From Halorubrum californiense DSM 19288 (lineage in GTDB: Archaea; Halobacteriota; Halobacteria; Halobacteriales; Haloferacaceae), in contig NZ_AOJK01000069.1 in NCBI RefSeq assembly GCF_000336875.1, forward strand, positions 9,926 through 54,844: DNA of 44,919 nucleotides. The letters are read 5' to 3'. Within the stretch, counting starts at the first letter, position 1. Every line of letters begins with the position of its first letter. This document shows positions 1-44,919 of this stretch, piece by piece. The notes beneath the pieces are model-generated. The model worked only from the letters and a program-made list of their open reading frames with translations, ran no database searches and had not been told where the DNA came from. The position numbers and the translations under genes were made by a program.

Positions 1-1
1 A

Positions 2-412
2 GCGATTGGTGAGACCCGCGGCGAACTGTACAGCGCAACGACAGGATTCCTTACGAATATTGGATTAAATGTACTGTTGATCCCACCGTTTGGGACAGTC
101 GGTGCCGCCTTGGCGACCGTCTCAGGGTACGCGGTGTACAACGTCGCTGAGGTCGTAGTGATACACCGAACGGTCGGTGCTCTTCCCTTCTCAGTGGAGA
201 CATACAAGCCCCTGTTTTTTTCCGGTTTCGTGGCTGTGAGTCTGCGCGGATGGTTCTGGGGGGAACAAATTGGGGTGTCCACGTTGCTTGGAGTGTGGAC
301 AGCCATCGTAGCCAGTCACTTCGCGTCAGTGTACCTGCTGGGTAGCCTCGACGAACTAGACCGGTCGCTTATCTCCGACGCCCTCACCAAGTTGGATTTT
401 AGTTCTATATAG
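2..412 (+). CDS. Polysaccharide flippase (Wzx/MATE-like), C-terminal part
   Basis: The open frame enters from the left edge and ends at the TAG at 410-412, so only the last 136 residues are visible. They contain hydrophobic segments with a Gly/Ala-rich stretch (GTVGAALATVSGY) typical of the late transmembrane helices of oligosaccharide flippases of the MATE/MOP superfamily, which move lipid-linked glycans across the membrane. The deacetylase, formyltransferase-like and glycosyltransferase genes that follow fit a surface-glycan cluster. The family call rests on this short part and its context. The N-terminus lies outside the window. Confidence 0.6.
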   Translation, partial: AIGETRGELYSATTGFLTNIGLNVLLIPPFGTVGAALATVSGYAVYNVAEVVVIHRTVGALPFSVETYKPLFFSGFVAVSLRGWFWGEQIGVSTLLGVWTAIVASHFASVYLLGSLDELDRSLISDALTKLDFSSI

Positions 413-500
413 GACTGGTGACTCTCACTCGATGGCTGATAGTACAGTCTAACTATCAGCCTGAGCTCATTAAGTAAAACCACGGTCACACCGTCAGGTA

Positions 501-510
501 CTTTTATATC
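501..510 (+). promoter_or_regulatory. TATA-type promoter box before the deacetylase
   Basis: The AT-rich stretch cttttatatc stands out in a mixed-composition spacer. It lies about 27-30 nt upstream of GTG 535, the spacing expected of a haloarchaeal promoter that makes a leaderless transcript. It is the main reason to prefer GTG 535 over TTG 523 as the start of the next gene. Confidence 0.5.
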
Positions 511-534
511 AGCCCCAACAAGTTGATCAGAAAC

Positions 535-1470
535 GTGGTTGGCACGGTTACGATCAGCATCGAAATCGAACTTGGTTGGGGGATGCACGATCTTGAAACC
601 TTTTCTCATCTGTCCAGGGACAGAGCTGCCGAGGAGCGGGTGTTGTCAGATCTGCTCCAGGCATGTAGGAGAAACGGGATACAAGTCACGTTTGATGTAG
701 TCGGGCATCTGCTTGAGGAGTCGTGTGATGGTGTCCACCCCGGCCCATACCCGACCGGGTGGTGGAAGAACGACCCTGGAACGTCCCGACGGGAGCACCC
801 GTTGTTTTACGCGCCTGATCTGGTAGAGAAGATACGGTCCGACAGCATCGATCACGAGATCTGTACACACACCTACTCCCACGTTCTTGCCGACGAGGTG
901 TCCGACAAAACGTTGAACCGTGACTTGACGGCGGCGAGAGCAGCCCACGAGGAGCAGGGACTGCCTTCACCCGAGTCGATTGTTATGCCTCGGCACCGCG
1001 AAGTTGATTACTCTATACTTTCTGACCACGGGATCGACGTGATACGCACCCCGATCAAAAAATACAATCCGGAGATTAAGAACCCGTTTCAGAAGTACTG
1101 GTGGATAGCGACGAGGAACCACCCGCCGTGTGAGATACGTCTATCACAGGGGCTTCTCGAAACAACGTGTACACCACATCCGTCTTTGTCCAGCACGATC
1201 CTTCCCTCAGGGCAGAGGCGGCCCTCCCCGTACTTCCGCCTTCTACCACGACCTGTCAGGGAACGTCTACACCGAAGGTACTTGCGGGACGCGATAGGAC
1301 TCGCTGCCGAGGAAGACGAGCACGTACACCTGTGGACCCACCTCCACAACATTGCGAACGACTCACAATGGAGAGCAATCAAGCCAACGTTGGATGACCT
1401 CGGCCGCTGTCAAGAGCAAGGAGATGCTGAAATCCTCCGAATGTGTGACCTTCGGGAGGTGGTGGAATGA
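535..1470 (+). CDS. Polysaccharide deacetylase family protein (NodB fold)
   Basis: The protein is about 311 residues and has no signal peptide. It carries the metal-binding HTYSH motif of NodB-type carbohydrate esterases (about residue 112-116 from this start) and an N-terminal strand followed by ELGWG where the classical family has TFDD. It would remove an acyl group from a sugar or glycan, presumably on a cytoplasmic nucleotide- or lipid-linked precursor. An in-frame TTG exists at 523, but the TATA box at 501-510 puts transcription near GTG 535. The stop overlaps the next start (ATGA), so the two are probably co-translated. The first metal-ligand motif is atypical (Glu rather than Asp-Asp), as in a subgroup of such proteins. 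The substrate is unknown. Confidence 0.75.
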   Translation: MVGTVTISIEIELGWGMHDLETFSHLSRDRAAEERVLSDLLQACRRNGIQVTFDVVGHLLEESCDGVHPGPYPTGWWKNDPGTSRREHPLFYAPDLVEKIRSDSIDHEICTHTYSHVLADEVSDKTLNRDLTAARAAHEEQGLPSPESIVMPRHREVDYSILSDHGIDVIRTPIKKYNPEIKNPFQKYWWIATRNHPPCEIRLSQGLLETTCTPHPSLSSTILPSGQRRPSPYFRLLPRPVRERLHRRYLRDAIGLAAEEDEHVHLWTHLHNIANDSQWRAIKPTLDDLGRCQEQGDAEILRMCDLREVVE

Positions 1471-2261
1471 GTCTGGACGTTGCTCTGCTGGTAGACAACT
1501 GCTCCCTCCAAGAGTGGGAGCGCCAAGCGGTCTCGGCCCTCCTTGACTCCGAGGACCTTGACGTGAGTCTCTCTTTAGTGGTCGTAAACGGGAATAAAAG
1601 GGATGCGTCAACTTCAACGAGGGCTCTCAAATTCTTAGACGAGTTCTCACTCTGGAAGTGTAGCACCCTGCTACGAGTAATTAAAGCCCAGATAGTTACC
1701 CCGGCATGGTTCCGGATCCGAACTGACCTGAACGATGCGGTCAACACACTAGAGACCGAAATCGTGTTCTGTGACCCGGTGCCAGCAGACGACTTCGGAA
1801 ACGAACTGTCGGACGACGTAGTAAACAGACTGTCACAGACGGACCTTGCCGTCCGGTTCGGATTCGGAATACTCCGTGGAGATGCGCTGGACGCTCCAAC
1901 TTATGGAGTGTTCAGCTACCATCATGGAGATCTCTCCGAGTACAGGGGCCGTCCGGCAGGATTTTATGAACTGATCCACCGTCAGACAGAGGCGGGAGTC
2001 ACCGTACAGCAACTGTCGGATGAGCTTGATGCAGGTACAGTCGCTGCGACGACACAGTGTGACATCAGTGACGCTGGCTCATTACAGGAGGTACACGACA
2101 GACAGTTCTCAGCTTCTCCCCCGCTTTTACCAGAAGCCGTGCGGGCAGTCGTGGCTGGGGGTCTCCCTCCCCAGCCTGAGGAACTCGGCGACCTGTATAC
2201 AACTCCCACAAGCACGGATATGATTAAGTACTGGAAAGTAAGATTAGAGCGTTTACTATAA
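1467..2261 (+). CDS. Formyltransferase-like protein of a glycan cluster
   Basis: This 264-residue protein matches the core of the formyl-transferase fold. GVFSYHHGDLSEYRG (residues 147-161) aligns with the catalytic GxxNxHxxxxxxxRG loop of methionyl-tRNA and sugar N-formyltransferases, and LDAGT (187-191) supplies the conserved Asp. In my alignment the catalytic Asn is Ser150 while His152 and Asp188 are kept; HHGDxxxYRG variants are familiar from O-antigen-type clusters. It overlaps the deacetylase by 4 nt, so a deacetylate-then-formylate (or other acyl/one-carbon) modification of an amino sugar is a reasonable inference. Substrate and donor are not shown by sequence. Confidence 0.65.
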   Translation: MSLDVALLVDNCSLQEWERQAVSALLDSEDLDVSLSLVVVNGNKRDASTSTRALKFLDEFSLWKCSTLLRVIKAQIVTPAWFRIRTDLNDAVNTLETEIVFCDPVPADDFGNELSDDVVNRLSQTDLAVRFGFGILRGDALDAPTYGVFSYHHGDLSEYRGRPAGFYELIHRQTEAGVTVQQLSDELDAGTVAATTQCDISDAGSLQEVHDRQFSASPPLLPEAVRAVVAGGLPPQPEELGDLYTTPTSTDMIKYWKVRLERLL

Positions 2262-2293
2262 TTGTGAAGTAAGATCTGAGCTTCCCGGTCCGC

Positions 2294-3427
2294 TTAAGCG
2301 GGATCGGATTGTTGGAATCCGTTGAGTATGGTTTCCGTGTACGTCGACATCCCATATTGTTCGACAATTTCCTTGTCGATTGAAAACTCGCCGGTGAAAT
2401 TTGAATTTTTAATTATACCGGGAATATCGTCCATTTCACCAGTGTAAAGCCGTTCGTGGTCCATATACTGGAGGACGCCAACGGAGGTTCCGAATACTGG
2501 CGTCCCAAGTGCAAGCGCCTCGAGTGTAACCGCCGAGTACGACTCTACATGGGACGTGACAAGCAATCCGTCGGCACTGGCGATGATCGAAAGCGCCTCT
2601 TGATGATTAAGAACTCCCGTAAATTGAACCTGCTCCTCTAGAGAAGAGCCATGTACGATTCGTTCCAGCGCCCTCCGTTGTTCACCGTCCCCTACGACTA
2701 CCAGTTGGTACTCTTTAGGGAGTGTAGACATGATATCAATTGCACCGCCAGGGTTCTTTGTCGGTGTGAGCCGACCCACAAACACAAGCAACGTGTCGTC
2801 CGATGTAACTCCGAACTCCTCTCTGACAGATACAGGGGAACACGCCTCGAAGGTCTCGTAGATAGCTGACTGATCAAGTATCCCGTGGACTAATTCGACA
2901 TTCGTGTCTGATAGCTCCTCAATCAGCACTTTGGTTTCGGGGCTACGGCAGAACGTGGGACCGCCGAACCCAAAACGGAATGTTAACCGCTCTAACAGAA
3001 TCTTTACTGGGTTTGTTGAGCCTGATGCCAAGCTGGGTGTATATCCGACGAACGAAACATGTGTTACTCCTGCGTACGTAGAAACTACCCGTCCGACCCA
3101 GTGAAGCGTATTTGACGCCGAGTGGACACCGGTGACCGTGGAGAGGTCGTGCTCGCGGATGAGAAAAATAAGAAGCCTGATTGAAAAAAGGAGTCTAAAA
3201 AGGAATGCAAGGGGTACGTACGCGGGAAGTGAGTCCGGTTGCGCGCCGAACGGCCGGTGAATTTTGACACCGTCAACCTCCTCGGTCGGGGGTGTCTCGT
3301 CACGACGCGGCGTCACGACCGTCACGTCGTGGCCCCGCTGGGCAGCCTGCCGACAGAATTCCCACCTGACGTGAGCGCCACCACTGGTGTTTGGGTAGAA
3401 GTCTTCGGCAAGGACGAGTAGGTTCAC
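2294..3427 (-). CDS. Glycosyltransferase family 4 protein
   Basis: The 377-residue protein has the GT-B architecture: an N-terminal Gly-rich acceptor loop (NTSGGAH, 13-19), a nucleotide-sugar region starting with GRLTPTKNP (218-226, Arg219 and Lys224), and the EX7E motif with Glu295 and Glu303. These define retaining GT4 enzymes that transfer a sugar from a nucleotide donor to a growing glycan on the cytoplasmic face. It is convergent with the flippase-deacetylase-formyltransferase genes, with a 32-nt spacer. Local GC is lower than in the rest of the window. The sugar specificity cannot be read from sequence. Confidence 0.88.
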   Translation of the reverse strand: MNLLVLAEDFYPNTSGGAHVRWEFCRQAAQRGHDVTVVTPRRDETPPTEEVDGVKIHRPFGAQPDSLPAYVPLAFLFRLLFSIRLLIFLIREHDLSTVTGVHSASNTLHWVGRVVSTYAGVTHVSFVGYTPSLASGSTNPVKILLERLTFRFGFGGPTFCRSPETKVLIEELSDTNVELVHGILDQSAIYETFEACSPVSVREEFGVTSDDTLLVFVGRLTPTKNPGGAIDIMSTLPKEYQLVVVGDGEQRRALERIVHGSSLEEQVQFTGVLNHQEALSIIASADGLLVTSHVESYSAVTLEALALGTPVFGTSVGVLQYMDHERLYTGEMDDIPGIIKNSNFTGEFSIDKEIVEQYGMSTYTETILNGFQQSDPA

Positions 3428-3852
3428 AGTTTAATATAGATCATGAATGGTAATGTTGTTTACGTTGTTGATCCAAAGATGTAATATATTGAGAGCTTCT
3501 ATCATAATAATCTTATTTTTATCGCGTTAACTTAAGCATAATTCACGGACAGAGAGCCGAGTAGTCTGATCAATGATAAACAATTCATATTTCTTGGAAT
3601 ATAACAAAAGATCTTGTATTACTGTCGGCAAATGGCAGCCTCTACCGCTTTATTGTCCATATTCAATCAGATCAACCGAGAAATAGACCAGTCTGGCGAT
3701 CTGGCATCGCTCAACAGCTTGCGTGGATGTGTCGAGACCTTGCCAAATAGCACATTGATGACTCAGACGTACCCGCCGCGCCGTCCGGCGCGGGCGGGGA
3801 CGCCCAACGGACTCAGATCGTGTTGATTTTGTTCCGTGTCGAATTTGAATAG
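3428..3852. other. AT-rich spacer with no convincing gene
   Basis: The spacer between the glycosyltransferase start and the transposase relic is AT-rich in 3430-3640, unlike the rest of the window. A 70-codon open frame at 3614-3826 (internal ATG 3632) has no family I recognise and ends in a GC-rich hairpin-like stretch near 3775-3798. It may be a small gene, an element end or noise. The composition suggests transferred or IS-derived DNA. Confidence 0.4.
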
Positions 3853-4214
3853 AGCCTCCAAGAGGCAGAAGATGATCTTAACGAGATGCTCGGTGTTCTT
3901 GCCGTGTGTGATCTCGATGAGTCGCCTCATTACAGCTCATTTTATCGGTAGAAAGACAAGTATCGAATGAGTGAACTCCACCGCCTGCTCTGCGCTTCGG
4001 CGGAGCAGGCGGACTGGAGTGGTCAAGCCGGCAATTGATGCGAGTGGCTTCCAGCGCAATCAAACCCTAGAGCGACCTCCTTGAGGAGTGTCGCTCCAAC
4101 TCAACCGACCGCTGATCAAACACCGAGAACAGACGCCGTTGGAAGGCTCACAGTGGCTGAATGAACGAGGGTTACAACCAGTGCTGGATGAGTGAACCGG
4201 GTTTCTCGCAGTTG
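3853..4214 (+). pseudogene. IS5-type transposase relic
   Basis: Translated pieces in changing frames match the haloarchaeal IS5-type transposase in order: SLQEAEDDLNEML and ESPHYSSFYR, an in-frame TAG where the family has Trp, then YRMSELHRLL and AEQADWSG, a frameshift, IDASGFQRNQT (catalytic-Asp region), a large deletion, LLEECRSNST, LIKHREQTPLEG, and NEGYNQCWMSEPGFSQL. The stop, the frameshifts and the missing middle make it non-functional. A strong hairpin (CCGCCTGCTC/GAGCAGGCGG) lies inside at about 3979-4010. It sits at the broken edge of the glycan cluster. Confidence 0.8.
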
Positions 4215-4375
4215 ACCTGTTCATCCAATCGGGACGGACCATCGATGCCATCGGCCTTGGCGGGTGGTGAATCAACGTTGGATATCCGGAGGATCGCGAC
4301 GAGGTGGAGCGCCGCCTTACCGAGGCCGGAGAGGATGCTGACGACACGCGGGGAACCGTTGAATCAGACGTCTAG
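4214..4375 (+). pseudogene. C-terminal relic of a sugar nucleotidyltransferase
   Basis: Directly after the transposase relic a frame reads IQSGRTIDAIGLGGW, TGA, INVGYPEDRDEVERRL. This resembles the C-terminal end of haloarchaeal glucose-1-phosphate thymidylyltransferase/AglF-like nucleotidyltransferases, where GGWRxxVGYPEDRD is expected. The TGA sits at the Arg codon, consistent with a CGA-to-TGA change. Only about 53 codons remain. The full enzyme would make a nucleotide-sugar for glycan synthesis, so the fragment probably came from the same polysaccharide cluster and was cut by the IS. Confidence 0.6.
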
Positions 4376-4409
4376 TTGAAGCACTCAAGACCGCCTTCTT
4401 GACAGCTGT

Positions 4410-4883
4410 TTACACTGGGCGTTCAAAATCTCCTGCTCGGCGCACCCGATAGAATCGCACCCGCCGCGCAAGCACGCGCCAACTCACAGCCGCAACGGCA
4501 GCGCCAATCGCATTGACGAGCAGGTCCCCAAAGTCAGCTGTCCGCGCATCCAGCGTGGATTGGAGCAGCTCAATGCTCCCGCCGTACCCCACAGCAATGA
4601 TAAAGACAACAAACAAGACTGTCCGGTCACGCCATGGGCGATCCTGAAGCGCGTACGCGAGCATCACTGCGAGCCCGGCGTATGCCAATCCGTGAAGCCA
4701 CGTACTATATGGGAACACACCGAGCGGCCCAGTGCGGATCACACCACTTCCAGGCGGTGTTAACACCGAATAATAGAGGATTGTCGCCGCAACGAGCCCA
4801 ACGCCGCCAAGCCGAAGCCATTGCGGCACGAGTGGGAGCCGAACACGACGCATCGTACCAAGATTCACCATCGCGCCACGCAA
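4410..4883 (-). CDS. VanZ-like family membrane protein
   Basis: The protein is 157 residues with four predicted membrane segments and the VanZ-like signature: a hydrophobic helix followed by ELLQSTLDARTADFGDLLVNAIGA, where the Glu and the Asp-x3-N pattern are characteristic. VanZ-like proteins are small membrane proteins of uncertain biochemical role, often near envelope genes. ATG 4883 is used; internal ATGs at codons 5 and 11 are alternatives. It is divergent from the DUF4330 gene across a 96-nt spacer. Confidence 0.8.
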   Translation of the reverse strand: MRGAMVNLGTMRRVRLPLVPQWLRLGGVGLVAATILYYSVLTPPGSGVIRTGPLGVFPYSTWLHGLAYAGLAVMLAYALQDRPWRDRTVLFVVFIIAVGYGGSIELLQSTLDARTADFGDLLVNAIGAAVAAVSWRVLARRVRFYRVRRAGDFERPV

Positions 4884-4979
4884 AAGCCTACGCGTTCGGG
4901 TTGTCCAGATCCCCGAACGAATACGCTTTTTACCCGCGCTCTGGTCAGTGACAGTAATGCCGCGCTCGGAGGGATCTGA

Positions 4980-6080
4980 ATGGAACTGATCGACGACGAG
5001 GGGGAACTCTTTGGCCGCGTCAACGTTATCGACGCGCTCGTCGTCCTGCTGATCGCCGCCGTCGTCGTTGCGGGCGCCGCATTCGTCCTCACGGACGATC
5101 CCTCACCCGCCCCAGAGACGGACACCACCTACGTAACACTCGATGTCGGCACCGTCTCGCCGTACATCGTCGACGCAATCGAGGAGGGAGACACCCACAG
5201 TCCCGACGGTTCATCGAACCTCCGGATCACGGATGTCCATCTCACGCCGCAAGGCGACACCACCCGGGTGACGCTTCGAGTGGCTCTCGAAGGCGAACTC
5301 AACAACCAGGACAGCCTCATCTACGGGGGCGCACCCCCCCGGCTTGGTCGGACGCTCGATATCACCACCGACCGCTACCAGATCAACGGTCAGGTTCGTG
5401 ACGTGGGCGACAGCGGCGCGCTCACAACCGAACAGCAACAGGTCCTCGTGACGAGCCAGGTCGATGCGGCCACCGCCCAAGCGGTCACCCCCGGCGACGA
5501 AATCCGGCTCAGCGGGCGAACGGTCGCACGCATCAACAACGTAACGACCTACACAACTGACCAACCGGACCAGCGCCAACTGCTCGTCGAGACGACACTC
5601 ACGGCGCACCGCCAGCAGGACCGCCTCCGGTTCGGCGGCACTCCCGTGCGCCGTGGGCAGACACTCACCCTGCCGACGAGCGAGTACACCCTCAGCGGCC
5701 AGATCGAACAGATTGGTGGCGACATTACGTTGGGCGCGACCACGACCCGAACCGTCACGCTCCGGATGGAGGAGGTGCGCGAGGACTTCGCGGCCGCCAT
5801 CGAGCCCGGCATGGTCGAACGCGCCGGCGACACGACCGTCGCCCGCGTAACCCGCGTCGAAACGGAGCCGTCGCTCATCATCACCACCGGCGAGAACGGC
5901 AGCGTCAACGTGGTTGATCACCCGGTCAACCGCGACGTGACGGTCACGACCCGCCTCCAGCTCCGTGAGACGCCAAGCGGGCTCGCGTTCAAAGGCGACC
6001 AGATCCGACAGGGATCGACCGTCACGCTCGACCTCGGGACAGTCACCGTGGAGGCGACGGTCGTTTCCGTGGGCCAGTGA
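4980..6080 (+). CDS. DUF4330 family membrane-anchored protein
   Basis: The N-terminus LIDDEGELFGRVNVIDALVV followed by one transmembrane helix (about 18-37) is the hallmark of DUF4330 proteins. The remaining 325 residues form an extracytoplasmic region with repeated segments of about 80-90 residues, each ending in a TxxYxxxGxI-type strand (YQINGQVRDVG, YTLSGQIEQIG), which suggests tandem beta domains. The function is unknown. It is followed after 54 nt by another membrane protein gene in the same direction, probably one transcription unit. ATG 4980 is a good start because the conserved motif begins at residue 3. Confidence 0.75.
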   Translation: MELIDDEGELFGRVNVIDALVVLLIAAVVVAGAAFVLTDDPSPAPETDTTYVTLDVGTVSPYIVDAIEEGDTHSPDGSSNLRITDVHLTPQGDTTRVTLRVALEGELNNQDSLIYGGAPPRLGRTLDITTDRYQINGQVRDVGDSGALTTEQQQVLVTSQVDAATAQAVTPGDEIRLSGRTVARINNVTTYTTDQPDQRQLLVETTLTAHRQQDRLRFGGTPVRRGQTLTLPTSEYTLSGQIEQIGGDITLGATTTRTVTLRMEEVREDFAAAIEPGMVERAGDTTVARVTRVETEPSLIITTGENGSVNVVDHPVNRDVTVTTRLQLRETPSGLAFKGDQIRQGSTVTLDLGTVTVEATVVSVGQ

Positions 6081-6134
6081 CTCCCCGGCCACCGAGCGCA
6101 ACACACATGCGTCCGCACCCAAAGTGGCACGCGA

Positions 6135-6740
6135 ATGGGTGACGAAACGGAGGCGAGCGAGTCGGTGACACCCCCGATACAGCGGGCAGCCCGCGAGTCG
6201 TCCCTTGGCCGCCTGTGGCGTCGCGCGGGCACAGCCATCAGACACTCGTTCCTCTACCGCTGGCTGACCGCCGAGCCCGACCCGGAGGTGATCGTGATCG
6301 ACCTGCGGGAGACGTGGACCGTTGGGCCGTTCATCCGGCTTCTCGACGCTGTACTCGACCGCGTCTTCCCCGCGCTCGATAACTCGCGAGTCGCGAGCAC
6401 GGCGCGAACGGGTGTCCAACACACGCTGGCGGCCCCGATGGTTATCGCCGGGGTTACGCTGCTCGTCGGCGGGCTTCTCGTGGCCCTCACAAGCGTCGCT
6501 ACGCAAAGCGTAGGGACGGGCCGTCTCGGCCTCGCAGCTGCCCTCATCGTCGCTGGGGGGGTCGCCACGCGTGAGCGGCGTAGCTGGGCAAAGCTGCGCG
6601 AGACACGCCCGGTCGAGCTGCTTATCGCCGCGCTCGAACCGCCGGAGCCACCAGAAGAAACCTCAACCTCGGACTCGGCCACAGACACCGAGTCGCCAAC
6701 CGATACCGCAGACCCTGCGACCAACGACAAATCATCCTAA
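6135..6740 (+). CDS. Haloarchaeal hypothetical membrane protein
   Basis: This 201-residue protein starts with an Arg-rich cytoplasmic-type segment, then a conserved-looking block (VIVIDLRETWTVGPFIRLLD, about 53-72), two membrane helices (about 97-118 and 126-143) and an acidic Thr/Ser/Pro-rich tail. I do not recognise a named family. It lies between the DUF4330 gene and uppP on the same strand, so it may share their envelope context. Confidence 0.6.
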   Translation: MGDETEASESVTPPIQRAARESSLGRLWRRAGTAIRHSFLYRWLTAEPDPEVIVIDLRETWTVGPFIRLLDAVLDRVFPALDNSRVASTARTGVQHTLAAPMVIAGVTLLVGGLLVALTSVATQSVGTGRLGLAAALIVAGGVATRERRSWAKLRETRPVELLIAALEPPEPPEETSTSDSATDTESPTDTADPATNDKSS

Positions 6741-6785
6741 CCCAAACGGCGCCGCTTAAGTGACTGCCCGCGCCCGAATCCCATA

Positions 6786-7613
6786 GTGACCACCACCGAG
6801 CTGTTGATTGCCGTCCTCGCCGGAATCGTTCAGGGCGTCGTCGAGTGGCTCCCCGTGTCGAGCCAGGGCAACCTCTCGCTCGTACTCACCCTAGTCGGCA
6901 TGGATCCCGCGGTCGCGGTCCAGCTCGCCTTGTTCCTCCAAGTCGGCACAACGCTGTCGGCCGCGGCCTACTACCGCGACGAACTCGCCACGGCGCTCCA
7001 CGCGACCCCCAGCTGGCGGCCGGCCACGGCATATGAGGGCGAACACGCGCTCGTCTCGTACATCGTGGTAGCGTCACTCTTCACGGGGATTGTCGGCATT
7101 CCGCTGTACGTGTTCGCCGTCGATCTCGCCGGGCAACTCACGGGTGGCGTGTTCATCGCAGTCATCGGCGTGTTGCTCATCGTCACCGGGCTGCTCCAAC
7201 GCCTCTCGAACACCGTTAGTATGGGCGGGCGAGAGACACCCTCGCTTGTCGACTCAGTGCTTATTGGCAGCGCCCAAGGGTTCGCCATCCTGCCCGGTAT
7301 CTCGCGGTCTGGCGTGACGGCAAGCACCCTGCTGTTCCGTAGTTACGACCCGCCGAGCGCGTTTCGGCTCTCTTTCCTGCTGTCCATTCCCGCGAGCATC
7401 GGGGCCGCGCTTCTCACCCTCGCGGGCACCGGCGGACTCCCGGGGATCAATCCTGTGCCAGCACTCATCGCGCTCGGCGTGAGCGCCGTTGTGGGGTACC
7501 TCACGATCGACGCGCTCATGCGGGTCGTCGAACGGGTTCCGTTCGCAACCGTGTGTTACGCACTCGGGGCAATCGCGATTATTGGCGGGGGCGGCATCGC
7601 GCTCGTCGTGTGA
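6786..7613 (+). CDS. uppP: Undecaprenyl-diphosphatase-like protein UppP/BacA
   Basis: The protein is 275 residues and strongly hydrophobic, with both UppP active-site motifs: QGVVEWLPVSSQGN (16-29) and LPGISRSGVT in the middle of the chain. The family dephosphorylates polyprenyl diphosphate to recycle the lipid carrier of surface glycans; in archaea the carrier would be a dolichol-type lipid. The residue equivalent to His30 of E. coli BacA is Asn29 here, a possible change in catalysis or a clade feature. The start is GTG 6786; a TATA-like cttaag lies about 30 nt upstream. Confidence 0.88.
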   Translation: MTTTELLIAVLAGIVQGVVEWLPVSSQGNLSLVLTLVGMDPAVAVQLALFLQVGTTLSAAAYYRDELATALHATPSWRPATAYEGEHALVSYIVVASLFTGIVGIPLYVFAVDLAGQLTGGVFIAVIGVLLIVTGLLQRLSNTVSMGGRETPSLVDSVLIGSAQGFAILPGISRSGVTASTLLFRSYDPPSAFRLSFLLSIPASIGAALLTLAGTGGLPGINPVPALIALGVSAVVGYLTIDALMRVVERVPFATVCYALGAIAIIGGGGIALVV

Positions 7614-7685
7614 GCACTCGGTTGGATCCACCGTCCGGATCGGTCGGACCATGCGTTTCAAGTCGGTACGAGTCGATTCTCCGGT

Positions 7686-7916
7686 ATGGGAATCGTTCGG
7701 GACAGCGACCACAGCGACGGGGCACCGACCGTCGGAGAGACCGGAATTCGTGTGAAAGATATCGCGTCCGCGTACGAACACAGCGGGTACAGTCCCGACG
7801 AGATCACGCAGCTGTACCCGGACCTGACGCTGGGTGACGTTCACCGAGCGCTGGCGTACTACTACGATCACATCGACGACTTCCGATCGTCGTCCTCCGA
7901 GCCGGCCTCCGCATGA
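7686..7916 (+). CDS. DUF433 antitoxin
   Basis: The 76-residue protein has the compact DUF433 pattern: a short strand region (VGETGIRVKDIASAYEHSGYSPDEI) followed by LYPDLTLGDVHRALAYYYDH. DUF433 proteins are winged-helix-like antitoxins that repress their own operon and neutralise PIN-like partners. It overlaps the DUF5615 gene by 4 nt (ATGA), the standard arrangement for this pair. First module of the toxin-antitoxin island. Confidence 0.85.
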   Translation: MGIVRDSDHSDGAPTVGETGIRVKDIASAYEHSGYSPDEITQLYPDLTLGDVHRALAYYYDHIDDFRSSSSEPASA

Positions 7917-8239
7917 CGCGACCGCTGTACTGCGACGAGAGTATCTGGATTCCAGTCGCCGACGGACTCCGTCGGCGCGGCTGGACCGTCCACACCGCCA
8001 GAGACGAGGACACCTTGGGCACAGCCGATCGCGAGCAGCTGCGATACACGGTGGAGAACGATTGGATCCTGCTGACCTTCGACGACGATTTTCTCTCACT
8101 CGTCAAGGGCCGGGAACTGCCCCACAGGGGACTAATATACGTCCGACAGGCCGGGCGACAGATCGGTGACGTCGTGAAAGTCGTCGACGAACACCTACAG
8201 AACCGCTCGGAAGACAATGTGTCGATCCAGTATCTGTAA
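7913..8239 (+). CDS. DUF5615 PIN-like toxin
   Basis: The 108-residue protein matches the DUF5615 PIN-like fold: an early acidic residue (YCDESIW), a Trp-rich strand, then the diagnostic WILLTFDDDFLSL block with clustered Asp residues that would bind metal, and a C-terminal VVKVVDEHL helix. The family is predicted to cleave RNA when free of its DUF433 partner, whose stop codon overlaps this start. All expected acidic positions are present, so it looks intact. Confidence 0.85.
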   Translation: MTRPLYCDESIWIPVADGLRRRGWTVHTARDEDTLGTADREQLRYTVENDWILLTFDDDFLSLVKGRELPHRGLIYVRQAGRQIGDVVKVVDEHLQNRSEDNVSIQYL

Positions 8240-8324
8240 CGGCCGGTAGGAACCGTCGGCTATTGACTATCTCTCACGGTGCGAGAATTCGCCATGATTT
8301 CTATGACCTGCCCCGTCGTCGGTG

Positions 8325-8555
8325 CTACGGCGATTCCTCGTTCACGCGCTCGCGCCCACTCTCGTTGATCCTGTCGGCGATCTCCCGAACGTCGCTCTCG
8401 GTGAGTTCGCTTTCCGCGGCGAGTTCGTCCATCACTTCGAGCGTCTCTATCTTCTCGCGGATGGCCTGTCGCGTCACCTCGCTCCAGTTGATCTCGGGGT
8501 GGTTCTCCATGCGCGTTTTGAGGTCGTCGTCCACGTTGACCGTGATACTGGGCAT
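8325..8555 (-). CDS. Ribbon-helix-helix antitoxin, orphan
   Basis: The 76-residue protein begins PSITVNVDDDLKTRMENHPEINWSEV, the beta-strand plus helix of CopG/VapB-type ribbon-helix-helix DNA-binding proteins, then an acidic C-terminal tail that would normally grip a toxin. Downstream on its strand (8240-8324) I see no PIN or other toxin start, so it appears to be an orphan. An inverted repeat just upstream (8573-8586) is a plausible autoregulatory operator. Confidence 0.8.
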   Translation of the reverse strand: MPSITVNVDDDLKTRMENHPEINWSEVTRQAIREKIETLEVMDELAAESELTESDVREIADRINESGRERVNEESP

Positions 8556-8572
8556 ACGAGAATCTATGTTCG

Positions 8573-8586
8573 CACAGAATACTGTG
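8573..8586. promoter_or_regulatory. Operator-like inverted repeat upstream of the RHH antitoxin
   Basis: CACAG-aata-CTGTG is a perfect 5-bp inverted repeat with a 4-nt spacer, 18-31 nt upstream of the ATG of the ribbon-helix-helix gene. Such proteins typically bind short dyads over their own promoter. Binding is inferred. Confidence 0.4.
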
Positions 8587-8685
8587 TTTTTCGGTGCGGC
8601 TCGCGTTTTTTGAGTTCGCCACGGCAGCGGTCAGATTTCCCTCCCGAGCGGCGATATTAAGTTCCGCGGCGTCGAACTGCGGGAT

Positions 8686-8934
8686 ATGAGTAGCATCGAT
8701 CTGCCCGCCGGGGTGCTGGACGCGATCGCGGCACCGCCGGCGGACCGCGAACCCATCGTTCGGCAGGAGCTTGCCGTGTCGCTGTACCGTGAGGAGTACC
8801 TCTCTTTCGGGAAGGCACGTGAGCTGGCCGGCCTCTCGAAGGCGGAGTTCCACCGGCTGCTCGGCGAGCGGGAAGTCGAGCGCCACTACACCGACGAAGA
8901 CCTCGCGCTCGACGTCGAGTACGCCCGTGAATGA
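8686..8934 (+). CDS. UPF0175 family antitoxin
   Basis: The 82-residue protein has the UPF0175 pattern: LAVSLYREEYLSFGKARELAGLSKAEFHRLL, a helix-turn-helix-like segment, then an ERHYTDEDLALDVEYARE tail. UPF0175 proteins are VapB-type antitoxins for DUF3368 PIN toxins, and the next gene is such a toxin with a 4-nt overlap. A TATA-like gatatt at 8653-8658 lies about 30 nt before the ATG, giving a nearly leaderless message. Confidence 0.85.
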   Translation: MSSIDLPAGVLDAIAAPPADREPIVRQELAVSLYREEYLSFGKARELAGLSKAEFHRLLGEREVERHYTDEDLALDVEYARE

Positions 8935-9410
8935 CGGTCGTCTCGAACACGTCGCCGCTGCTGAACCTGGCGCTGATCGAGCGGCTCGAACTGATCGACG
9001 CCCAGTTCGGCGAGGTTGTCGCTCCGACGGCGGTCTGGGACGAACTCACGGCCGGGTTCGACGGTCGCGACCGCATCGAGGCGTTCCGCGATCGAGGCGG
9101 GATTCGGGTCGTATCGCCGGAGCCGACGGAGCTGCGAACGGAGTTTGAACGTGAACTTGACCGCGGGGAGGCCGCAGCCATCGCGTACGCCATCGACATC
9201 GACGCGGACCGGGTCCTCATCGACGAGCGTGAGGGCCGTGCGACGGCCACGCGTCACGACGTGCCGGTGACCGGGGTCGTTGGGATTCTCCTCCGAGCGT
9301 CGAGTCGGGGAGCGATCGACCTCGAAGCGGAGCTCGATGCGCTCCGCGAGGCGGGGTTTTGGATCTCGGACGCGCTGTACGAACGCGCTCTCGAGATGGA
9401 CGAGGAGTGA
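8931..9410 (+). CDS. DUF3368 PIN-domain toxin (VapC-like)
   Basis: The 159-residue protein has the DUF3368 PIN layout: N-terminal VVSNTSPLLNLALIERLELI, the GEAAAIAYAIDIDADRVLIDE block with acidic active-site residues (Glu in GEA, Asp in LIDE) and a VTGVVGILLRA segment. The family is predicted to be an endoribonuclease. The first position usually given as Asp in DTSPL is Asn here (SNTSP), a variant also seen in this family, so activity cannot be taken for granted. It follows its UPF0175 antitoxin with a 4-nt overlap. Confidence 0.83.
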   Translation: MTVVSNTSPLLNLALIERLELIDAQFGEVVAPTAVWDELTAGFDGRDRIEAFRDRGGIRVVSPEPTELRTEFERELDRGEAAAIAYAIDIDADRVLIDEREGRATATRHDVPVTGVVGILLRASSRGAIDLEAELDALREAGFWISDALYERALEMDEE

Positions 9411-9490
9411 GCGACCCACGAACGAGGTCGCGTGCTTGTCAGTAGCCTCACCTGCCGTCGTCGTACCGATGGAGGTGTTGACCCCGTCGT

Positions 9491-9667
9491 TCAGGTTCGG
9501 CTGAAATCAACACACGCTGACAGGGTGTATCCCCGCTCGGAGATATCTCCCTTCGCGAGCCGATCGACGAACTCTCGGCGGTCCCGCTCCCGCTCGGTGG
9601 CGGTCTCCTCGTACTCGGCCTCGATCCGTTCGTGGTAGGCGTCGAGCAGTCGGAGAGTCTGGTACGA
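9491..9667 (-). other. Possible gene remnant without a start codon
   Basis: A reverse-strand frame reads as a plausible protein end: RLLDAYHERIEAEYEETATE, then a Glu/Arg-rich helix and a Cys-containing tail (YTLSACVDF). It has natural amino-acid composition, but I find no ATG, GTG or TTG placed to start it; the upstream codons run into the promoter of the HTH gene. It may be a truncated small gene or use a non-standard start. No family is recognised. Confidence 0.3.
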
Positions 9668-9736
9668 CGAATCGTCAGCTACCGCGTCTCGGGTACAGCC
9701 GTTACAGCTATTACATCTGCGAACGTACCGACGCGC

Positions 9737-10102
9737 GTGCCTATCGACATCGAACGGTTCGAAGAGGGTTCGAGCCGCGACCTCCGGGCGGACGGGCGGA
9801 CGAACGCGGAGACGATTCTCACCTTCCTGGCCGGGTCGCCCGAGAAGGCGTACACGCCGAAGGAGATCCACGAGGCGACGGGCGTCGCTCGCGGGAGCGT
9901 CGGCGTCGTCCTCTCCCGACTGGAGGACCGAGGGCTCGTCCGCCATCGCGGCGAGTACTGGGCCGTCGGCGACGCCGAAGACGTCGAGACGACGCTCACC
10001 GCGCTCGCCGGGTCGCGCGCGCTGTCGGAGCGCCTCGGTCCCGAAGACCCCGACGAGTGGGGCCCCGGCGTCGAATCCGACGCCGAGCGGACGAATGAGT
10101 GA
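9737..10102 (+). CDS. Winged-helix (MarR-like) antitoxin/regulator
   Basis: This 121-residue protein contains a winged helix: NAETILTFLAGSPEKAYTPKEIHEATGVARGSVGVVLSRLEDRGLVRHRGEYWAVGD. GTG 9737 is preferred because PIDIERFEE matches the usual start of the haloarchaeal family; the open frame upstream looks non-coding. It overlaps the PemK-like toxin gene by 4 nt (GTGA). I infer an antitoxin that binds both the promoter and the toxin. Confidence 0.8.
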   Translation: MPIDIERFEEGSSRDLRADGRTNAETILTFLAGSPEKAYTPKEIHEATGVARGSVGVVLSRLEDRGLVRHRGEYWAVGDAEDVETTLTALAGSRALSERLGPEDPDEWGPGVESDAERTNE

Positions 10103-10437
10103 CCGGCAAGGCGAGGTCTGGTGGGGGACCGGCACCACATAAGTCGGATCCGGCGTACCGACCGTGGCTTATCGTGAGTGGGGACGCCCACCCCTTCTCG
10201 GCCGTCGAGTGTCTCACCGTGGGGATGACGACGACCGAACGCTCGGACGGTATCGCCGTCACCGACGAGGACTGGATTCGAGGTGGGTCAGACGTTACAG
10301 CGTACGTCTCGCCGTGGTACGTGACCACGATCAAGTATCGCGACTTCGACGACCAGCAGGGCGAACTGTCGCCGGAAGTGGTCCGAGAGACCGTCGACGC
10401 GCTCCATCGATACACGCCACATCCCACCGAGACGTGA
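10099..10437 (+). CDS. PemK/MazF-like toxin
   Basis: The 112-residue protein has the MazF/PemK barrel pattern: AYRPWLIVSGDAHPF, VGMTTTERSDGIAV, then SYVSPWYVTT-like strands (here VTAYVSPWYVTTIKYRDF) and a C-terminal helix (VVRETVDALHRY). MazF-type toxins are mRNA interferases. The start GTG overlaps the stop of the winged-helix gene, so the pair forms an HTH/PemK module seen in haloarchaea. It faces the damaged PIN gene at 10526-10612. Confidence 0.8.
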   Translation: MTGKARSGGGPAPHKSDPAYRPWLIVSGDAHPFSAVECLTVGMTTTERSDGIAVTDEDWIRGGSDVTAYVSPWYVTTIKYRDFDDQQGELSPEVVRETVDALHRYTPHPTET

Positions 10438-10525
10438 CAGGACCCACAGTGGATGCGTCCGTATTATTCGACTGTCTCGGATCGCTGCGAAAGGGTACCG
10501 TGGGTCTGCGGATTCGTCTGTCCCT

Positions 10526-10612
10526 CTCGACGGTTCCAAACACCGACGGGAGCAGTTCCAGCCGGTCGATCTTGGCGAGAGAACTCAGGACGTTGTTGTC
10601 GACGAGCGCCAT
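10526..10612 (-). pseudogene. PIN toxin stump
   Basis: After the UPF0175-like antitoxin a frame starts at ATG 10612 with ALVDNNVLSSLAKIDRLELL, the beginning of a DUF3368-like PIN toxin (VDNNVLSSLAKI is the first strand and helix). After about 29 residues the similarity ends and the frame runs into sequence antisense to the PemK-like gene. The toxin is therefore truncated, probably by arrival of the HTH/PemK module or a deletion at about 10520. The limit at 10526 is approximate. Confidence 0.6.
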
Positions 10613-10620
10613 CCGTCGAC

Positions 10621-10917
10621 CTATTCGCGGAACGTCTCCAAGCGGTCCTCGCGGGCAGACTCGCTCAGGAATCCGGCTTCCCGGTCGATCCCTCGATCCG
10701 CGAGTTCGCGCTTGAACGATTCCGTCGAAACACCGGCCAGTTCAGCACCCCGATTGAGGCTCACCGTTCCGGTCCGGTACTTTTCGACCGCGAGCGAGAG
10801 CCGGAGCTCCGGACGCCGACGCAACAGCTCGCGGACGGCCTCCTCGACGACGGCGTCGGTATCGTCGTAGCCGCCGGCGGCCGCGATTACATCGAGGTCC
10901 GCTCCGAGTCCGGACAT
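10621..10917 (-). CDS. UPF0175-like antitoxin, toxin lost
   Basis: The 98-residue protein shows the UPF0175 pattern RLSLAVEKYRTGTVSLNRGAELAGVSTESFKREL with an acidic N-terminal extension and an Arg/Glu-rich tail. The ATG at 10917 is chosen because a TATA-like ggataaatac (10941-10950) sits 28 nt upstream, giving a leaderless message. Its partner directly downstream is only a stump, so this antitoxin now stands alone. Confidence 0.75.
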   Translation of the reverse strand: MSGLGADLDVIAAAGGYDDTDAVVEEAVRELLRRRPELRLSLAVEKYRTGTVSLNRGAELAGVSTESFKRELADRGIDREAGFLSESAREDRLETFRE

Positions 10918-11084
10918 ACGCGCCACGACGTCCGAACTACGGATAAATACTCTGCCCCACCCGATCGGCAGCCTCGTTGCCAGAACAGCTTGTGGACGGC
11001 GGTCTCGGGCTGAAACGGGGGGGATCGTCAGCGCTGCCCCGAAAATCGATTATGAGCGTGATAATATTATCGTACACATACCAA

Positions 11085-11516
11085 CTAGTTTGTATCCGAC
11101 TCCCACAGCGTCCCGACTCGCTCGTCGACCCACGGGAGTACAGTTTCCTCGATGACCCGCGTGAGGTCCGTCACGAAGCTCCGGTTGACGGCGGCGGCCG
11201 TCTCCGCGTCCGGGAGCGGGGGATAGTGATCCCGGGCGTTGTGCGGCTGATCGTGGCGGCCCCATCGGCACCGTCGCCGGTCGCCGGCGCGGATCTCACG
11301 GTACGAAACGTGGAAATCGCCGTTCGTGTACGCGCGGAGTTCGAGCGAGACGTCGTCGATGCGCTCGGGATAGTAGTCGGTATCGAGCGTCACGACGAGG
11401 CTCTCGGGCTTGTTCGTCGGGAACAGCGACGTGCGCCGTACCTCGGGGCGGCGGCCGAAGGCCTGCGCGAGATACTGAAGGGTCGCCTCGTCGACGGTCC
11501 GGTCGGGACCGATCAC
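11085..11516 (-). CDS. DUF6516 (TumE-like) toxin
   Basis: The 143-residue protein has typical DUF6516 features: VVTLDTDYYPERIDDVSLELRAYTNGDFHVSYRE, then WGRHDQPHNARDHYPPLP with its conserved RHDxPHNxxDHxHPxP-like block, and a C-terminal VLPWVDERVGTLWE. GTG 11516 is chosen because it overlaps the stop of the DUF7342 gene (GTGA). The family is treated as a toxin component next to HTH antitoxins. It looks complete. Confidence 0.78.
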   Translation of the reverse strand: MIGPDRTVDEATLQYLAQAFGRRPEVRRTSLFPTNKPESLVVTLDTDYYPERIDDVSLELRAYTNGDFHVSYREIRAGDRRRCRWGRHDQPHNARDHYPPLPDAETAAAVNRSFVTDLTRVIEETVLPWVDERVGTLWESDTN

Positions 11517-12046
11517 GCCGCGTTCTCCCCGGCGGACGGGTCCGGACCGCGGTCGCGTCTGACGGCCTCCAGCCGGTCGATCCGGTCTCTGACGGTCCGC
11601 CACTCGCTCAGGGCGAGCCAGACGGTCTCGACGTCGTCGTAGTCGGCGTGTTTGAGCGCGTCCACGTCGGTCGGTGAGTCCGCGTCGAACCGCTCGCGGA
11701 ACTCGCGCTCGCGCTCGGTGAGGTCGGCGAGCCTGTCGTGAAGCTCGTCGCGCGACAGCGCTTCGAGCCGGTTTCGAAGCCGCCACTCGAAGTACGACTC
11801 GTTGCGGACGAACGTGAGCGGCGACGCCGAGACGCGTTCGACGACGCCGATATCGGCCAGCCGCTTGAGGTGCCGCCGGGCGGTGTCCGGGGCGCACGAG
11901 GCGCGCTCGGCGATCGCGGACACGCCCGCGGGATCGTACAGCTGGAGCGCGATCCGATACACCCGCTCGTCGGCGGGTTCGGCGTCGAGGTCCGCACCGA
12001 ACCCCTCGGCGAGTCCGAACTCTCCGGCTGGACCGTCGTCCGTCAT
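11513..12046 (-). CDS. DUF7342 winged-helix antitoxin/regulator
   Basis: The 177-residue protein has an N-terminal winged helix (VYRIALQLYDPAGVSAIAERASCAPDTARRHLKRLADIGVVERV) and a long charged helical C-terminus, the arrangement of haloarchaeal DUF7342 proteins. It precedes and overlaps the DUF6516 toxin. An AT-rich attatatag box at about 12066-12076 on this strand is the likely promoter. It probably neutralises the toxin and represses the operon. Confidence 0.78.
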   Translation of the reverse strand: MTDDGPAGEFGLAEGFGADLDAEPADERVYRIALQLYDPAGVSAIAERASCAPDTARRHLKRLADIGVVERVSASPLTFVRNESYFEWRLRNRLEALSRDELHDRLADLTEREREFRERFDADSPTDVDALKHADYDDVETVWLALSEWRTVRDRIDRLEAVRRDRGPDPSAGENAA

Positions 12047-12131
12047 ACCGACAGATAGCCGATATGACTATATAATTCTGGTGTCGAAGATTTATTTAGT
12101 CAATGTCGGCGGACCGTCGTGTGTCCTGTAG

Positions 12132-12151
12132 CCCACGACTTCAGTCGTGGG
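12132..12151. repeat. IS200/IS605-type terminal hairpin, solo
   Basis: CCCACGACTtcAGTCGTGGG is a perfect 9-bp hairpin of the kind that ends haloarchaeal IS200/IS605 elements and closely resembles the hairpins at 24554 and 24828. It overlaps the last codons and stop of the PIN gene at 12141, so the present end of that gene comes from an IS end. No transposase gene is next to it. Confidence 0.6.
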
Positions 12152-12563
12152 TCACTGACTCCCAGATCGTTTCGTACCCGGCGTCGCGGATGACACCGTC
12201 AGTCGTGAGGATCGCATCCGTCTCCCGTGCGCGGTGGCTGGCGACGATCAGCCCGTCGTGGATGCTGAACTCGTCCAGCAGTTGCGCGTACGCTGCCAGC
12301 TCCGGCTCGTCGACGGGAGCGACCGAGACCGGGCCGTTTCCGACCAACGCCTGCCGGGCGTCCTCGGGCGTCCCGGTGAGTGTGATCCCTCGGACGTCCG
12401 TGTCGCGGGAGACCGAGTACAACACCGCAAAGAGAGCCGTGCTCGGTGCCTCGATAACCGTTTCCCCGGCCTCTGCCTCGGCGAACACCTAGTCGGCCCC
12501 TTGCGGGGGCGCATCGACGAGATACGCCAGTAGCGAGACGGCGTCGGCGGTGTACGTCGCCAT
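12141..12563 (-). pseudogene. PIN-domain toxin (VapC-like) interrupted by an amber codon
   Basis: From ATG 12563 the frame reads ATYTADAVSLLAYLVDAPPQGAD, then TAG at 12489-12491, and continues in the same frame with VFAEAEAGETVIEAPSTAL and HDGLIVASHRARETDAILTTD. Joined, these give a normal PIN toxin of about 140 residues with the first Asp (residue 7) before the stop and the later acidic residues after it. A GTG follows the TAG, but restarting there would lose the first catalytic Asp, so the toxin is probably dead. The stop codon at 12141 lies within an IS-type hairpin. The antitoxin upstream is intact. Confidence 0.8.
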
Positions 12564-12564
12564 C

Positions 12565-12825
12565 TCACGCGTCCTCGTAGTTACGGTCGCGGCGGTCGCG
12601 GACGCGCTGACCCAGCTCCGCTGCGATCTCTTCGCGCTTCTCCGCCGAGGTGCCGTCGGGAACGAGCATCCCACGGCCACCAGTACGGGTGCGCTTCTTT
12701 ACGACGATCCCCTCGTCGGTGTCCACCCAGACGACCTCGTCACCGGGCTCAAGGTCGTACTTTTCGCGGAGTTCGTGCGGGATCGTCGCCTGTCCCTTCT
12801 CCGTGATACGTGTGGACTTGCTCAT
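12565..12825 (-). CDS. AbrB/MazE-type antitoxin
   Basis: The 86-residue protein begins SKSTRITEKGQATIPHELREKYDLEPGDEVVWV, a textbook AbrB/SpoVT swapped-hairpin DNA-binding domain, followed by a charged C-terminal helix that would bind a PIN toxin. ATG 12825 is preferred to an upstream in-frame start because the motif begins at residue 2. The toxin ATG lies 1 nt after its stop. The toxin carries a nonsense codon, so the antitoxin may persist as a regulator. Confidence 0.87.
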   Translation of the reverse strand: MSKSTRITEKGQATIPHELREKYDLEPGDEVVWVDTDEGIVVKKRTRTGGRGMLVPDGTSAEKREEIAAELGQRVRDRRDRNYEDA

Positions 12826-13112
12826 ATTCAGTAATACCTTCTGTAATACCTTAGGCTTGTGGGAGGACAGGCTGCCGCCATTCAAGCGTGTACAGTGGTT
12901 TAGCGGCAATTAATATGACTGACTCAGACAGCACGAAGGACACCGGCAAAAAACCTCGCGGAGGAAACAGCGCGTCCAATCAGAGAGTTCAGTACCGACG
13001 AGAGCGGCACCGAACGACACCAGTTCACTGGGACAGGATTTCACACCGGCTTGGACACAGCCCCGACCGGAGATGGTCCAATCAAGATCAAAAACAGCGA
13101 CGACTGTGACCC
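12826..13112. other. Spacer with an unassigned small open frame
   Basis: Between the AbrB gene and the truncated opsin copy there is an ATG at 12915 on the + strand, after an AT-rich aattaatatg, giving a 64-codon frame (TDSDSTKDTGKKPRGGNSAS...). A second frame over 12990-13110 reads more like protein (HQFTGTGFHTGLD and an acidic end), so this could be a frameshifted remnant. I recognise no family. Confidence 0.3.
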
Positions 13113-13379
13113 TCAGTCGGTGCCCGTGTCCACCGCAGGAGCCGTCCGTTTCCCCACGTCGCTGCCGGTAGTTCCATCGCTTCCAGCGTCCACCTCAGCC
13201 GTTAGCGTCTCCTCGTTCGCGAACACGAAGCCAGCGAACCCGACCCGAAGCAGGAGGTCGAGGTACTCCAAGGTCACCGTCGCGGTGAACTGATCGAGGA
13301 GCCCGGCGATCTGGATCACCGTCCACGCGATCAACACGTAAATGCCGGCGGAGACGAACCGCACCGTCGACGGCTCATT
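13113..13379 (-). pseudogene. Truncated second copy of the opsin-like gene
   Basis: This is a paralogue of the opsin-like protein at 15227-15967. EPSTVRFVSAGIY matches residues 3-15 of the full protein and is joined in frame to VLIAWTVIQIAGLLD, matching residues 173-187, then to the whole C-terminus including YLDLLLRVGF. About 157 residues (helices A/B to early F) are missing and the start codon has been replaced by the IS end at about 13380. It cannot form a seven-helix receptor. The Arg at the retinal-lysine position is kept here too. Confidence 0.8.
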
Positions 13380-13387
13380 GACCTCCT

Positions 13388-13560
13388 CCCGCGCCTGAAG
13401 ACGCGGGAATCCCACCATAGGATTTCAGGCAGAGCGTACGCCCAGCCCTTTGGTTTCAAGACGCATACGTCCCAAGCGTCTCTTGCTAGGTAGCATCGGC
13501 TTGGGTGTCTTGCGGAGCGGTCAAACGCCCCCCATCCTCAGCCGAGTCATTGCCATCCGT
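13388..13560 (-). ncRNA. Putative TnpB guide RNA (omega-RNA/reRNA)
   Basis: In IS200/IS605 elements the 3' end of tnpB and the right-end hairpin are transcribed into a guide RNA whose last bases are the adjacent host sequence. Here the tnpB end, the spacer and the hairpin at 13388-13407 have this layout, and the guide would read into the truncated opsin copy. This is inferred from position only; the 5' limit is a guess. Confidence 0.4.
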
Positions 13561-14691
13561 GTGTTCTCTTGGCTGGCTCTCTCCACTGAGGTAGCGGTCT
13601 GCGATGTTTATCGCGCCGTTCACGTCCGCTTGGTACTCGTTTATCCAGCAGTCGTCATTTGTACACGTGAACGTCGCCTGTCGCGGACGTGACCCCACGT
13701 CACCGCACGCATGACACTCTTTTGACGTGTTGTGCGGGTTCACCGTCTCGACGGGAATCCCCTTTTCGATGGCCTTGTAGCGTATCTGCGCGTGGAGTTT
13801 GGCGAATCCCCAGCCGTGGAGCCGTCGATTCATGTATTCATCGTAGTCCATCGACTCCCGGATGTCTGTCAGGTCTTCTAAGACGAGAACGGGATTCTCG
13901 ACGGATTCGGCATACTCCACGACCTCGCGTGTAACCGTGTGGAATATATCGTCGATCTGATTCCACAAGTCGTCACCGAACGAGCCAGCGATACGCTCGC
14001 TTTCGCGCGTCTGGAGTCGGCGCGTGGCGGTGAAGTAGGTCTTGCGAAGCCGACGAACAGTTTTGCCCTCGTCGGCCCAGAGTTTTGGCACGGTCGGAGA
14101 ACCGTTGTCGTCGCGGTGACACACCGTGACGAGTGACGCTTCCCCAATATCCACCCCGATGGGCGTCCGTTCGTCCACGGACACCTCGGAGCGTTCCGCT
14201 ACGCTACGGGTGGCGGTAACGTGGAGATACCACGTTTCGTTCCGTTCGAACAGTCGACTCTCGCCCATTTCCGCGTCACCCGCGTTCAACGCTTCTAACC
14301 AGTTCCGCTGTTCGGGAGTTGGTTGGGTGGGCATCCAGAGGTGGTAGTCCTCGTGATGCGGGATTTTGACGTACCATTCGATGGCGTTCTCGGGCTTGTG
14401 GTCAAGCCGGAGCCCCTCGTTGGTGAAGCGGACGGGGTGATCGTCGTGAAGTTCGCTCGCGTTGTACGTCGTCGTGAGCTGCGGGACGTACTGTTTGAGC
14501 GCGTTCTTTGCGTACCCGCTCAGGTCATAGTCGACCACTATGTCGTTCGCTTCGGTCTGGGTGGTACATCGGGCGTCGAAGGCGTCGTGAAGCGCTTGCT
14601 GGTACGCCTCGCGTGTCTTACGAAGTTTCCGTCGCTTGTGCGCGTTCGGGTCCACTAGTTTCAGTTCGAGCGTCTTCGTGAGTTCAGTCAC
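13486..14691 (-). CDS. tnpB: TnpB RNA-guided nuclease of the IS200/IS605 element
   Basis: The 401-residue protein has a RuvC-like nuclease with all expected parts: PIGVDIGEASLVTV (first Asp), LVLEDLTDIR (Glu), a zinc ribbon with CHACGD and CTNDDC, and EYQADVNGAINIA (last Asp). TnpB cuts DNA matching its guide and helps keep the element at its donor site. The start GTG overlaps the tnpA stop. The length and motifs suggest a functional protein, so the element could be active. Confidence 0.93.
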   Translation of the reverse strand: MTELTKTLELKLVDPNAHKRRKLRKTREAYQQALHDAFDARCTTQTEANDIVVDYDLSGYAKNALKQYVPQLTTTYNASELHDDHPVRFTNEGLRLDHKPENAIEWYVKIPHHEDYHLWMPTQPTPEQRNWLEALNAGDAEMGESRLFERNETWYLHVTATRSVAERSEVSVDERTPIGVDIGEASLVTVCHRDDNGSPTVPKLWADEGKTVRRLRKTYFTATRRLQTRESERIAGSFGDDLWNQIDDIFHTVTREVVEYAESVENPVLVLEDLTDIRESMDYDEYMNRRLHGWGFAKLHAQIRYKAIEKGIPVETVNPHNTSKECHACGDVGSRPRQATFTCTNDDCWINEYQADVNGAINIADRYLSGESQPREHTDGNDSAEDGGRLTAPQDTQADAT

Positions 14692-15077
14692 GAATCGCCC
14701 TCCGTGTGTCGGTGAATGTATTTCTCGATTGTCTCATTCGAAACTTGCCCGGCGGTCCCTGCGTAGTAGCCTCGCGCCCATCCGATTTTTTCGCCGTCGT
14801 GGTCGGTATATCGGTGGTTGTACTTCCGCGAACTGATGCCTTTGAACCAGTTAGCGAGGAGTGCTGGTTCGTTCTTTGGTGGGCTACTAACGAACAGGTG
14901 AACGTGATCGGGCTGGACGGTGAGATCGAGTATTTCGACGCCTTTGTCGTCGGCTATTTCCTGGAGGATGGACCGGACACGGCTGGCGACCTCGCCTGTG
15001 AGTACCGAGTTGTGGTACTTCGGCACCCACACTATGTGGTAGTTGAGGTTGTAAGTCGCGTGCCGCGTGGTCTTCAT
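14688..15077 (-). CDS. tnpA: IS200-type Y1 transposase TnpA
   Basis: The 129-residue protein begins with NYHIVWVPKYHNSVL and carries the HUH motif in QPDHVHLFVS and the catalytic tyrosine in YYAGTAGQVSNETIEKYI. Y1 transposases cut and rejoin single-stranded element ends at hairpins. Length and motifs are complete. It is the first gene of the element and overlaps tnpB. Confidence 0.94.
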   Translation of the reverse strand: MKTTRHATYNLNYHIVWVPKYHNSVLTGEVASRVRSILQEIADDKGVEILDLTVQPDHVHLFVSSPPKNEPALLANWFKGISSRKYNHRYTDHDGEKIGWARGYYAGTAGQVSNETIEKYIHRHTEGDS

Positions 15078-15226
15078 CTGTGTCGTACACTATGTATTGT
15101 TTGCGTGTTAATACTACCGGCAGAATGTGGGAAATCCATCCATAACGTCGTCGATGGGTGTGTAAGCTATGGTTCGCTTGACCCGCGACTAAAGACGGGG
15201 GTATGCGTTCGTATATTTATATCCTC

Positions 15227-15967
15227 TCAATCCGCACTCGTGTCCATCGCAGGAGCCGCGCGTTGTCCCACGGCGCTGCCGGGAGTCCCGTCACTCTCGG
15301 CGTCCACCTCGGCAGACAGCGTTTCCACGTTCGCGAACACGAAGCCGGCGAAGCCGACCCGAAGCAGGAGGTCGAGATACTCCAGGGTCACCGTCGCGGT
15401 GAACGTATCGAGCAGCCCGGCAATCTGGATCATCGCCCACGCGATCAACACGCCGAACGCGAACAGCGCGAGGTTCCGCGTCTTCTTGTAGAACAGCTCG
15501 CGGGCGGGCGGCTGCGCGGCCGCCGCGCTCGCAAGCGGCCCGAAGAACAGCCCGAGTAAGATGAGGTAGCCGACGAGGATCGCGCCGGTGCCAGCGAGCG
15601 CCAGCGGCCCCTCGAACACCGCGGCGAAGTCGTACCCCAGCCGCATGACGACGATGAGCGCGATCACGCCGCCCACGGAGCGCCGGGCGGCGCCGGAGAC
15701 GAACGCCGCGAACCCGAACAGGAACGGGTACGCCACGTAGTCGGTGAGCAGCTGGCCCCCCTCCAGCGTCCCGTTCGCGACGGGGAAGGTGCCGATCCCG
15801 GCGCCCCACAGCCCCACGCCGAGGCCGCTCGCCACGACCACCGCGACGAACGGGTAGCAGTACTTTCGGAGGGCCGGCGGCTTGCGCCGCGCCAGCGCCA
15901 ACAGTACGACCGCGGAGACCGCGTAGATCCCGGCAGAGGCGAACCGGACCACGAAGGGCTCAATCAT
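15227..15967 (-). CDS. Microbial-opsin homologue lacking the retinal lysine
   Basis: This 246-residue, seven-helix protein follows the Htr-like transducer gene with an 8-nt overlap. It aligns nearly without gaps to Natronomonas sensory rhodopsin II (from memory): LLTDYVAYPFLFGF to the helix C block, TRNLALFAFG to the start of helix F (RNL at 164-166 in both), and EYLDLLLRVGF to VYLDLVTKVGF of helix G. The Schiff-base Lys205 is Arg203, counterion Asp75 is Thr75 (an Asp follows at 76 in place of Trp76), and pocket residues Trp171, Tyr174 and Trp178 are Phe, Leu and Ala. Asp201 (as Asp199) and the transducer-contact Tyr199 (as Tyr197) are kept. It is probably a receptor that no longer binds retinal covalently. 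The ligand is unknown. Confidence 0.78.
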   Translation of the reverse strand: MIEPFVVRFASAGIYAVSAVVLLALARRKPPALRKYCYPFVAVVVASGLGVGLWGAGIGTFPVANGTLEGGQLLTDYVAYPFLFGFAAFVSGAARRSVGGVIALIVVMRLGYDFAAVFEGPLALAGTGAILVGYLILLGLFFGPLASAAAAQPPARELFYKKTRNLALFAFGVLIAWAMIQIAGLLDTFTATVTLEYLDLLLRVGFAGFVFANVETLSAEVDAESDGTPGSAVGQRAAPAMDTSAD

Positions 15968-17537
15968 CGGCGCTCACCTCCGCGTCGCCGGCGGTCGGTG
16001 CTGGAGCGGCCGCGGAGCCGGCATCGCCGGAGTCCGCCGGCGTCTCGAACTGCGCGAGCCGCTCGGTGAGCGACGCGGTCCGCTCGGAGAGCGCCGTCGC
16101 CGTCTGCGCGAGGTCGCCGACCGTCTCGGCCGTCTCGTCCGCGGTTTCGGCGAGCGACCGCGCGCGGTCCGCGGCGTCGGTGGCCGAGCCGTGGACCGCC
16201 TCGACGCGCGCGGCGACCGACTCGATCCCCTCGGCGCCCTCGTCGGTCGCCCGCGCGATGTCGCCCATCGCGACGTCGACGTCCTCGACGGTCCCCGTCA
16301 GCTCCTCGATCGCGTCGCCCGCCGCTCGGACCGCGGCGGTCGTCTCGTCGAGCTCCATCATCGTCCGGTCCATCTCGCCGGCGACCGCCGACACGTCCTC
16401 GGTCACCTCGCCGATCGTCGCCTCGATCTGCGTCGTCGACTCTCGTGTCTCCTCGGCGAGCCCCTTCACCTCGTCGGCGACGACCGCGAACCCGTCGCCG
16501 TCGCCGCCCGCCCGCGACGCCTCGATCGAGGCGTTCAGCGCGAGGATGTTGGTCTGCTCGGCGATGTCGGCGATCACGTCGGTCGTCTCCGCGACGCCGT
16601 CCATCCGGTCGTCGAGTCCGGCCACGAGCCCGTCGAGGTCGTCCAACAGATCGCCGATCTCGACGATCGCCTCCACCGCCTCGGTCGCCCGCGCTTCGCC
16701 CTCTTTACCGAGGTCAGCCGCGGCGCTCGCGTCGCCGGCCACCTCGTCGGTCGTCGACGCGATCTCCTCGACGGTCGCGGAGAAGTCGTCGGTGTCGGCG
16801 GCCGTCTCGCGCAGCCGGTCGGTCTGCTCGTCCAGTTCGTCGGCCAGCTCGCGCATCTCGTCGGCCACCTCCGCGTTCATCTCGGCGACCGCGTCCGCCT
16901 CCGCTGCCATCTCCTCGCTCGTCGCCTCCACGTCGCCCGCGAAGGCCTGGATGTCCTCGATGGTCGTCGAGAGTCCGCCGGTCATCTCGTTGTACGCGGC
17001 CGTGATGCGCTCGACCGCGTCGACCTCGCTCTCCTCGGGGAGCCGGCGCGTGAGGTCGCCCTCGGCGGCGTCCTCCATGGCGCCGCCGATTTCCTCGGCG
17101 CGCTCCAACAGGGTGTCCGACAGCTGTTCGGCCTCCTCGCGGGCCGCCTCCGCCTCCGACTGCGCCCGCTCGGACTCGGCGACCGCGTCCCGGAGCGACC
17201 GCCGCGTCTCGTCGAAGGCGTCGAACAGCCGCCCGATCTCGTCGCCGCGGTCGGACGTGGCGCTCGCGTCGAACTCGCCGCGCCCGACCGCCTCGGCCGT
17301 CTCCGTCAGCCGCCGGAGCTCGACCGCGACGTTGCCGATCAGCACGATTCCCAGCAGCCCGAGGTTCAGCGTGACGACGACGCCGACCGACGCCAGCGCC
17401 GCCGTCGCGGCGTCCGCCGTTCCGACCGTCGCGACGTGGCCCGCGAAGAGCGCGACGAAGCCGAGCGTCACGGCGAGCGTCAGGAGGACGGCCGCGCCGA
17501 CCCGGCGGCCGTACCGCGCGGTGATCGCGTTCAACAT
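15960..17537 (-). CDS. HtrII-like methyl-accepting transducer
   Basis: The 525-residue protein has two N-terminal helices (about 13-35 and 48-70) joined by a short loop with no large sensor domain, as in sensory-rhodopsin transducers. HAMP-like segments follow (about 71-125 and 145-200), then a long coiled-coil signalling region with the conserved tip EQTNILALNASIEASRA (327-343). TLNLGL in TM2 aligns with GINLGL of NpHtrII, so Asn58 matches Asn74, which contacts Tyr199 of the opsin. The Glu43 position is His34. Overlap with the opsin-like gene matches htr-sop operons. It should pass signals to CheA/CheW and methylation enzymes, none of which are in the window. Confidence 0.88.
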   Translation of the reverse strand: MLNAITARYGRRVGAAVLLTLAVTLGFVALFAGHVATVGTADAATAALASVGVVVTLNLGLLGIVLIGNVAVELRRLTETAEAVGRGEFDASATSDRGDEIGRLFDAFDETRRSLRDAVAESERAQSEAEAAREEAEQLSDTLLERAEEIGGAMEDAAEGDLTRRLPEESEVDAVERITAAYNEMTGGLSTTIEDIQAFAGDVEATSEEMAAEADAVAEMNAEVADEMRELADELDEQTDRLRETAADTDDFSATVEEIASTTDEVAGDASAAADLGKEGEARATEAVEAIVEIGDLLDDLDGLVAGLDDRMDGVAETTDVIADIAEQTNILALNASIEASRAGGDGDGFAVVADEVKGLAEETRESTTQIEATIGEVTEDVSAVAGEMDRTMMELDETTAAVRAAGDAIEELTGTVEDVDVAMGDIARATDEGAEGIESVAARVEAVHGSATDAADRARSLAETADETAETVGDLAQTATALSERTASLTERLAQFETPADSGDAGSAAAPAPTAGDAEVSADD

Positions 17538-17672
17538 ATGTTCTCGTCCAGGAGGAACGCGATGCCCTATTTAGGAGTGAACTCCAAATTACCAGATTCG
17601 AAAACGGACGTGGTGCGAGCGTTTCGGCGGATCGGGACTGGTGTTTTTCCCCCGGCCGCGCCACGGACGGGC

Positions 17673-18122
17673 ATGCCCAGCGTCAGCGACACGTACATCG
17701 AGAACCGCCAGCGCGTCCAACCGACCCACACGAACAACTACGCCTCCGCGCACGGGGGGAACGTCGTCAAGTGGATGGACGAGATCGGCGCCATGTCGGC
17801 GATGCGCGCCGCCGGCGAGACCTGCGTCACGGCCAAGATCGACGGGCTCGACTTCAAGCGCCCCGTGCCGCAGGGCGACACCTGCGTCATCGAGTCGTAC
17901 GTGTACGCGGTCGGGCGCACGAGCCTCCGGACGCGGATCCGCGCGTACCGCGAGTCGCCGCGCACGGGCGAGCGCGAACTCACCACGGAGTCGTACTTCG
18001 TGTTCGTCGCCGTCGACGCCGACGGGAACCCGACGCCGGTCCCGGAACTCGAGATTACGGGCGAGCGCTGCCGCGAACTCCGCGACGAGGCGCTCGCCGC
18101 GGAGCCGGACGAGGACAGATAA
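17673..18122 (+). CDS. Hotdog-fold acyl-CoA thioesterase
   Basis: The 149-residue protein shows the 4HBT pattern of YciA-type acyl-CoA thioesterases: THTNNYASAHGGNVVKWMDEIGAMSAMRAA (central helix and Gly-rich turn), DFKRPVPQGDTCVIESYV, and TTESYFVFVAVDADGNPTPVPEL. These enzymes hydrolyse acyl-CoA. ATG 17673 is chosen because the family begins right there; the frame is open far upstream but antisense to the transducer gene. It is divergent from that gene across a 135-nt spacer. Confidence 0.88.
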   Translation: MPSVSDTYIENRQRVQPTHTNNYASAHGGNVVKWMDEIGAMSAMRAAGETCVTAKIDGLDFKRPVPQGDTCVIESYVYAVGRTSLRTRIRAYRESPRTGERELTTESYFVFVAVDADGNPTPVPELEITGERCRELRDEALAAEPDEDR

Positions 18123-18251
18123 TCCGCGACCACCATCGGGAAAACATAGCGACGACCCCGTGGCGAGCCCGATGTCTCCGGAGTTCGGTGTAGTCAGATC
18201 ACAACGCAAAGCGTTATTATTGTTGAGTCTTCACCACAACATACAAGACAG

Positions 18252-18557
18252 GTGCCCGCCACGGTCGTGTACCGTGACGAATCCGAAAAATCGGACGACA
18301 GTCGGTACGAGATGGTCGCGTGGCAGGTCCCGGAAAGCGAAGAGTACCCGGAGGGGCTGAAGTACAGCTTCCAGTACATGGACGCTGACGGCGACACGCT
18401 CCTCCGGTACGACAACGCGCCGCACCACCGGGACGTCGGCAGATACTATCGGCACGAGGCGGGAGAAGTCACGAAACTGGACTTCACCGGTCTCACAGCG
18501 CTAATCGACGACTTCCAATCGGAGGTAAACGACATCTATGCCAGACGAACCGACTGA
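18252..18557 (+). CDS. DUF6516 (TumE-like) toxin
   Basis: The 101-residue protein has DUF6516 features: SRYEMVAWQVPESEEYPEGLKYSFQYMD, LLRYDNAPHHRDVGRYYRHE (the DNAPHH block), and LIDDFQSEVNDI. It starts with GTG 18252 and overlaps the following HTH gene by 20 nt, toxin first, the reverse order of the pair at 11085-12046. An AT-rich gttattattg about 40 nt upstream may be the promoter. It looks complete while its antitoxin gene has an in-frame stop. Confidence 0.75.
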   Translation: MPATVVYRDESEKSDDSRYEMVAWQVPESEEYPEGLKYSFQYMDADGDTLLRYDNAPHHRDVGRYYRHEAGEVTKLDFTGLTALIDDFQSEVNDIYARRTD

Positions 18558-19005
18558 CACCGACCCCGCCCACGACGAGTTTATTCCGGACCCGAGCGAC
18601 GCCGAGTACCCGTCGACGCTGCGTATCACGTCGCTTCCGGCGGACCGGGCACAGGCGGCGGCGATCGAACGCGCCGAACGCTGAGAGGACGGCGAGGCGG
18701 TCCCCCACGTGGTCAACTTCGAGGACCGAGCGCGGCTCCGTCGCCTGCTCACCGACCGGCGGATGGAACTCTTGGAAGCCGTGATGGAACGGCCGCCCGA
18801 GAGCATCCGCGCGCTGGCGGAGCGGCTCGACCGAGACGTCCACACCGTCCACGACGACCTGTCGCTGCTGGCCGACTACGACATCGTCCACTTCGAGACC
18901 GACGGCCGCGCGGAGAGGCCGTACGTGCCATACGAGACGGTTCGGATCGAAGTGGAGTTCGGACTCCCCCGCGGCGACGAATCGGAGTCGACCGCGTCCG
19001 CGTGA
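18538..19005 (+). pseudogene. HTH antitoxin gene split by an in-frame TGA
   Basis: From ATG 18538 the frame encodes an acidic lead (DEFIPDPSDAEYPSTLRITS, IERAER), meets TGA at 18682-18684, and continues in the same frame with EDGEAVPHVVNFEDRARLRRLL and a winged helix (ESIRALAERLDRDVHTVHDDLSLLADYDIV). In related haloarchaeal antitoxins the two parts are one protein, so the TGA is probably a mutated codon such as CGA. GTG 18709 could restart translation and make a 98-residue protein with the whole DNA-binding domain, so function may survive without the N-terminal part. Confidence 0.72.
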
Positions 19006-19063
19006 GACCCGCGGCGTTTGCGGGGTTCGAGGCCGCCAGCCGCGGCGACGCGACGCCGTGCGG

Positions 19064-19930
19064 TCAGTAGTCGCCGAGCACGCCGAGCCGCCGCGCCCGC
19101 CCCGTGGCGAACTGGAAGACGAGGTAGCCGCCGAGCAGGTAGCCGACCGCGACCGCGACGAGCAGCGCCAGGTCGGCGACCGGGAACTCCCACAGCCGGA
19201 TCCCGTCGACCATCGCGCGCTGGAGCATGGCGCTGCCGTGCGCCAGGGGGAGGAAGCGCGTCCACGGGAGGTCGAAGACGGGCGCCGAGATCAGCGCGAC
19301 GAACCCGAACTGGAGGAGGTTGAGCCAGTTGCCGATCCGCTTGTACAGCACCGTCACCCCGCCCGCGGCGAAGCCGAGTCCCAGCACCGAGACGATCGAC
19401 AGCCCCGCGACGGCGACCACCGTCACCGGGGCGAGGCTGAGCCGCGTTCCGGTCGCGAGGAGCATGACCGCGAGGATCACCGCGCTCGTGAGGAACGTCC
19501 GCACCACCTTCGCGACCCCCTTCAGCAGCGCGACGGGCGCGAAGCCGAACGGCGTGGTGATGTGGCGTTCGAGGGTCCCCCACTGCACCTCGCTGCCGAT
19601 GTCGTTCGACACCGACGAGTACGCGCCCACCGACAGCGTCCACAGGAAGTAGCCGACGACGATCCCCTCGATCGAGTCCGTCAGCGCTTGTCCGGCGAGC
19701 AGCTGCCCGCCGAGGAACAGCGCCGCGAAGAAGAACAGCGACACCACGATCCCGCCGATCGCGTTGGCCGGGTACCGCACGAATATCAGGAACTCGCGGT
19801 ACAGCACCGCCCGGGCGAGATGGTAGTAGGTGGCCGGCCGCGGCTCGTCCTCGGCCCGTGCTGTGTCGGTGGGCGCACTCGATTCGGCCGCGGTCCCCGA
19901 TGTTCCCGGGGAAGTCGCGTCCGCGCTCAC
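19064..19930 (-). CDS. ABC-2 type transporter permease
   Basis: The 288-residue protein has a hydrophilic Ala/Thr/Glu-rich N-terminus (about 35 residues) and six membrane helices in the ABC-2 pattern: YREFLIFVRYPANAIGGIV before the first helix, a large central hydrophobic block, and LPLAHGSAMLQRAMVDG near the end. It would form the membrane channel of an exporter with the ATPase encoded just upstream (4-nt overlap). The substrate is unknown; such pairs export lipids, drugs or polysaccharide. Confidence 0.85.
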   Translation of the reverse strand: MSADATSPGTSGTAAESSAPTDTARAEDEPRPATYYHLARAVLYREFLIFVRYPANAIGGIVVSLFFFAALFLGGQLLAGQALTDSIEGIVVGYFLWTLSVGAYSSVSNDIGSEVQWGTLERHITTPFGFAPVALLKGVAKVVRTFLTSAVILAVMLLATGTRLSLAPVTVVAVAGLSIVSVLGLGFAAGGVTVLYKRIGNWLNLLQFGFVALISAPVFDLPWTRFLPLAHGSAMLQRAMVDGIRLWEFPVADLALLVAVAVGYLLGGYLVFQFATGRARRLGVLGDY

Positions 19931-20994
19931 CGCGGGTCACCCCCGCGACCGGCGCCGAGGTCGCTCCCCGTACGTTCGAGGAACACCTCTTCGAGGTCGG
20001 GCTGGACCGTGCGGACGTCCGAGACGGTGACCCCGGCCGCGCGAAGCGCGTCCATGATCTCGTAGAGGCGGTCGCCGCCCGCCGCGACCGTCATCGCGGG
20101 CGGGCGCGCGTCGCGGTCGACGTCGACGACCTCGAACCGTTCGCGGAGTTCGGAAATTGTCTCCGCGTCGAGGTCCGGGCTCGCCACGCGCACCGCGTCG
20201 CTCGCGGCCGCGCCGAGCAGCGCCTCGACGGTGTCGTCCGCGACGATCCGCCCGTTCGACAGCATGACGACGCGGTCGCACACCGCCTCGATCGTCGTCA
20301 TGTCGTGACTGCTGACGACGATGGTGAGCCCCTCCTCGACCGCGAGGCGGCGGAGCTCGGCCCGGAGCGTCCGCGCGCTCTCCACGTCGAGCCCCAGCGT
20401 CGGCTCGTCGAGGAAGACGAGCTCGGCGCCGCCCGCCAGCACGCTCGCCAGCGACACCTTCTGTTTCATTCCCCGCGAGAGGTCCCGCACCGGCGTGTCA
20501 GCCTTGTCGGCGAGGTCGAGGCGGTCGAGCAGCCGGTCGTGACGCGCCGCCACGGAGTCGGGGTCGACGCCGCTGATCGTCGCGAAGTAGCGCAGGTTCT
20601 CGCGGACCGTGAGCCGCCAGTAGTCGTTGCGCGCGCCCTCCAGCATCGCGTCCACGTCCGCGTACGCCGCCCGGCGGCCGTCGCGCACGTCGTTGCCGAA
20701 CACCCGCACCGACCCCGCGTCGGGGATGACGATCCCCAGCGCGCACTTGATCAGCGTCGTCTTCCCCGCGCCGTTCGGGCCGAGCAGGCCGACGACCGAC
20801 CCGCGCTCGACGGTGAGACTCACGTCGTCGACCGCGACCACCGCGTCGTCGCCGTCGCCGAACCGCTTCGTGAGGTCCTCGACCGCGAGGGCGGGCGGGC
20901 CGGTCGTCTCGTCTGGCGATACGTCGTCGGGTTCTTCCCGCGTGTCGCCGCGCTCGCGGGGACCGCCACGCGCGCTCGTCGCGCTCCGTGCCAT
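19927..20994 (-). CDS. ABC transporter ATP-binding protein (exporter type)
   Basis: The 355-residue protein has Walker A GPNGAGKTTL, signature LSRGMKQKVSLASVL, Walker B LVFLDEPTLGLD, and the switch His in VVSSHD, followed by a C-terminal domain ending QPDLEEVFLERTG, typical of ABC-2 export ATPases. ATG 20994 is preferred over an upstream in-frame start at 21138 because a palindromic TATA box at 21018-21027 lies 24-33 nt before it. It is divergent from the gene at 21050 and co-transcribed with the permease. Confidence 0.9.
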   Translation of the reverse strand: MARSATSARGGPRERGDTREEPDDVSPDETTGPPALAVEDLTKRFGDGDDAVVAVDDVSLTVERGSVVGLLGPNGAGKTTLIKCALGIVIPDAGSVRVFGNDVRDGRRAAYADVDAMLEGARNDYWRLTVRENLRYFATISGVDPDSVAARHDRLLDRLDLADKADTPVRDLSRGMKQKVSLASVLAGGAELVFLDEPTLGLDVESARTLRAELRRLAVEEGLTIVVSSHDMTTIEAVCDRVVMLSNGRIVADDTVEALLGAAASDAVRVASPDLDAETISELRERFEVVDVDRDARPPAMTVAAGGDRLYEIMDALRAAGVTVSDVRTVQPDLEEVFLERTGSDLGAGRGGDPR

Positions 20995-21010
20995 TGGGTT
21001 CGATAGGGGC

Positions 21011-21034
21011 CGAGCGGGGATATATCCGCGCTCG
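21011..21034. promoter_or_regulatory. Palindromic bidirectional TATA box
   Basis: GGATATATCC at 21018-21027 is a perfect palindrome within a 24-bp near-perfect dyad (one mismatched pair). Its centre is about 28 nt from ATG 20994 on the minus strand and about 28 nt from ATG 21050 on the plus strand, right for leaderless transcripts in both directions from one shared TATA element. Confidence 0.6.
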
Positions 21035-21049
21035 ACATCCACGAAACGC

Positions 21050-21508
21050 ATGGACCTCGACCGGTTCGCGACGGACGCCCCCGCGGACGACGCGCCCGGC
21101 GACGCCCGCGTCTGCGTCGTCGCGACGCAACCGGACACGTTCGAGCGCTGCCGGGCCGGCTTCTACCCCGCGCCGCGCTCGTACGACCGCACTCGCACCG
21201 AGTTCGCGTACATGGCCTTCTACCGGACCGCGCCGGTGTCGGCGATCACTCACTACGCCCGCGTCGACGCCCGCACCGAACAGACGCGCGGCGAGCCGGG
21301 CCCGATGGACGAAGCAGACTGGGCGGCGCTCATCGAGCCGTTCTCCGAGGAGCGCGTCGCGGTCGTCTTCGAGTTCGACGAGCTCGTGCCGCTCGATAGC
21401 CCGGTCGAGAACGACCTGAACGGCGTGCGCGGCGCGTGGTACTGTACTGTCGCCAACCTCCGCGAAGCGACGACGCTGTCGGGGCTGCGCGAGTCGGCCG
21501 AGACGTAG
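21050..21508 (+). CDS. Hypothetical protein
   Basis: This 152-residue protein has no signal peptide or membrane helix. It has conserved-looking aromatic blocks (FAYMAFYRTAPVSAITHYARV, VRGAWYCTVANLREA) and an acidic N-terminus. I do not recognise the family. The start ATG 21050 fits the shared TATA palindrome. It is divergent from an ABC exporter operon and convergent with the BtuF-like gene. Confidence 0.65.
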   Translation: MDLDRFATDAPADDAPGDARVCVVATQPDTFERCRAGFYPAPRSYDRTRTEFAYMAFYRTAPVSAITHYARVDARTEQTRGEPGPMDEADWAALIEPFSEERVAVVFEFDELVPLDSPVENDLNGVRGAWYCTVANLREATTLSGLRESAET

Positions 21509-21514
21509 CTCGGC

Positions 21515-22459
21515 TCACCCGCCGTCGGCGCGGACCGAGGCCGTCGCGGCCGCGTCGACGCGGGCGACGGCGTCCAGCTCTCCGGGCTCGGTCGCCGCGT
21601 ACTCGGGGTGGAGGCAGGCGAACAGCGCCTCCAGCGAGTCGACGAGCCGGTGGCTCGGGCGGTTGAAGAGGCCGTTGCCGTCGACCGCGTAGACACGGTC
21701 GTCGGCGACCGCGGCCAAGTCGTCGAACCCCGAGCGGGCGGCGAGGTCGCCCACCGCGTCGACGGCGCGGTCGCGGTCGAACCCGCAGGGCGCGACGACG
21801 AGCGCCTCGGGGTCGAACTCGCGCACGTCCGCCCACGCGACCGGCTCGGAGGGGCCGTCAGGTTGGAACGACGGGTCGCCGCCGGCGATCTCGACCATGT
21901 CGCGCACCCAGTGGCCCGCGCGGATCGGCGGGTCGGTCCAGTCGAGGACGGCGGTTCGCGGGCGGCCCTCGGCGGTGACCGCTCGCTCGGCGCGCTCGCG
22001 GACCGCGTCGACGCGCTCGCGCAAGTCGGCCCGGAGCGCGGTCGCGGCGTCGGTCTCGCCGACCGCCTCGCCGATCCGGACCACGTCGTCGAGCGCGTCG
22101 GCGAAGGAGTGCGGGTCACACGCCAGCACGTCGGGCGCGGGGTCGAGCCGCTCGGCGGCCGCGCGAACCTCGCTCGCGTCGACCGCGCAGACGTCGCAGG
22201 TCGCCTGCGTGACGAGCAGGTCGGGCTCCAGCGCCGCGAGGCGCTCCTCGTCGAGGTCGTACACCGCGCCGTCGACCTCGCGCATCTGTTCGTCGATGTC
22301 GGCGGCCGAGCGGTCCGCGTGGTCGACGACCGTGCTCGTCAGGGTCGGCAGCTCGCGAGCCGCGGGCGGGTGGTCACAGCTGTGGGAGACGCCGACCGGC
22401 TCGACGCCGAGCGCGAACAGGGTCTCGGTCGCGGACGGGAGGAGGGAGGCGACGCGCAT
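21515..22459 (-). CDS. btuF: BtuF-like cobalamin-binding protein
   Basis: The 314-residue protein begins RVASLLPSATETLFALG, the signature start of BtuF/TroA-type periplasmic binding folds for corrinoids, followed by VGVSHSCDHPP and QATCDVCAV, and later GNGLFNRPSHRLVDSLE. No signal peptide is visible from ATG 22459, as is common for this haloarchaeal group, so it may be cytoplasmic or non-classical. No BtuC or BtuD genes are near. An upstream in-frame start adds 9 residues but is less likely. Confidence 0.82.
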   Translation of the reverse strand: MRVASLLPSATETLFALGVEPVGVSHSCDHPPAARELPTLTSTVVDHADRSAADIDEQMREVDGAVYDLDEERLAALEPDLLVTQATCDVCAVDASEVRAAAERLDPAPDVLACDPHSFADALDDVVRIGEAVGETDAATALRADLRERVDAVRERAERAVTAEGRPRTAVLDWTDPPIRAGHWVRDMVEIAGGDPSFQPDGPSEPVAWADVREFDPEALVVAPCGFDRDRAVDAVGDLAARSGFDDLAAVADDRVYAVDGNGLFNRPSHRLVDSLEALFACLHPEYAATEPGELDAVARVDAAATASVRADGG

Positions 22460-22507
22460 GCCCGGAGTGAGGCGCTCGACGGGCAAAAACGAGTGGGCCG
22501 ACCCGCG

Positions 22508-22693
22508 CTACCGCGCGGGGAGCCACGCGAGGAGGGGCTTCGAGACGACGTAGCCGGCGTACAGTAGCGTCGCGGCCGCCAGCGCGAACGACGCCGTCTG
22601 GAACCACGGCGCGATCGGGGCGTCGAGCGTGTTCAACAGCGTGACGGCGAGCAGCGTGCTTAGCAAGATGAACCGCGCGTCGCGCTGGTCCAT
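22508..22693 (-). CDS. Small two-helix membrane protein
   Basis: The 61-residue protein (DQRDARFILLSTLLAVTLLN...) has two hydrophobic helices (about 7-22 and 32-48) and an Arg end. It has no named family that I recognise. ATG 22693 is the natural start. It lies between the methyltransferase pair and the BtuF-like gene on the same strand. Confidence 0.55.
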   Translation of the reverse strand: MDQRDARFILLSTLLAVTLLNTLDAPIAPWFQTASFALAAATLLYAGYVVSKPLLAWLPAR

Positions 22694-22761
22694 GACCGGG
22701 GATGGAAAGTGACAGCTAAAACCGGCTGTGGTTTCGGGATTCGGCTCGGCAGAAGCGGCGG

Positions 22762-23028
22762 CTACTCCGCGACGGCGTCCGCGGTCGCCGTCGCGTACGC
22801 GGCCGCGAGGTCGCCGTTCGGCAGCGCGTCGAGTGCGGCCGCGCACCCCCATCGGACGCGGTCGCGACGCTCGCCGGCCGGGAGCTTGTTCGTCGCCACC
22901 GTCTCGGCCGTGTCGAGGGCGGCCCGCGCGGTCGGCTCGTCGCCCTCGGCCGCCGCGGTCGCGGCCGCGGCGAGCAGCTGTTCGAGGCTCGCGCGAACGT
23001 CGTGGGGGACCTCGTCGGGGTCGGTCAC
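22762..23028 (-). CDS. Small hypothetical helical protein
   Basis: The 88-residue, Ala-rich protein contains EQLLAAAATAAAEGDEPTARAALDTAETVATNKLPAGERRDRVRWGCAAAL and is predicted all-helical. GTG 23028 overlaps the methyltransferase stop by 4 nt, so the two are translationally coupled. The role is unknown. Confidence 0.6.
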   Translation of the reverse strand: MTDPDEVPHDVRASLEQLLAAAATAAAEGDEPTARAALDTAETVATNKLPAGERRDRVRWGCAAALDALPNGDLAAAYATATADAVAE

Positions 23029-23699
23029 GGACCGTCCGGCTTCGCGTCGGTCGCCCGCGAGTCGGTCCCCCCGTTCGCCCCCTCGTCCAGCGTCGCGAAC
23101 GCGAACTCGGTGCTGCTCCCCAGCGGGTCGGTCGCGGTCATCGTCTCGACGGTCGCGAACCCCGCCGCGCGCAGCTGGCCGAGCGTCTGCTCGCGACCGG
23201 GCGCGGAGAAGAACATCCGGCCGCCCATCCAGCCGCGGCGGACCGTCTCGAAGCGGCCGCTCGGCAGCGTCAGCAGGAGGTGGCCGCCGGGCCGGAGGAC
23301 GCGGGCGAACTCCGCGTACACCGCGGGGTGGCGCTCGCGCTCGACGTGAAACACCGCGTGGTACGCGGTTATCGCGTCGAAGCGGTCGGCCGCGAACGGA
23401 AGCGCCGACATCTCTCCGTGGACGAGCCGGGCGTCGGGCACCGTCTCGCGCGCGAGGTCGAGCCCGCGGCGGGAGAGGTCGAGCCCGACGCTGCCCGGCG
23501 GGAGGTTCGCGAGAGTCCGCGCGCCGTCGCCGCAGCCTACGTCGAGGACGAGCGGGTCGCCCCCGGTACCTGCGGCGTCGTCCCCCAGCGAGTCGAGCAG
23601 GTCGTCGATCAGCGCCGCGTCCGAGCCGTCTGGGTCGCGGCGGGCGGCGTACGTCTCGGCGACCTCGTCCCACGCGCGGCGCACCGCGTTGCGGTCCAT
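23025..23699 (-). CDS. Class I SAM-dependent methyltransferase
   Basis: The 224-residue protein has motif I LVLDVGCGDGARTL, the acidic end of strand 2 (VGLDLSRRGLDLA), motif SALPFAADRFDAITAYHAVFHV and EFARVLRPGGHLLLTLPSG, the layout of Methyltransf_11/UbiE-like enzymes. The N-terminus WDEVAETYAARRDPDG is typical of tRNA-type methyltransferases of the Trm9/ALKBH8 group, so a tRNA wobble substrate is possible but unproven. ATG 23699 is chosen over an upstream ATG-containing extension. Confidence 0.85.
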   Translation of the reverse strand: MDRNAVRRAWDEVAETYAARRDPDGSDAALIDDLLDSLGDDAAGTGGDPLVLDVGCGDGARTLANLPPGSVGLDLSRRGLDLARETVPDARLVHGEMSALPFAADRFDAITAYHAVFHVERERHPAVYAEFARVLRPGGHLLLTLPSGRFETVRRGWMGGRMFFSAPGREQTLGQLRAAGFATVETMTATDPLGSSTEFAFATLDEGANGGTDSRATDAKPDGP

Positions 23700-23806
23700 A
23701 TCGATCGATCCGGTCGCGAGATTCATGACTGTGCCGCCGGCAGCCGCCGCGGACGCGACGCTCACCGGCCGGCGAGATTTATGTCGACCGCGGGAGACGA
23801 GACGGT

Positions 23807-24175
23807 ATGGAGATTCTCCACACCTGCCTGAACGTGGCGGACGCGGACCGGGCCGCCGACTGGTACGTCGACGAGCTCGGGTTCGAGCGGTCCTGGGAGT
23901 TCACGACCGCGGGCGGCGACGCGCGAAACGTGTACGTCGCCGACGAGAACGGCGTCGAGTTCCAGCTGTCGGACGCGGAGGGCGAGACGCCGAGCGCGGA
24001 CGGCGACCGCTACGACCACGTCGCCGTCGGCGTCGACGACGTGGACGCGGCGTTCGACGAGATCGACCATCACGGCGTCGTGGAGCCGCCGACCGACCAT
24101 CCGGAGGCCGGAGCGCGCGTCGCGTTCGTCGAGGACCCCGACGGGCACGTGGTCGAGGTGATCGAGCCGCTCTGA
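23807..24175 (+). CDS. VOC family (glyoxalase-like) protein
   Basis: The 122-residue protein has two beta-alpha-beta-beta-beta modules: LHTCLNVADADRAADWYVDELGFERSWEF with GVEFQLSD, and YDHVAVGVDDVDAAFDEI with VAFVEDPDGHVVEVIEP. His5, Glu in GVEFQL, His in YDHVAV and Glu in VVEVIE are the expected metal ligands of glyoxalase I. It could be a lactoylglutathione lyase-type or related enzyme. A TATA-like gatttatg (23775-23782) precedes it. Confidence 0.87.
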   Translation: MEILHTCLNVADADRAADWYVDELGFERSWEFTTAGGDARNVYVADENGVEFQLSDAEGETPSADGDRYDHVAVGVDDVDAAFDEIDHHGVVEPPTDHPEAGARVAFVEDPDGHVVEVIEPL

Positions 24176-24200
24176 GCCGGCCACGAGGGTGACACGGAGC

Positions 24201-24485
24201 TTAGCCGTCGGCGCGACGGACCGCGGCGACGATGAGCAGCGCGACGACGACCGCGAGCGCGACCGCACCGAGCGTCTGGAGCGAGACCAATGCCGGCTCG
24301 GCGGTTACGACAGCGCCGTCGATCGGCCGGTCGGCGGCGATCGGGACGCCGCTTTCGTCGAGGAACGCGCCGGTTCCGTGGCCGTCGTCCTGTGCGAGCG
24401 GGCTTTCGGTGGACCCGGCGCCAACACCGAGCAGCAGCGCGAGGACCACCGCGAGCGTTGAGGCACGGGTCGAGGCTCGTCTCAT
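24201..24485 (-). CDS. Small secreted or membrane-anchored hypothetical protein
   Basis: The 94-residue protein has a cleavable-looking signal (RRASTRASTLAVVLALLLGV), a polar middle with GTGAFLDESG, and a C-terminal membrane helix (ALAVVVALLIVAAV) ending in Arg residues. This resembles small surface proteins anchored by a C-terminal helix. The function is unknown. Confidence 0.55.
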   Translation of the reverse strand: MRRASTRASTLAVVLALLLGVGAGSTESPLAQDDGHGTGAFLDESGVPIAADRPIDGAVVTAEPALVSLQTLGAVALAVVVALLIVAAVRRADG

Positions 24486-24960
24486 CTGGTGATCACGGCC
24501 CCGCGTACGTCGTCGGTTCGGTGCGGCAGCGTAGTGGACTCATGCGTCAGTTACCCACGATTAAAATCGTGGGCTGGCGTTCCGCAGGGCCAAACGGAAG
24601 CAGCAATGTAATTGCTCGTGTTCTTCGCCCGCAGATCGAGAGAGGGAGTTCCTGTCTCGCTTTGGGGTCGGCAGTTCCGAGCGTTGCGGGCCGACTGACG
24701 GGCGGCCTCTTCTATGAGAGAACCCCCCGTGGCCAGTTGAGGAGCAACGGTGGTGGCGCTCGTTTGCCCGCATAGAAGTGGTAATTCATACCGAAGGTAC
24801 CCAACTAGTTATGTCGTCGGGCTTCCTCCCACGACTGAACTCGTGGGCTTCCGCCCTCGAAATCACTGTGAACCGCTTCGGCTCTCGCCTGAAGGGCGTT
24901 CAGGACGAGCCTGAAACTGACGGAAGGCGTTTCATATTCCAGTATCCGATTCGGGTCGCG
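24486..24960. other. Intergenic region holding an IS-derived element
   Basis: No gene is convincing in this 475-nt stretch between two minus-strand genes. It contains the hairpin-bounded element at 24554-24847 and, from about 24850, a further stretch with imperfect inverted sequence (near 24885-24905) and no coding signal. The small open frames here have unnatural composition. Confidence 0.5.
24554..24847. mobile_element. Non-autonomous IS200/605-like element (MITE)
   Basis: The two ends are hairpins of the same type: CCCACGATtaaaATCGTGGG (24554-24573) and CCCACGActgaacTCGTGGG (24828-24847), both similar to the solo hairpin at 12132. The roughly 250 nt between them has no coding capacity for a transposase. 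The right part (gtcgtcgggcttcc before the hairpin, gcttccgcc after) has the look of a TnpB element right end. I infer a deletion derivative that could be moved by a TnpA in trans. Confidence 0.55.
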
Positions 24961-25995
24961 CTATTCGGGTGACTCCCGCGACGCGGTCGGCGCGAACCAG
25001 TAGCCGTAGCCGAACGGCACGACGCCGGCGACGACGCCGACACAGATCGCGAGCGGCCCGAAGAAGAGCCCCGCGACGCCGAGCGCGCCCGCGATCGCCG
25101 CCGTGGCGAGCAGCCCGATCCCGATCGTCGCGGCGGCGAGCAGGGCCCAGCGCCGCTGAGCGGCGAACACGCCGGCGAGGACGCCCGACGCGACGACCGT
25201 CGCGCTCGCGGGGCCGGTGACGAACCGGGAGAGCGAACCGGTCTCGAATACGGCGGTGCCGGCGAGCGCGACGGGGAGCGCGAGCGCGGCGACCGCGGCG
25301 GCCCGACGCGGGGTGAGGAGGCGGTCGCGCGTCGGCTCCCGGTACCGGTACGCGAGGAGGCCGACCGCGACCGCCGTGTACCCGCGCCCGACCGGCGTGA
25401 GGACGAAGCCGACGAGGGCGCCCGCGAACTGGGCGAACACCGCGGCCTCGTTTTCGAGCGCGACGACGTAGTACGCCCCGCTCTGTCGGTACAGCCCCGG
25501 CCGGGCGCCGGAGGCGTTCGCGGTGCCTTCGTCGATGGCCGTCCGGACGCCGGCCGGCGCCTCGGATGCCGAGCACGCGACCGCGTCGAAGACCGTTTCG
25601 GGGTCGGTCTCGCGCATCTCGATCGTCGCGTTCGTCGTCTCGCCGCGGGTCGAGAGCGACCACTCGTAGTAGGCGCCGTCGTACGCGACGTACGGCGCTT
25701 CTACGTCGCGTATCGCGGTGTACAGTTCGGGGGATAGCGACCCGTCGAACGACGCGTCCGCGGCGGCGGTCCGGATCGGCTCCCGATACCCCTCCGGCGT
25801 GTCGGCAAGGGTCTCGTCGAGGTCGGTGACGTTCGGCGACGCGCCCGCAACCAGCGCCGGATTCTCGCCGGGCTCGACGGCCGTGGCTTCGTAGGTGATC
25901 TGCGTGTCGCCCGCCGCGGCGTGGAAGGAGAAACTGAGCCCGACGCCGACGACGAGGAGCGCGAGGAGCGCGAGAGTTCGGGTGGAGGGCGGCAC
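24961..25995 (-). CDS. Haloarchaeal multi-pass membrane protein
   Basis: From GTG 25995 the protein is 344 residues: one N-terminal hydrophobic helix (LALLALLVVGVGLSFSF), an extracytoplasmic domain of about 150 residues (YVAYDGAYYEWSLSTRG, ACSASEAPAGV), then about five C-terminal helices. The frame is open further upstream, but the sequence before 25995 is Arg-rich and shadow-like. I know no named function. It lies downstream of a small gene on the same strand. Confidence 0.62.
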   Translation of the reverse strand: MPPSTRTLALLALLVVGVGLSFSFHAAAGDTQITYEATAVEPGENPALVAGASPNVTDLDETLADTPEGYREPIRTAAADASFDGSLSPELYTAIRDVEAPYVAYDGAYYEWSLSTRGETTNATIEMRETDPETVFDAVACSASEAPAGVRTAIDEGTANASGARPGLYRQSGAYYVVALENEAAVFAQFAGALVGFVLTPVGRGYTAVAVGLLAYRYREPTRDRLLTPRRAAAVAALALPVALAGTAVFETGSLSRFVTGPASATVVASGVLAGVFAAQRRWALLAAATIGIGLLATAAIAGALGVAGLFFGPLAICVGVVAGVVPFGYGYWFAPTASRESPE

Positions 25996-26129
25996 GGACC
26001 GGAGTAGATGAAAAGCGGTTGTAAAATTGTGGTTTGTGGATCCAGAGGAGGCGAGACGGCGCCGCCGCTCTTCGACGCTGAGCGTGCGATAGAAAATCGG
26101 GGTTCGGGGCGGGGTCGTGCCCGACCGCG

Positions 26130-26303
26130 TCAGTCGTCGGCCGGGGCGCGCGGCTCCGCCGGGGGCTCGGGCTCCTCCGTCTCGCCCGCCGGCTCGTCGA
26201 CCGCGTCGACGTCGGGGGAGTCGTCGAGTTCCTCCGCCTCCTCGGACCGGTGACGCGCCTGGACCTCCTCCCAGGTCATCGCCTCGTCGTAATGATGGCA
26301 CAT
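26130..26303 (-). CDS. Small acidic haloarchaeal protein
   Basis: The 57-residue protein starts CHHYDEAMTWEEVQARH and continues with a very acidic Glu/Asp/Pro-rich tail. The CHHYDEAMTWEE start has the look of a conserved short haloarchaeal family, possibly metal-binding through Cys-His-His. ATG 26303 is preferred over a TTG further upstream. The function is unknown. Confidence 0.6.
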   Translation of the reverse strand: MCHHYDEAMTWEEVQARHRSEEAEELDDSPDVDAVDEPAGETEEPEPPAEPRAPADD

Positions 26304-26579
26304 GACAACTATTAACAATGGCCGTTCGCTGATAAGCGTTACGTCGGCTACCTCGGGTTAGAGCGCCCTCACAGCGGGAGTATCGACGATACGGGCAGAT
26401 CGTCTCGGGTGCCGAGGCGGCGGTCGCGGACGACCAGCTGGAGGCGGGAGACGCGAACCGCCTTCGCGAAGGACCGCGACAGCCACGCGGCCGAACTGAT
26501 CGAACCGCGTTGAACGACGACGCAGAGCGTGCGGCGGTGACACGGTTCGCACGCCTCGAATCGCCGGCGACATCGTCGC

Positions 26580-26927
26580 TTAGATTCCGACGAGCAGTAT
26601 CGAAGCCACGACCGCGGTCCCCGCCCAGCCTGCGCCGATCCAAGTCAATACGGCGAACGCCTGTCGTGCCCCCTCGCGGCTCCACTCCGACTCGCCACCG
26701 AGGTGGTTCTGGACCGTCGACATGGAGTCGCCGAAGCCGACCGCACCGCCCCACGTAGCGACGCCGAAGCCGAACAGGAGCACACCGAGCGCGAACGAAG
26801 TATCGGTCGACTGCTTCGCCCCGGTAACCGGGAAGAGGACGCCCGCAACGACGAGCCCGAGAAGGCCGCCGAGGCCGATCCACCGCCCGACCGTTCGTCC
26901 GGACGGTCGGATATCGCGGTCAGTCAA
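26580..26927 (-). CDS. Small membrane protein at the end of the peptide-ABC operon
   Basis: The 115-residue protein has three membrane segments (WIGLGGLLGLVVAGVLFPV, FALGVLLFGFGVATWGG, and a C-terminal TAVVASILLVGI) with a charged loop (QNHLGGESEWSREGARQAF). TTG 26927 is chosen: it lies inside the end of the permease gene, giving an 8-nt overlap. The role is unknown; position suggests co-expression with the importer. Confidence 0.6.
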   Translation of the reverse strand: MTDRDIRPSGRTVGRWIGLGGLLGLVVAGVLFPVTGAKQSTDTSFALGVLLFGFGVATWGGAVGFGDSMSTVQNHLGGESEWSREGARQAFAVLTWIGAGWAGTAVVASILLVGI

Positions 26928-27837
26928 CGGTCTCTCGCATTCGCGGGTCGAGCGCGTCGCGCATCCCGTCACCGAGGAGGTTGAATCCGAGCACGGTTAA
27001 CGCGAGCAGCAGACCGGGGAAGAACGACCACCACCACGCGCCGGAGAACAGCCCGAACTCGACGCCGTTCGAGAGCATCATTCCCCACGTCGGCTCTCCC
27101 GGACTGGCACCGAAGCCGAGGAACGACAGCGCGGCGATGTCGATGATCGCGAGGCCGTAGTTGAGCGTCGACTGGACCGTGATCGGCGCGAGACAGTTCG
27201 GGAGGACGTGCCGGATGAGCAGTCGGGGGTCGGTCGCGCCGAGCGCTTTCGTGGCTTCGGTGTACTCGTCCTCGAGCACCTTCAGCGCGGCTCCTCGGAC
27301 GACGCGGGCGAACCGCGGAGTGTAGACGAGCGTCAGTGCCCCAACGGCTCGCCACAGCCCCAACTCCTCCGGAAAAATGGTGACGAGCGCGAGCGCCAAC
27401 AGTAGCGACGGGAACGACAGCAGGACGTCCATCGTCCGCATGATGACGTTGTCCGTCAGGTCGCCGTAGTACGCCGCGACGATCCCCAGACCCACCCCGA
27501 GGAACGTCGATGCGATGACGGTAACCGTGCCGTAAAGGACCGCGTACCACGCCCCGTACAGCACGCGCGGGAAGATATCTCGGGCCTGCCCGTCCGTCCC
27601 GAAGAGGTACTCCGAGCTGGGGGCGGCCTCGGACGGGTTCGTACCGAACTGGGTTGCCAGGAGGTCACTGAGGTCGTAGGTGATTCGGGCGTAGATCGCG
27701 ATCAGAACGACCCCGAGAATGAGGACGATCCCGGTGATCGCGAGTCGGTTCGAGAGGAGCTGCGAGAGGAACGGGCTCGCGCGCAGCCGCTCGACGATGC
27801 CTCGGTCGACGGTTCCGGTCTGTGTCTCCGTGCTCAT
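26920..27837 (-). CDS. dppC: Peptide ABC transporter permease, DppC type
   Basis: The 305-residue protein has an N-terminal helix, an extracytoplasmic part (YLFGTDGQARDIFPRVLYGAWYAV, the classical LGTDxxGRDxxSR-like region of DppC/OppC), and the cytoplasmic EAA-type loop ATKALGATDPRLLIRHVLPNCLAPI. It ends with LLGDGMRDALDPRMRE. It forms half of the membrane channel of a dipeptide or oligopeptide importer. The start overlaps the stop of the DppB-type gene. Confidence 0.9.
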   Translation of the reverse strand: MSTETQTGTVDRGIVERLRASPFLSQLLSNRLAITGIVLILGVVLIAIYARITYDLSDLLATQFGTNPSEAAPSSEYLFGTDGQARDIFPRVLYGAWYAVLYGTVTVIASTFLGVGLGIVAAYYGDLTDNVIMRTMDVLLSFPSLLLALALVTIFPEELGLWRAVGALTLVYTPRFARVVRGAALKVLEDEYTEATKALGATDPRLLIRHVLPNCLAPITVQSTLNYGLAIIDIAALSFLGFGASPGEPTWGMMLSNGVEFGLFSGAWWWSFFPGLLLALTVLGFNLLGDGMRDALDPRMRETVD

Positions 27838-28847
27838 TGTTCGATGCGAGGGTCGAGGACCGAGTAGGTGAGGTCGACGCCGAGGTTAACCAGCGTGTAC
27901 AGCACGGCGAAGACGAGAACGGTTCCCTGTACGACGGGGTAGTCGCTGCGGTTGATCGCGTCGACGAGCAGTGTTCCGATGCCGTTGATCTCGAAGACGG
28001 TCTCCGTGAGCACCGCGCCGCCGAGCAGCGATCCGAACTGGATGCCGATCACGGTGATGACGGGGATGAAGGCGTTGCGGAGCCCGTGTTTCATCACGGT
28101 GATCTTCGAACCCTGCCCCTTCGCCCGAGCGGTCCGCATGTAGTCTTGCCGGATCACCTCCACCATCGACGAGCGCATCATCCGCGAGAGCAGCGCCATC
28201 TGGTAGATCCCGAGGACGACCACCGGTAGGAGCAGGTGAATGACCGCGGACTGGAACGCCGCGAGGTTCCCCGCCAGCAGCGTATCGACGAGAATGAGCC
28301 CCGTGACCGGCTCGACGAAGTACGCGGACCCGATTCGACCGCTGGTCGGCAGGACCCCGAGAAACTGCGCGAAGAGCAGGATGAGAAGCGGACCGCTCCA
28401 GTAGATCGGGATGCTGATCCCGCTCAAGGCGCCGACGCGCGAAAGGTGGTCGGTCCACGTATCCTGTTTGACCGCGCTGAGGATCCCCAGCGGGAGTCCG
28501 AACAGGAGGCCGGCGAACTGTCCGAGCAGCGCGAGTTCGATCGTGATCGGGAGGCGATCCGTGAGGATCTGACTCACCGCGACGCCCCGGTTCACCTGGT
28601 ATGACTGGCCAAAGTCGAACGTCGCGACCTCGCCAAGGAATCGAACGTACTGCTGCCAGAGCGGGTCGTCGAGTCCTAAGTCGGCGCGGACCTGATTGAC
28701 GAACTCTTGGCTCGCTCGCTCGCCAGCGATAACCACTGCGGGATCGCCGGGCGAAAGGTGGAGAATGGCGAACACGACCGTCGCGACCCCGAACAAAACG
28801 GGGAACAACATAAGCAGCCGTTTCAACACGAACCGCTTGGAGACCAT
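27834..28847 (-). CDS. dppB: Peptide ABC transporter permease, DppB type
   Basis: The 337-residue protein starts FVLKRLLMLFPVLFGVATVVFAILHLSPGDPA, the hallmark of DppB/OppB, has the long extracytoplasmic loop after helix 1, the EAA loop YMRTARAKGQGSKITVMKHGLRNAFIPVIT, and ends LTYSVLDPRIE. It pairs with the DppC-type permease, with which it overlaps by 4 nt. Six helices are expected. Confidence 0.92.
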   Translation of the reverse strand: MVSKRFVLKRLLMLFPVLFGVATVVFAILHLSPGDPAVVIAGERASQEFVNQVRADLGLDDPLWQQYVRFLGEVATFDFGQSYQVNRGVAVSQILTDRLPITIELALLGQFAGLLFGLPLGILSAVKQDTWTDHLSRVGALSGISIPIYWSGPLLILLFAQFLGVLPTSGRIGSAYFVEPVTGLILVDTLLAGNLAAFQSAVIHLLLPVVVLGIYQMALLSRMMRSSMVEVIRQDYMRTARAKGQGSKITVMKHGLRNAFIPVITVIGIQFGSLLGGAVLTETVFEINGIGTLLVDAINRSDYPVVQGTVLVFAVLYTLVNLGVDLTYSVLDPRIEQ

Positions 28848-28897
28848 TCAGGGGAAGGAGCGTGTGGGAAGTTGAAAAAATCTGTGCTCGGTGCGGG

Positions 28898-30622
28898 CTA
28901 CTCGACTTCGACCGCTTCGAGGTACGGTCCGCCGATCGCAGCGACGGTGTAGTTGCTCACGCCGTTGGACACGCCGCGGACCTCGTCGGCGTAATCGATG
29001 AACACCCAAGGTGCCTCGTCGTGTGCGATCTGAGCGGCCTCGCGGTACAACTCCGCGCGGGCCTCCTGGTTCGTCGTCTGTTGGGCCTCTTCGACGACGC
29101 CCATATACTCGCTGTTGGCCCACGCGGCGTTGTTCGAGGTGTTGAATCCCTCGGTGTCCCACGAGACCCAGTCCTGTCCGTCCGGCACGTCGGTCTGCGG
29201 GTGGAGGAGGACGTAGCAGAAGTTGTCCGGGTCAGCGTTGTCAGTGTCCCAGCCGGCAAGCGTCGCGTCGTGGTTTCCCTGACTGGTGTATGTGAGGTAG
29301 TCGGAGAACTGTCGGTCGTCGATCGAAACATCGATCCCGACCTCCGAGAGGTTCGATCGGATCGTCTGGGCAGTCGGGAGCGGCGCCGGGTTGTACCCGC
29401 GGGGGTTCTGGAATGTGGTCAGCGAGAACGAGAACCCGTCGCCGTAGCCCGCCTCCTCGAGCAGACTCTGTGCCTGTTCGGGGTCGTGCTCGTAGGGACT
29501 AACGTCTTCGTTGTGGCCGAACAGCGCGGGTGGGATCGGCTGGTCGGCCTGCGTGGCGATCCCCGAGTAGATGTTCTCGACGATCGCTTGGGTGTCGATG
29601 GCGTAGCTGATCGCGCGGCGGACTCGCCGGTCCCGGAATGCCTCGATGCGCGAGAGGTTAAACGCCATATACCCGATGTTGATCCCCGTCGCCGTCCGGT
29701 TCTCGGCGGTGCCAGATCCCTCGATGATCTGCATGCTGTCGGGGTCGAGCCCGTCGATGATGTCGAGCTCTTCCTCGACGAGCGCTTGGGCGCGCGTGGA
29801 GTTCTGGCCGCGAGTGAGGAACAGCACCTCGTCCACGTTCGGGGCCTCTCCCCAGTAGTCGTCGAATGCGGTGAGCTGGATTCGGTTGTTGGCGTCGTCG
29901 AGCGTCTCAAGCTGGAACGGTCCGGTCCCGACCATCTCTTCTCCGAGGTTCGTGTCGCCTTCGATCGCGTCCTGCGAAATGACGACGGCCGCGAACATCG
30001 CGAGGTTGCGGAGGAACGGCGCGTACGTCTGGGTGAGCGTGATCGAGAGTTCGTAGTCGCTCGGCGCCTCGATGCTGTCGATCCAGTTGCCGAGGGTGAA
30101 CGGCCCGTACACGGAGGCGTCCTCGAAGTTGTACTCGTAGTCGTCGTCGACGAACCGTCGATACGTGGCGATGAAGTCGTCGGCGGTGAACTCCGATCCG
30201 TCGTGGAAGCTCACTCCCTCCCGCAGCGTGAGCGTCACCGAATCGCCGTCGAGCGACCAGTCGGTGGCGAGCGACTCGGTGAGCGAGGCCTCTCCGGGCT
30301 GGAACGCGATCAGACCCTCGTACGCCTGATTCGTGACCTTGGCGACCTCGCCGCTGGTCGTGTTCTGCGGGTCGAGGGTGCTGGAGTGTGCGCCGCGGCC
30401 GTAGCGGAGCGTGGTCGTGGTACCGTCGCTGCCGTCGTCGCCGTCGCTACCATCGCTGCCGTCACTACCGTCGCTGCCGTCGCTGCCGTCGCTGCCGTCG
30501 CTACCGTCACCAGCGTCGCCGCCGCAACCGGCGAGCGAGGCGACGGACGCCGTTGCGACCGTCGCGCCGCCTGCCCGTTGTAGGAAGCTACGCCGAGATG
30601 TTTCCGTGGTGTCAGGAGACAT
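28898..30622 (-). CDS. dppA: Peptide ABC transporter substrate-binding lipoprotein
   Basis: The 574-residue protein of the SBP_bac_5 family has a twin-arginine signal (SRRSFLQRAGG, Arg10-Arg11) and a lipobox ending SLAGC (Cys33), so it is folded in the cytoplasm, exported by TAT and lipid-anchored. A Gly-Ser-Asp repeat linker (about 36-65) follows. The binding domain begins TTTLRYGRGAHSSTLDP and has LREGVSFHDGSEFTADDF, typical of dipeptide-binding proteins. ATG 30622 is used; an in-frame ATG lies 12 nt upstream. TATA-like sequences at about 30632-30660 give it its own promoter inside the operon. Confidence 0.92.
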   Translation of the reverse strand: MSPDTTETSRRSFLQRAGGATVATASVASLAGCGGDAGDGSDGSDGSDGSDGSDGSDGSDGDDGSDGTTTTLRYGRGAHSSTLDPQNTTSGEVAKVTNQAYEGLIAFQPGEASLTESLATDWSLDGDSVTLTLREGVSFHDGSEFTADDFIATYRRFVDDDYEYNFEDASVYGPFTLGNWIDSIEAPSDYELSITLTQTYAPFLRNLAMFAAVVISQDAIEGDTNLGEEMVGTGPFQLETLDDANNRIQLTAFDDYWGEAPNVDEVLFLTRGQNSTRAQALVEEELDIIDGLDPDSMQIIEGSGTAENRTATGINIGYMAFNLSRIEAFRDRRVRRAISYAIDTQAIVENIYSGIATQADQPIPPALFGHNEDVSPYEHDPEQAQSLLEEAGYGDGFSFSLTTFQNPRGYNPAPLPTAQTIRSNLSEVGIDVSIDDRQFSDYLTYTSQGNHDATLAGWDTDNADPDNFCYVLLHPQTDVPDGQDWVSWDTEGFNTSNNAAWANSEYMGVVEEAQQTTNQEARAELYREAAQIAHDEAPWVFIDYADEVRGVSNGVSNYTVAAIGGPYLEAVEVE

Positions 30623-30714
30623 ACACCGAGGCATATATAGGCGATGTAAATAATACTGGTGGAGCGACAGGACAATCCGCAGGGCGAGTAGCGCTCGAAT
30701 AGTCGTGTGTTTGA

Positions 30715-33447
30715 TTATCTATTCGACCGTTCGTCGTGAAGATGACATGCGGCGGGGTGACTGCTCTCACCGAGCGCGGGGTTCTCTCGCTCACAGACGC
30801 TCTCGAACGTCCCGCGTAGGATGGCCTCGGCTTCCTCCCAGCGGTCGTTCTTTAGGTGTTCGAAGGAGTCGGAGACGACCGCACGCACCTCTTCAGAGAG
30901 CGGTCCGTCGAAGAAGTACTCGAAGAGCGCCGCGTGGGCACCGCCGTCGGCGACGGCGGTCGGGGCAGAGTCGTTCTCGATCCGGACCTCAGACTCGATG
31001 GCGTCAACGTCGATGTCTCCGGATTCCAGCCGCTGTCGGTAGAACATCACCTCGCGGTACCGCTCTTGCTCGATGTCCAGGTCGGCCGGCGGGATGATCG
31101 ACGGACACCGGGTGCGGAACCGACAGCCGGAGGGCGGGTCGATCGGGGACGGAACGTCCCCCTTGAGGATCGTCCGATCGTCGGTGTCGGCGAGAGGGTC
31201 CGGCTCGGGAATCGCGGACAGGAGCGCCTTGGAATAGGGGGGTTTTGGCGTCTCGAACAGTTCATCCGTCTCGGCGACCTCAACGATCTCTCCGAGGTAC
31301 ATCACAGCAACCCGGTCGGAGATGTGGCGGACGACGCTTAGGTCGTGAGCGATGAACAGGAAGGTGAGCCCGAACTCCTCTTGGAGGTCCTCCAAGAGAT
31401 TGATGATCTGCGCCTGGACGGACACGTCGAGCGCGGACACCGGCTCGTCGGCGACGATGAAGTCGGGGTCGACCGCCAGCGCCCGCGCGATGCCGACCCG
31501 CTGGCGCTGGCCGCCGGAGAGTTCGTGCGGGTAGCGACCGAACTGCCCACGCTCCAGCCCGACCGCGTCCATCAGCTCGAAGGCGCGCTCGCGTCGGCGC
31601 CCCTCAGCGAGGTCGTGGATCTTCAGCGGCTCCATGATCGTCTGGCCGGCGGTCATCCGCGGATCGAGACTCGACATCGGATCCTGGAACACCATCTGCA
31701 TGTCCTTCCGACGTTTGCGGAGGTCCGACTTCGAGAGCGACCCGAGGTCCTCGCCTGCGAACACCACCGTTCCATCGGTCGGCGGGTCCAAGTGGAGGAT
31801 CGCTCGCCCCGCCGTTGACTTCCCGCAACCGGACTCACCGACGAGCCCCAACGTCTCCTGTTCGCGGACGTCGAGGTCGATCCCGTCGACGGCCTTCACG
31901 CTCGGGGCGCCCCCGCCGAACAGCCGGTCGAAGGCGCCGTCCTCCTGCTGGTAATACTTCCGCATCCCGCGGACCTCGACGAGGGGATCACCGATGGCGG
32001 ACCTCGCGCCGGCCTCGACGCCTTCGGTACCGTACGCGGCCTTGTCGAACTCCTCGTGGACGCATTTCGACCGGTGGTCGATGTCGTCCGATCCGTGCTG
32101 GAGGTACGGAATCTCCCCCTCGCGGCACCGCGGCTCGGCCCACGGACAGCGCGGCGCGAAATGGCACCCTTCGGGCATGTCGATCAGGTCGGGGACGTTC
32201 CCCTCGATCGGGGTCAGCCGCTCCTTCTCCTCGGTGGGGATCGACTCCAACAGGGTGTACGTGTAGGGATGACTGGGGTTGGAGAATATCTCCTCTACCG
32301 GGCCCTCCTCGACGATCTCGCCCGCGTACATCACGGCCACGCGGTCGCAGGTCTCGGCCACGACACCCAAGTCGTGTGTGATCATCAGGACGGACATCCC
32401 GAACTCCGCCTGTAGGTCGTCAATCAGATCGAGGATCTGCGCCTGAATGGTCACGTCGAGCGCAGTTGTCGGCTCGTCGGCGATGAGGAGGTTCGGCCGA
32501 CAGGCGAGCGCGATGGCCACGAGCACGCGCTGGCGCATCCCGCCGGAGAACTCATGCGGATAGTCGTTCACGCGCTGTTTCGCCTCCGGGATGCCGACCG
32601 CCTGAAGCATTCTCACGACCTCGTCCATCACCTCGTCGTCGCCGTCGCGGCCCCCGAGCTTCGGGAGGATCTCGCGGATTCCGTTGCCCCACGAGTCCGT
32701 CTTCTGATCACCGTACCGGTGGAGCCGCAGCGACTCGGCGATCTGTTCCCCGACGGTAACCGCCGGATTGAGCGAGGTCATCGGGTCTTGGAATATCATC
32801 CCCATTTCGCCCCCGCGAACCCGACGGACGGCCGACTCGGGAGCTGCTGTCACGTCGACGAGCCCTTCGTCGATCTCGACATCGGTCGGGTCCGCACCGC
32901 CGCGGATCCGTTCGCGCGCGTCGGCATCGAGGAAGACGAAGCCGTCCACGGCGTCGGCGAGCGCCGCCTCGAGGTCGTCCCCAACGGTCTCGGGGTCGGT
33001 GTTGTCCGCGAGGCGACTGGCCGCAGCCCCGAGATCGCTCGCGAGGTCGCCGGGGTCCGCTTCGGCAGAGAGGTCGTCGGCCATCCCCCGAAGCTCCGCC
33101 GGCGTGTCGGAGACGCGTCGGCCGGCACGGAGGTCGCTGCTCACGGCCGCCACCGCGTCGATCAGTTCGGACGGGTACGGGACGTACGCGTCGTCGAATT
33201 CGTCGAGGAGAGAGGCGGCGAGCGCCGGGTCAGCGAGGGTAATCCGACCGCCGGCGATTTCGCCGGGATCGTCGACGAGGTCCATCGCCGAGAGGGCGGT
33301 AACGCTCTTGCCCGACCCGGACTCGCCCACGAGGCCGACGGTCTCGCCGTGTTCGATTGAGAGGTCGATCCCGTCGACGGCTTTGACCGCGCCCCGTTCG
33401 GTCCCGAACTGGGTCCGGAGCGCCGATAGCGAGAGGAGGTCAGTCAC
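30715..33447 (-). CDS. Fused double ATPase of the peptide ABC importer (DppD-DppF)
   Basis: The 910-residue protein joins two complete oligopeptide ATPases. The first has Walker [10 protein letters not shown] (41-49), Q-loop [11 protein letters not shown] (218-228), signature FSGGMRQRV and Walker [13 protein letters not shown], ending with the Cys-rich [13 protein letters not shown] region. The second has [48 protein letters not shown] and FRTRCPS. An insert of about 135 residues (about 72-207, acidic, helical) separates Walker A from the Q-loop of the first half, where the family normally has about 40. A C-terminal tail of about 100 residues is unique. It is the first gene of the operon with its own promoter near 33460. 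Confidence 0.93.
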
Positions 33448-33496
33448 TACCGGCGGTACCGCGCCTTACGAAGAAATATCTTTGGGGGCAGTGGAA

Positions 33497-33506
33497 CCTT
33501 TTATCC
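33497..33506 (+). promoter_or_regulatory. TATA box of the gene at 33529
   Basis: ccttttatcc lies 23-32 nt before ATG 33529, as expected for a leaderless haloarchaeal message. An AT-rich box for the divergent ATPase gene (gatatttct on the minus strand) is just to its left. Confidence 0.5.
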
Positions 33507-33528
33507 CGCTACCGGAGCGTCTCCCCGT

Positions 33529-34014
33529 ATGAGCGACCCGACAGGTGACGACGCACCCGCGAACGTACAGGTCGGAGAGGGGTGGTCAGCAGTCATGGAA
33601 GATATGGAAGCGACCGCGGCGGAGTACCGAGAGCGGGGATGGACGACGCTCGAACTCCATCCGGGGGATTCGGTCCTCGTTGACTCGGAGCGCCGGACCG
33701 GTCTCGATGTCGTCCTCCCCGGTCCAGAGTTCGAGGAACTCGAATCGCACGTCGACAGTCGCGGGTTTCAAAACGTCGAGGTGTTCCGGGCGGAGGGCGA
33801 CGAGTTGGTGTACGTGCTCGTCGTCGAACTCGCCCCGGAGAGCGAAGCGGCCGTGTTCATCCCCGCGTACTACGATCCGAGCCAGTCGGCGGAGACGATC
33901 GAATCGGTCAGGGAAGCGGGAGACATCCGACTGTTCTGTCGGCGACTGAACGACGACACCGTACAGTTCGTTCACGACGATCCGGCGCCGTTCCTCCCGG
34001 AACCCATCGAGTGA
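33529..34014 (+). CDS. Haloarchaeal hypothetical protein (DUF7529-like)
   Basis: The 161-residue acidic soluble protein has a conserved-looking core: EYRERGWTTLELHPGDSVLVDSE, VDSRGFQNVEVFRAEGDELVYVLVVEL, FIPAYYDPSQSAETIESV and DTVQFVHDDPAPFLP. I think it belongs to a family seen only in haloarchaea, but the DUF number is from memory. There is no signal peptide. It is divergent from the peptide-importer operon. Confidence 0.65.
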   Translation: MSDPTGDDAPANVQVGEGWSAVMEDMEATAAEYRERGWTTLELHPGDSVLVDSERRTGLDVVLPGPEFEELESHVDSRGFQNVEVFRAEGDELVYVLVVELAPESEAAVFIPAYYDPSQSAETIESVREAGDIRLFCRRLNDDTVQFVHDDPAPFLPEPIE

Positions 34015-34146
34015 ACTCCGCCCCGTGAGTTGCGGCGGCCAAGCGGACAAGGGTCACAGACGCCATGGAGTGTGCGTCGGGTTCCGCGTTGGCATGTATG
34101 GAGCGACGAGAGGAAAACCGTTCTACGAGGTCGGACTCGGCCGTCG

Positions 34147-35187
34147 CTACGGTTTGACCAGCACCTTGATCGCCTCGCGTTCGTCCATCATGCGGTACCC
34201 CTCGTCGACGTCGTCGAGGGCGACCGTCTCGGTGAAGACGGGCGCGGGGTCGAGGGGTCCCTGAAGCACGTCGTCCATGAGTTCCTCGGCGTACGCGCGG
34301 ACGGGGGCGACCCCGCCCGCGAGCGTCACGTTCTGGCCGAACATGCCGAACACGTCGAGGCCCTCGTCTTCGACGCCGTAGGGGACCCCGACGTACCCGA
34401 TCGTGCCGCCGGGACGGACGGCATCGATAGCGGTGTTCATCGCGCTCGCGGCGCCGACGCACTCCATCACGTGGTTCGGCCCGCCGTAGGTGAGTTCTCG
34501 AATGCGCTCGACGGCGGCCTCGCCGCGCTCGGAGACGGTCTCCGTGGCGCCGAACTCCTCGGCGAGTTCGAGGCGGTCCTCGTGGTGGCCGACCGCGACG
34601 ATCCGCTCCGCGCCGAGTCGGCGCGCCGCGAGGACGCCGCAGAGCCCGACCGCGCCGTCGCCGATGACGGCCACGGTCGACCCCGCCTCGACGCCCGCGC
34701 TCACGGCCGCGTGGTGGCCGGTGCCCATCACGTCGGTGAGGGGGAGCAGCGAGCGGAGGGTGTCCTCGTCGTCGGCGTGGCGGTCGGGGACGCGGACGAG
34801 CGTGCCGTCGGCGTGGGTCGACCGGACGTACTCGCCCTGCCCACCGCCGTTGTCGCCGCCCCACGAGTCGCCGTTCTCGCAGGAGGTGTGGAGCCCCTTC
34901 CGGCAGAACTCGCACTCGCCGCAGGAGATCGCGAAGGGCGCGAGCACCCGGTCGCCCGGGGCGACGGAGGTGACGTCGTCGCCGACCTCCTCGACGATCC
35001 CCATCGGCTCGTGGCCGACCGGCGAGCCGGGGTCGCGGTCGCTGTCGCCGCGGTAGAACCACAGGTCGGAGCCGCAGACCGCGGTGTGAGTGACGCGGAC
35101 GATCGCGTCGGTCGGTGCCTCGATCTCGGGGCGGGGTCGCTCCTCGACGCCGATCTCGCCGGGAGCGTTGAACACGGCAGCGCGCAT
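34147..35187 (-). CDS. Zinc-dependent alcohol dehydrogenase (MDR family)
   Basis: The 346-residue protein has the MDR layout: catalytic zinc ligands Cys38 (VCGSD) and His59-Glu60 (GHEPMG), structural zinc cysteines at 89, 92, 95 and 103, and a Rossmann motif VIGDGAVGL. The catalytic domain and cofactor fold are complete, so it should oxidise an alcohol or reduce an aldehyde with NAD(P). The exact substrate is unknown; it resembles threonine/sorbitol-type and Zn-IDH members. ATG 35187 is preferred; the in-frame upstream start adds 9 residues. Confidence 0.9.
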   Translation of the reverse strand: MRAAVFNAPGEIGVEERPRPEIEAPTDAIVRVTHTAVCGSDLWFYRGDSDRDPGSPVGHEPMGIVEEVGDDVTSVAPGDRVLAPFAISCGECEFCRKGLHTSCENGDSWGGDNGGGQGEYVRSTHADGTLVRVPDRHADDEDTLRSLLPLTDVMGTGHHAAVSAGVEAGSTVAVIGDGAVGLCGVLAARRLGAERIVAVGHHEDRLELAEEFGATETVSERGEAAVERIRELTYGGPNHVMECVGAASAMNTAIDAVRPGGTIGYVGVPYGVEDEGLDVFGMFGQNVTLAGGVAPVRAYAEELMDDVLQGPLDPAPVFTETVALDDVDEGYRMMDEREAIKVLVKP

Positions 35188-35261
35188 GCCATCTGCTTCC
35201 GGCGCGCGCGGCAAAAATGAGTGGGTGACGGAACCCGTTCGGGCGAGAATCGGGCGACCGA

Positions 35262-36290
35262 TCAGCCGGCCGTTCCGTTCGCGGGCGGCTGACCGGGGCC
35301 CGGCGGCTGCGTCGGTCCCGACGCCCCGCCGGAGCCGGGCGGCGTCCGGTCGTTCGTCACGAGGAAGTCGGCGAGGTTGCCGATCAGCGCGTCGTTGTCG
35401 GCGCGGCGGGCGTTGTCCGGCGACAGGAAGTCGCTGTCGCCGATCGCGACGACGTCGTCGTTGCGGACCACGAGCGGGGCCTCGGTCGCCGCGCGCGTCG
35501 TCGAGAGCTCGCTACCCGCGATCGGCCGCAGCACGTCGCCGCCGGTCGCGGTCGTGCCGACGGGCGTCGCGGACGGGAACATCGCCCGGTCGACCCCCTC
35601 GGTGAGCGGCGTCTCGCCGGTCGGCTCGGCGTAGACACGCTGGTAGTTCAGGTCGTTCTCGTCCATGTTGTACACGTAACCGGACTCGGTCGTGACATCG
35701 AGCGTCGCGTCGAGCGACGCCGCGCCCGGCTCCGAGTACGCCGCGTCGGGCTCGGTCGCGAGCACGACGTGGCCGCCGGAGTCGACGAACGACTCGATCG
35801 CGTCGAGCTCGTCCGGCTCGTAGTCGGTCCGGAACGTCACGAACGCGTCGGCATCGGCGAGCCGCTCGCCGAGCTGAGTCGTCGTGTCGGCGCCGGGCCG
35901 GGCGGGCCGCCGCTGGTTCGGCCCGGGGACGTACACGCCGACCTCGTGGCCGTTCTCGATGAGCGCGTTCGCCAGCGGCCGGATGTCGCGGTCGGCGACA
36001 CCGCCGCTCCCGAGGCCGAGGATGGCGAGGGGGAACGCCCCGCCCGGGCTCGTCGGTTCCACGCCGGGGTCGACGAGGACGGTCTGGGAGCGCGCCGTGG
36101 CGTCCATCTCGACCGTCGCCTGCCCGGGCGTGTCGTTCGCGATCAGGTCGGGGTTCTGGTAGTGGTCGTTCTGTATCGCCGGGGCGGGCGCTGCGCCGTC
36201 GGCGGTCACGTAACCGGTGAGCGCCGCGCCGCCGGTGACCGCGGCGAGCGTCACGACGAACGCCGCCGCGAGCGTCGGGAGTCGGCTCAC
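35262..36290 (-). CDS. DUF4350 domain-containing exported protein
   Basis: The 342-residue protein has an N-terminal signal/anchor helix (LPTLAAAFVVTLAAVTGGAAL), then a Rossmann-like DUF4350 domain: VGVYVPGPNQ, DADAFVTFRTDYEPDELDAIESFVDSGGHVVLATEPD and DVVAIGDSDFLSPDNA. A Gly/Pro-rich tail ends it. DUF4350 proteins often accompany membrane-protease or MoxR-type loci. The start GTG overlaps the stop of the S49 protease gene by 4 nt, so the two are coupled. Confidence 0.78.
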   Translation of the reverse strand: MSRLPTLAAAFVVTLAAVTGGAALTGYVTADGAAPAPAIQNDHYQNPDLIANDTPGQATVEMDATARSQTVLVDPGVEPTSPGGAFPLAILGLGSGGVADRDIRPLANALIENGHEVGVYVPGPNQRRPARPGADTTTQLGERLADADAFVTFRTDYEPDELDAIESFVDSGGHVVLATEPDAAYSEPGAASLDATLDVTTESGYVYNMDENDLNYQRVYAEPTGETPLTEGVDRAMFPSATPVGTTATGGDVLRPIAGSELSTTRAATEAPLVVRNDDVVAIGDSDFLSPDNARRADNDALIGNLADFLVTNDRTPPGSGGASGPTQPPGPGQPPANGTAG

Positions 36291-37276
36291 GCGCCGACAC
36301 CCCCTGCGAGCCGCCCGGTCGCATTGCCGGTCGCGCCGCCAGACTGAGCCGCGCCGCCGGTCCGGAGGTCGGTCTCGGAGAACCGCTCGATCGTGTCGAC
36401 GTGCGGGACGGCCGGCCAGTGGACGTAGGTGAACCCCATCGGCTCCACGTCCGCGTACCCGGGGTCGTTCGCGTGGATCGCGACGATCCCGGTGTCGGTC
36501 CGGACGAGGAAGGGGATCCCGGAGATCCCGCCCGTCTCGCGGGTGTCGACGGTGTACTCGCCGAGCTCCTCCTCGGTGGCCGCGGCGTGGATCGCCTCGT
36601 TGAGCGAGCCGATCTCGTCGGCGAAGCCGTTCTGGACGGCCTTAGTGCCGAGGTAGACGTCCGCCTTCGCGACCTCCTCGCGGGGCATCTCGAACTCGTC
36701 GCCGCGCTCCGCCATCATCGCGTTGACGAACGTGTCCGCGAGCGTCTGCTGTTGGGCCCACGTCTGCGTCGGGTTGCTCCCGGCCTTGTCGGGGCCGCTC
36801 GGGCCGAGGGGCGTCGACGTCGTCCGGGGCGCGGGGGCGTTCAGGCCGATGCTGCCGACCGTCGAGGTCGGCAGCACGTATATCTCGTCCGCGGGCGCCA
36901 TCGCGTAGTAGCCGCCCGAGGCGCTGATCGACTGGACGCTCGCGATGACGGTCATCTCCCGGCTCGTCCGCTGGACCGCCTTGTACATGCGCTCGGAGGC
37001 GACCGGCGCGCCGCCGGGCGTGTCCAGCTTGAGGACGACCGCGCCGACGGACTCGTTGGCGCGGACGTCCGCGAGTTCGCTCTCGACGTCGTCGGCGAGG
37101 GACGTGGTGACGGGGCCCTCGATCTCGACGACGGCGACGGTATCACTGGGTTCGTTGGTCGCCGCGTACACGCTCGGAGCGAGCACGGCGCCGACCAGAG
37201 CCGCGGCCAGCACGACGACAGCCAACTGCTGTCGCGACGTGAGGGCCGTGGAGGGCTTGTCTGCTGACATTGCCAT
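36287..37276 (-). CDS. sppA: S49 family signal-peptide peptidase (SppA-like)
   Basis: The 329-residue protein has one N-terminal helix (18-38), then the S49 fold: VAVVEIEGPV, VVLKLDTPGGAP, the nucleophile in SISASGGYYA (Ser120) and VGSIG. Lys164 in PDKAGSNPT occupies the place of the general-base Lys of bacterial SppA. It would cleave signal peptides or membrane proteins in the membrane. A TATA box at about 37295-37306 lies about 26 nt before ATG 37276. It is paired with the DUF4350 gene. Confidence 0.88.
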   Translation of the reverse strand: MAMSADKPSTALTSRQQLAVVVLAAALVGAVLAPSVYAATNEPSDTVAVVEIEGPVTTSLADDVESELADVRANESVGAVVLKLDTPGGAPVASERMYKAVQRTSREMTVIASVQSISASGGYYAMAPADEIYVLPTSTVGSIGLNAPAPRTTSTPLGPSGPDKAGSNPTQTWAQQQTLADTFVNAMMAERGDEFEMPREEVAKADVYLGTKAVQNGFADEIGSLNEAIHAAATEEELGEYTVDTRETGGISGIPFLVRTDTGIVAIHANDPGYADVEPMGFTYVHWPAVPHVDTIERFSETDLRTGGAAQSGGATGNATGRLAGGVGA

Positions 37277-37400
37277 CTGGTACGAGCGAGAACTATATGA
37301 TAAAAACAACGAATGCGAGCCGGCGATACCGCTGACGAGCAACCCGCGAAACGGCCGAACGACGGGGGAAGAACCGAACGACCGACGAGACGGGCGCCGA

Positions 37401-37792
37401 CTACGGCTCCAAGACGACGCGGAACCGCGCCGCGTTGTCGGCCATCCGTTCGTACGCCGCGCGCACGTCGTCGAGCGCGTACGTCTCGACCTCCGGGGTG
37501 ATGTCGCGGAGCGCGCTGAACGCGAGGGTGTCCTGCGAGTCGCGGGCGTGCCCCGACCCCCATCCCTCGACGGCCCCGCGCGTGCCGACCAGCTGCTGGG
37601 CGTCGACCGACACGGGTTCGCCCGGGATGCCGGTGATGATCACCGAGCCGTCGATCCCGAGCCCGCCCACGACGGACTCGATGGCGTCGCTCGCGGGGGG
37701 GTCGTGAGGACGACGCTCGCGCCGCCCAGCTCGGAGAGCCGCGCGGCCGGGTCCGCCTCCGGTACGACCGCGGCTCGCATGGTGTCGGCCAT
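37401..37792 (-). pseudogene. Deleted alcohol dehydrogenase relic
   Basis: From ATG 37792 the frame reads ADTMRAAVVPEAD, the start of an MDR alcohol dehydrogenase, then jumps to PAARLSELGGASVVLTTPP, which belongs near residue 220 of the family. After a run of seven C the frame shifts by one or two bases and continues ASDAIESVV, GGLGIDGSVIITGIPGEPV, and EGWGSGHARDSQDTLAFSAL to the natural end. About 200 residues, including all zinc ligands, are missing, so it is non-functional. Confidence 0.78.
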
Positions 37793-37871
37793 ATTGAACC
37801 GCTCCGGTCGAGAGGGAAAAGAACCTGACTGCGACGGCGGTTCGACCGATCGACGACGAGGGCGGCCGCGC

Positions 37872-38954
37872 TCAGATCCCGCCGGCGGCCATCGCGAACA
37901 GCGCGACGGCGATGACCGCGAACAGGGCGCCGACGCCCGCCTTGATCGTCTGCGTGTTCAGCGCCGTCGAGACGTACGGCGCGATCTGGCCGCCGAGCGT
38001 CGTCGCGGGAACGGTCCAGACGACCATGTTCCACGGCGTCGTCGCCAGGTCCATCGTGTGCCCGCCGACCAGGCCGCCGCCGAACACGTGGACGACGGAC
38101 GCCAGCACGGCCGTGGTCGCGACGACGATGTGGTTGGTGCCGATCGCGACGCGGACCGGGACCTGCGTGCGGAGCATCGAGATGATCCCGAGTTCGCCGA
38201 TGCCGAAGCCGGCGAGCCCCTGGAACACGCCGCCGACGCTGTAGTTGAGGAACCGTTCGAGGTAGCCGCCGCGGGAGTAGGTGTAGTCGTCGCCGTCGCG
38301 GTCGACGCGCGTGACCGTGCCGGACTCGTCGGTCTCGACGCCGGCCGGCCCGAGCTTGTTCGCGTCGTCCGGGCGGTCTGCCGACGAGCCGCCGTCGGTG
38401 GCGACCTCCTCGCCGTCGCCTCCCGTCGGATCGCCGTGCCCGAGGTTGGCGCGGAAGAGCAGGTACGAGGCCGCGATGAGCGCGATACCCAAGAGCGCGT
38501 GGAACAGCGGCTCGGGGATGACGAACGAGAGGAGCGCGCCGCCGACCACGAAGGGGACGCCGCCCAACACGAGCGACAGCGAGAGGCGTCGGTCGACGAG
38601 CCCGTACTGGATGAACGCGAGCGACGAGCTCGACAGCCCGAACGACTCGCTGATGAGGCCGATCTTCACGAGCGTCGTCGGCTCTAACGGGTACGCGACG
38701 AGCGGGAACACGAAGATGAGGAACGGCACGAACAGCGCCGACCCGCTGATCCCCACCGTGTTGACGATGGTCGCGCCGGTGACGAACACGAGGAACAGCC
38801 ACCAGTGCTCGGTCCAGTAATCGACCCCGGCGTCGACCGGCGTCGGCGCGAAGGCGTAGACGCCGCCGACGAACAACAGCGGCGCGAGGAACACGACGGC
38901 GTGCTGATAGCGAAGGAACGTGCGCTGGAGACCGTTCGACAGTGAACTACTCAT
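37872..38954 (-). CDS. TauE/SafE family permease
   Basis: The 360-residue protein has about eight membrane helices in two halves: VNTVGISGSALFVPFLIFVFPLV in the first and GGVFQGLAGFGIGELGIISMLRTQVPVRVAIGTNH in the second, the repeated glycine-rich signature of TauE/SafE sulfite/anion exporters. A hydrophilic loop of about 70 acidic residues (about 170-235) separates them. It probably moves an organic or sulfur-containing anion. The TATA box gatataaa (38984-38991) is about 30 nt upstream of ATG 38954. Confidence 0.88.
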   Translation of the reverse strand: MSSSLSNGLQRTFLRYQHAVVFLAPLLFVGGVYAFAPTPVDAGVDYWTEHWWLFLVFVTGATIVNTVGISGSALFVPFLIFVFPLVAYPLEPTTLVKIGLISESFGLSSSSLAFIQYGLVDRRLSLSLVLGGVPFVVGGALLSFVIPEPLFHALLGIALIAASYLLFRANLGHGDPTGGDGEEVATDGGSSADRPDDANKLGPAGVETDESGTVTRVDRDGDDYTYSRGGYLERFLNYSVGGVFQGLAGFGIGELGIISMLRTQVPVRVAIGTNHIVVATTAVLASVVHVFGGGLVGGHTMDLATTPWNMVVWTVPATTLGGQIAPYVSTALNTQTIKAGVGALFAVIAVALFAMAAGGI

Positions 38955-39372
38955 TGAGGCGTGGAACGCGAGTTACGGGGACCGATATAAATTCGTTTTT
39001 ACACGAGATAATCTCGATGAACTATAATCGAATTTAGCAGACCCGCAAAGTGGTAGAGGAAAACTCGCAGTCGGGCGGTTCGGAGACGTTTCCGAACCTC
39101 GAAATGAAAGAACACTGAGAGAAAAGAACCCTTAAATGCGGCCGTCCGTCACCCGCGGATCGAACGATGGCGGGCAGACGAGACGCCGGCGCCCCGCCCG
39201 TCGGAGCGCCGGGAGCGGCGCGCAGTCGAACTGGGAACCCGAGCGGGCCCGTGCGAGCGGGGAGCGGGCGGATACGGGAGTCGAATCGCCGAGTGAGCGC
39301 GGCGAGCCGATCGGTTGAAGCGCTGAGACGGGAGGTACGGGCCGCGCGCCGGACGTCGGGAGGGTCGGGGCG
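38955..39372. other. Intergenic region before the pilus genes
   Basis: The left part (38955-39060) is AT-rich and holds the TauE promoter. A TATA-like cccttaaatg near 39129-39138 is the likely promoter for the rightward pilus operon. From 39167 to 39376 an Arg/Ser/Gly-rich frame of 69 codons overlaps the pilB start by 4 nt (GTGA). Its composition looks non-coding, but the layout would allow a small leader gene. I see nothing else. Confidence 0.45.
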
Positions 39373-41784
39373 GTGAGCGACGGAGCGACCCTCCGGATCG
39401 CCGACGAGGCGGACGACGACCCCAGCGGCGCGGTCCCCGCGCCGGTTCCGCCGGACGATCCGGAGGCGTGGTACGCGCCGGAGGTGCGCGCGCAGTACGA
39501 GGCGGCCCCCGGCGTGGTGGCGACCGTCCGCGAGCGCGACGGCGGGCGGTTCGGCTACGACGTGCGCGAGCCGCCGCTGTCGCCCGCCGACGAGCGCGCG
39601 CTCGACCGCGTCCGCGACCGCTTCTCCGCGGTGCGGCACCGCCGCCCGCTCACCCGAGTCGGAGTCGTCGAACGCGCCGAGCGTGGGTTCGAGCCGAAGT
39701 ACGCGACGGCGATCGACCGACTGGTCGACGCGAGCGCGGCCGCGCGCCGCCGGATCGACTACCACGCGCTGCGGGAGTTCCGGCTGCTCGGGGAGCTCAC
39801 CCCGGTCGCCCTCGACGACCGAATCGAGGTCGCGGACGTGGGCGACGACCGCGAGCTGGTCGTCCACACCGAGACGTTCGCGCCGCTGGAGACCGGCATC
39901 GACGCCGACGCCGACTACGTCGAGCGCGTGGCCGCCGAGCGGCTCGCGCAGTACGCCGTCGAGTTCGCCGGCATCGCGGTCGAGGTGGTCGTTTATCGCG
40001 AGCGACTGCTCGGCTCCGACGCGTTCGAGACGAAGTACGCGGTGTTGGAGCCGGACCTGCTGCCCGGCGACGAGGAACTCATCGAGGAGTGTAAGTCGCG
40101 GATCTGGGAGACGACCGTGAGCGACGTGATCGAGGACCGCGAGTCGTTCGTCGCCGCCCGCGCCCGCCGGTTCCTCTCGCGGCGGCTCACCGCGCGCAAC
40201 ACCCGCGCGTGGCTCGACGCCGCGGTCCACCGGGCGCGATCCGCGCTCGCGGACCGCGGGCTCGCCGCGCCGCCGGTCGACTCCCGGTTCGCCCGAGACC
40301 GGCTCGACGACCTCGCGTACTACGTGTTGCGCGACTTCGTCGGCGAGGGGGTGCTCACGGTCCCGATCCGCGACCCGCACCTGGAGGACGTGGAGGCGAA
40401 CCGCGTCGGCGAGCGCGTGAAGGTCGTCCCCCGCGCCTCGGTGCTCACGGGAGCGGGGGACGAGGCGGGCGGCGCGGGCGGTCCCGACGGTGGCGACCGC
40501 GACGCGCCGGCGGGCGACCGCGACGCCGCTCCCGAAGCCGGTTCGCGGGTCCCGACGAACCTCGCGTTCGAGGACGAGACGACGTTCGTCGACGTCGTCA
40601 CCGGGATCGCCGCCCGCGACGGCACGGAACTGAACGCCTCGACCCCCTCGGCGAAGGTGAACCTCGAACTCGACGGGGTGCCGCAGACGATCCGGTGTGC
40701 GGTGGCGCTGCCCGCCATCTCCGAGGGCGGCCCGCACGTCTCGATCCGGAAGCAGCGCGCGGACGCGCTCACCCCGGTCGACCTGATCGAGCGCGACACG
40801 CTGTCGGTCGACCTCGTGACGCTGCTGTGGCTGCTGTACGAACACCGCGGCGTCGTCCTCTTCGCCGGCCCGACGGGCGTCGGGAAGACGACGCTGCTCA
40901 ACGCCCACGCCCCGTTCATCCCGTTCGACGCGCGACCGGTCTCCGTCGACGAGGGGTCGCGCGAGGTCAGGCTCCCGCACGAGACGGGCGTCTCGCTCAC
41001 CACCCGCGACCACGAGGACGCCTACAAGTCGGTGGGGATGGCGGAGCTGATGACCGAGGCGAACTATCTGAACCCGGATGTAGAAGTCATCGCCGAGATC
41101 AACACCCCCGAGAGCTTCGCGACCTTCGCGGAGAGCCTGAACACGGGCCACGGCGTGATCGGCACGACACACGCGGAGGACGTCGAGGCCCTCGCGAACC
41201 GCCTGCGCGAGCGGGACCTGCCCGCCCGCCTGCTCCGCGAGGTCGACCTCGTCGTCTTCCCGCGGCAGGTCGACGGCGAGCGCTACGTCTCCCGGGCGAT
41301 CGAACCCCTCTCCGAGGCCGCGTACGACGGCCTCGACCCGGAGGCGAAACGGAGCCCGACCGGCGACCCGAAGCGGGGCGGCGCGGGCGCCGTCGAGGCC
41401 GGCGGCGAGTCCCTCCGGTACAACACGGTCGCGTGGCGCGACGGGGACGGGGCGTTCCGGTTCCCCGGCGCACTGGGCGGTAACGGGGGAGAGATATCGA
41501 GCGGCGCCGGCCCGCAGTTCCGCGTCTTCGACCGGATCGCGAACCGCACCGACCGCGACCGCGAGGCGGTCGCCGCCGAGTTCGAATCGAAGCGGCGGTA
41601 CGTGGAGTACCTCGTGCGCGACGGCGTCGACGACCCCGAGGCACTGTTCGAGTTCCTCGCCGACCTCCGCACCGACGAGGCGGCGACCGTCGAGCGCGCC
41701 GCCCGAACGATGGACCGCGACGGGGACGGGAGCCCCGACGGCGACGGGAGCCGCGACGAGTCCGCGGACCGGGGGCGGCCGTGA
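39373..41784 (+). CDS. Archaeal type IV pilus ATPase (PilB/GspE type)
   Basis: The 803-residue secretion ATPase has an N-terminal domain of about 400 residues, then the RecA-like core: Walker A GPTGVGKTT (499-507), SVDEGSREVRLPHETG, the Asp box VEVIAEINTPESF and the His box GVIGTTHAEDVEAL. It would drive assembly of type IV pili or archaellum-like filaments from the cytoplasm. GTG 39373 is the only start after the in-frame stop at 39316. It overlaps the T2SSF-type gene by 4 nt. No pilin or prepilin peptidase gene is in the window. Confidence 0.9.
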   Translation: MSDGATLRIADEADDDPSGAVPAPVPPDDPEAWYAPEVRAQYEAAPGVVATVRERDGGRFGYDVREPPLSPADERALDRVRDRFSAVRHRRPLTRVGVVERAERGFEPKYATAIDRLVDASAAARRRIDYHALREFRLLGELTPVALDDRIEVADVGDDRELVVHTETFAPLETGIDADADYVERVAAERLAQYAVEFAGIAVEVVVYRERLLGSDAFETKYAVLEPDLLPGDEELIEECKSRIWETTVSDVIEDRESFVAARARRFLSRRLTARNTRAWLDAAVHRARSALADRGLAAPPVDSRFARDRLDDLAYYVLRDFVGEGVLTVPIRDPHLEDVEANRVGERVKVVPRASVLTGAGDEAGGAGGPDGGDRDAPAGDRDAAPEAGSRVPTNLAFEDETTFVDVVTGIAARDGTELNASTPSAKVNLELDGVPQTIRCAVALPAISEGGPHVSIRKQRADALTPVDLIERDTLSVDLVTLLWLLYEHRGVVLFAGPTGVGKTTLLNAHAPFIPFDARPVSVDEGSREVRLPHETGVSLTTRDHEDAYKSVGMAELMTEANYLNPDVEVIAEINTPESFATFAESLNTGHGVIGTTHAEDVEALANRLRERDLPARLLREVDLVVFPRQVDGERYVSRAIEPLSEAAYDGLDPEAKRSPTGDPKRGGAGAVEAGGESLRYNTVAWRDGDGAFRFPGALGGNGGEISSGAGPQFRVFDRIANRTDRDREAVAAEFESKRRYVEYLVRDGVDDPEALFEFLADLRTDEAATVERAARTMDRDGDGSPDGDGSRDESADRGRP

Positions 41785-43832
41785 GTCGGCAACGAGCGGC
41801 CAGAACGGTCGAATCGGGCGGGGACGATCCGGGTGCGGTCGGAGCGAGCGCGGATGGTTCGAATCCGAACGGGACGGACGCGACCGACGCGCTCGCGGCG
41901 GGCGGCCGATTGGCGGTCCTCGACCGCGTCTGCTACGCGCTGTTCGCGCGCCACGCGAGCGACCGCCGGCACGACGCCGACCGGAAGCGGTACCGCGGGA
42001 GTGCGCTCGACGTCGGGTTCGAGACGTACCTCTCGCGGGCGTACGCCTGCTCGTGGGTCGTCGCGGTCGCCGCCTTCTTCCCGGCGCTGGTCGTCGCGGC
42101 GGGCGCCGCGCCCGCGGTCGCGGCCGCGGTCGAGGCGCGGTTCGGCGCGGCGCTGCTCTCCGCGGGGTCGACGGCGGCGCCCGCGCCGACGCCGGACTCC
42201 GTGGGCCCGCTCCGGACGGACCGGGCCGCGCTGCTCGTCGCCCTCGGGGTCGCGCTCCTCGCGAAGCGGGCGACGGTCGCGGCCGCCGGGCTCCACCTCC
42301 GGTGGGTGGTCGCGACCCGCAGGACGGACATCGAGCGCACCCTCCCCGGGGCGGTGCGGTACCTCGAACTGCTCTCCTCGGGGAGCGACGAGCCGCGGGC
42401 CATGCTCCGGAAAGCCACCGACGGCGACACCTACGGCGGGACCGCGACCTCGCTGCGGAAGGCGCTCAACGCCGCCCGGCTCGCGGGGAGCCTCGACGAG
42501 GGGCTCCGTCGGGTCGCGCGCGACACGCCCTCGCGGGAGCTGCTCGCTCCCTTCCTCCTGAAGTTCCGCAAGCACGCCGCGACCGGCGACGAGGCGCTCT
42601 CGAATTTCCTCGCGACCGAGCGCCGGATGCTCTCGCACCGGCAGGACCGCGCCCGGAAGCGGGCGCGGCGCTTTCTGGAGCTCCTCACGGAGCTGTTCGT
42701 CGCCGTGCTGGTGTTGCCGGCGCTCCTCGTCATCGGCGCGACCGCGCTGTCGGTGGTGATCCCGGAGCTACTCCCGCCGGTCTCGACGCCGGTCGGCGTG
42801 GTGCCGACGCGGGCAGTGGTGCTGTACGGGGCGGTCGCGTTCCTCGTCGCGTTCGGGCTGGCGGCCGCGGTCGCGGTCGGCACGCTCCGCCCGCCGAGCC
42901 AGCGCGCGAGCTACGAACTCCCGGCGAGCCCGCGGGCGGTCCTCGCGACCGCCGGACGCAACCCCGCGAGTACCGCGGTCGTCGCGGCGGCCCCGGCCGT
43001 CGCGCTCGCGGCGTGGCTCGCGCTCGCGGGCTACACGCTCGTCAACGTCGTCCTCGTCGGGTACGCGGCCTTCGCGGTGCCGGTGGGGCTGGTCGCCGCG
43101 CGGCGCACCCGGATCGACGACGCGAAGGACCGGGAACTGGCCGACTTCGTCCACGCGGTCTCCGGTCACGTCGCGCAGGGGCGCCCGCTCGAATCGGCGG
43201 TGGCGACGGTCGCGCGCGACGTCGACCTCGGCGTCCTCGACGACGACGTCGCCGATCTCGCGTTCGCGCTGCGGTCGACGACGGCCCCGGAGGGGCCGAC
43301 CCGTGCGGAGGCCGGCTCTGCCGAGGAATCGGCCGCGGTCGACGTCCGCGCGGCCGCCATCGAGCGGTTCGTCGACCGCGTCGACACCCCGCTCGCGGCG
43401 CGGACGCTCGGGCTCGTCACGGGGGCGCTCGACGCCGGCAGCGACGCCGACGCCGTCTTCGAGACGCTCCGGATCGAGGTGGGGCGGCTGTACAGCGAGC
43501 AGCGCGCGCTCCGCTCGGCGATGCAGCCGTACATCGCGGTCGGCTGGGCGGCGGCGGTCCTCGTCGCCGGCGCCGTCGCGGTCGTGAACACGCAGGTGGT
43601 CGACGCCGCGCGGCTCGCGGAGATAGCCGCCGCGTCGGAGGCCGTGACGGAGCCGGAAGGAGTGTATCCCGAGTTGGAGCGGTTCCGGCTGTACGTCGTC
43701 ACGCAGGCGACCGTGCTGGCGTCCGGGTGGTTCGCCGGCACCGCCGCCCGCGGGCGGTACGCCGCGCTGCTCCACTCGGGCGCGCTGGTGGCGTGCTGTT
43801 ACGTGGTGTTCACCGTCGGCGGGCTGGTGTGA
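41781..43832 (+). CDS. Type IV pilus membrane platform protein (PilC/T2SSF type)
   Basis: The 683-residue protein has two T2SSF domains with multiple helices: TLPGAVRYLELLSSGSDEPRAML with SLDEGLRRVARDTPS in the first, and DFVHAVSGHVAQGRPLESAVATVARDV in the second, each followed by hydrophobic helices. It forms the inner-membrane platform on which the ATPase acts. The gene overlaps the ATPase gene, so both are made together, as in haloarchaeal pilB-pilC operons. Confidence 0.9.
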   Translation: MSRQRAARTVESGGDDPGAVGASADGSNPNGTDATDALAAGGRLAVLDRVCYALFARHASDRRHDADRKRYRGSALDVGFETYLSRAYACSWVVAVAAFFPALVVAAGAAPAVAAAVEARFGAALLSAGSTAAPAPTPDSVGPLRTDRAALLVALGVALLAKRATVAAAGLHLRWVVATRRTDIERTLPGAVRYLELLSSGSDEPRAMLRKATDGDTYGGTATSLRKALNAARLAGSLDEGLRRVARDTPSRELLAPFLLKFRKHAATGDEALSNFLATERRMLSHRQDRARKRARRFLELLTELFVAVLVLPALLVIGATALSVVIPELLPPVSTPVGVVPTRAVVLYGAVAFLVAFGLAAAVAVGTLRPPSQRASYELPASPRAVLATAGRNPASTAVVAAAPAVALAAWLALAGYTLVNVVLVGYAAFAVPVGLVAARRTRIDDAKDRELADFVHAVSGHVAQGRPLESAVATVARDVDLGVLDDDVADLAFALRSTTAPEGPTRAEAGSAEESAAVDVRAAAIERFVDRVDTPLAARTLGLVTGALDAGSDADAVFETLRIEVGRLYSEQRALRSAMQPYIAVGWAAAVLVAGAVAVVNTQVVDAARLAEIAAASEAVTEPEGVYPELERFRLYVVTQATVLASGWFAGTAARGRYAALLHSGALVACCYVVFTVGGLV

Positions 43833-43920
43833 AGTTCGTCTGCGAGGGGACGAAGGCCGACGCCTGAGCGAGCGGCGCGCCGACACGAGCCTTTTCTGCC
43901 GTGCCCGCGTAACTCGACCC

Positions 43921-44619
43921 ATGGACGAGAAGACCGCCGACCTCCGCGACCTGTTCGTCGACGCGACCGGATCGGAGTCGGTCACCGAGCGGCAGGCCGA
44001 GGAGCCGGGGACCATCGTCGACCGCGACGACGAGGCGGTCGACGACGCGGTCCGCGATCTCGTCGCCGCGATGCGCGACCGGTACGGCTTCTCAACGCCG
44101 CTCGACGACGCCGCCTACGCGCTGGTCGCCCGCGGCCGGTTCGACGGCGCGGACGACGCCGCGATCGCGGCGGCGATCCGGGAGGAAACAGAGGCGGCCG
44201 ACGGGGACGACGAGCGCGAAGACGAGGAGGACTCCGCAGTCGATCCCGACGGCGTCGACGCCGCGACCGTCCGCAGGGCGCGCCTCGACCTCCACCTCGT
44301 GCGGGAGACGGACCGCGAAGTCGAGACCGACGACGACGCCGACCCGCCGTTCGCGTACGCCGATCTGAAGCAGCTCACCGCCGCCGGGAACTCCATCGTC
44401 GAGTGTGCCGAGGAGTTGGGGGCGGAGCCGGACGTAGTCGCGAAGTACGCCGCCGTCGCGCGCGTCGACCTCACGGCGACGCAGGCGAACGACCGCTTCC
44501 GCGACGCGTTCCGCGACCTCCTCACCGACGCCGACATCGAGGGGTCGCTCGCGAGTGACGCCCGCGAGGACGGCCTCCGCGAGGCGACCGAAGATATCGA
44601 AACGGACGTTTCTTTATAA
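43921..44619 (+). CDS. cmi4: Conditioned medium-induced protein 4
   Basis: The 232-residue acidic soluble protein begins DEKTADLRDLFVDATGSESVTERQ and ends REDGLREATEDIETDVSL, matching the haloarchaeal family annotated as conditioned medium-induced protein 4. The middle has a helix-turn-helix-like segment (DDAAYALVARGRFDGADDAAIAAAI, ARLDLHLVRETD). The biochemical role is unknown; the name refers to induction in spent medium. It is 88 nt downstream of the pilus genes. Confidence 0.82.
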   Translation: MDEKTADLRDLFVDATGSESVTERQAEEPGTIVDRDDEAVDDAVRDLVAAMRDRYGFSTPLDDAAYALVARGRFDGADDAAIAAAIREETEAADGDDEREDEEDSAVDPDGVDAATVRRARLDLHLVRETDREVETDDDADPPFAYADLKQLTAAGNSIVECAEELGAEPDVVAKYAAVARVDLTATQANDRFRDAFRDLLTDADIEGSLASDAREDGLREATEDIETDVSL

Positions 44620-44659
44620 ATATCCGACGGCGGATCGGCGAACACCGCCAAAGTTCCGG
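44614..44659 (+). repeat. Direct repeat copy 1
   Basis: A 46-nt unit beginning ttataaata and containing gcggatcg and caaag overlaps the end of the preceding gene and is repeated 54 nt later with several mismatches. Confidence 0.55.
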
Positions 44660-44667
44660 ATGCTTGC

Positions 44668-44713
44668 TTATAAATAGCTGATAGCGGATCGACGGTCAAC
44701 ACTCCCAAAGCCC
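44668..44713 (+). repeat. Direct repeat copy 2
   Basis: Second copy of the ttataaata-gcggatcg-caaag unit. It runs into a GC-rich tail (44714-44785) with alternating cgctc/gctcgc words, of a kind that in my recollection recurs in Halorubrum genomes. Confidence 0.55.
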
Positions 44714-44872
44714 CAGCCGCGAGGGCGACGTACGCTCGCTGCGCTCCTCGGTCGCTCACTCCGTTCGCTCCCTGCGGTGCTTGCGTCGTTATCAGAACGC
44801 GGAGCGTTCTGATTGGCTCACGAGAGCTTAGTGCCTAGTAGAAGTTATGAAGGTAGAGTTTGATGTGTAGCT
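44714..44872. other. Repeat tail and spacer before the last gene
   Basis: This holds the GC-rich repeat tail, a hairpin CAGAACG-cggag-CGTTCTG at 44796-44814, and a short AT-richer part with stops in all + frames (44835-44870) upstream of ATG 44873. Confidence 0.4.
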
Positions 44873-44919
44873 ATGTCTGGGGATCGCCGTAAAGAGATCG
44901 TCCGTCACCTCAGCGAGGA
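44873..44919 (+). CDS. Start of a gene cut by the window edge
   Basis: ATG 44873 opens SGDRRKEIVRHLSE, a natural-looking start with charged residues. Only 15 codons are visible, so the family cannot be named. An AT-rich stretch lies just upstream. Confidence 0.45.
   Translation, partial: MSGDRRKEIVRHLSE

Follow-up and report, generated by a model that had tools for sequence, protein, structure and literature searches.

A conserved opsin-related protein and HtrII-type transducer pair in Halorubrum californiense, and a possible helix-C/helix-G charge pair

Introduction

Haloarchaeal opsin homologues that lack the retinal-binding lysine have been recognised since 2016, when a survey of 170 haloarchaeal opsins identified 48 such proteins and named them opsin-related proteins, or ORPs (Becker et al., 2016, PLoS One; PMC4915679). 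Group A ORPs, found mainly in Halorubrum, have arginine at the Schiff-base position and no longer have a retinal pocket (W76 to D, Y174 to L, W178 to A); Tyr199 is retained, and 15 of 16 adjoin a HAMP/MCP transducer (PMC4915679). Transcripts of ORPs were detected and the native protein was not, and the ORP of Hrr. distributum produced no 480-580 nm band with added retinal (PMC4915679). Eight ORP-bearing species without canonical opsins are also without crtY and brp. ORPs of fungi and other organisms outside the haloarchaea lie apart from the clade of haloarchaeal ORPs and represent separate losses; non-light taxis was put forward as the function of haloarchaeal ORPs (PMC4915679). The main text of that study makes no mention of a counterion or salt bridge, and the post-2016 papers searched here gave no ligand or function for haloarchaeal ORPs. 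In sensory rhodopsin II (SRII), Asp75 is the Schiff-base counterion and Tyr174 is essential to phototaxis (PMC3274258). A 1997 paper, as it is cited in PMC5292967, reported constitutive signalling when the interhelical salt bridge between the Schiff base and Asp73 is broken.

Here we describe an ORP-transducer pair in a 44,919-nucleotide stretch of the Halorubrum californiense DSM 19288 genome (contig NZ_AOJK01000069.1), hereafter the window. The pair is real and conserved, but it belongs to a class already known since 2016, so that a sequence-only reading of the same DNA, which took such a pair to be undescribed, had been overtaken by Becker et al. (PMC4915679).

Results

An opsin-related protein and its transducer

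The receptor locus comprises two genes:

15227..15967, minus strand: group A opsin-related protein (ORP), 246 aa, from its open reading frame, SRII match, predicted fold and orthologue alignment
15960..17537, minus strand: cognate HtrII-type transducer, 525 aa, with Pfam MCPsignal (5e-39) and HAMP (1.6e-10) domains and an NpHtrII match

Both are on the minus strand, and the transducer shares an 8-bp overlap with the start of the ORP; the coordinates and overlap given in the sequence-only reading agree with the open reading frames. A Pfam search of the ORP returned zero matches. In the PDB it matched Natronomonas pharaonis SRII (NpSRII) with an E-value of 4.4e-7 as a single sequence and 1.1e-18 as a family profile, the latter bearing out the opsin homology that had been proposed for this protein. 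The AlphaFold2 model has seven helices (pLDDT 86.9, pTM 0.81), and among PDB entries it is matched best by SRII and SRII/HtrII structures (TM scores of about 0.78-0.88).

In the alignment the retinal-lysine position is occupied by Arg203, helix C carries Asp76, and Tyr197 falls at the transducer interface. The retinal cage is gone (Trp76 to Asp76, Trp171 to Phe171, Tyr174 to Leu174 and Trp178 to Ala178), the SRII Arg72 position is Gln72 and the Thr204 position is Leu202. All of the residues quoted in the sequence-only reading, namely RNL at 164-166, YLDLLLRVGF at 197-206, Arg203, Thr75, Phe171, Leu174, Ala178 and Tyr197, are found as described; that reading did not include the helix-C carboxylate Asp76, which lies one residue from the SRII counterion. 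The protein has several features of group A, among them homology to sensory opsins, seven helices, a Lys-to-Arg replacement and an adjacent HAMP/MCP transducer, and has neither the helix-G retinal lysine nor the aromatic cage that characterise sensory rhodopsin II. Loss of the retinal pocket is read here from the alignment, the absorbance data coming from an orthologue only (PMC4915679).

The transducer consists of two transmembrane (TM) helices, a short extracellular loop, a HAMP domain and an MCP signalling domain, with no extracellular sensor domain. Its first 120 residues match NpHtrII (1.3e-12), and it is HtrII-type in having two TM helices, HAMP and MCP signalling domains, and homology to the TM part of NpHtrII. 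Asn58 aligns with NpHtrII Asn74, whose number was checked by counting back from Phe83 in the G83F structure 5jjn, in agreement with the earlier equation of these two residues. The extracellular loop is only ~15 residues long, as judged by eye from the alignment, which would make the ORP the obvious sensing part. Contact residues and gene pairing together suggest that the two proteins form a physical complex.

The genome also encodes bacteriorhodopsin, halorhodopsin, and an SRII (at G000:C64) that has an HtrII-like transducer of its own. It has archaellin genes and CheW domains, including one in a 769-aa frame that is probably CheA. The host has other ways of sensing light, and it has the equipment for swimming.

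Conservation and selection across Halorubrum and beyond

An intact ORP relative (at least 55% identity) is present in 24 of 52 Halorubrum genomes, that of the window included, and missing from the other 28; genome G125 has a frame-split ORP and genome G136 only a C-terminal remnant. Eleven positions are invariant in 25 full-length Halorubrum ORPs: Gln72, Asp76, Tyr80, Arg109, Tyr112, Asp113, Asn165, Asp187, Tyr197, Asp199 and Arg203. Arg203 is also kept in 6 distant relatives, and a transducer adjoins every full-length ORP relative in the 31-row set. Both genes are under purifying selection, with dN/dS relative to close orthologues of about 0.18-0.40 for the ORP (residues 1-217) and 0.12-0.26 for the transducer. 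Divergence of the ORP correlates with that of the transducer (r=0.66 within the Halorubrum core and 0.99 over the whole set), as expected for genes inherited together.

In a tree of 128 rows, the canonical Lys clade is set apart from the ORPs (SH-aLRT 99) and the window ORP clusters with those of Halorubrum. Lys-bearing orthologues were sought and none was found, the Lys hits all belonging to the separate canonical clade. The sequence-only reading had asked whether Arg203 is conserved in orthologues beside transducer genes, and it is in all 25 Halorubrum sequences. The broader suggestion, that selection acts on the complex and not on retinal binding and that the pair may sense something other than light, is favoured by the conservation in orthologues of both Arg203 and the transducer linkage and by low dN/dS; as a hypothesis it had already been published in 2016.

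Decay of the ORP family was considered and is ruled out by the conservation and low dN/dS, single lineages nevertheless losing the pair. At locus L052, in genome G125, the ORP is split into two frames at ~codon 100 beside an intact transducer, indicating either a recent pseudogene or a sequencing error. One Halorubrum genome (G111, locus L051) has, in addition to an ordinary group A pair, another Arg-type ORP of 42% identity that is paired with a transducer of its own.

Arginine 203 and the helix-C acid

We sampled ORP relatives across the order starting from Arg types, and the proportions that follow are accordingly not population frequencies. Position 203 is Arg in 64 of 104 lysine-less relatives, representing five family codes, and another residue in 40 (Leu 21, Val 6, Phe 5, His 3, Ser 2, Thr 1, Ala 1, Tyr 1). 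An acid is present at position 75 or 76 in 63 of the 64 Arg types (the exception being L110) versus 1 of the 40 others, a protein with His at 203. The same is true of 23 of 24 Lys-bearing opsins, the exception being a halorhodopsin. When all single and adjacent-pair columns were compared using nine residue classes, the acid at 75/76 was the best separator of Arg and non-Arg types apart from column 203 itself.

The acid is Asp76 in the Halorubrum clade, and Asp or Glu75 with Tyr76 in a small Arg clade nested inside the group B-like clade. The tree implies three changes of state at position 203 among ORPs, giving 2-3 independent pairs, too few for the significance of the Arg/acid covariation to be established with the tree accounted for. 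That Arg203 covaries with a carboxylate on helix C, placed at the counterion position or next to it, is therefore suggestive rather than proven on these sequence comparisons. Of four divergent ORPs in genus codes g22/g23, three (L108, L178 and L180) combine Ser or Tyr at 203 with loss of the helix-C acid, whereas the fourth, their relative L107, keeps Arg203 and Asp76.

With representatives in at least five of the order's family codes, the Arg type is an established haloarchaeal receptor family not confined to Halorubrum.

A local rearrangement downstream of the receptor

Three features lie downstream of the ORP:

14688..15077, minus strand: tnpA, IS200-like Y1 transposase of an IS200/IS605-type element (Pfam Y1_Tnp, 8e-38)
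13486..14691, minus strand: tnpB of the same element (Pfam Cas12f1-like_TNB, 1.4e-16)
13113..13418, minus strand: second, truncated copy of the ORP, at the element's right end (blastn to the intact ORP and orthologues)

The IS element is no part of the receptor system. In the truncated copy, presumed non-functional, the N-terminal ~15 codons are joined to ~codons 173-246. The shared C-terminal part is 91-92% identical to the orthologues L034 and L042 versus 86% to the adjoining intact ORP, and dS to close orthologues is higher for the intact ORP (0.35-0.72) than for the transducer (0.20-0.61); both observations could be accounted for if a recombined allele had replaced the original ORP. The deletion in G136 fuses the first ~25 codons of the transducer to the ORP C-terminus, with an ORP breakpoint at ~codon 173 as in the truncated copy of the window. 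A deletion that joins the transducer N-terminus to the ORP C-terminus with this ORP breakpoint lies at L046:5929-6219 (plus strand), the same place as L057, in the metagenome-assembled genome Halobacteriales archaeon SW_8_68_21.

Further out, the neighbourhood includes the following genes:

19927-21138: ABC ATPase, matching the published ABC transporter neighbour
6786-7613: BacA, matching the published undecaprenyl-diphosphatase neighbour
17673-18122: putative hydrolase, from its translation and the published neighbourhood

Nearly all orthologous loci conserve DNA at the hydrolase position (17632-18116). The truncated ORP is followed directly downstream (12141-12909, minus strand) by a MazE/AbrB-type antitoxin gene and then by a gene of 115 aa, PIN-like by eye, for which Pfam gave no match. 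Beside the receptor locus (18252-19005, plus strand) are a TumE-type toxin gene and then an HVO_A0114-type HTH gene, likely a toxin-antitoxin pair.

Discussion

A proposed latch and its alternatives

On balance we think it probable that the pair is a non-photochemical taxis receptor in which a permanent salt bridge between helices C and G takes the place of the Schiff-base/Asp latch. The ORP would act as a chromophore-less seven-helix receptor subunit, docking via helices F and G on the two TM helices of the transducer as SRII does (Tyr197-Asn58). Arg203 would provide a fixed positive charge in place of the protonated Schiff base and would be held by the helix-C carboxylate, Asp76 here and Asp75 or both in other lineages, so that the Arg203/carboxylate pair may retain the C-G interhelical salt bridge that is the OFF latch in SRII. 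A stimulus able to break or reprotonate the latch, such as a small molecule, an ion, pH or membrane voltage, could then switch the transducer, the non-retinal signal being relayed from the ORP by the HAMP and MCP domains to CheW/CheA and the archaellum. With Tyr174 replaced by Leu and the Thr204 position occupied by Leu202, the relay in the ORP cannot equal that of SRII. Counting against the mechanism, the frame-split G125 and remnant G136 copies show that the pair is dispensable in some lineages. We propose more tentatively that Arg-type ORPs in general are a chromophore-free sensory rhodopsin switch, that is, a taxis receptor gated directly by an ion, proton, voltage or ligand that arose via a charge-conserving substitution, the Leu types having abandoned the latch.

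The same polar residues could instead line a binding site. The ORP would then be GPCR-like: its former retinal pocket, open on the extracellular side, would bind a ligand from solution or from the membrane, with Arg203 and Asp76 as ligand contacts and no latch. Such a pocket was modelled and ligands were docked in it by Becker et al. (PMC4915679), and Arg203, Asp76, Tyr80, Arg109 and Asp113 are conserved polar residues in the membrane part. However, the pocket derives from template models and a direct charge pair fits the Arg/acid covariation at least as well, leaving the ligand pocket unlikely, if still a serious candidate. We regard as improbable a receptor that senses nothing, in which the ORP is a leftover scaffold that stabilises or tunes its partner and the pair is being lost. 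The split and remnant copies, the truncated second copy in the window and the absence of an intact copy from more than half of the Halorubrum genomes (28/52) are what such a process would leave, but low dN/dS, invariant core residues in 25 species-level sequences and retention of the Arg-type receptor with its transducer in five family codes are not. That the ORP is still a photoreceptor, using non-covalent retinal or the alternative chromophore left open by Becker et al. (PMC4915679), is very improbable despite two Brp/Blh-type retinal-synthesis genes in the genome, given the missing 480-580 nm band of the orthologue with retinal, the absence of crtY and brp in the eight species (PMC4915679) and the loss of cage residues Trp76, Trp171, Tyr174 and Trp178. 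For the favoured salt-bridge latch, the Arg203/acid covariation offers a concrete and cheap mutational test of what a retinal-free opsin senses via an Htr transducer.

Comparison with known systems

Fungal ORPs and the Guillardia and bacterial 'Rh-noK' proteins are likewise type 1 opsin homologues without the lysine, but unlike the window ORP the non-haloarchaeal ORPs are not reported with HtrII-type transducers in PMC4915679. Group B ORPs (PMC4915679) resemble it more closely in being lysine-less SRII relatives, many beside transducers, and differ in that the lysine is replaced by Leu or some other hydrophobic residue and that they have Gly75, Tyr76 and a retained Arg72; sequences of this type form a clade of their own in the tree. 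The SRII-HtrII system of N. pharaonis has in common with the window pair its fold, helix F/G interface, Tyr199/Asn74 contact, transducer-opsin gene order and short-loop transducer, whereas the retinal lysine, retinal cage and Tyr174/Thr204 relay are absent from the window ORP. The closest correspondence is with the group A ORPs (PMC4915679), which share the genus, the Lys-to-Arg replacement, the W76 to D, Y174 to L and W178 to A changes, the retained Tyr199 and the adjoining transducer. Those group A neighbours that the published description names as a thioester hydrolase, an ABC transporter and an undecaprenyl-diphosphatase also agree with the window, which differs in local details only, these being the IS200/IS605 element and the truncated second ORP downstream. 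Beyond the 2016 description, the present analysis samples relatives more widely, puts forward a testable latch model on the Arg/acid covariation and documents a rearrangement at the locus.
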